Shown here piece by piece: positions 1-34,850 of a stretch of DNA of 34,850 bases. Location: contig JAKPNC010000085.1 in the NCBI GenBank assembly GCA_029548585.1, positions 1-34,850 of the forward strand. The letters are read 5' to 3'. Position 1 is the first letter of the stretch. Every line of letters begins with the position of its first letter. The translations under genes were made by a program, and so were the position numbers. The DNA comes from a bacterium (GTDB taxonomy: Bacteria > Ratteibacteria > UBA8468 > B48-G9 > JAFGKM01). Under the pieces are notes generated by a model that searched no databases, had not been told where the DNA came from, and saw only the letters and a list, made by a program, of their open reading frames with translations.

Positions 1-1336
1 ACTGCAGGCATATATACCTGCGGGCACACAGTGTACGATTTTGCCCACATAGGCAACTTCAGGGCATACGTTTTCGAGGACATGCTTCACAGGTTCCTGG
101 AATACGCCGGCTACACCGTAAGAAGGGTTATGAACATTACCGACGTAGACGACAAGACCATCGCTGGCGCCATGAAGGAAGGCACCGATCTGAGAACATA
201 TACCGACAGATTCGTCGGGGCTTTCATCTCCGACATGGAGACCCTCAGGCTCAAGAAGCCTGATTTCATCCCGAGGGCCACGGAACATATAAAGGAGATG
301 GAGGAGCTTGTTAAAACCCTCCTTGCAAAAGGGTACGCCTACGAAAAGGACGGAGACGTATATTTCAGCATTTCGAAGTTTCCCGCCTACGGACGGCTTT
401 CCGGGGTCGACCTTGAAGGGATGAAACCCGGCGCCCGGGTTGCGGTGGACGAATACTCCAAAGAAGACGCGCGGGATTTCGCCCTGTGGAAAAAAGAGGA
501 TTCCGGCATCTACTGGGATACCGGCCTGGGCAGGGGAAGGCCCGGTTGGCACCTTGAATGCTCCGCAATGAGCATGAAATACCTCGGAGAAACTTTCGAC
601 ATACACACGGGAGGGGAAGACAACATATTCCCTCACCACGAGAACGAGATAGCCCAGAGCGAGGCCGCAACGGGAAAAAAGTTCGTCAACTACTGGCTCC
701 ACTGCGCATACCTGCTGGTGAATAACGAGAAGATGTCAGTCCAGGGGCAACTTCTATACCCTTCGCGACCTGGTCGGCAGGGGATTCAACCCGGTAGCCA
801 TAAGGTACCTGCTGATGTCATCCCATTACAGGGACCACCTGAATTTCACGGAAAACTCCCTGAAACAGTCGGAGAATACCGTCAGGAATTACAACGCCTT
901 CTACCAGTCCCTCGGGTTCTGCAGGGGGGATGCTGACAATAAAGCCATAAAGGAATATATACAGCAGGCAAGGGAAGGTTTCAGGAAAGAACTCGGGGAC
1001 GATCTGAACATATCCGCCGCCATGGGGGCCGTTTTCGGATTCATAAAGAATGTCAACATAGAGATTTCATCAGGAAACATCGGAGCCTCAAACGCCCGTG
1101 AAGCAAAAAATTTCATCGAAGAGATAGACTTCGTTCTCCAGATCCTCGACTGGCAGGAGACCGAACTCCCCGCAGAAGACGCCCTCCTGGTACAGGAGAG
1201 AGAGAAGGCAAGAAGGGAGAAAGATTTCGAAAAGGCTGACAGGATAAGAGAAACCCTTTTGCGGAAAGGAATATCCCTTGAAGACACACCCTATGGAACG
1301 AGATGGAAGACCGGCTCAGGCCAGGCCGGCCGCTGA
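1..1336 (+). CDS. cysS: Cysteinyl-tRNA synthetase, 5'-truncated by window edge, interrupted by a frameshift at about 738-740
   Basis: Frame 1 from base 1 reads [27 protein letters not shown]...[15 protein letters not shown]...[21 protein letters not shown]...NNEKMS; frame 2 from 740 continues [43 protein letters not shown]. Classic class Ia CysRS motifs in both halves. Confidence 0.95.
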
Positions 1337-1766
1337 AGGAATAACCCTCGTCGAGGTACTGGTCGTAATCGCCATCATATGCATGCTGGCCGCCGCACTG
1401 ATGCCGGTTTACAACAAGGCGCGGCTGCGGGCTCTTACCGTCAGCACCAAAACCATCATCCACTCCATTGAAGCCGCCTTTTCAATGTACACATCTGATT
1501 TCGGAGATTATCCCGCCCACTCGGGAAGCGACACATCCTTCCTGGTAGGACTCCTCCAGGGGCCGGTTGAAAGCAGCCTGTGGAAAGGACCTTACATGAG
1601 GTTCAGAGAAAAGGATCTTGACCCGGACAATAATATAGTCGACGCCTGGGGCTCCCCCCTTTACTATGGATATCCGCAGGAAGAGAAGGATAACGTGCCC
1701 TATCTGATAATATCTCCCGGCCCCGACAGGAAACAGGCCACCCCGGACGACATAGGAAACTGGTAA
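1293..1766 (+). CDS. Type II secretion/type IV pseudopilin, GspG-like
   Basis: N-terminal GITLVEVLVVIAIICMLAAALMP methylation motif and C-terminal DAWGSPLYYGYP...ISPGPDRKQATPDDIGNW typical of GspG. ATG at 1293 (ORF open from TTG 1278), overlapping the cysS 3' end. Confidence 0.85.
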   Translation: MERDGRPAQARPAAEGITLVEVLVVIAIICMLAAALMPVYNKARLRALTVSTKTIIHSIEAAFSMYTSDFGDYPAHSGSDTSFLVGLLQGPVESSLWKGPYMRFREKDLDPDNNIVDAWGSPLYYGYPQEEKDNVPYLIISPGPDRKQATPDDIGNW

Positions 1767-1768
1767 AA

Positions 1769-2716
1769 ATGCTTACCTTAAAAAAGTGTCTTCTGCTGCA
1801 GACGATTCTGGTATTTTTTTCATCCTCCCTGCTCTTTTCACAGCCTGCCTCCCTGAAATTTTCGGGTTTTATCAACGACTACACGGGAACCCTCGATGAG
1901 GGAGAAAAAGAATCTCTGGAAAATCTCGTGCAGTCCATTGAGCGGGAAACCTCCTCCGAGATAGCCGTGGCGATAATAGACAGTCTCGGAGGCGACAGCA
2001 TCGAAGATTACGCCAACGAGCTGTTTAACGGGTGGGGCATAGGGAAAAAATTGAAAAATAACGGGGTCCTCATGCTGGTCGTATTGAAGGAGAGGAATAT
2101 AAGGATAGAAGTCGGCTACGGTTTAGAATCCGTACTTCCCGACGGACTTTGCGGCAGGATAATAAGGAACTCCATCTCCCCTGAGTTCAGGAAAGGCAAT
2201 TTTTACGGTGGAATCCACGCCGGCATACAGGATATTTCAAGCGCTATACGGGGCAAGGATCCTTACCCGGACGCAGGCCTGGCAGGAAACAAAGGCAAAG
2301 GGGCCGCGGCCTTCTTTGCGGTGTGGCACATTTTCCTCATCTTTTTCTCCTACGGGCTCCTCCGCAAAGCCGGCATAATCTCATATGCCGCTCTCATAGC
2401 CATTCTTGCGATTTTCACTTTTTCCGCCAGGGGCATTCAAAAGGAGGAAGTCCTTCTCTTCTTCACGCTAATACCCTTTTTTTTCGTCTTCCTGATGGGG
2501 CTTCTGTCTCCCCTGATATTCGCCATAGTTGCATGGAGGCTGAAGAAAAAGTATAAAGGCGGCTGGAAATCCCGTATGCCGTCATACATGAAAAACATAA
2601 TGGCCTATTCCGATTCGCGCGGAGGATTCCGGGGCGGTGGAGGAGGAAGCTTCGGTGGAGGGGGAAGCTTCGGTGGAGGCTCAAGCGGAGGAGGAGGAGC
2701 CAGCGGAAGCTGGTAA
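1769..2716 (+). CDS. TPM domain (YgcG family) membrane protein with Gly-rich C-terminus
   Basis: Signal peptide, FINDYTGTLDEGEKESLENLVQSIERETSSEIAVAIIDSL...NNGVLMLVVLKERNIRIEVGYGLESVLPD, TM segments, GGGGSFGGGGSFGGGSSGGGGASGSW tail. Confidence 0.9.
   Translation: MLTLKKCLLLQTILVFFSSSLLFSQPASLKFSGFINDYTGTLDEGEKESLENLVQSIERETSSEIAVAIIDSLGGDSIEDYANELFNGWGIGKKLKNNGVLMLVVLKERNIRIEVGYGLESVLPDGLCGRIIRNSISPEFRKGNFYGGIHAGIQDISSAIRGKDPYPDAGLAGNKGKGAAAFFAVWHIFLIFFSYGLLRKAGIISYAALIAILAIFTFSARGIQKEEVLLFFTLIPFFFVFLMGLLSPLIFAIVAWRLKKKYKGGWKSRMPSYMKNIMAYSDSRGGFRGGGGGSFGGGGSFGGGSSGGGGASGSW
2645..2679 (+). repeat. Two 17-nt direct repeats GGAAGCTTCGGTGGAGG (18-nt period) in the Gly-rich tail
   Basis: Direct reading: 2645-2661 and 2663-2679 are identical. 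Confidence 0.85.
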
Positions 2717-2733
2717 AAGGCAAAGGCAAAAAA

Positions 2734-3402
2734 ATGGAAGAGGAAATACGTCGGAAAGTCTCGTTTTTCATCAAGAAACTGATAGAAACTTTCAACGGAA
2801 GGCTCCTGAGCGTAATAGCCTACGGAAGCAGCGCAGACGGCAGTTACGTGCCAGGGAAATCCGACATCAACCTGCTGGTCGTTGTCGGGGAACTGACATT
2901 CGAAGACATGCGCATTCTCAGAAAAACGGCCGTCAGAAATGCCGTTAAGAACGGCATCTCCCCTTTCTTCTTCACCCCGGAATTCATCAGGGGTTCTGCG
3001 GACACCTTCGCGGTGGAATGGAAGGAGATGAAAGAGAAACGCCTGGTTTTGTTCGGAAGTGATATAATAAAAGATATACAGGTGGAAAACAGGGACCTGC
3101 TCTTGCAGCTGGAAAGGGAAATAAAGCAGAATTACGTGAGATTTCAGCATGCCATGATATTTGACCCTGACATTTATTACGCCCTCGGAGAGTCTTTCAG
3201 AACCCTGAAGGTTTTTCTCCGAAACTCGTACAGGGCCATGGGAAAGAAGATTGAAAGGCCGCCGTACTTCAGCGAGCTCGAACGGATCCTTGACAGGAAA
3301 CCCTTCTTCTGCAGGAAGGAAAAAACGGAAAGCCTGGCCCGGCAACACCTCGCTTTTCTCGGGGACCTCCTGCAGTCCTTTGACAAACCCGCCGGGACAT
3401 GA
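2734..3402 (+). CDS. Nucleotidyltransferase-fold protein
   Basis: VIAYGSSADGSYVPGKSDINLLVVVGEL = GS-x(n)-DxD motif of Pol beta-like nucleotidyltransferases. Confidence 0.75.
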   Translation: MEEEIRRKVSFFIKKLIETFNGRLLSVIAYGSSADGSYVPGKSDINLLVVVGELTFEDMRILRKTAVRNAVKNGISPFFFTPEFIRGSADTFAVEWKEMKEKRLVLFGSDIIKDIQVENRDLLLQLEREIKQNYVRFQHAMIFDPDIYYALGESFRTLKVFLRNSYRAMGKKIERPPYFSELERILDRKPFFCRKEKTESLARQHLAFLGDLLQSFDKPAGT

Positions 3403-3419
3403 CAAAAGGAGACAGGAAG

Positions 3420-3986
3420 ATGAAGAAATGGTATATCATACCGGCTCTGCTGGCATTGGCGGCAATAATCGTTTTTTCCCTCTTCAGGTCACATTACAAC
3501 AGGCTGGTATACCTTAACCAGCAGGCGGAAGAATCGTGGGCGCAGGTCGACAACGTGCTCCAGAGAAGAAACGACCTCATTCCGAACCTCGTGGAAACCG
3601 TCAAGGGATACGCAAAACACGAAAAAGAAGTCTTCGTGGAGATAACCGAGGCCCGCAGCCGCTGGGCGGGAGCAAAAACCCTCCAGGAGAAGGAAGGGGC
3701 GGCAAACGATATTTCCGGGGCTCTCGGGAAACTGATGCTGGTGGTTGAAAACTATCCGCAACTGAAGGCAAACGAAAATTTCCTGTCGCTTCAGGACGAG
3801 CTTGCAGGGACCGAAAACAGGATCTCGGTGGAAAGGAAAAGGTACAACGGATCCGTGAGAGAATATAACACGGCCGCCCAAAGCTTTCCAACGATGATCT
3901 TTGCCCGCATCTTCGGCTTTGAAAAAGAGAAGGATTACTTCCAGGCCCAGGAAGAAAGCAGGACTGTCCCGCAAGTGACCTTTTAA
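3420..3986 (+). CDS. LemA family protein
   Basis: MKKWYIIPALLALAAIIVFSLFRSHYNRLVYLNQQAEESWAQVDNVLQRRNDLIPNLVETVKGYAKHEKEVF: canonical LemA (ORF open from 3399). Confidence 0.95.
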   Translation: MKKWYIIPALLALAAIIVFSLFRSHYNRLVYLNQQAEESWAQVDNVLQRRNDLIPNLVETVKGYAKHEKEVFVEITEARSRWAGAKTLQEKEGAANDISGALGKLMLVVENYPQLKANENFLSLQDELAGTENRISVERKRYNGSVREYNTAAQSFPTMIFARIFGFEKEKDYFQAQEESRTVPQVTF

Positions 3987-4056
3987 AAAGCGGCCGGGAA
4001 GGGTAAAACATTAAATGCAGGATAAATTCCGGCAGATGAGCTGGAAGGAGGAACAA

Positions 4057-4821
4057 ATGTCGAGAAGAATTATGTTGGTAGCCGCGGCGGTTGCAGCCTT
4101 TGCAGGACTTCTGCAGGCACAACCGGTCGCCGACCGGGCAGGATTCCTGAAGGGGATGCAGGAAAAACAAGCATCGATGAAGAATATCAGCGGAAGCTTC
4201 GAGATGGGAATCAGCATGATGGGCAGCGCCATGAAAATACCGGGCAAGTTCTGGCAGAAGGACGAGAAGATACGCATGGATATGGATATAAGGATGCCCG
4301 GCATGGAGACCTCCATGGAACAGATAATGATCATGGACGGGAAAAAGATGTTGCAGTACCAGAAGATGATGAATACCGTTATCACGGTAGACATGACAAA
4401 GATGCCAGAAGAAATCAGGAAAGCAATGAAGCAGTCTTCCCTGGTGGGAGGCAAGGATACTTTCTCCGGGATGGAAAAGATAGCAGACGAAGTGGAGATA
4501 GAAGAGACGTCCCGCAACGGAAAGAAATGCTTTCTTCTCACTCTCAATGATATCAGCAAGCTGAGCGGCATGACCCCCCTGGGGATGGCCAACCCAGGCC
4601 AGATGTTCAAGAAACTGCTTATCTGGATTGACCGGGAAACGCTCCTGCCGGCTCTGGTCCAAATCTTCGGGGAGTCCGAAACCCCTGGCATGTGGATAGA
4701 ATTCAAGGATATTAAAACCTCGGATATCGGAGAAGATATCTTCAAGGCCGCATTTCCGGCGGACGCCAAACAGATTGACATGACGGACGCAGTCATGAAG
4801 ATGTTCGAACATAAGAAATGA
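4057..4821 (+). CDS. Exported Met-rich LolA/DUF4412-like protein
   Basis: AAGGAGG ribosome-binding site before ATG 4057; signal peptide MSRRIMLVAAAVAAFAGLLQAQ; beta-rich body with DEKIRMDMDIRMPGMETSMEQIMIMDGKKMLQY. Family assignment by pattern only. Confidence 0.6.
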   Translation: MSRRIMLVAAAVAAFAGLLQAQPVADRAGFLKGMQEKQASMKNISGSFEMGISMMGSAMKIPGKFWQKDEKIRMDMDIRMPGMETSMEQIMIMDGKKMLQYQKMMNTVITVDMTKMPEEIRKAMKQSSLVGGKDTFSGMEKIADEVEIEETSRNGKKCFLLTLNDISKLSGMTPLGMANPGQMFKKLLIWIDRETLLPALVQIFGESETPGMWIEFKDIKTSDIGEDIFKAAFPADAKQIDMTDAVMKMFEHKK

Positions 4822-4857
4822 GAAAGTGCTGGCCGTTCACGGAGGCGGCAGGAAAGG

Positions 4858-6390
4858 ATGGAAAAAAGCGAAAGAGAGATAGACATACTCATACGGGCGC
4901 GTTATCCCATCATCTTCGTTGCAACCTACGAAGAAGAGAGATTTTCCTCTTTTCTGGACAGGCTCAGCAAACAGCAGAATAAGAGACTGCTGGTCTGGTC
5001 CATTACTTCAGGGATGCAGAAATACGGAGAAACGGGTGTGGATGAATCCACCAGGGATCCGTTGGCGGCTCTCAACTGCGCGGAAAAAGAGACCGGCCCG
5101 GCTATCTTCCTTTTCAAGGATTTCCACCCTTACCTTTCCGACCCTTCCGTCGTGCGCAAGCTGAGGGACCTTTCGAGCAATCTGAAGAGCACTTACGAAA
5201 CGCTGGTACTGGTTTCACCTGTCCTCACGGTTCCCCCGGAACTCGAAAAAGATGTCGCAATAGTGGATTACCAGCTGCCGGACAGGGAAGCGATAGGGAA
5301 ACTCCTGGATACAATCATTAAAGCCGTTTCGTCAAGGGGGACAATAAAGCTCGATGCGCCGGCGGAGGTGAAGGAAAAGCTTGTCGATGCCGCTCTCGGA
5401 TTAACCTTCAACGAGGCCGAAAACGCTTTTGCCCGGGCGATCATAACCGACAACGCGCTGGGCCCCAAGGACGTCGACAGGGTGCTCTCGGAAAAGAAAC
5501 AGATTATCAGGAAGTCGGGCATCCTCGATTATTTTCACACGGAAGAGGATATAGGCAGCGTCGGAGGTCTCGACAACCTGAAAGCATGGCTGGAAAAGAG
5601 GGCGCTTGCCTTTACCCGGAAAGCGAAGGATTTCGGGTTGCCCGAGCCGAAGGGCATCCTCCTGGCAGGAGTCCAGGGTTGCGGGAAATCCCTGACGGCC
5701 AAGGCAGTTTCAAACCTCTGGCAGATACCTCTTCTCAGGTTCGACGTAGGACGGGTTTTTTCCGGAGTGGTGGGATCTTCGGAAGAAAACATGAGGAAGG
5801 CCATAAAGACGGCTGAATCGATCGCACCGGTCATTCTATGGGTTGACGAGATAGAAAAATCCCTTTCGGGAGTCCAGAGCTCATCCTTCTCAGATGCGGG
5901 AACGAGCGCCAGGGTCTTCGGAACCTTCATAACCTGGCTCCAGGAAAAAACAGCTCCTGTTTTCGTCATTGCGACGGCCAACAACATCGACCTGCTCCCT
6001 CCCGAACTACTGAGAAAGGGAAGGTTCGACGAAATTTTCTTCATTGACCTTCCGAACCAAAATGAAAGGATTGAAATCTTCAGGATACACCTTATGAAGA
6101 GAAAAAGAAAACCTGAGAATTTTGACCTTGAAGCTCTTGCTTCGGCCTCCGGGAATTTCAGCGGAGCCGAAATAGAACAAGCGGTCATTTCGGCCCTCTT
6201 TGACGCCTTCGTGGATAATAGGGATCTTCTAACGGGAGACGTGGAAAAAAGCATAAGGGCCACCGTCCCGCTTGCCACAACCATGAGCGACAAGGTCAGG
6301 AACCTCCGGCAGTGGGCGGAAACCCGGACAGTACCTGCAACGGCAAGGAGGATTGGGATTGCGGAGCAGGGGAGAAAACTCGAGTTCTGA
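4858..6390 (+). CDS. Ycf46-type AAA+ ATPase
   Basis: GILLAGVQGCGKSLTAKAVSNLWQIPLLRFDVGRVFSGVVGSSEENMRKAIKTAESIAPVILWVDEIEKSLSG...VFVIATANNIDLLPPELLRKGRFDEIFFIDLPNQNERIEIFRIHL, with an N-terminal non-ATPase domain as in Ycf46. Confidence 0.88.
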   Translation: MEKSEREIDILIRARYPIIFVATYEEERFSSFLDRLSKQQNKRLLVWSITSGMQKYGETGVDESTRDPLAALNCAEKETGPAIFLFKDFHPYLSDPSVVRKLRDLSSNLKSTYETLVLVSPVLTVPPELEKDVAIVDYQLPDREAIGKLLDTIIKAVSSRGTIKLDAPAEVKEKLVDAALGLTFNEAENAFARAIITDNALGPKDVDRVLSEKKQIIRKSGILDYFHTEEDIGSVGGLDNLKAWLEKRALAFTRKAKDFGLPEPKGILLAGVQGCGKSLTAKAVSNLWQIPLLRFDVGRVFSGVVGSSEENMRKAIKTAESIAPVILWVDEIEKSLSGVQSSSFSDAGTSARVFGTFITWLQEKTAPVFVIATANNIDLLPPELLRKGRFDEIFFIDLPNQNERIEIFRIHLMKRKRKPENFDLEALASASGNFSGAEIEQAVISALFDAFVDNRDLLTGDVEKSIRATVPLATTMSDKVRNLRQWAETRTVPATARRIGIAEQGRKLEF

Positions 6391-6423
6391 GAACCCAGGG
6401 CCGCAATCTTTGGCGGCGCCATA

Positions 6424-7185
6424 ATGGACAATAAAGACAGGTTCGGAAAGATAGAGAATGAAAGCATAACGGTCGGCATAACCAGGAAGGAAAAAAGGGA
6501 AAGCAGGTTTGACCGTCTGGAATACTCCGATGATGCCGGACAACCCGGTCCCGCACCTGCCGCAGATAAAAAGTATTTCCCCTGTTTCAGGTGCAACAGG
6601 AACAACCGGGCCGGCAGCCTTTACTGCATATACTGCGGCGAGATCTTCCCTGATGTTGCCGAGTCGACGGGAAGCGGCCTTGAGCCGTACGAGATAAGAT
6701 GCCCACAGTGCGGGAAAACCGGAAACAGGAACCAGAAATCCTGCATATGGTGCGGACACGGTTTTGTTCCGACGGAAGAAAATATCCTGGCCCGTGGAAC
6801 CCCGGTCGAGATAGAGATAAACGGCATAAGGTACAGGTCGACCGACAGGTACCTGCCCGGGTTTGTAAGGGAAGCCATGGTAAAAATGAAGAAAGGCGGC
6901 CTTTCACCCGCAGAAAAAGAAGAGATACTCAGGGAACTCAGGGCAAAACAGGCAGGGAGCAGGTTTGAGGTTCTCCTGTCGATAGAAAAAGGAAGGAATG
7001 CGGCCGCGGCGTACTCTCTCCTGGCAGCGGGAGGATTTATCACTTTCGGCGCAATGATACTTGCCGATCTGAAAAAGCCGGTTGCCGCACTTATTGTCGG
7101 CATCCCCGGATTCCTTATTATCTTGGCAGGAATGTTGATGCTTGCGATTTCCGGGAGAGAAAACGGACAAAATCCCATGGGATGA
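6424..7185 (+). CDS. Double zinc-ribbon membrane protein
   Basis: CFRCNRNNRAGSLYCIYCG and CPQCGKTGNRNQKSCIWCG motifs, C-terminal hydrophobic pair (AYSLLAAGGFITFGAMILADL, VAALIVGIPGFLIILAGMLMLAI). Confidence 0.75.
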   Translation: MDNKDRFGKIENESITVGITRKEKRESRFDRLEYSDDAGQPGPAPAADKKYFPCFRCNRNNRAGSLYCIYCGEIFPDVAESTGSGLEPYEIRCPQCGKTGNRNQKSCIWCGHGFVPTEENILARGTPVEIEINGIRYRSTDRYLPGFVREAMVKMKKGGLSPAEKEEILRELRAKQAGSRFEVLLSIEKGRNAAAAYSLLAAGGFITFGAMILADLKKPVAALIVGIPGFLIILAGMLMLAISGRENGQNPMG

Positions 7186-7235
7186 CGGGGATGCACCAGG
7201 GGCGGTTGAACCGGCCTTTAATAAAGGAGAGGAAG

Positions 7236-7649
7236 ATGAGCGCTCTGTGCGGCATCGAACTTGTGATAGAAAGCCTCATGATGCTAAGGAAAACCCTTGA
7301 CGACCTTAAGATCCGTTATGCCCTGCTTGAAGAGATGGAAAAAAGCGAGAAAACGCTTTTCGAGATCCAGACAGGGGAAGGGAAAACAGAGCTTGCAGAA
7401 ATAATTATTAACGACGGAAGCGGTACCAGGACAGGTTTTCAGAAACAGGCTGACGGGAGATACAGGATCATATCAACGGCTTCTTCAAGAGAAGAATCGA
7501 GGCAACAGAAAAAGCTCGCCGGCAGGATAAAGCGCAGGTACGCTTACAACAGGATCAGGGAAGAATTATCAAAGCAGGGGTACCTGGTCGTGGAAGAAGA
7601 GAAAGAAGGCGATGAAACCGTCAGGATACTGGCAAGAAGGTGGAGATAG
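7236..7649 (+). CDS. DUF1257 (Ycf35-like) protein
   Basis: AAAGGAGAGG RBS then ATG 7236; MSALCGIELVIESLMMLRKTLDDLKI...TGFQKQADGRYRIIS...KLAGRIKRRYAYNRIREELSKQGYLVVEEEKEGDETVRILARRW matches the DUF1257 pattern (dGxY..., YAY.., RRW end). Confidence 0.75.
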   Translation: MSALCGIELVIESLMMLRKTLDDLKIRYALLEEMEKSEKTLFEIQTGEGKTELAEIIINDGSGTRTGFQKQADGRYRIISTASSREESRQQKKLAGRIKRRYAYNRIREELSKQGYLVVEEEKEGDETVRILARRWR

Positions 7650-7705
7650 AAGATTTATGCGCACGGAGATTTGCAGGCCAAAAGCCCGCCAGAAATCAGG
7701 AGAAG

Positions 7706-7933
7706 ATGAACAAGAAAGAAGAACTGGAGATCTTCATATCGGAAGAGGGCGAGATAAAGGTGCGGGTCAGGGGCGCCAGGGGTGGTTCCTGCATGACGGT
7801 CCTTGAAAAATTCGCAGGCAAAGTCGGCAGGATCAGGGACGTGGTAAAAACCCCCGAGTTCTACCAGGAAGACGTAAGCACAACAGGAAAAATCAGGCAG
7901 GAAAGAAGACACGGGATGCAGGGGAAGAACTGA
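7706..7933 (+). CDS. DUF2997 protein
   Basis: MNKKEELEIFISEEGEIKVRVRGARGGSCMTVLEKFAGKVGRIRDVVKTPEFYQED: I.I..dGei...v.G..G.sC......G.v.....TpEfY pattern, position immediately after DUF1257. Confidence 0.75.
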   Translation: MNKKEELEIFISEEGEIKVRVRGARGGSCMTVLEKFAGKVGRIRDVVKTPEFYQEDVSTTGKIRQERRHGMQGKN

Positions 7934-7999
7934 AGGATTCCTGCGAAAACACCGGCCTGATACAGAGTTCATGAACTTTTTTTTCAACCAGGGAGAAAA

Positions 8000-9526
8000 A
8001 TGAAATACGATATCAGGATAGTCAACGCTAACATCATTGACGGGACAGGGAAAAAAGCTTTCGCCGGAGAAGTGGGAATAAAAGACGGATTCATAAGAAA
8101 GGTTGACAGGACGGTTTCTGGAGAAGCTGCGGCCGAGATAGATGCGAAAGGAGATGCGCTCTCCCCGGGGTTCATAGACCTCCACACCCATTGCGCCCAG
8201 GACATTTCGATCAACTACCTGCAGCAGGGCGTCACGACGGTACTCAGCGGAAACTGCGGATTCGGATATGGAAGGATCTCAACCAGGATCACGGACATAA
8301 AGGGCGAGGCACAAGACGGTAAAATCCCTGTCATGGGGCCAAACTTCGCCCTGCTTGCCGGACACAACACGATAAGAATGATGGTTATGAACAGGGATAA
8401 CAGGGCGCCTACCCGGAGCGAAATGGAGAAGATGAAGAAAATTGTCAGGGAGCAGGTGAAAGAAGGCGCCTTTGGTTTTTCAACAGGGCTTTCATATGTT
8501 CCGGGTGCATACTCCAGGACGGAAGAGATTATCGAACTGACAAAAGAGCTAAGGGGTACGAAGGGGTTCTACTGCTCCCACATGCGCAACGAGGGCGCCG
8601 GAGTGGTGGAGTCTGTGGAAGAGATGCTTGAGATAGAAAAGGGAGCGCAGGCTCCCGTCCACATATCCCACCACAAGGTCTGCGGCATAAAGAACTGGGG
8701 AAAAAGCCGCAAAACCATATCATTGATAAAAAAGGCCCGCAAGGAAGGAATAGACATAACCCTCGACCAGTACCCTTACACGGCAAGTTGCGGCACAATA
8801 CAGCTCCTGATGCCTACGTATGCCGGCGAGGGCGGCCCGGAAGAAATCAGGGCCAGGCTCCGGGACAGGAGAAAGGAGATCCTTGAGGACGTCCTCGAAA
8901 AGCTGGACAATTATTACGGCAACGACCTTTCCAGGGTAGTTTTTGTGAACTGTCAGCCGCATCCATCCCTGTCCGGCAAGACCCTTGCCGATGCCGCAAA
9001 GCTTTACGGCAGGAAACCTGATGCCGTGGGAGGGGCGGAAACAGCCCTTGACATAATCCAGGCGAACCCGGTTCACGGCGCAACCATGATGGTCTCTCAC
9101 AGCATGTCGGAAGAAGAGGTAGAATATATATTGAAGTACCCCGAAACATGTGTTGCATCAGACGGTTGGACCGTTCCCCTGAATTCCGGACATCCGCACC
9201 CGAGACTTTACGGCACGTTCCCGAGGGTAATCAGTTTCTATTCGAGGGAAAAGGGGATACTGCGGATCGAAGACGCCGTCAAAAGGATGACTCAACTGCC
9301 CGCCCTCAGGATGGGACTCACCGACAGGGGGGTAATAAAGGAAGATGCCCGGGCAGACATAGCGATATGGAACCCTGAAAAGATAAAAGACAAGGCAACC
9401 TACAAGAAGCCGCACCAGTATCCGACAGGCATTGATTATGTCATAGTAAACGGGCAGTTGACCCTGAAGAAAGGCAAGGCCACGGGAAATTATGCCGGTA
9501 TGTTTCTTACCAGGAAGGACAGGTAA
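8000..9526 (+). CDS. N-acyl-D-amino-acid deacylase (D-aminoacylase) family amidohydrolase
   Basis: MKYDIRIVNANIIDGTGKKAFAGEVGIKDGFIRKV...LSPGFIDLHTHCAQD...YLQQGVTTVLSGNCGFGYG...GFSTGLSYVPGAYSRTEEI...YCSHMRNEG...QYPYTASCG. Confidence 0.9.
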   Translation: MKYDIRIVNANIIDGTGKKAFAGEVGIKDGFIRKVDRTVSGEAAAEIDAKGDALSPGFIDLHTHCAQDISINYLQQGVTTVLSGNCGFGYGRISTRITDIKGEAQDGKIPVMGPNFALLAGHNTIRMMVMNRDNRAPTRSEMEKMKKIVREQVKEGAFGFSTGLSYVPGAYSRTEEIIELTKELRGTKGFYCSHMRNEGAGVVESVEEMLEIEKGAQAPVHISHHKVCGIKNWGKSRKTISLIKKARKEGIDITLDQYPYTASCGTIQLLMPTYAGEGGPEEIRARLRDRRKEILEDVLEKLDNYYGNDLSRVVFVNCQPHPSLSGKTLADAAKLYGRKPDAVGGAETALDIIQANPVHGATMMVSHSMSEEEVEYILKYPETCVASDGWTVPLNSGHPHPRLYGTFPRVISFYSREKGILRIEDAVKRMTQLPALRMGLTDRGVIKEDARADIAIWNPEKIKDKATYKKPHQYPTGIDYVIVNGQLTLKKGKATGNYAGMFLTRKDR

Positions 9527-9700
9527 GAAGATCCTCAACGGATACTGAATTGGTACGTGGATGTGGAATTAAAGAAAAAAACTTTTGAGGTTACCATCTT
9601 TTTTCTTTGTCCGTCCATATCCAGGCTTCTCATTCTGAAATTCCGACACAAGGAATTTAATGTTAAAATTGTTTATAAATAAAGGTGTAGCAAGCTATTC

Positions 9701-9728
9701 ATGACAAAATTATAAATTTGTATATTCT
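9701..9728 (+). promoter_or_regulatory. Weak sigma70-like promoter candidate (ATGACA-N16-TATTCT) upstream of structured leader
   Basis: -35 ATGACA 9701-9706, 16-bp spacer, TATTCT 9723-9728 in an AT-rich gap. Confidence 0.35.
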
Positions 9729-9730
9729 TT

Positions 9731-9936
9731 TTAGTCGAAGGTTCTATCCTTCGCGTAATGCAACGTCTCATTTTAGCGAACCTAAAGTACACCCTCTGAA
9801 GCTTCAGTGCAGGAGGGTTTGACCGCCGTAACCCTGGTAAAGAAGGGGGCGGTGGCTGCCGTTTTCAGATAAACAGGCATAATGCCTTTCTTATGTATGT
9901 TGAATTTCAGGCAAGGTTTGAAAACTTGCTTTTTTT
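9731..9936 (+). ncRNA. Candidate structured leader / small RNA upstream of rplY
   Basis: Successive inverted repeats: CGAAGG/CCTTCG (9736-9753), ACCCTC/GAGGGT (9791-9818), ACCGCC/GGCGGT (9822-9853, nested CCCT/AGGG), AGGCA/TGCCT (9875-9887), then a terminator-like hairpin. No known RNA family recognised. Confidence 0.4.
9911..9936 (+). terminator. Rho-independent terminator-like hairpin
   Basis: GCAAGGTTTGAAAACTTGC followed by TTTTTTT. Confidence 0.65.
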
Positions 9937-10008
9937 GCTTTATTATGGTAAATTTAATAATTGTTTTGCTCTTTTGGGAAGATTTAAAATTTCAGGAGGT
10001 GTTACTTT

Positions 10009-10722
10009 ATGGAAGAATTGCTTTTTTACGCGGAAACGAGAGAGGGAAAAGGCACAGGAGCCGCCAGGAAAACGAGGGCGGCAGGATTCATTCCGGGGAT
10101 TCTCTACGGCGTGGGACACGATTCCTGCCAGATCAGGCTTGAAAAGAAAAGCACGGAAAAGATCATCAGGAAGCTTGAGTCTCATAACGTCATAGCATCC
10201 CTTGTCCTGAAAAAGGACGGGAACGAAGAGAAGATAAGGACTCTTCTCAAGGACGTGCAGATCCAGCCGGTGAAGGGAGACGTGATACATCTTGATTTCT
10301 ACAGAATCAGGATGGACAAACCCATCAGGATGCAGGTTCCCATACACCTGGCAGGAACGGCTCCGGGCCTCGAGCAGGGCGGAATAATGGAGCATGATCT
10401 CAGGGAACTCGAGATCCAGGCACTGCCTGACAGGATGCCGGATAAAATCGAAATAGACGTATCCAACATGCAGATCGGGGATACCGTCCTGGTCAGGGAC
10501 ATAAGGATTGCCGAAGATGTGGAAATCATAGACGAGCCCGAAAAGACCATCATCTCCATGCTGGCTCCCAAGGTTGTGAAGGAAGAGGTTGAAGGAGAAG
10601 AAGCGACCGGAGAAGCTGAAACGGCGGTAAAAGAAGAAACGGCCGAACCGGAAGTAATCTCTCAGCAGAAAGCAGAGGAGAGACGCAAGGAGAAGGAGAA
10701 GGATAGCCAGAGCAAAAAATGA
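10009..10722 (+). CDS. rplY: 50S ribosomal protein L25/TL5 (CTC) family
   Basis: AGGAGG RBS at 9994-9999; AETREGKGTGAARKTRAAGFIPGILYGVG...HLDFYRI...PIHLAGTAPGLEQGGIMEHDLRELEIQALPDRMPDKIEIDVSNMQIGDTVLVRDI; acidic/basic C-terminal tail. Confidence 0.95.
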   Translation: MEELLFYAETREGKGTGAARKTRAAGFIPGILYGVGHDSCQIRLEKKSTEKIIRKLESHNVIASLVLKKDGNEEKIRTLLKDVQIQPVKGDVIHLDFYRIRMDKPIRMQVPIHLAGTAPGLEQGGIMEHDLRELEIQALPDRMPDKIEIDVSNMQIGDTVLVRDIRIAEDVEIIDEPEKTIISMLAPKVVKEEVEGEEATGEAETAVKEETAEPEVISQQKAEERRKEKEKDSQSKK

Positions 10723-11321
10723 AGATCTTCATCGGTCTTGGCAATCCGGGACCCGAATACGAAGATACCAGGCACAACGTCGGGTTCAGGGTGATAGATG
10801 AGCTCAGGAAGAGACACGAACCCTTCGACGGCGTAAAAACCGAGTATTGCAGGGGATGGATGTCCAGGATGGCAGGAAAGGAAGTTCTGCTGGTCAAACC
10901 CAAGACCTTCATAAACCAGAGCGGCATTGCAGTGAAAAAACTTTTTGACAGGTACGGCGGCGACCTGGAGGATTACGTGATTATCCATGACGACCTCGAC
11001 ATAGAGGTCGGAAGGATAAAGATCATAAGCAAGAAAGGGCCCGGAGGACACAACGGAATCATATCCATAGTCAGCATTCTCGACAGCAGGGATTTCGTCC
11101 GGGTCAGGATAGGGATTGGCCGGGAGAAGGCAGGCAATTCCTACGTTGATTACGTTCTGGCGCCCTTCACCACGGAAGAAGCCCCGTGCGTGGAAAAATC
11201 CGTACGGACGGCGGCAAGCGCCTGCGAAGAGATGGTGAGGAGCAGTACGGCAAAAGCCATGAGCCTTTACAACTCTGAAAAAAGCAAGCCGGGAGACAGG
11301 TCAGAACGGCCCGGAGATTGA
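10719..11321 (+). CDS. pth: Peptidyl-tRNA hydrolase
   Basis: MKIFIGLGNPGPEYEDTRHNVGFRVIDEL...LLVKPKTFINQSGIAV...VIIHDDLDIEVGRIKI...GPGGHNGI; 4-nt overlap with rplY. Confidence 0.96.
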   Translation: MKIFIGLGNPGPEYEDTRHNVGFRVIDELRKRHEPFDGVKTEYCRGWMSRMAGKEVLLVKPKTFINQSGIAVKKLFDRYGGDLEDYVIIHDDLDIEVGRIKIISKKGPGGHNGIISIVSILDSRDFVRVRIGIGREKAGNSYVDYVLAPFTTEEAPCVEKSVRTAASACEEMVRSSTAKAMSLYNSEKSKPGDRSERPGD

Positions 11322-11414
11322 AGCAGTTTTTATGGAAAGAAAGCACGAAAAAGGTAAAAAGAACCCTCAGATAAGAGAAAACGGATCTCATCGCGGGGGT
11401 AAAGGAGAAAAAGA

Positions 11415-13502
11415 ATGGAAGGAATGGGGATTCAGGTTTTTACTATAGTTAGCGCGCTCTTTGCCATTGCTTTCACTATTATCCTCACCAAGAGCATCAT
11501 GAGGAAAAAGGAAGGCACACCCGAAATGGTGGAGATAGCCCAGGCGGTAAAGATCGGGGCAAAAGCCTACCTGGCAAGACAGTACAAAGGAGTCAGCATT
11601 TTCTTTGCCATCGTCTTTGTCCTGCTCCTGATCCTGGCAAAATTTAACTACATGAGCCTTTTTGTTCCCTTCGCTTTTATTTTCGGAGGTTTCTTTTCCG
11701 CGTTGAGCGGCTACATAGGCATGACAGTGGCAACAAACTCTTCTGCAAGAACCACTTCTGGGGCAAAGAATTCCCTGAACGAAGCCCTGAAGATAGCATT
11801 CTCGTCGGGCCTTGTAATGGGACTGACGGTCGTGGGACTCTCTCTCCTTTTCATCGGAGTGGGATATACGGCTGTCAGGTGGGTGGGAGCAATGAAGGGA
11901 TTTGACATCAATTACGTTGCGTCAACCCTTGTCTGTTTCGGAATGGGAGCCAGCGCCCAGGCTCTTTTTGCAAGGGTCGGCGGAGGTATATTCACCAAGG
12001 GAGCGGACGTGGGAGCAGACCTCGTGGGAAAGGTTGAGGCAGGCATCCCCGAAGATGACCCGCGCAATCCCGCCGTCATTGCGGACAACGTGGGAGACAA
12101 CGTTGGAGACATAGCGGGAATGGGAGCGGACCTTTACGAGTCTTACATAGGCTCGATCCTTGCCTCCATGGCACTCGCTGTAACCGCAGGGCTGGGATGG
12201 AAAGGCATCTCCCTTCCCCTGGCGATATCGGCCATAGGCATATTTGCCTCCATAATAGGTTCATTGCTTGTAAAGGTCAGGGATGACGCAACCCAGGCCA
12301 ACCTCCTGATGGCTCTCAGGAAAGGAATGTGGGGAGCGGCAATAATAGTGATAGTGGCTTCCTATTTCGCAATAACCACAATCCTCGGCCCGGGCTACTC
12401 GAGACTCTTCGGCTCGGTTATATCCGGGGTAGTGGCAGGTATCCTCATAGGCTTCTTCACCGAATTATACACATCGGACAATTATGCGCCCACGAAAAAC
12501 GTGGCAAAGTCAGCCCTGACAGGACATGCTACTGTCATTATAGAAGGACTTGCAACGGGCATGGCTTCCACAGCGATACCCGTGATGGTTATCGTGCTTG
12601 CATCCATAGCCGCATACTTCATCCCCGGCGGATCTTCCAATCCTTCGTTGGGTCTTTACGGGATTGGACTCGCCTCGGTGGGACTGCTAAGTACCCTGGG
12701 CATATCCCTGGCAACCGATTCCTACGGGCCGGTGGCGGACAACGCCGGAGGAAACGCCGAGATGACCCACCAGCCGCCGTTCGTAAGGCAGAGAACAGAT
12801 GCGCTTGACTCTCTCGGGAACACCACGGCTGCAACCGGCAAAGGTTTCGCCATAGGTTCGGCCGCTCTTACGACCCTTGCGCTTATTGCCGCCTTCAAGG
12901 AGCAGGTTCTCATGCTGGGAGGAACGCTCGACCTGTCCGTCATGAACGTCAGACTTCTTTGCGGCCTCTTCATAGGGGCAATGTACCCGATGTTCTTCTC
13001 CTCCATGGCGATGAGAGCCGTCGGAAGGACCGCCCAGTCCATCGTTGAAGAGGTAAGAAGGCAGTTCAGGGAGATAAAGGGAATCATGGAAGGAAAAGCA
13101 AAGCCGGATTATGCCAGGGCAGTTGACATATGCGCCAGGTCAGCCCAGCAGGAGATCCTTCTGCCTTCGGCAATAACGATTATTCTTCCAGTGGCAACAG
13201 GCCTTTTCCTTGGAGTGGAAGCCCTGCTCGGACTGCTTATCGGCGCGCTGACAAGCGGATTCGTTCTTGCCATCATGATGGCGAACGCAGGGGCGTCATG
13301 GGATAACGCCAAGAAGCATATTGAATCAGGCAACTTCGGCGGAAAGGGAACCGACGCGCACAAGGCCGCGGTTACCGGAGACACGGTGGGAGATCCTTTC
13401 AAGGATACGGCAGGACCTTCTCTCAACATACTGATAAAACTGATGTCAGTCGTTGCGATAGTCTTCGCATCGTTTATTGTAAAGAACGCTCTCTTCAGGT
13501 AA
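11415..13502 (+). CDS. hppA: Membrane-bound ion-translocating pyrophosphatase
   Basis: [58 protein letters not shown]...[18 protein letters not shown]...[22 protein letters not shown]...[23 protein letters not shown]. Confidence 0.97.
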
Positions 13503-13555
13503 CAGGATATCCAATATCCAACAACTCTGTTACAGAAAGAAGAGGCTGCAGGAAT

Positions 13556-13602
13556 AAAAGAAGGGCGGTTTGGCCTTAAAGGCAAACCGCCCGGTCTTCT
13601 TT
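13556..13602. terminator. Long hairpin terminator after hppA
   Basis: GGGCGGTTTGGCC-ttaaa-GGCAAACCGCCC (13563-13592) flanked by complementary AAAGAAG / CTTCTTT arms. Confidence 0.75.
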
Positions 13603-13648
13603 CTCCTTCACAGGCCGGCAATCGGGACATGGCAAAGCGGGGTACGAT

Positions 13649-14815
13649 ATGAAACAGGACATATACGAACAATCCCTTGAACTTCACAGGAAATCGAGAG
13701 GCAAGCTCGAGATAAGATCGAAGGTGGCCCTTGCAGACAAGAACGACCTTTCTCTCGCGTACACCCCGGGAGTGGCCGAGCCTTGCAGGAAGATACAATC
13801 AGATAGAAAGCTGGTATACGAATACACGTCAAAAGGCAATACCGTGGCCGTGGTAACAGACGGCAGCGCTGTCCTGGGACTCGGAAACATAGGAGCAGAA
13901 GCGGCCATCCCCGTGATGGAGGGAAAATCCATATTGTTCAAGGAATTCGGCGGCGTCGACGCCTTTCCCATATGCATATCGAGCCAGGATACGGAAGATA
14001 TCGTCAGGACTGTTTCCCTGATCTCCCCGGGCTTTGGAGGCATAAACCTTGAAGATATTTCTGCGCCAAGGTGTTTTGAGATAGAAAGAAGGCTCGTGGA
14101 AACCCTGCCCATACCCGTTTTCCACGATGACCAGCACGGGACCGCAGTGGTTGTCCTTGCCGCCCTTTTAAATGGCCTGAAAGTCGTTGAAAAAAATATC
14201 TCCAATGTCAGGATAGTAATAAACGGGGCAGGCGCGGCAGGCATTGCCATAGCGAGATTCCTGCATAACGCTGGAGCGGGCAGCATAACTCTCTGCGACA
14301 CAAAAGGAATCATCTGCCGCGACAGAACGGAAAACATGAACTTTGCAAAGGAAGAGGTGATGAAATACCTCGCCCCTTCAAAAAGGGGATCCCTGTCGGA
14401 TGCCATGAAAAACGCCGACATCTTCATAGGGGTATCCGGTCCCGATACGGTAAAGGAAGAGATGGTCAGGGAGATGAACGCCGGATCAATAGTGCTTGCC
14501 ATGTCAAACCCCGTGCCCGAAATAATGCCGGAAAAGGCAAAAAAAGCGGGGGCGGCCGTTGTCGGCACAGGGAGAAGCGACATGCCTAACCAGATAAATA
14601 ACCTTCTTGCTTTTCCCGGCATATTCAGGGGGGCGCTTGATGCAAATGCGAGAAAAATCACCGAGAAGATGAAACTTGCCGCAAGCAGGGCGATTTCATC
14701 ACAGGTGCCGGAAAACAGGCTTAACAGCGACTTCATAATACCGTCGCCTCTCGACAGGGAAGTCGGAAGGGCCGTGGCAAGGGAAGTTGCCGCCGCCTGG
14801 CGGCAAGAAAATTGA
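13649..14815 (+). CDS. NAD(P)-dependent malic enzyme (short form)
   Basis: [24 protein letters not shown]...[46 protein letters not shown]...[22 protein letters not shown]...[16 protein letters not shown]. Confidence 0.95.
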
Positions 14816-14906
14816 GGGAGGGTTTCTTCTCACGTTATCCTCTCTTGTTATCCAGAATCCCGCCCCTCACTGGATCCTCCGCCTGAATGGAGATGGGAAA
14901 ACGTAT

Positions 14907-15335
14907 TCAATAATAGTCTTCTTCCCCATGTTCTCTGAGGGAATCGAGATAATTCTGCAGGATAATCTGGGCTGCAAGCCTGTCAATGACCTTCTTCCTC
15001 TTCTTCCTGCTCAGGTCGGCCTCTATTAGTATGGAATCGGCCTGCCTGGAGCTCAACCTTTCATCAAAAGGGATAAAGGGAAGGGAAATCGACTCTTTAA
15101 GCAGAGAGACGAAAGCCATCGACTTTTCAGTCTGGCCGCTCATGGATCCGTCCATCCTCAGGGGCAGGCCGTAAACGATACTCTCGACCCCGTATTTTTC
15201 AACGAGTCCGCGGATCTTGACGGCTTCGCTTCCATCCCTTTCGATATTGCCAATGCCCCTGGCAAAAGACTTGCCTTCATCGCTGACGGCAACCCCTATC
15301 CTCCGGTCTCCGATATCAAGGCAGAGTATCCTCAT
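14907..15335 (-). CDS. ruvX: Putative Holliday junction resolvase YqgF/RuvX
   Basis: MRILCLDIGDRRIGVAVSDE...IVYGLPLRMDGSMSGQTE...PFDERLSSRQAD...DRLAAQIILQNYLDS. Confidence 0.93.
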   Translation of the reverse strand: MRILCLDIGDRRIGVAVSDEGKSFARGIGNIERDGSEAVKIRGLVEKYGVESIVYGLPLRMDGSMSGQTEKSMAFVSLLKESISLPFIPFDERLSSRQADSILIEADLSRKKRKKVIDRLAAQIILQNYLDSLREHGEEDYY

Positions 15336-15447
15336 TTTTTAACGTTAAAATGTTATTCAGCCGACAAAACCTCTTTTGCCGGAAGCGAAAGCGCAACTTT
15401 TATCGCCCCGGACCCGGGTAGCTCCGGAAAAGCAGGACGAACTCTTT

Positions 15448-16311
15448 TTACGGGGATAAATCCCCCGAAGCCGATTCTATTGCCCTGGCAACCCGCAGAA
15501 CCCTGGCTGTTTCTGCCACATCGTGCACCCTGAAGATGCATGCCCCGCGAAGATACGAAACAACCGCGCACGCAAGCGAAGCCCCGAGCCTCTGCTCAGC
15601 GGGCAGGCCGTCAAGAATCTTGCCTATGAATGATTTCCTCGAAGCCCCTACCATCACCGGCCTGCCGAACTTCCTGAAGGCTCCGATGCCGTTAAGTATC
15701 CGCAGGTTGTCTTCAAGCCGTTTGCCAAAACCAATGCCGGGGTCGATGGCAACCTTCCCGGGATCTATCCCGTTTTTTTCAAGGAATCCGAGAGATCTCT
15801 CGAAAAAGAGTGAGATCTCACTTTCCACATCCTCGTATGACGGGTCATCCTGCATGTCGGCCGGGGTGCCCTGCATATGCATTAACACATACCCGCAGCC
15901 CGAATCCCTGACTACTGAAAGAAGCCCTTTATCCATGGAAAAAGCCGAAATGTCGTTTATGATAGAGGCCCCCGCCTCCAGGGCTTTTTCTGCAACTGCC
16001 CCCTTGTAAGTGTCGCAGGAAAGAAGCGCCCCCGTTTTCCCGGCCAGGGCTTTTATAACGGGCGCCACCCTGCTTATCTCCTCGGCCGCCGATACACGCC
16101 GGCTTCCCGGCCTGGTAGACTCTCCTCCCACGTCTATGATGCCGGCGCCTTCATCGGCCATCCTGAGGCCCCTGTCAACCGCATCTTCGTAATCCAGGCT
16201 CTTCCTGCCGTCGTAGAAGGAGTCGGGGGTAACGTTGAGTATTCCTATTATGCAGAATGGAGATACGCCAAGATCTTTGCCGCCCTTGATCTTCCAGGAA
16301 TATTCGGACAT
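15448..16311 (-). CDS. folP: Dihydropteroate synthase
   Basis: IIGILNVTPDSFYDGRKSLDYEDAVDRGLRMADEGAGIIDVGGESTRPGSRRVSAAEEISRV...INDISAFSMD...VLMHMQGTPADMQDDPSYEDV...IDPGIGFGKRLEDNLRIL...VMVGASRKSFIG. Confidence 0.97.
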   Translation of the reverse strand: MSEYSWKIKGGKDLGVSPFCIIGILNVTPDSFYDGRKSLDYEDAVDRGLRMADEGAGIIDVGGESTRPGSRRVSAAEEISRVAPVIKALAGKTGALLSCDTYKGAVAEKALEAGASIINDISAFSMDKGLLSVVRDSGCGYVLMHMQGTPADMQDDPSYEDVESEISLFFERSLGFLEKNGIDPGKVAIDPGIGFGKRLEDNLRILNGIGAFRKFGRPVMVGASRKSFIGKILDGLPAEQRLGASLACAVVSYLRGACIFRVHDVAETARVLRVARAIESASGDLSP

Positions 16312-16320
16312 GTTATCTCT

Positions 16321-17601
16321 TCAGAGATCCCGTCCCGGAGGAACGTAATCGCTGCCCTCGAGGTTTGCCTTTGCCACGCGCAGGACATTGCCTCCTATGA
16401 TCTTTCTTATATCATCGTCGCTGTAACCCCTCTGGACAAGGCCCACGGTCACCAGGGGCCAGTTGGTCCACGAAAGGGTAAGCCATGAATCCTCGACCTT
16501 CTTTTTGTCCCCCTTTGAAACGGGTTCGGGCCATAAGCTCTGCCATCCTTTCCTGCCTCTCGGATAATTCGGAATTTCAGGAAGCTTGAAACCGGCCGAA
16601 GGAGACCTTTGGATAGTCGCCGTTCTATCGGAGCCCACGGCTACATGATCGGGGCCGAATTTCCTTGCGGCATAATCTATGTGGTCTATGACAGCCTTAA
16701 GGTTGCAGTCCCCGCCGAGAAACGAGCCCACCCAGCATACCCCGACGTATCCTCCGGTATCGGCTATTGCCTTTATAACCTCGTCAGGTTTCATCCTGTA
16801 ATGATTATTCAGGGCGGCGCATCCGGAATGGCTCGCAACCATGGGCTTTTCTGAAACCTTTGCGGCATCCAGACTTGTCTGCCATCCCGAGTGTGCGATA
16901 TCCACTATGACTCCCGACCTGTTCATCTCCTTTACGACGGCCCTTCCAAAATCGCTCAGACCAGTGTCGGACTGCTCGCCGCAACCCGAGCCTATCATGT
17001 TGCTCCTATTGTACGTCATGTGCATCATCCTTATCCCCATCTGGAAAAAAAGATGTATGAAATCGAGCTCGCTCTCGAGAGACTCCCATCTTAGCACCAG
17101 GGGCACAGCGTTGGCGGACAGGTAAAGGGCATGCTTATTCTCCTTTTTAGCCTTTAGAATGTCCGAGGGAGACACTGCCCTTACCACAAAATCCTTCCCG
17201 AAATCGGTAACGAGGGTATGCCTGGCAAGCCTTCTCAGGATCCTCATGGGCTTCTGGTTTTCTTCCCCGGCGTTCTGGAATATGCACGTTACCCCGGAGG
17301 AATCGAAGATCTTCATGTAATCTTCCCACGCCTGCCTGTCGACAACATTCTTCACCTGCCCCATCTCCTCCACCAGGTCGCCTATCTCCCTGGCAGAAGC
17401 GCCTTCCCCGACCTTCTTCTTAATTATTTCGGCATTTTTCAGCCTCCACGCCTCGGATCCCTGCGGATAGATTCCAAGGGCGTACGAATCAAAGACAAGG
17501 GACTCCGAGTGCAGGGCCAACCCGTGTTCAAGCTCCTTCCTGGAAGGCTTCAGGGCATCAAGGCCGGCATCCCATTCCACCTGGTTTATCCTTTCCTCCA
17601 T
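16321..17601 (-). CDS. Membrane dipeptidase (peptidase M19 family)
   Basis: GIRMMHMTYNRSNMIGSGCGEQSDTGLSDFGRAVVKEMNRSGVIVDIAHSGWQTSLDA...VASHSGCAALNNHYRMKPDEVIKAIADTGGYVGV...VAVGSDRTATI. ORF open to 17631; ATG 17601 has GGGAGGG upstream. Confidence 0.88.
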   Translation of the reverse strand: MEERINQVEWDAGLDALKPSRKELEHGLALHSESLVFDSYALGIYPQGSEAWRLKNAEIIKKKVGEGASAREIGDLVEEMGQVKNVVDRQAWEDYMKIFDSSGVTCIFQNAGEENQKPMRILRRLARHTLVTDFGKDFVVRAVSPSDILKAKKENKHALYLSANAVPLVLRWESLESELDFIHLFFQMGIRMMHMTYNRSNMIGSGCGEQSDTGLSDFGRAVVKEMNRSGVIVDIAHSGWQTSLDAAKVSEKPMVASHSGCAALNNHYRMKPDEVIKAIADTGGYVGVCWVGSFLGGDCNLKAVIDHIDYAARKFGPDHVAVGSDRTATIQRSPSAGFKLPEIPNYPRGRKGWQSLWPEPVSKGDKKKVEDSWLTLSWTNWPLVTVGLVQRGYSDDDIRKIIGGNVLRVAKANLEGSDYVPPGRDL

Positions 17602-17679
17602 CTTTTTATCCCTCCCCCTTTGTTGCTGCATTCAAGTTTTTACCCGAACATCTTTTCAGCCTGGCGATTGCCGCATATT

Positions 17680-18330
17680 TCACTTCTTTTTAAGCAGAGT
17701 CTTCCTGTAATCCTCCGCCTCCATGTTTTCCAGCCCTTCGATCTCTTTAAGGCTGAGGTACTTTATTTTTCCAACCATGTTTCCGGCAAGAACAGACCTT
17801 GCGGTCTCCTCCAACAGCCAGCTTCTCGCAAAAGCCTCCTTAAGGGTTTCGCCCACGCATACAGAACCATGGTTTTTCATAAGCACAACGTTGCCCTTCC
17901 CAAGGCTCTTCACCACCCTTCGCCTCATCTCCTGGCTCCCGGGCTGCACATAATCTATGACCGGGACATCTCTGCCCAGGAGGGCCACGAAATCCGGGAA
18001 GAGAGGTTTGAGCCTTGCCCCGGCCGATACCATTCCCACTGCAAGAGGCGGATGGGTGTGGACTACGGCCTTAACGTCTTCCCTGGCAAGGTATATGCCC
18101 AGGTGCATGGATATCTCGCACGTAGGCCTCGCCTGCCCGTATATCCTGCCCGTTTCGAGGTGGACTTTCACCCATTCGTCGCTGCCTATCTCATCGAGGA
18201 AAAATCCGCTTGGGGAAAGGAATACATAATCCCCTTCCCTGGCGCTGATGTTTCCCCCGGGCCCTGCCGCGAGCCCTTTCTCGATAATCTTTTTCCCGTA
18301 TATCGTCAGCTCTCTCCTGCATTCTTCCAT
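17680..18330 (-). CDS. Class II aldolase/adducin family protein
   Basis: GLAAGPGGNISAREGDYVFLSPSGFFLDEI...CEISMHLGIYLAREDVKAVVHTHPPLAVGMVSAG...VLMKNHGSVCVGETLKEAFARSWLLEETAR. Confidence 0.92.
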   Translation of the reverse strand: MEECRRELTIYGKKIIEKGLAAGPGGNISAREGDYVFLSPSGFFLDEIGSDEWVKVHLETGRIYGQARPTCEISMHLGIYLAREDVKAVVHTHPPLAVGMVSAGARLKPLFPDFVALLGRDVPVIDYVQPGSQEMRRRVVKSLGKGNVVLMKNHGSVCVGETLKEAFARSWLLEETARSVLAGNMVGKIKYLSLKEIEGLENMEAEDYRKTLLKKK

Positions 18331-18343
18331 GGAAGACTCTCCT

Positions 18344-19552
18344 TTAACTTTTTTCCAGCCTCGCGAATTTCCTCTTTCCGACCTTCAGCACCTGTCCGTC
18401 CCTTATCTTCAGCCTTGCGGAAGGATCAGCCACGATCTCGTCGTCCAGCTTTACAGCTTTCTGTATAACCAGCCTTCTTGCTTCCGACCTGGAAGGGGCA
18501 AGCCCGGCCGCGGATATGAGATCTATCACCAGTACCATCCCCTGCACGTCCTCAAGGCCGGGTTCAACCTTGAATCCGGGGATATCCGAGGGGGCCTGTT
18601 TTTCCCTGAAAACCCTGTCAAACTCGGTCTCGGCTTTCTCTCCGGCTTCAAGCCCGAAGTACTCCCCGACGATCTGCCTGGCCAGTTTTGATTTAGCCTT
18701 GCGGGGATCAGATGATATGTCTTCAAGGAAAACCGCCTCCCTTTCCCGGGTCAGGAGCCTGTAATATTCTTCCATGGCGGTGTCGGTTATTGACATAAGC
18801 CTGCCGAACATCTCCTCCGGCTGGGACTGGAGAGGAACGTGGTTGTTGTATGTCTTGCTCATCTTCATCCTGCCGTCGGTTCCAACGAGTATGGGCATGG
18901 TTATCACGGCCTGCTTCTCCTGGCCCATGGCCTCCTGCATGGTCCTTCCGGCGAGAAGGTTGAACTTCTGCTCTGTGGCGCCGATTTCCACGTCGGCCTG
19001 CAGGGCGCATGAATCGTAGCCCTGAAGAAGCGGGTAGAGGAATTCCTGCATGAAAATAGGCTTGCCTTCGCGGTACCTTTTGGAAAAATCGTCCCTTTCA
19101 AGAACCTGGGCTATGGTGAAGATGGAGGTAATCCTTATGAGATCAGAAAGGGAAAGCGGGGCAAGCCAGCTGGAATTGTAGACAAACTCTGTCTTTTCAA
19201 GATCGAGGATCTTGCCTGCCTGTTCCCTGTACCTGGAAAGGTTCCTCTTTATATCCTGGTCGGAGAGAATGGGCCTGGTCTCATTTCTTCCTGTGGGGTC
19301 TCCTATCCTGGCCGTGAAATCTCCTATCAGAAACAGCACCCGATGGCCCAAGTCCTGGAAATCCTTCAGTTTCTTGATGGGAACCGTGTGGCCCAGGTGT
19401 ATATCGGGAGCCGTGGGATCTATGCCATACTTCACCCTGAGGGGAATTCCAGAGGAGAGAGACTTGTCTATCTTGGCCTTAAGTTCTTTCTCTTCAATGA
19501 TTTCAACGGTGTTTCTCTTTATCGTTTCAAGCTGCCTGTCTGTCTCTTTCAT
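18344..19552 (-). CDS. tyrS: Tyrosyl-tRNA synthetase
   Basis: LRVKYGIDPTAPDIHLGHTVPIKKLKDFQDLGHRVLFLIGDFTARIGDPTGRNETR...GYDSCALQADVEIGATEQKFNLLAGR...GTDGRMKMSKTYNNHV; C-terminal S4 domain. Confidence 0.97.
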   Translation of the reverse strand: MKETDRQLETIKRNTVEIIEEKELKAKIDKSLSSGIPLRVKYGIDPTAPDIHLGHTVPIKKLKDFQDLGHRVLFLIGDFTARIGDPTGRNETRPILSDQDIKRNLSRYREQAGKILDLEKTEFVYNSSWLAPLSLSDLIRITSIFTIAQVLERDDFSKRYREGKPIFMQEFLYPLLQGYDSCALQADVEIGATEQKFNLLAGRTMQEAMGQEKQAVITMPILVGTDGRMKMSKTYNNHVPLQSQPEEMFGRLMSITDTAMEEYYRLLTREREAVFLEDISSDPRKAKSKLARQIVGEYFGLEAGEKAETEFDRVFREKQAPSDIPGFKVEPGLEDVQGMVLVIDLISAAGLAPSRSEARRLVIQKAVKLDDEIVADPSARLKIRDGQVLKVGKRKFARLEKS

Positions 19553-19585
19553 AATCAGGATAGTTTAAACCCAACCTGTTTTTTA

Positions 19586-19628
19586 GTCAAAAAAAACGGG
19601 CTGCCTTCTCTTTGAAAAAGCAGCCCGT
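19586..19628 (-). terminator. Rho-independent terminator for minus-strand pilin unit
   Basis: ACGGGCTGC (19596-19604) / GCAGCCCGT (19620-19628) perfect 9-bp stem; A-run immediately left on +, i.e. U-tract on - strand. Confidence 0.8.
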
Positions 19629-19653
19629 CTGCATTTCATTTCTATATCCTGCA

Positions 19654-20430
19654 TCACCAGGTCAGTTTTTCAAGAGTCCTGTCCTGGTTCTGTATCCACC
19701 AGAAATCGCTACCTGCGACATCTCCGCTGTGCACGATGGTAGATTGCCGGAACCTATCCTTTGTAGCTGCCTCCACGTGGCCATCAAGGAACAGAAGGTT
19801 TATCATCCCGTTATGCCTGAAATGAGCCGTACCTCCATTTGACGCGGTAGTCGCCGTTCCCTGGGCCGTACCAAACCTCTGGTGAAGGTAATAAGTTCCT
19901 CCCGGACGATACTGGGCATCTGTTATGGGTACAGTGAGAGAATCCGCTATCCACCAGAACTCGCTCGGGGTATCTATGCCTCCCAGGAAACACCATCCGG
20001 AAGAACCCTGGTATACCGTGGGTCCGTACTGGGGCATAAGATATCCACTCCTCCATCCGTAATAGGCATCGGGTTTGGAGCCGGTATATGTGTACGGGAG
20101 AGCGTAAGGACAGCATATCACGCCCGTGTTAAGGTACCGCCTCAAATCCCCGTTTGCCCTCCAGCCCGCTGACAGGTTGGGATCGCAAGTGTTAAGCCTC
20201 ATGGTTGTGTATCCTTCCCAGTCCTCGGCATACATAAGCAGCCCAAGACCGACCTGCTTGAGGTTATTCATGCACACTGTAGCCTTGGCCTTAGCCCTGG
20301 CCTTCGAAAGGGCCGGCAAGAGCATTGCCGCAAGTATGGCTATGATGGCTATGACAACCAGCAGTTCTATCAACGTGAATCCTCCGCCAGGGTTACAATT
20401 CCGGCGGACAAGTTTCTCGCTCTTTTTCAT
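19654..20430 (-). CDS. Type II pilin-like protein with H-X9-DG motif
   Basis: [60 protein letters not shown]...[18 protein letters not shown]. Confidence 0.92.
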
Positions 20431-20503
20431 TTTTTCTCACCTGCCTTTGTTTGGAGCCCTTTTGTTTAAGGTCCCCGTTTTTCCTTTTCCAATCAGGAGA
20501 TTC

Positions 20504-21216
20504 TTAATAAGTCGCGTTCAAATCCCTCAATGTGTAGGGATTTGCAGGCTTGCAGTTCGGAAACGGATCCTGTGGCAGCACCTTGAAAGTGTTACTTGCC
20601 TTGCTGACTGTGGAAACCCATTTCACGTGGCCTCCAACGTACAGGACATTAACGCCGTCCCAGGAATGGCTGGCGTACCTTGCAAGAAAGAGGTTCTGTG
20701 AAGCTGCCTGCCAACTGCGGGACGCCATGGTGTAGTGAGCCTTGTGATCAGCCATGATCGCAGTATCAGGATGGGTCTGAAGGCTTAATCCGTACGCGTA
20801 GGCATATGAACATGTCCCTATGCCGTAAGTGGTGGGACGCAACAGCCTTCCCTTGACCGCGGTATCAACCTTATCCTTTGAACTGGGACAGACAGCCTGT
20901 AGTCGGTGATATAGGCAGGCATTTCTAGTTCAGCGGAAGTTGGATCGGTCTGTCCGGTAATCAGAGCCAGGGACCTGTTTGTCTTTGAATCGACGCTCTG
21001 TCCGGCTCTCTCGTCAAGGATCGGGAAATACTGGTTCCAGTCCTGCGCATACATGTTGAGAGTGATTCCCAGTTGTTTGAGGTTAGTCATGCAGACTCCC
21101 CTCCTTGCTTTCTCTCTTGCCTTTGCAAGTGCGGGTAATAACATCGCCGCCAGTATGGCTATGATAGCTATGACCACCAGCAATTCTATAAGGGTAAATC
21201 CTTTTTTGTTTCTCAT
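20504..21216 (-). pseudogene. Type II pilin-like protein, split by a frameshift at about 20888-20897
   Basis: ORF1 (start 21216, SD AAAGGAGG) [62 protein letters not shown]...YITDYRLSV; other frame continues [34 protein letters not shown]...HSWDGVNVLYVGGHVKWV. Confidence 0.85.
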
Positions 21217-21285
21217 ATTTTTCACCTCCTTTTTATTTTATTTGTTTTACGAGACAGAAGCCATGCTTATTAAATAAATTAATAT

Positions 21286-21314
21286 ATTTTATCATAAATT
21301 TGGAATCCTGTCAA
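21286..21314 (-). promoter_or_regulatory. Sigma70-like promoter for the pilin pair
   Basis: On - strand: TTGACA (21314-21309), 17-bp spacer, TAAAAT (21291-21286). Confidence 0.7.
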
Positions 21315-21465
21315 AGCTGACTGCATCTGCAATGTAAGCCGTATGCCGGGATACCGGAAGTGGCCTTACTTTCAAAAAAAAAGAACCGGGATTGCAGCAG
21401 GGTCTCACGATTGATACCAGCTTCAGACCCTGTTATGGATCTTTTGCATTATCTCATGGCAGAAA

Positions 21466-21494
21466 TTGATAAGATCTTTTCTGCGGAGTATAAT
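21466..21494 (+). promoter_or_regulatory. Sigma70-like promoter for the MBL-fold gene
   Basis: TTGATA (21466-21471), 17-bp spacer, TATAAT (21489-21494), about 47 nt before ATG 21541. Confidence 0.75.
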
Positions 21495-21540
21495 CATGTT
21501 TGGAGAGGTCATATAAAATCATTTTCAGGAGGCATAAAAC

Positions 21541-22239
21541 ATGTCAGGAAGGGCTCTTCTCTTTGCTTTGATGCTAACGGTTTCTTGCAACCTTATCGAA
21601 GGAGGCGGCAAAATGACTGCAGAAAACATCAAGTGGTTGGGACATTCCAGCCTTAGGGTTGAGAAAGAAGGAAAGAATATATACGTGGACCCATGGAAGA
21701 TAAAAGATTTCTCAAAGAAGGCTGACATTATACTGGTGACCCACTCCCACTACGACCACTGCAGTCCGGAGGACATATCCGGATTACTGAAAGAAACAAC
21801 CGTGGTCGCAGGGCCTGCCGACGCCCTTCAGAAGATAAAGGCAACCTCAAAAAAGGAGGTCATGCCCGGAGATGCCATCGACTTTAATTGGGTCAGAATA
21901 GAGGCGGTCCCTGCATACAATACCGACAAGAAGTTCCACCCGAAGGGCAATAACTGGCTGGGTTTCGTCATGAGGTTCAAGGAGATGTCGGTATACTTGG
22001 CGGGGGATACCGATTTCATACCTGAGATGAAAGGGATAAAAGCCGACATAGCCATACTGCCCGTTGGCGGAACCTATACCATGGATGCCAGGCAGGCGGC
22101 AGAAGCGGCAAATGCCATCAGGCCGAAGATAGCCATACCCATACATTTCGGGGATATAGTCGGCTCCGAAAAGGACGGCCTGGTTTTCTCATCGATGGTG
22201 AAGGAAGCTGAAACCGCCATCCTGGAAATCTCAAGGTGA
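21541..22239 (+). CDS. MBL-fold metal-dependent hydrolase (UPF0173-like)
   Basis: IKWLGHSSLRVEKEGKNIYVDPW...ADIILVTHSHYDHCSPEDI...VYLAGDTDFIPEMKGIKADIAILPVGGTYTMDARQAAEA...IPIHFGD. Alternative start at 21613. Confidence 0.92.
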   Translation: MSGRALLFALMLTVSCNLIEGGGKMTAENIKWLGHSSLRVEKEGKNIYVDPWKIKDFSKKADIILVTHSHYDHCSPEDISGLLKETTVVAGPADALQKIKATSKKEVMPGDAIDFNWVRIEAVPAYNTDKKFHPKGNNWLGFVMRFKEMSVYLAGDTDFIPEMKGIKADIAILPVGGTYTMDARQAAEAANAIRPKIAIPIHFGDIVGSEKDGLVFSSMVKEAETAILEISR

Positions 22240-22260
22240 CATGCCCTGACATGACCCGGT

Positions 22261-24348
22261 TTAAAAGGCAAACCTCGCATCCACGGCAACCGCTCCCCTG
22301 CCTTTCTCCATTACCATGAGCGGGTTAATATCCATCTCGGATATTTCAGGGAAATCCACACACATCCGGGAAACCCTGAGAAGAACGTCCGCTATGGCAT
22401 CGATATCCCTTTCAGGTATATTCCTGAACCCTTTAAGCATGCGTACGGTCTTTATGGAGCCGATCATTTCCCTCGCATCGAGGTCGCTCAGGGGGACAAC
22501 CCTGAAAGCCACATCCTTGAGAAGTTCGACGTATATGCCTCCAAGTCCGAACATGAGAAGGTGTCCAAACTGGGCATCCTTTTTGACCCCGACTATAACC
22601 TCAACTCCGCCCGAAACCATGGGTTGAACCTGCACTCCTTCTATCTTTGCGTCTTTCTTGTAAGCCTTTGCCGATTTGAGTATCTGCTCAAAAGCGGCCT
22701 CAGCTTCCTGGATGGTCTTGATTCCTACCTTAACACCCCCCGCTTCCGTCTTGTGCAGTATGTCCGGGGAAACAAGCTTCATGACAACGGGCATACCTGT
22801 TTTTTCCAGGACCTTGCGGCATTCACCCGCAGACTTTACCACGAAGGATTTGACCGTCTTTATGCCGTAACAATCGAGGATGGCCCGTCCTTCTATGTCC
22901 CCCATGGTCTCCCTCTTCTCGTTTCTTGCCGCAGATATTATCTTTCCCGCAGACTCCCTGTCAGCTTCAATGTCAACAATGCGTCCACTGCCTGACGAAC
23001 ACCACGTGTGGTACTGGTACATGCTCCTGATGGCAGATACCGCCCTCTCGGGAAAGAGGTAGTTGGGGATACCGTTTTTCATCAGAACTTTTATGCCCTC
23101 GTCCATCCGGTGGCCTCCCATGAAACATCCGAAGACAGGCTTATCGTATTTTTTGCATATCGAAGAAACTTTTTCGGCCGTCTCGGGTATCTGGGTTACA
23201 ACCTGCGGGGTGAGAACCGAAAGAACGGCGTCAGTCTTCTTTTCATTCAGTATCTTTTCCATGGTAACGCCGTAAATATCTGCAAGGGCGTCTCCCAGGA
23301 CATCCACGGGGTTATTGACGCTCGCGGATGAAGAAAGCACCCCCATAAGATCCTTTTTAGCCTCCGGGGATATTTCCGCCATGGAAAGTTTCATTGCTTC
23401 AACGGCGTCAACCGCCATGACACCCGGACCGCCGGCGTTTGTCACGATGGCTATCCTTTTTCCCTTTACGGGCGGCTGGTACGCAAAAGCTATGGCGCAG
23501 TCAAAAAGCTCCTGCACGGAGTTTGCCCTGATGACCCCTGCCTGGCTCAGGGCGGCATCGTAAGCCGCTTCGGAACCGGCAAGGCTCCCCGTATGGGACG
23601 AAACGGCCTTGCTGCCGGCAAGACTTCTGCCGGATTTTACCATGACGATAGGTTTCTTGAGGGATATCTTTCTTGCCGTTTCTATGAATCTCCTGCCGTC
23701 TTTGAGCCCTTCAAGATAGAGCAGGATGACATTCGTATCGGGATCGTCTCCGAATTCCTGTATGAGGTCGGTCTCCGAAACATCGGCCATGTTCCCGAAA
23801 CTGACAAACTTGGAGAGTCCTATATTCTCCTTTACCGCCCAGTCCAGGACAGCCGTTCCCAGGGCCCCTGACTGTGTAATGAAAGAGATCTTGCCCCTGG
23901 GCGGCATCTCGAAAGCGAAAGAAGCGTTGAGATTGCTGACGGTATCTATAACACCAAGGCAGTTGGGGCCTACAAGCCTCATCCCGTAACTTTTTACTAT
24001 CTCCTTGAGCTGTTCCTCCTTATCCTTGCCTTCCTTGCCGGCTTCCTTGAATCCGGCGCTTATGACTATCAGCCCCTTGACCCCCTTCTCGCCGCATCTT
24101 TTGGCTACATCGAGAACAAGGTTCGAGGGAATGACAATAAGAACCAGCTCGGGTGTTTCCGGAAGATCGCTTATGCTCTTGTATCCCTTCAGGCCGAGTA
24201 TCGTGTCAGCCTTCGGATTGATAGGATAAAGGGCATGCTTATACCCGCCATCCACGAGATTCTTGAGGATCCTGTAACCCAGCTTGCCCGTATTGCTCGA
24301 AGCTCCAACGAGGGCCACCCCTTTTGGATTGAAGAACTGATTTAACAT
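22261..24348 (-). CDS. ADP-forming acetate/acyl-CoA synthetase, fused alpha-beta subunits
   Basis: NPKGVALVGASSNTGKLGYRILKNL...LVGPNCLGVIDT...GKISFITQSGALGTAVLDWA...SSHTGSLAGSEAAYDAALSQAGVIR... and C-terminal ATP-grasp MPVVMKLVSPDILHKTEAGGVKVGI. Confidence 0.94.
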   Translation of the reverse strand: MLNQFFNPKGVALVGASSNTGKLGYRILKNLVDGGYKHALYPINPKADTILGLKGYKSISDLPETPELVLIVIPSNLVLDVAKRCGEKGVKGLIVISAGFKEAGKEGKDKEEQLKEIVKSYGMRLVGPNCLGVIDTVSNLNASFAFEMPPRGKISFITQSGALGTAVLDWAVKENIGLSKFVSFGNMADVSETDLIQEFGDDPDTNVILLYLEGLKDGRRFIETARKISLKKPIVMVKSGRSLAGSKAVSSHTGSLAGSEAAYDAALSQAGVIRANSVQELFDCAIAFAYQPPVKGKRIAIVTNAGGPGVMAVDAVEAMKLSMAEISPEAKKDLMGVLSSSASVNNPVDVLGDALADIYGVTMEKILNEKKTDAVLSVLTPQVVTQIPETAEKVSSICKKYDKPVFGCFMGGHRMDEGIKVLMKNGIPNYLFPERAVSAIRSMYQYHTWCSSGSGRIVDIEADRESAGKIISAARNEKRETMGDIEGRAILDCYGIKTVKSFVVKSAGECRKVLEKTGMPVVMKLVSPDILHKTEAGGVKVGIKTIQEAEAAFEQILKSAKAYKKDAKIEGVQVQPMVSGGVEVIVGVKKDAQFGHLLMFGLGGIYVELLKDVAFRVVPLSDLDAREMIGSIKTVRMLKGFRNIPERDIDAIADVLLRVSRMCVDFPEISEMDINPLMVMEKGRGAVAVDARFAF

Positions 24349-24819
24349 TTAAGACCCCTTTGCAATAATGCGGTTATAATGGAAATAAAGTGTTTTTTTA
24401 TGATAAAAGGACTCTTCATTATAACCTTTAGGTATGCCAATGTCAAAATACGGGACCTTTTTTCAGACCGTCAGCCGACCGGGGGTTCCAATGCCCTGTT
24501 TTCCCACGGGAAGACACTTAAAGGTTATCCGCTGCAACCACAGTGCAGGCAGGGTGCGGCTGCGGTTCCATCCCCTGTCATACTGAATTTGATCGGGATC
24601 TCTCTTTTTCCTTATATCCCCGGGGTCATCCCTTGCCCTATCTCTCCCCGCCTGAAAGGGGAAGAGAGCTGTGGAAAATTCATGCTCAACTTGTGCAACA
24701 ACTTATGATGACTCATATAAAAAGACGGAATCCCGGGAAGATGGACGGGAATGTCTCAATATGGTAACATTCCTGACATGACAGCCTCGCTTAACCTTAA
24801 TGATAACAGGATTGGGAAT

Positions 24820-25677
24820 ATGAGAAAGAGGAATTGTTTGTCTCTTTTACCGTATCTCTTTTTTCTTTCCTTTACGGCGTCAAATATACTCGGGTTTTCT
24901 AATCTTAAAACGGTTGTCTCAAAAGAAGAAAAGATCCGCCAGAAAGACTCCTTCTCCTTTGCCGTCATTGGCGACAGCCAGCCGCGGGGGCTTTTCGGGC
25001 AGCCGGAAGCCTTCAGGAAGATCGTATCGGGGGTAAACGGTTCCGGGGCAGAGTTCGCGGTCCACCTGGGAGACAAGATAAAGGGGAGCGCCAGGGCGGA
25101 TACGGTCATAAAACAGCACGAGGAATTCTTCAAGGTTGCAAAAGGGCTCAAGGTCAGGATGTACCATGCCGCCGGCAACCACGACATAAAGAAATCCAGG
25201 GAGAACGAATCAATCCATGAGAAGTTTTTCGGGCCTTTATATTATTCTTTTGCTCATAAAAGCGCTTTTTTCATCGTGCTCAATACCGAAGCTGTGGGAG
25301 ACGAGGGAAGCATCGGGGAAAAACAGATGCCGTGGCTTGAGGGAGAGCTTGAAAAATCACGGAAATACAGGGACGTTTTCGTATTCATGCACAGGCCCCT
25401 CTACTCGGCGGTCTTTTCGGGAATGGACGGCATTCACTTCTCATCTCCCGGGCACAGAAACGGCCTGGCAGAACTTTTCAGCAGGTACGGTATAACCGCC
25501 CTTTTCTGCGGACATGAACACCTTTACAGGGCCAGCCGCCACAATGGACTGCTTCAGGTCATATCGGGAGGAGGCGGAGCCCCGTTCCATTTTTATCCCA
25601 AGGGAAATTTCCACCACTACATGCTCGTAAGAGTGGGAAAAGACACGGTTGATATAGAAGCTGTTCCCATCCAATAG
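24820..25677 (+). CDS. Exported calcineurin-like metallophosphoesterase
   Basis: Signal peptide; FAVIGDSQPRG...VHLGDKIKGS...HAAGNHDI...FVFMHRPLYS...ALFCGHEHLY motif series (ORF open from 24751). Confidence 0.9.
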   Translation: MRKRNCLSLLPYLFFLSFTASNILGFSNLKTVVSKEEKIRQKDSFSFAVIGDSQPRGLFGQPEAFRKIVSGVNGSGAEFAVHLGDKIKGSARADTVIKQHEEFFKVAKGLKVRMYHAAGNHDIKKSRENESIHEKFFGPLYYSFAHKSAFFIVLNTEAVGDEGSIGEKQMPWLEGELEKSRKYRDVFVFMHRPLYSAVFSGMDGIHFSSPGHRNGLAELFSRYGITALFCGHEHLYRASRHNGLLQVISGGGGAPFHFYPKGNFHHYMLVRVGKDTVDIEAVPIQ

Positions 25678-25678
25678 T

Positions 25679-27604
25679 TTACTGCTTTCTGACCAGCACC
25701 CCCATGCTCTCGAGATGGGGGGTGTGGGGGAAGAAATCCGCGCAGTAGAGTTTTGCCAGCCTGTAGCCTTCTTCTTCCATATGCCTGACATCCCTGGCAA
25801 AGGCCGCAGGGTTGCAGGAAACGTATATCAGAGACGGGATCTTCAGAGAGAAGATGTTCTTCATCGCCTTGCCGGATATTCCCGCCCTCGGAGGATCCAG
25901 CACCAGGGTATCGTATTCCTCCAGGGAAGCTTTCTTGAAAATGTCTTCAACCGAGCTGTGCTGGAAGTTGCAGTTTGTGACGGAGTTGATCCTGCAGTTT
26001 TCCATGGCATTGGTTATGTTGGACTGCTCTATGTCTATTCCGCAGGCGGTTTCAACGGCGTCCGAAACGGATATTTCAATGGCCCCCGCACCGCAATAAA
26101 GGCCCAGGATCCGCCTTGAACCGAGCTCAGCAAGGTTTTCCCTTATGCGGGAATAAAGAAGCCCTGCCGCCCTGGTATTGGGCTGAAAGAAGGTAGAAAG
26201 GTGGACCCTGAATACCTTGCTGCCCATTTTCTCCTCTATCCACGGATTCCCCAAAAGGTGGTTCTTCTTCTCAAATGAAACAACGTCAGAAAGGCGGTCG
26301 TTTTCAACCCACCAAAGGCTCGCAACCTGGGTTTTCCCCCCGGCAAGCATATCCGCAAGGCGGGTAATGTCAAAAGAGGGACAGCTTTTTGTGACCAGTA
26401 TCAGCATGAGTTCGCCGGTATTCTTTCCCTCCCTCATGACAAGATGCCGGAAGAAGCCCTCTCCCGTACGGGGATCGTAAGCTTTAAGGCCGGTCTCTTC
26501 CGCAAACTGCTTTACCAGCGGGAAGAGAGACCCTGCCGCTTCGCTGAATATCATGCAGCCATCCAGGGGCGCTATCCTGCTGCGGCTCTTGTTGAATGGC
26601 AGGCTCCTTTCTCTCAGTCCCAGGACGACCTTCCCCCTGTCATTGCCAAAGGCAAACTCCATCTTGTTCCTGTAATAGAAAATGTCAGGGGACGGAATTA
26701 TCGGATGCCTTTCGATCCTTTCCCCGTCTATGCCGCCTATCTTCTTCAGGGTGGCCATCAGATACCTTTCCTTCAGTTCGGCCTGCTTTTCATAACAGGT
26801 ATTCTGGAAAGAACATCCTCCGCATTTCCCGAAAGCCGGGCATGGAGGTTCGGTCCTGAAGGGAGATTGCTCGATAATGCGGGAAGTCTCCCCGTAAGAA
26901 AAATTTCCCGCGTCCTTTACAATTCTCATCTTTATCCTGTCGCCGTAAACGGCATTCTGGACAAAAACGACCTTGCCTTCAGCCCTTGCCACCGCCCAGT
27001 TGTTAGGAAAAGCTATATCTGAAACGGAGGCTTCTGTCTCCGGAAGACAAAACCTGTGGAGAAGCCTTTTCACCTTCTTTACAGGCAGGCCGACGACGTT
27101 ATCGAAATCGCCTTCTATCTTTTCCACGAAAGAGGCTTTCCCGCTCTGTATGGCATATCCTCCGGCCTTGTCCTTGTAATCTTCCCCTGAAAGGTATTCT
27201 TCTATCTCAGGCTCTTCTATACGGTTGAAGGTTACATAGGTAAGATCGTAGTCGGTGAGCATCCTGTCGTCTTCCTTCCTGTAGACGGCTATGCCGGTGA
27301 TAACCTTGTGCTTCTTTCCGGAGAGCGACCTGAGGATATCGCCTGCTTCCTTTCTGTCGGCCGGCTTGCCTATGATCCTTCCTTCGATGGAAACGACCGT
27401 ATCGGAAGCAATGACGGTTGCAGAGGGATTCTTCTCGCCCACATTTTTCGCCTTCAGCGCCGAAGCCTGAACGGCGAAGAGGACAGGGTCATTCTCCCTT
27501 ATGTCCTGTTCGTTGACATCCGGCTCCACGACACTGAAATCCTGTACGACCTTTTTCAAGAGCTCCCTGCGCCTGGGAGATGCGGAAGCAAGTATTATAT
27601 TCAT
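25679..27604 (-). CDS. Maf-family nucleotide pyrophosphatase fused to RlmD/TrmA-type RNA (uracil-C5)-methyltransferase
   Basis: Residues 1 to ~185: ILASASPRRRELL...VIASDTVVSIEGRIIGKP...GGYAIQSGKASFVEKIEGDFDNVVGLPV (Maf). Residues ~192-641: TRAM-like domain, CPAFGKCGGCSFQNTC, FYRNKMEFAFG, FFQPNTRAA, ILGLYCGAGAIEI, LDPPRAG, IYVSCNPAAFARD (RlmD/TrmA family). One uninterrupted frame. Confidence 0.93.
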   Translation of the reverse strand: MNIILASASPRRRELLKKVVQDFSVVEPDVNEQDIRENDPVLFAVQASALKAKNVGEKNPSATVIASDTVVSIEGRIIGKPADRKEAGDILRSLSGKKHKVITGIAVYRKEDDRMLTDYDLTYVTFNRIEEPEIEEYLSGEDYKDKAGGYAIQSGKASFVEKIEGDFDNVVGLPVKKVKRLLHRFCLPETEASVSDIAFPNNWAVARAEGKVVFVQNAVYGDRIKMRIVKDAGNFSYGETSRIIEQSPFRTEPPCPAFGKCGGCSFQNTCYEKQAELKERYLMATLKKIGGIDGERIERHPIIPSPDIFYYRNKMEFAFGNDRGKVVLGLRERSLPFNKSRSRIAPLDGCMIFSEAAGSLFPLVKQFAEETGLKAYDPRTGEGFFRHLVMREGKNTGELMLILVTKSCPSFDITRLADMLAGGKTQVASLWWVENDRLSDVVSFEKKNHLLGNPWIEEKMGSKVFRVHLSTFFQPNTRAAGLLYSRIRENLAELGSRRILGLYCGAGAIEISVSDAVETACGIDIEQSNITNAMENCRINSVTNCNFQHSSVEDIFKKASLEEYDTLVLDPPRAGISGKAMKNIFSLKIPSLIYVSCNPAAFARDVRHMEEEGYRLAKLYCADFFPHTPHLESMGVLVRKQ

Positions 27605-27638
27605 TTTATTTGTCCCTGGGGTTTTCTTAACTGACCGG

Positions 27639-28874
27639 TTACTGGTGTTGTGCGACGGTGATCTCCCCCGGCTTCAGGCTGTCCTTCATCGCAAGCAGCC
27701 TGTCTCTCTCTGTTTCGAAATCCTTCATCAGCGAAGCCGGAAGGGGATCGGAGGGAGGCATACTGAGAGCAAGAAAATTGACGAACTTTCCGTTCTTCTG
27801 CAGGCGGAAATCCAGGTGGGGACCCGTGGCAATTCCCGTTGAGCCCACGTATCCTATGACCTGCCCCTTCTGCACCCTGGCTCCCTGCCTTGTTCCTTTC
27901 GATATGCCCGAAAGGTGGCCATACCACGAATTGCAGGCATTCGGATGCTTTACCACAACCGTTACTCCAAGGCCGTCCTTTCTTCTTCCGGCAGCCGTCA
28001 CGATCCCGTCGCCTATGGCTGAAACCGGTGTGCCCTGGGCCGCGGCGTAATCTATTCCCAGGTGAGGCCTGTGCCTTTTAAGTATGGGGTGAAACCGCCT
28101 TTGGGTATAGTAGGACGAAATCCTCCTGTAATTGAGCGGGGCCTTGAGGAAAAGAGCCTCAACGTTTATCCCCTGCTCGTCGTAGTATCCCTGTTTGCAA
28201 CCCGATCCATCAAAATAAAAAGCGTAAAGGGTCTCCTGTCCCCTGGTATAGGAAGCCGCCGATATGCGCATATCCTTGAGCACATTGCCATCCCCGTCCA
28301 TGTAGGACTCCCAGAGAACCCCGAATTCATCGTCTGCCTTGCAATCGGTGAAAAAATCCATCTTTGACGCAAATATCTCCGCAAACTGGATGATAAGCTC
28401 CGGGTTGACCCCTGCACCGGACATGCTTTCATACAGGGAGCTCGCTATTTTGCCGCGCACGCCCCTCATCATCCTTACGGCTTCTATACGGTTAGCAGAA
28501 GCTACGGGCATGCCGCTTTCCCCGTCAAGCGTGACCTCGTAGAAATCCATGGGACCGTCAAAATAGGCGAGCTTTTCGAAGTTTCCTTCCCTGTCAAAAG
28601 TCAATTCCCACCTGTCGCCCAGATTACAGCGCCGGACATCGAACACATCCTGGAGAGCGGTGGAGATGGAGTGGGCCTGATCGGGGCCGATGCCATTTTC
28701 CGACAGGATATCGCCCAGCACTTCTCCTTCCGAAATATGGCCACCGACAATATTGCCGGTCTTCCCATATCCCCGGGTTAACCTTCCATCGGATTTGATC
28801 CCGACAAGAAAAAACGGCACAAGTATAATTATGGCGAGGAAAAAAACGGCTATTATTTTCGTTCTCAGTCCCAA
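27639..28874 (-). CDS. M23 family (LytM-type) metallopeptidase, membrane anchored
   Basis: N-terminal TM; RISSYYTQRRFHPILKRHRPHLGIDYAAAQGTPVSAIGDGIVTAAG...SWYGHLSGI...KGQVIGYVGSTGIATGPHLDFRLQKNGKFVN. Confidence 0.93.
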   Translation of the reverse strand: MGLRTKIIAVFFLAIIILVPFFLVGIKSDGRLTRGYGKTGNIVGGHISEGEVLGDILSENGIGPDQAHSISTALQDVFDVRRCNLGDRWELTFDREGNFEKLAYFDGPMDFYEVTLDGESGMPVASANRIEAVRMMRGVRGKIASSLYESMSGAGVNPELIIQFAEIFASKMDFFTDCKADDEFGVLWESYMDGDGNVLKDMRISAASYTRGQETLYAFYFDGSGCKQGYYDEQGINVEALFLKAPLNYRRISSYYTQRRFHPILKRHRPHLGIDYAAAQGTPVSAIGDGIVTAAGRRKDGLGVTVVVKHPNACNSWYGHLSGISKGTRQGARVQKGQVIGYVGSTGIATGPHLDFRLQKNGKFVNFLALSMPPSDPLPASLMKDFETERDRLLAMKDSLKPGEITVAQHQ

Positions 28875-28909
28875 AAGCTAACCTCCCCTTTTACCCCCGG
28901 CGGCAGGGA

Positions 28910-29386
28910 TCAATCTCTGCCGGCAAGAAGTACCGTTGCCAGGCAGGCGCAAGCCGCGCCCCCGCCTATCTCTCCCAGGCGCTCAAAGGTCTTGGCCTTA
29001 AGTCCTATCCTCGACCCGTCTATGCCCAGGAGGGCAGAGAGCCTTTCCCTTATGGATTCAAAAAAAGGCAGAAGCCGCGGTTCCTGGCAGATGACGATTA
29101 CGTCGACATTTTCAATCCGGTGGTTCTCCGACCTCATCAAAGAGAGAGCTTTCTCTATTATCCTGGAACTGTCGAGCCCCTCGTTGCCAGGGTCTGTATC
29201 CGGAAAATAATACCCTATGTCAGGCTTGCCCAGCGCCCCCAGAACGCTATCCGCCAGGGAATGGAGAAGGACGTCCCCGTCGCTGTGGCCCAGGAGACCC
29301 TTTAAGCAAGGTATCTCCACGCCTCCGAGAATAAACTTCCTGCCTTCGGCAAACCTGTGAATGTCAAATCCTATGCCCGTCCTCAT
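28910..29386 (-). CDS. ispF: 2-C-methyl-D-erythritol 2,4-cyclodiphosphate synthase
   Basis: MRTGIGFDIHRFAEGRKFILGGVEIPCLKGLLGHSDGDVLLHSLADSVLGALGKPDIGYYFPDTDP. Confidence 0.96.
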   Translation of the reverse strand: MRTGIGFDIHRFAEGRKFILGGVEIPCLKGLLGHSDGDVLLHSLADSVLGALGKPDIGYYFPDTDPGNEGLDSSRIIEKALSLMRSENHRIENVDVIVICQEPRLLPFFESIRERLSALLGIDGSRIGLKAKTFERLGEIGGGAACACLATVLLAGRD

Positions 29387-29448
29387 ATTGATTTATTATA
29401 AGATAAATGATAATTAAAGACAAAAAATGTTAAAATTACCTCAACCGT

Positions 29449-30450
29449 ATGTTACCTGCAGGAAAAACAAAAATAATGGTAAAAGAATCCGAAGTGCGCG
29501 GCATACTGAGGGATTTCGGAATAGACAATCCCGGGAAGATCTCTGAGGGAGGAGGAACCGCCTCTCCAAAGTATATTTTCACGTCCTCGGGGAAAAAGTA
29601 TCTTTTGAAACAGAGGCGCAGGGAATTCTCACCCTTGCCGGTTGTTCTGTTTGACCACTCGGTGATAAAGCACCTGTCAAGAAACGGCCTGCCCGTAGCC
29701 ATTCCTTCTTATTCGGCAAAAACAGGCTGCGAGCTCTTTGAATATATTGAAAACCTGGAAGACTTCACCCAGGGAAACAGGGAAGAGATGTCAGGCGCCG
29801 CTGAAATGCTCGGCCGTATGCACAGGATACTTCATGACTTTGTGCCGGAAGGAAGCAAAAACTGGCAGAGGGAATTTTTGCCTTCCGGGATAAAGGCGGA
29901 ACTGCTGAAACATATCGAAGAGCAGCCGGGACTTTTTCATGGGAAAGAGACCGTCAGATTGGTAATGGAACTTCTTGACGGCCTTATTGAGAATTATTCC
30001 GTGAAAAATCTTACCCGCTCGATAGTTCACGGCGATTACACGAGCGCAAACGTAAAGTTCAAGGGCAATCTCGTGGGCGGCATATTCGATTTTGACTGGA
30101 CGTCCTTACAGAATACGCTGTATGACATTTCGAGAGCGCTGGTATACTTCTGCTTTAAAAGAAAGAACGCCCTTGACGGGAAAAATATCTGGTCTCTCGT
30201 GCAGCCCTGTGAAATCGACATTGAGAACGTCAGGCAGTTCATGAAATCCTACAGGAGAGAATTCATTTTCACGCAGGCAGACGCAGAAGGGCTCCATTTT
30301 GCGCTTAAGGAGTTTTTCATAGGCGCCCGAGTCAGGGCGATGAGAAAAGTGCCTGACGCAGAAAAGATTAAGATGCTGGATGAGAAACTCGTAGAAATGG
30401 CAATAACCGTAGAAAAGGAGAAAAACTCTCTCGCCCAAGCCTGCGGGTAA
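29449..30450 (+). CDS. Phosphotransferase (APH/homoserine kinase II-like fold)
   Basis: KKYLLKQRR..., LTRSIVHGDYTSANVKFKGNLVGGIFDFDWTSLQNTLYDISRAL: HGDxxxxN ... DFD catalytic motifs. ATG 29449 or internal ATG. Confidence 0.82.
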   Translation: MLPAGKTKIMVKESEVRGILRDFGIDNPGKISEGGGTASPKYIFTSSGKKYLLKQRRREFSPLPVVLFDHSVIKHLSRNGLPVAIPSYSAKTGCELFEYIENLEDFTQGNREEMSGAAEMLGRMHRILHDFVPEGSKNWQREFLPSGIKAELLKHIEEQPGLFHGKETVRLVMELLDGLIENYSVKNLTRSIVHGDYTSANVKFKGNLVGGIFDFDWTSLQNTLYDISRALVYFCFKRKNALDGKNIWSLVQPCEIDIENVRQFMKSYRREFIFTQADAEGLHFALKEFFIGARVRAMRKVPDAEKIKMLDEKLVEMAITVEKEKNSLAQACG

Positions 30451-30536
30451 AGGAAAACCCACTTCATCATAATTTCTTATGAAATTGTGGCTATGGCAGT
30501 TAATTCAAACGCATTAAATTTCTATTCGTTATCCCA

Positions 30537-30725
30537 TCACGCTTTTGAAGAACAACGCAGGCTTACAGTAAATGTCCCGGGACTTTTGGGAATATCCAGA
30601 CTGGCGATATAATTCCTGAGATTCCCCATACCCTTATCCAGGTATCCCACCTCAACAACAAAAACAATACACAGCAAAATCAAAATCCGCTTGAACAGCA
30701 GCCCGTACCGTATTCTCATATGCAT
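30537..30725 (-). CDS. Small single-TM hypothetical protein
   Basis: 62-aa ORF with hydrophobic segment ILILLCIVFVVEVGY; adjacent to and co-oriented with the next ORF; weak RBS. Confidence 0.3.
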   Translation of the reverse strand: MHMRIRYGLLFKRILILLCIVFVVEVGYLDKGMGNLRNYIASLDIPKSPGTFTVSLRCSSKA

Positions 30726-30738
30726 ATTCTCAATAAAG

Positions 30739-31179
30739 TCATTCTATCCAATCAGGATTTTCTCCTTCTATCAGATTTATTCCTTTGCCGATTTCAATGT
30801 TGTGAATATAAATGTAATCTTTCATATTAAAAGCATATTTGATATTTAAACCCACCGGAGCTTTATGTGTGCTCGCAAAATATTTATCGTCAGGAGACCA
30901 GCGAGGGGCATAACACCAATCATCACAAGAAACAACAGTTTTTGCTGATAATGCGGTAAAATCAAAAACTCTGATTTCTCCCCTTCTGGTGTCTTTTGTT
31001 AAAAAATAATTGTGCTGGAAAACAATCTTTCCATTTGGAAAAGCAGCCCCCCCAAAAGTTTTTGCAATCTTATTAGCAGGAACAGTGCTAACTGTATAAA
31101 AGAGAATACTTCCCAGTATCCCAATGCCTATACAAATTGTAAATATTCTCTTAATCATTGCCATTCTTCTTTTTCCCAT
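30739..31179 (-). CDS. Hypothetical exported/anchored protein with a single TolB/PD40-like repeat
   Basis: N-terminal TM then VFQHNYFLTKDTRRGEIRVFDF...WCYAPRWSPDDKYFAST. Confidence 0.5.
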   Translation of the reverse strand: MGKRRMAMIKRIFTICIGIGILGSILFYTVSTVPANKIAKTFGGAAFPNGKIVFQHNYFLTKDTRRGEIRVFDFTALSAKTVVSCDDWCYAPRWSPDDKYFASTHKAPVGLNIKYAFNMKDYIYIHNIEIGKGINLIEGENPDWIE

Positions 31180-31211
31180 CGTATGTTATCCTTCCCATTT
31201 TCCTTTATGTC

Positions 31212-31970
31212 TCAATCCTTCTTCATAGATTGAATAATTTTCTCCCTGACGTCAGATATTGAAGGACTCTGTAAGAATTCCGCAGGCAAATCTTTCTTTA
31301 AATAATGTTCCTGAAAATTTCGCAAGACCTTGTCAGCCTTTTCTGACAGTTTCGCATCCGTCCTAACGGTATTTAAAGTCCCTATAATTGATAACGATTG
31401 CTGATTCATCTTCTCGTATACTTCGCTCTTGTTCTCCATCCTTTCTATCCGTGGGAAAAATCCACTCCATACTTCCCAGAGAAATTGAATAATAATGGTT
31501 CTATTTTCTGCTGGATACTCTTGGTTTTTCACAAATTTTATGCCTACATCTATCGTACTTAGTTCTTGCTCCAATGCCATTCCACCTCTTTCTTTTGGTT
31601 CTTTTATGTAACCATCAATACCTTCTTTTTCCCATTTTTTAAAATTTTCAGGAATATTTTCTTTAAATTTGTTGAAGTATAGATAACTCTCCACAAATGA
31701 AAGAGGAGTATTTTTCCAGTCAGATAGCCCTCCATAGGCCAAAATCCAGCCAGCTGCTTCAGGCTCTCTCTTTGCAGCTTCAATCGCCAGAATATATACT
31801 TTTTCTGGACCTAAAGACTTCAAGTATTGTTTTAACTCTTCTTTATTAGAAACTTTCCTCTCGAGAATCTCTTTTGCCTCTCGGGAAAAATCAGTAGTCG
31901 TCTGTGCTTCTCCACGTACAAATTGGCCGATAGTCCCCAATAAAATTAGACATACTATGAACCTCACCAT
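31212..31970 (-). CDS. Hypothetical exported protein
   Basis: Long ORF (open to 32027); internal Met gives signal peptide MVRFIVCLILLGTIGQFVRGEAQ; no family recognised. Confidence 0.55.
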   Translation of the reverse strand: MVRFIVCLILLGTIGQFVRGEAQTTTDFSREAKEILERKVSNKEELKQYLKSLGPEKVYILAIEAAKREPEAAGWILAYGGLSDWKNTPLSFVESYLYFNKFKENIPENFKKWEKEGIDGYIKEPKERGGMALEQELSTIDVGIKFVKNQEYPAENRTIIIQFLWEVWSGFFPRIERMENKSEVYEKMNQQSLSIIGTLNTVRTDAKLSEKADKVLRNFQEHYLKKDLPAEFLQSPSISDVREKIIQSMKKD

Positions 31971-32289
31971 TTGCTCTGTTCCCCTTACGTTTCTTAAAGT
32001 TTCAAAAGAATTCCTGCTCAGTCTCACAAAAATTCCTTATTCAAACTATTTGCAATTCAAACTTCTGACAGTGATGGATATATCCGGACTGACCTTACCC
32101 CCAAAAACCGGCCATTGACAATTAGAGCATACTATAAAAAAATGGGTAAAGCAATGACAGAAGCAAACCAGATCAAGACTTGTATAAAGAAGGGATAATG
32201 TCACTCTTCTTTTCAGTTAATCTGTCACTTCCCGTATGGACGGCTGGCTAAGGTTGAAACAAGATCTTCTTACCATACCTGTCAATCCT

Positions 32290-32317
32290 TTTACAGGCTC
32301 TCCTGTTGGTGTATAAT
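32290..32317 (+). promoter_or_regulatory. Sigma70-like promoter for RF-like/rpe/hisD unit
   Basis: TTTACA (32290-32295), 16-bp spacer, TATAAT (32312-32317), 34 nt before ATG 32352. Confidence 0.7.
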
Positions 32318-32351
32318 AATATGTCATGGGAGCCATTGAGCCGGAGAGGAG

Positions 32352-32669
32352 ATGAAAAAGGAAGACATAGAGCTTTATTTTTACAGGAGCAGGGGGCCCG
32401 GAGGACAGAGAAAAAACAAGAAAGAGACCGCCGTGAAGGCGATCCACCTTCCCACGGGTATCGTATCCAGGGCGACGGAATACAGATCCCAGGCAAAGAA
32501 CAGGGAACTTGCCCTTCAACGCCTGGCGGAAAAGGTGGAAGCCTCCAGGAAACCCCGCAAGAAAAGGATCCCAACCAAAAAACCCTTCTACGCAAGGGAA
32601 AAAGAGTTGAAAGAGAAGAAGATTCGTTCGGAGAGAAAAAACCTGAGAAAAAAGGTGGACCAGGAATAA
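32352..32669 (+). CDS. Small RF-1-domain (GGQ) release-factor-like protein, ArfB-like
   Basis: LYFYRSRGPGGQRKNKKETAVKAIHLPTGIVSRATEYRSQAKNRELALQRLAEKV plus very basic C-terminal tail; GAGGAG RBS. Confidence 0.88.
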   Translation: MKKEDIELYFYRSRGPGGQRKNKKETAVKAIHLPTGIVSRATEYRSQAKNRELALQRLAEKVEASRKPRKKRIPTKKPFYAREKELKEKKIRSERKNLRKKVDQE

Positions 32670-32679
32670 GGAGAACGTG

Positions 32680-33327
32680 ATGAAAAAGATCAAGATAGCC
32701 CCATCCATGCTTTCATCGGATTTCAGCCGCCTCGGGGAAGAAGTCCGGAAAATATCGGAAGCCGGCGCCGACATGATACATTTTGACGTTATGGACGGCC
32801 ACTTCGTTCCAAACATAACCTTCGGACCCATGGTCATCGGTTCGGTAAGGAAATTTTCTTCCCTGGTATTCGACACGCACCTCATGATTTCGGATCCGGG
32901 CAAATACTGGAAGGCGTTTGCGGACACCGGCTCAGATATAATCGGAGTACATATAGAAACAGAAATGGACCATAAATCCATAATTAAGGATATACAGCAA
33001 TATGGCAAAAAAGCCTGCATAGTTATCAACCCTCCGACAAACATTGAAAAGATCTACCCATTCCTGGAACAGGTTGAGCAGGTTCTCGTAATGAGCGTCA
33101 ATCCGGGCTTCGGGGGGCAAAAATTCATGCCGGAAGCCCTTCCCAAAATAGAAAGCCTTGCCGGGATCAAGGCCAGGAAGAACCTCGGCTTCGAGATACA
33201 GGTTGACGGCGGCATAAACGAGGAGACGGCAAGGATATCAAAGGAAGCGGGTGCGGAGATACTTGTTGCGGGTTCATACATATTCAAAAACCCTGATTAC
33301 AAAAAACCAATTGAGAGTCTGAGATGA
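32680..33327 (+). CDS. rpe: Ribulose-phosphate 3-epimerase
   Basis: IKIAPSMLSSDFSRLGEEVRKISEAGADMIHFDVMDGHFVPNITFGPMVI...VLVMSVNPGFGGQKFMPEALPKI...IQVDGGINEETARI. ORF open from GTG 32677. Confidence 0.97.
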   Translation: MKKIKIAPSMLSSDFSRLGEEVRKISEAGADMIHFDVMDGHFVPNITFGPMVIGSVRKFSSLVFDTHLMISDPGKYWKAFADTGSDIIGVHIETEMDHKSIIKDIQQYGKKACIVINPPTNIEKIYPFLEQVEQVLVMSVNPGFGGQKFMPEALPKIESLAGIKARKNLGFEIQVDGGINEETARISKEAGAEILVAGSYIFKNPDYKKPIESLR

Positions 33328-34535
33328 AAAAAATCAGTTTCGGTGAACTCAGGAAAATTCTAACCTCGGCTTCCGCTGAAGAAAGAAATACGGAAAAATC
33401 GGTAAAATCCATAATAGAAAGGGTAAGGCGGGACGGAGATAAGGCCCTTATCCATTTCGCGCAGAAGTTTGACGGAATAAAACAAAAATCCATAAGAGTG
33501 GAAGGAACGGAAATAGAGAAGGCAGGAAAAAATCTTGACGTGAGAATCCTTGAAGCGGCAAAAGCTGCCGTAAAGAGGGTTGAAAAATATCATAAAAAGC
33601 AGCTTCCGCAGGGTTTCACAATGAAGGAAGAAGGGCTGACACTGGAATACAGGTTCGACCCCATTGAAAATGCCGGCATATACATACCCGCGGGGCAGTC
33701 GCCCCTGATGTCAACCCTTATCATGACGGCCGTTCCTGCCAAGGTTGCAGGAGTGAAAAACATATACGCGGCAAGTCCCCCTTCCTGCAACGGGAAAATC
33801 CATCCCCCGATACTCGGGTTACTCGGTTATCTCGGAATAAAGGACGTCTTTGCCATGGGGGGAGCGCAGGCAATGGCCGCCTTTGCCTGCGGGACGGAGA
33901 CGGTGCCGCGGGTGGACGTTATAGCAGGACCGGGCAACAAATATGTCGACACCGCAAAAAGGCTTCTTTACGGCACTGTGGGAATAGACCTTCCCGCAGG
34001 ACCCAGCGAAGTAGCAGTATTTGCAGAGTCGCCGGCAAATATGTCTTTTGTTGAAGCCGACCTGTTTGCCCAGGGAGAACATGCCGGTAGCAGGATTTTC
34101 CTGATAACAACTTCTGAAAAGCTCGGTAGTGAAGCAGAAAAGAGAATTAGAGCAGGCTTCTGGCTGCTCGCAAAAGACAGGAAAGAGGCCCTCGAAATAA
34201 TAAATTACATAGCCCCCGAGCACCTCCAGCTCTCCTGCAGGAAACCTGAGGAAATGATCAAAAAAGCCGTTGCGGGCGCTGTCTTTGCGGGAGACTATTC
34301 CCCGGCAGCTCTCGGAGATTATTTCGCGGGACCCAGCCACGTGCTTCCCACAGGCAGAACGGCAAGGTTTGCCTCCGGCCTTTCTGTCTATACGTTTCTG
34401 AGAAGTTGCGCCGTTATAAAGGCGGAAAAGTCGTTTTACGCCAGAAACGGAAGGCTTATGGAAATCCTCGCGGAATCTGAAGGGCTTTCCCGACATTGCA
34501 AATCTCTCTCACTGAGGAAAAAGAAGAAACAATAG
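33324..34535 (+). CDS. hisD: Histidinol dehydrogenase
   Basis: ENAGIYIPAGQSPLMSTLIMTAVPAKVAGVKNIYAASPP...VFAMGGAQAMAAFACGTETVPRVDVIAGPGNKYVDTAKRLLYGTVGIDLPAGPSEVAVFAE...YIAPEHLQLSC...GDYFAGPSHVLPTGRTARFASGLSV. Confidence 0.97.
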   Translation: MKKISFGELRKILTSASAEERNTEKSVKSIIERVRRDGDKALIHFAQKFDGIKQKSIRVEGTEIEKAGKNLDVRILEAAKAAVKRVEKYHKKQLPQGFTMKEEGLTLEYRFDPIENAGIYIPAGQSPLMSTLIMTAVPAKVAGVKNIYAASPPSCNGKIHPPILGLLGYLGIKDVFAMGGAQAMAAFACGTETVPRVDVIAGPGNKYVDTAKRLLYGTVGIDLPAGPSEVAVFAESPANMSFVEADLFAQGEHAGSRIFLITTSEKLGSEAEKRIRAGFWLLAKDRKEALEIINYIAPEHLQLSCRKPEEMIKKAVAGAVFAGDYSPAALGDYFAGPSHVLPTGRTARFASGLSVYTFLRSCAVIKAEKSFYARNGRLMEILAESEGLSRHCKSLSLRKKKKQ

Positions 34536-34576
34536 GCAATATTTTCAACTCAACCATGCAGCAAGGAGGATAGCGA

Positions 34577-34850
34577 ATGCCCGGAAGAAAATTGTCTTTC
34601 TGTTGCCTCTTTTTCCTGTTGTTGACAAGCCTGACCCTTCTGGCAGGCAGTTTTGACCTTAAAGTCAACGACATATCCGGGTTTGACGCTCCGTGGCCCA
34701 TGGTTGCCAGCCTTGCCTTCCCCGAAAGAGAAATCAAAGACCCGTCGTCAATCCGCATAATAAGCGGGAACAAAGAGATTCCTTCCCAGGTTGATGTAGC
34801 CGCCACATGGAGGGACGGCAGTATCCGCTGGGCACTGGCAGGTTTTAACG
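34577..34850 (+). CDS. Exported protein, 3'-truncated by window; possible PcRGLX/YetA-like N-terminal RIFT-barrel domain
   Basis: AAGGAGG RBS; signal peptide MPGRKLSFCCLFFLLLTSLTLLAGS; then DISGFDAPWPMVASLAFPEREIKDPSSIRIISGNKEIPSQVDVAATWRDGSIRWALAGFN. Confidence 0.55.
   Translation, partial: MPGRKLSFCCLFFLLLTSLTLLAGSFDLKVNDISGFDAPWPMVASLAFPEREIKDPSSIRIISGNKEIPSQVDVAATWRDGSIRWALAGFN

Follow-up and report, generated by a model that had tools for sequence, protein, structure and literature searches.

A Ycf46-type AAA+ ATPase encoded with a zinc-ribbon membrane protein and a recurrent DUF1257-DUF2997 pair in an uncultured bacterium

In plastids and cyanobacteria, Ycf46, Ycf35 (DUF1257), and DUF2997 are known as conserved orphan families. 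The closest described systems are cyanobacterial and plastid Ycf46 (slr0374) and the DUF2997-ycf35-fed7 operon of Synechocystis, which contain the same AAA ATPase, DUF1257, and DUF2997 families as the locus described here. The operon has already been published as cluster g, which unites the DUF pair and a ferredoxin; fed7 is induced by low iron, and Fed7 binds a DnaJ-like protein (PMC4284462). Both the protein families and this cyanobacterial DUF2997-DUF1257-ferredoxin cluster are thus already known. In sampled cyanobacteria, the DUF1257 gene often directly follows the ATPase gene. Among other AAA+ proteins, Cdc48/p97 unfoldases are recruited by short motifs on adaptors, while MoxR/CbbQ-type proteins serve metal enzymes.

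The window analyzed here is a stretch of 34,850 nucleotides (contig JAKPNC010000085.1) from the genome of an uncultured bacterium (2.17 Mb, 274 contigs). In contrast to the Synechocystis operon with its ferredoxin, the window has the ATPase gene, the DUF pair, and a zinc-ribbon gene all in one place.

The cassette and its motor

The cassette consists of four genes on the + strand (Table 1). A preliminary description of the sequence had pointed out their common orientation and short spacing, which is borne out by intergenic gaps of 33, 50, and 56 bp. The starts of the DUF1257 and DUF2997 genes are preceded by GGAG, a Shine-Dalgarno-like sequence, and that of the zinc-ribbon gene is backed by homologues beginning at the same place. 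Genes for a TPM-domain protein and LemA (1769-3986) precede the cassette by about 1 kb; a relative from the same family (L008 7892-9392) has them directly downstream of it.

Table 1 Features of the cassette, with positions in the window
Feature	Position	Strand	Basis
Ycf46-type AAA+ ATPase, 510 aa	4858..6390	+	Pfam AAA; PHROG_8638; Cdc48/p97 D2 as closest solved relatives; alignment
N-terminal half of ATPase (residues 1-232), probable first AAA unit without Walker A, plus lid	4858..5553	+	strand order by inspection; CDC48 model; hhalign
Walker A GVQGCGKS (residues 271-278)	5668..5691	+	alignment of homologues
Walker B VILWVDEIEK (D330 and E331)	5830..5859	+	alignment of homologues
Arginine-finger region (R386 and R389)	6013..6024	+	alignment of homologues
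ATPase C-terminal tail RKLEF	6373..6387	+	recurrent [LIM][ED]-hydrophobic C-terminus
Double-zinc-ribbon membrane protein, 253 aa, proposed membrane adaptor	6424..7185	+	DZR match; four CxxC; hydrophobic stretches
First N-terminal motif RFGKIE of zinc-ribbon protein	6439..6456	+	sequence
Second N-terminal motif RFDRLE, 22 residues past the first	6505..6522	+	same spacing in all four Omnitrophota zinc-ribbon proteins
Eight-cysteine double zinc ribbon	6583..6753	+	Pfam DZR; CxxC pairs
DUF1257 (Ycf35-like) protein, 137 aa	7236..7649	+	PF06868
DUF2997 protein, 75 aa	7706..7933	+	PF11211

The ATPase matches Pfam AAA at residues 267-397 (E = 4e-28) and PHROG_8638 over its full length (E = 1e-147). 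Since neither Pfam nor NCBIfam holds a model named Ycf46, its assignment as Ycf46-type, which upholds the earlier call, is based on full-length similarity to cyanobacterial AAA ATPases adjoining DUF1257 (42-50% identity over nearly the full length, N-terminal half included). Walker A, Walker B, sensor 1, and the arginine finger are all present in the alignment. Invariant in 13 diverse homologues were (i) G271, G274, G276, K277, and S278 in Walker A; (ii) D330, E331, and K334 in the Walker B region; and (iii) R386, G388, and R389 in the arginine-finger region.

The nearest solved structures are those of Cdc48/p97 (E about 3e-54, over the second AAA domain), with which the ATPase shares intact D2-type catalytic residues. 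The CDC48 model TIGR01243 aligns with residues 140-450, through the active domain, at 111.3 bits, compared with a family cut-off of 802.65. When the two halves of the protein were aligned to each other with hhalign, their lids matched with a P-value of 1.8e-4, at a probability of only 23%. Judged from the model alignment and this comparison, the ATPase is a relative of tandem AAA unfoldases that falls outside CDC48. Its N-terminal half is probably a first AAA unit without Walker A; this sets it apart from Cdc48/p97, as does the lack of a recognizable Cdc48 N-domain. Family membership suggests that it forms a hexameric ring.

A short C-terminus of the form [LIM][ED]-hydrophobic is common among Ycf46-type ATPases. 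At chromosomal loci, the raw association between an RxLEF-type tail and the DUF pair was strong (29/37 with the pair vs 4/31 without). The association was absent in viral loci, and it lost robustness after dereplication and in independent pairs on the tree. The tail was hence discarded as a docking motif for the pair, and the link is suggestive only.

The zinc-ribbon protein scored marginally above the curated cut-off of DZR (PF12773; E = 3.9e-6, 27.4 vs 27.3 bits), in line with its earlier designation. Its four CxxC (at 54, 68, 93, and 107) make up two Cys4 ribbons. Two C-terminal hydrophobic stretches, at about 194-216 and 216-245, agree with the membrane link previously ascribed to this protein.

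Elsewhere in the window, three further observations were made. A cysteinyl-tRNA synthetase gene (31-1336) appears to be split over the overlapping frames 31-936 and 815-1336, which suggests a frameshift, due to either a sequencing error or a broken gene. An unusual 641-aa ORF on the - strand (25682-27604) fuses a Maf domain (residues 2-184) to a tRNA (uracil-5-)-methyltransferase-type domain. The region 30500-33300 has a lower GC content (0.39 in 30001-32000 vs about 0.51 elsewhere) and contains four - strand ORFs without Pfam match; possibly, it is an acquired segment.

The DUF1257-DUF2997 pair across genomes

Both small proteins exceeded the Pfam cut-offs of the families to which they had been assigned: the DUF1257 protein matched PF06868 over residues 33-131 (E = 4.3e-14, 53.0 bits vs cut-off 22.2), and the DUF2997 protein matched PF11211 over profile positions 1-47 of 47 (E = 2.9e-8, 33.9 bits vs cut-off 24.1). 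The DUF1257 protein starts with MSAL and not with the usual MSH of the family, a sequence outside the Pfam definition; M1 and S2 are conserved, and the H is replaced in the window clade and in others. In DUF2997, G15, G26, C29, and G41 were at least 90% conserved among 48 sequences.

The AF2 model of the DUF1257 protein was confident (pLDDT 87, pTM 0.78) and gave no match with E < 0.5 in the PDB; its predicted fold is therefore possibly one so far unsolved. Matches to KA1 recurred, but a KA1-like fold was rejected at E > 0.5 and a TM of about 0.33. The DUF2997 model was poor (pLDDT 66). A SUI1/YciH-like fold for DUF2997 was likewise rejected, as matches were weak (E = 0.02 and 0.78) and the structure search lent no support.

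In the phylum of the window, the ATPase and DUF1257 occurred in the identical 5/35 genomes, always adjacent and always with DUF2997. Scanning 84,980 species genomes with the ATPase alignment, we kept the best-scoring 80 chromosomal loci, which are not a random sample and came from Omnitrophota, Planctomycetota, Armatimonadota, Chloroflexota, Myxococcota, Cyanobacteria, Hodarchaeota, and others. DUF1257 and/or DUF2997 lay near the ATPase at 38 of these 80 loci and at 44/80 viral loci. Where both occurred together (61 loci), they were on the same strand in all cases and at most 700 bp apart in 55. The pair was conserved beside ATPases in bacteria, Hodarchaeota, plasmids, and viral contigs. Most carriers belong to non-photosynthetic groups, in keeping with the earlier remark that nothing else here is photosynthetic, and the expected proximity of the DUF families to Ycf46 ATPases in other genomes was recovered.

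About half of the sampled ATPases have no DUF pair, so the ATPase does not need it in general. In one planctomycete class, 57/150 genomes encode the ATPase and 8/150 encode DUF1257; in every one of the latter eight, a copy lies close to an ATPase of the Ycf46 type (six established by coordinates, two by inspection). Among Armatimonadota, the ATPase was present in 98/151 genomes and DUF1257 in only 15, near a Ycf46-type ATPase in 8 of these 15 (by coordinates; one by inspection). In two Armatimonadota genomes, DUF1257 lies beside a ClpB/ClpC-type AAA+ protein, an FHA protein, and an NrdG-like gene. At L301 (1840-5024) and L302 (5133-8249), DUF1257-DUF2997 adjoins a ClpB/ClpC-type AAA+ gene and a gene for a small FHA protein. 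A Pseudanabaena plasmid carries the pair with Hsp70, and GrpE-Hsp70-DUF1257 stand there in one gene run.

The preliminary description had proposed a portable module of four genes. Portability is supported, but the fixed core is the DUF1257-DUF2997 pair and not the set of four: the ATPase often lacks the pair, and the pair sometimes stands with another motor. The zinc-ribbon gene, one of the four listed there, is not a fixed member: it was present in only 3/5 cassettes of the phylum and is one of several exchangeable partners.

An N-terminal motif in the partner proteins

The window's zinc-ribbon protein carries the motif RFxx[LI]E twice at its N-terminus, with a spacing shared by 4/4 Omnitrophota zinc-ribbon proteins. 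In two Myxococcota proteins, the motif recurs after 23 or 25 residues; the motif-bearing Myxococcota proteins resemble the window's zinc-ribbon protein in layout and have no Pfam match. Motif-bearing partners were found beside ATPases in five phyla, on unrelated folds: (i) the zinc ribbon with hydrophobic C-terminus in the window clade; (ii) TPR proteins in Planctomycetota, L009, and L036; (iii) NHL repeats in Armatimonadota; and (iv) an SNF2 helicase in Chloroflexota. The ATPase is what these partners have in common, as they occur both at loci that have the DUF pair and at loci that lack it. Beside the sampled cyanobacterial ATPases, we saw no convincing RFxxLE partner.

For counting, we took same-strand ORFs that lay no more than 3.5 kb from the ATPase and had a length of 150 aa or more, and required the motif in the first 45 residues. 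It was present at 25/138 chromosomal, 0/52 viral, and 0/8 plasmid loci, the motif having been defined after the first examples were seen and gene starts being automatic. As controls for the 138 chromosomal loci, residues 46-90 of the same ORFs gave 4 loci, antisense ORFs gave 1, and shuffled N-termini gave a mean of 0.6 (maximum 5 in 300). On the ATPase tree, the motif label changed at least 14 times, with at least 9 changes forced by well-supported branches; the motif is therefore not simply one inherited neighborhood. The follow-up set consisted nearly entirely of one family (NHL), in which many cases are homologous to each other.

When seven genomes were scanned for MxxRFxxLE, a convincing N-terminal motif appeared only in the gene beside the ATPase. 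The candidate role of RFxxLE as a genome-wide client tag was rejected, as unlinked matches at the fixed offset were short ORFs or internal codons.

In related operons (L039, L040, L036, and L009), a gene for a PilT-like T2SSE ATPase follows the TPR/RFxxLE gene, and the planctomycete operons among the related ones start with a radical-SAM gene. A connection of these operons with type IV pili is possible.

Proposed mechanism and alternatives

The reading we favor, with somewhat less than even confidence, is that the cassette encodes a Cdc48-like remodeling motor, which is tethered to the membrane through a zinc-ribbon adaptor carrying the motif and works with a DUF1257-DUF2997 adaptor pair. The ATPase would form a Cdc48/p97-like ring; its first AAA unit probably no longer binds ATP, and its second would act as the motor. 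The zinc-ribbon protein may recruit this ring to the inner membrane, with the two RFxx[LI]E tags on its probably disordered N-terminus docking on the ring. DUF1257 and DUF2997 would hand the client to the motor; an adaptor role is suggested for them because the pair stays while the motor changes (ClpB/C-type AAA+ or Hsp70). The client is probably an Fe-S or radical enzyme, or a partner of one; the pair also occurs with Fe-S proteins (NrdG-like, HdrC-like Fer4, and cyanobacterial Fed7), although no such gene adjoins it in the window.

A wider proposal, which we put forward even more tentatively, is that RFxx[LI]E serves as a docking code not described before. Through it, a bacterial subfamily of Ycf46-type motors would engage partners of different function (zinc ribbon at the membrane, TPR, NHL propeller, and SNF2 helicase). 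In the same proposal, DUF1257-DUF2997 would be an adaptor pair that can move between AAA+ motors and has ties to Fe-S/radical-SAM clients.

Alternatively, the motor and the DUF pair could act as an activase, opening or repairing an enzyme of the Fe-S or glycyl-radical type and thereby enabling an NrdG-like activase or a ferredoxin to act, with the conserved cysteine of DUF2997 joining the chemistry. Like the client proposed above, this alternative draws on the genes in the vicinity of the pair. At plasmid and Treponema loci, genes of the '4Fe-4S single cluster' type match NrdG/PflA-type radical-SAM activases, although these linked proteins score below the NrdG/PflA equivalog cut-offs. By profile search, NrdG-like genes were detected only at DUF-positive ATPase loci (15/82 vs 0/78 DUF-negative; Fisher p 0.02 for chromosomal and 0.002 for viral loci, related sequences not being independent), and they also occur on plasmids and with the ClpB/C variant. 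Genes for HdrC-like (Fer4) and HdrA-like proteins follow one DUF pair. The Fed7 operon of cyanobacteria, with the induction of fed7 by low iron, the near-invariance of Cys29, and the covariation of plastid ycf35 and ycf46 with habitat in red algae are also in its favor. MoxR/CbbQ/NorQ-type activases offer a possible working analogy, in which an ATPase and a small partner stand beside a metal or radical enzyme; unlike those systems, the window cassette shows no MoxR-type Pfam match and no VWA partner. Still, most DUF-positive loci have no such enzyme gene nearby, no Fe-S or radical-SAM gene is next to the window's own cassette, and the cysteine is replaced in a few viral DUF2997s. We consider an activase less likely than the adaptor-bound remodeling motor.

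Considerably less probable is a mobile or conflict-related module that chromosomes have captured, serving in phage counter-defence, plasmid stability, or defence. The module is common in viral contigs and among conjugative plasmids, an antitoxin-like ATPase related to Ycf46 has been mentioned for SGI1, and the AAA domain is distantly similar to that of IetA from the IetAS anti-phage system (E = 6e-22). That similarity is limited to the AAA domain, however, and no IetS-like protease was recognized beside the window ATPase. Membership in a known anti-phage defence system was not supported by the PADLOC component models, which gave no match for the zinc-ribbon, DUF1257, and DUF2997 proteins. The window cassette has an ordinary GC content with no integrase recognized beside it, and the ATPase frequencies in Armatimonadota and the planctomycete class are as for a chromosomal gene.

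A role in carbon uptake or photosynthesis-related regulation has been proposed for cyanobacterial Ycf46, as inactivation of ycf46 in Synechocystis was reported to reduce activity of the carbonic anhydrase EcaB (Jiang 2015, as cited in PMC7496141); we regard it as very improbable here, since most carriers are non-photosynthetic and the EcaB effect can be indirect. Chance neighborhood without functional link would fit the gene orders and partner sets differing between phyla, but it is hardly credible given the identical distribution within the phylum and the repeated adjacency in distant groups.

In the literature searched, which missed most subscription papers and so gives weak evidence of novelty, we found no earlier account of the module across phyla, of the exchange of its motor, of its link to NrdG-like genes, or of RFxxLE. 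The survey ties DUF1257 and DUF2997 into a fixed pair, shows motor exchange, and connects this pair with Fe-S/NrdG-like enzymes. As a short peptide motif open to direct testing, RFxx[LI]E offers a concrete route to the role of a widespread, unexplained motor.
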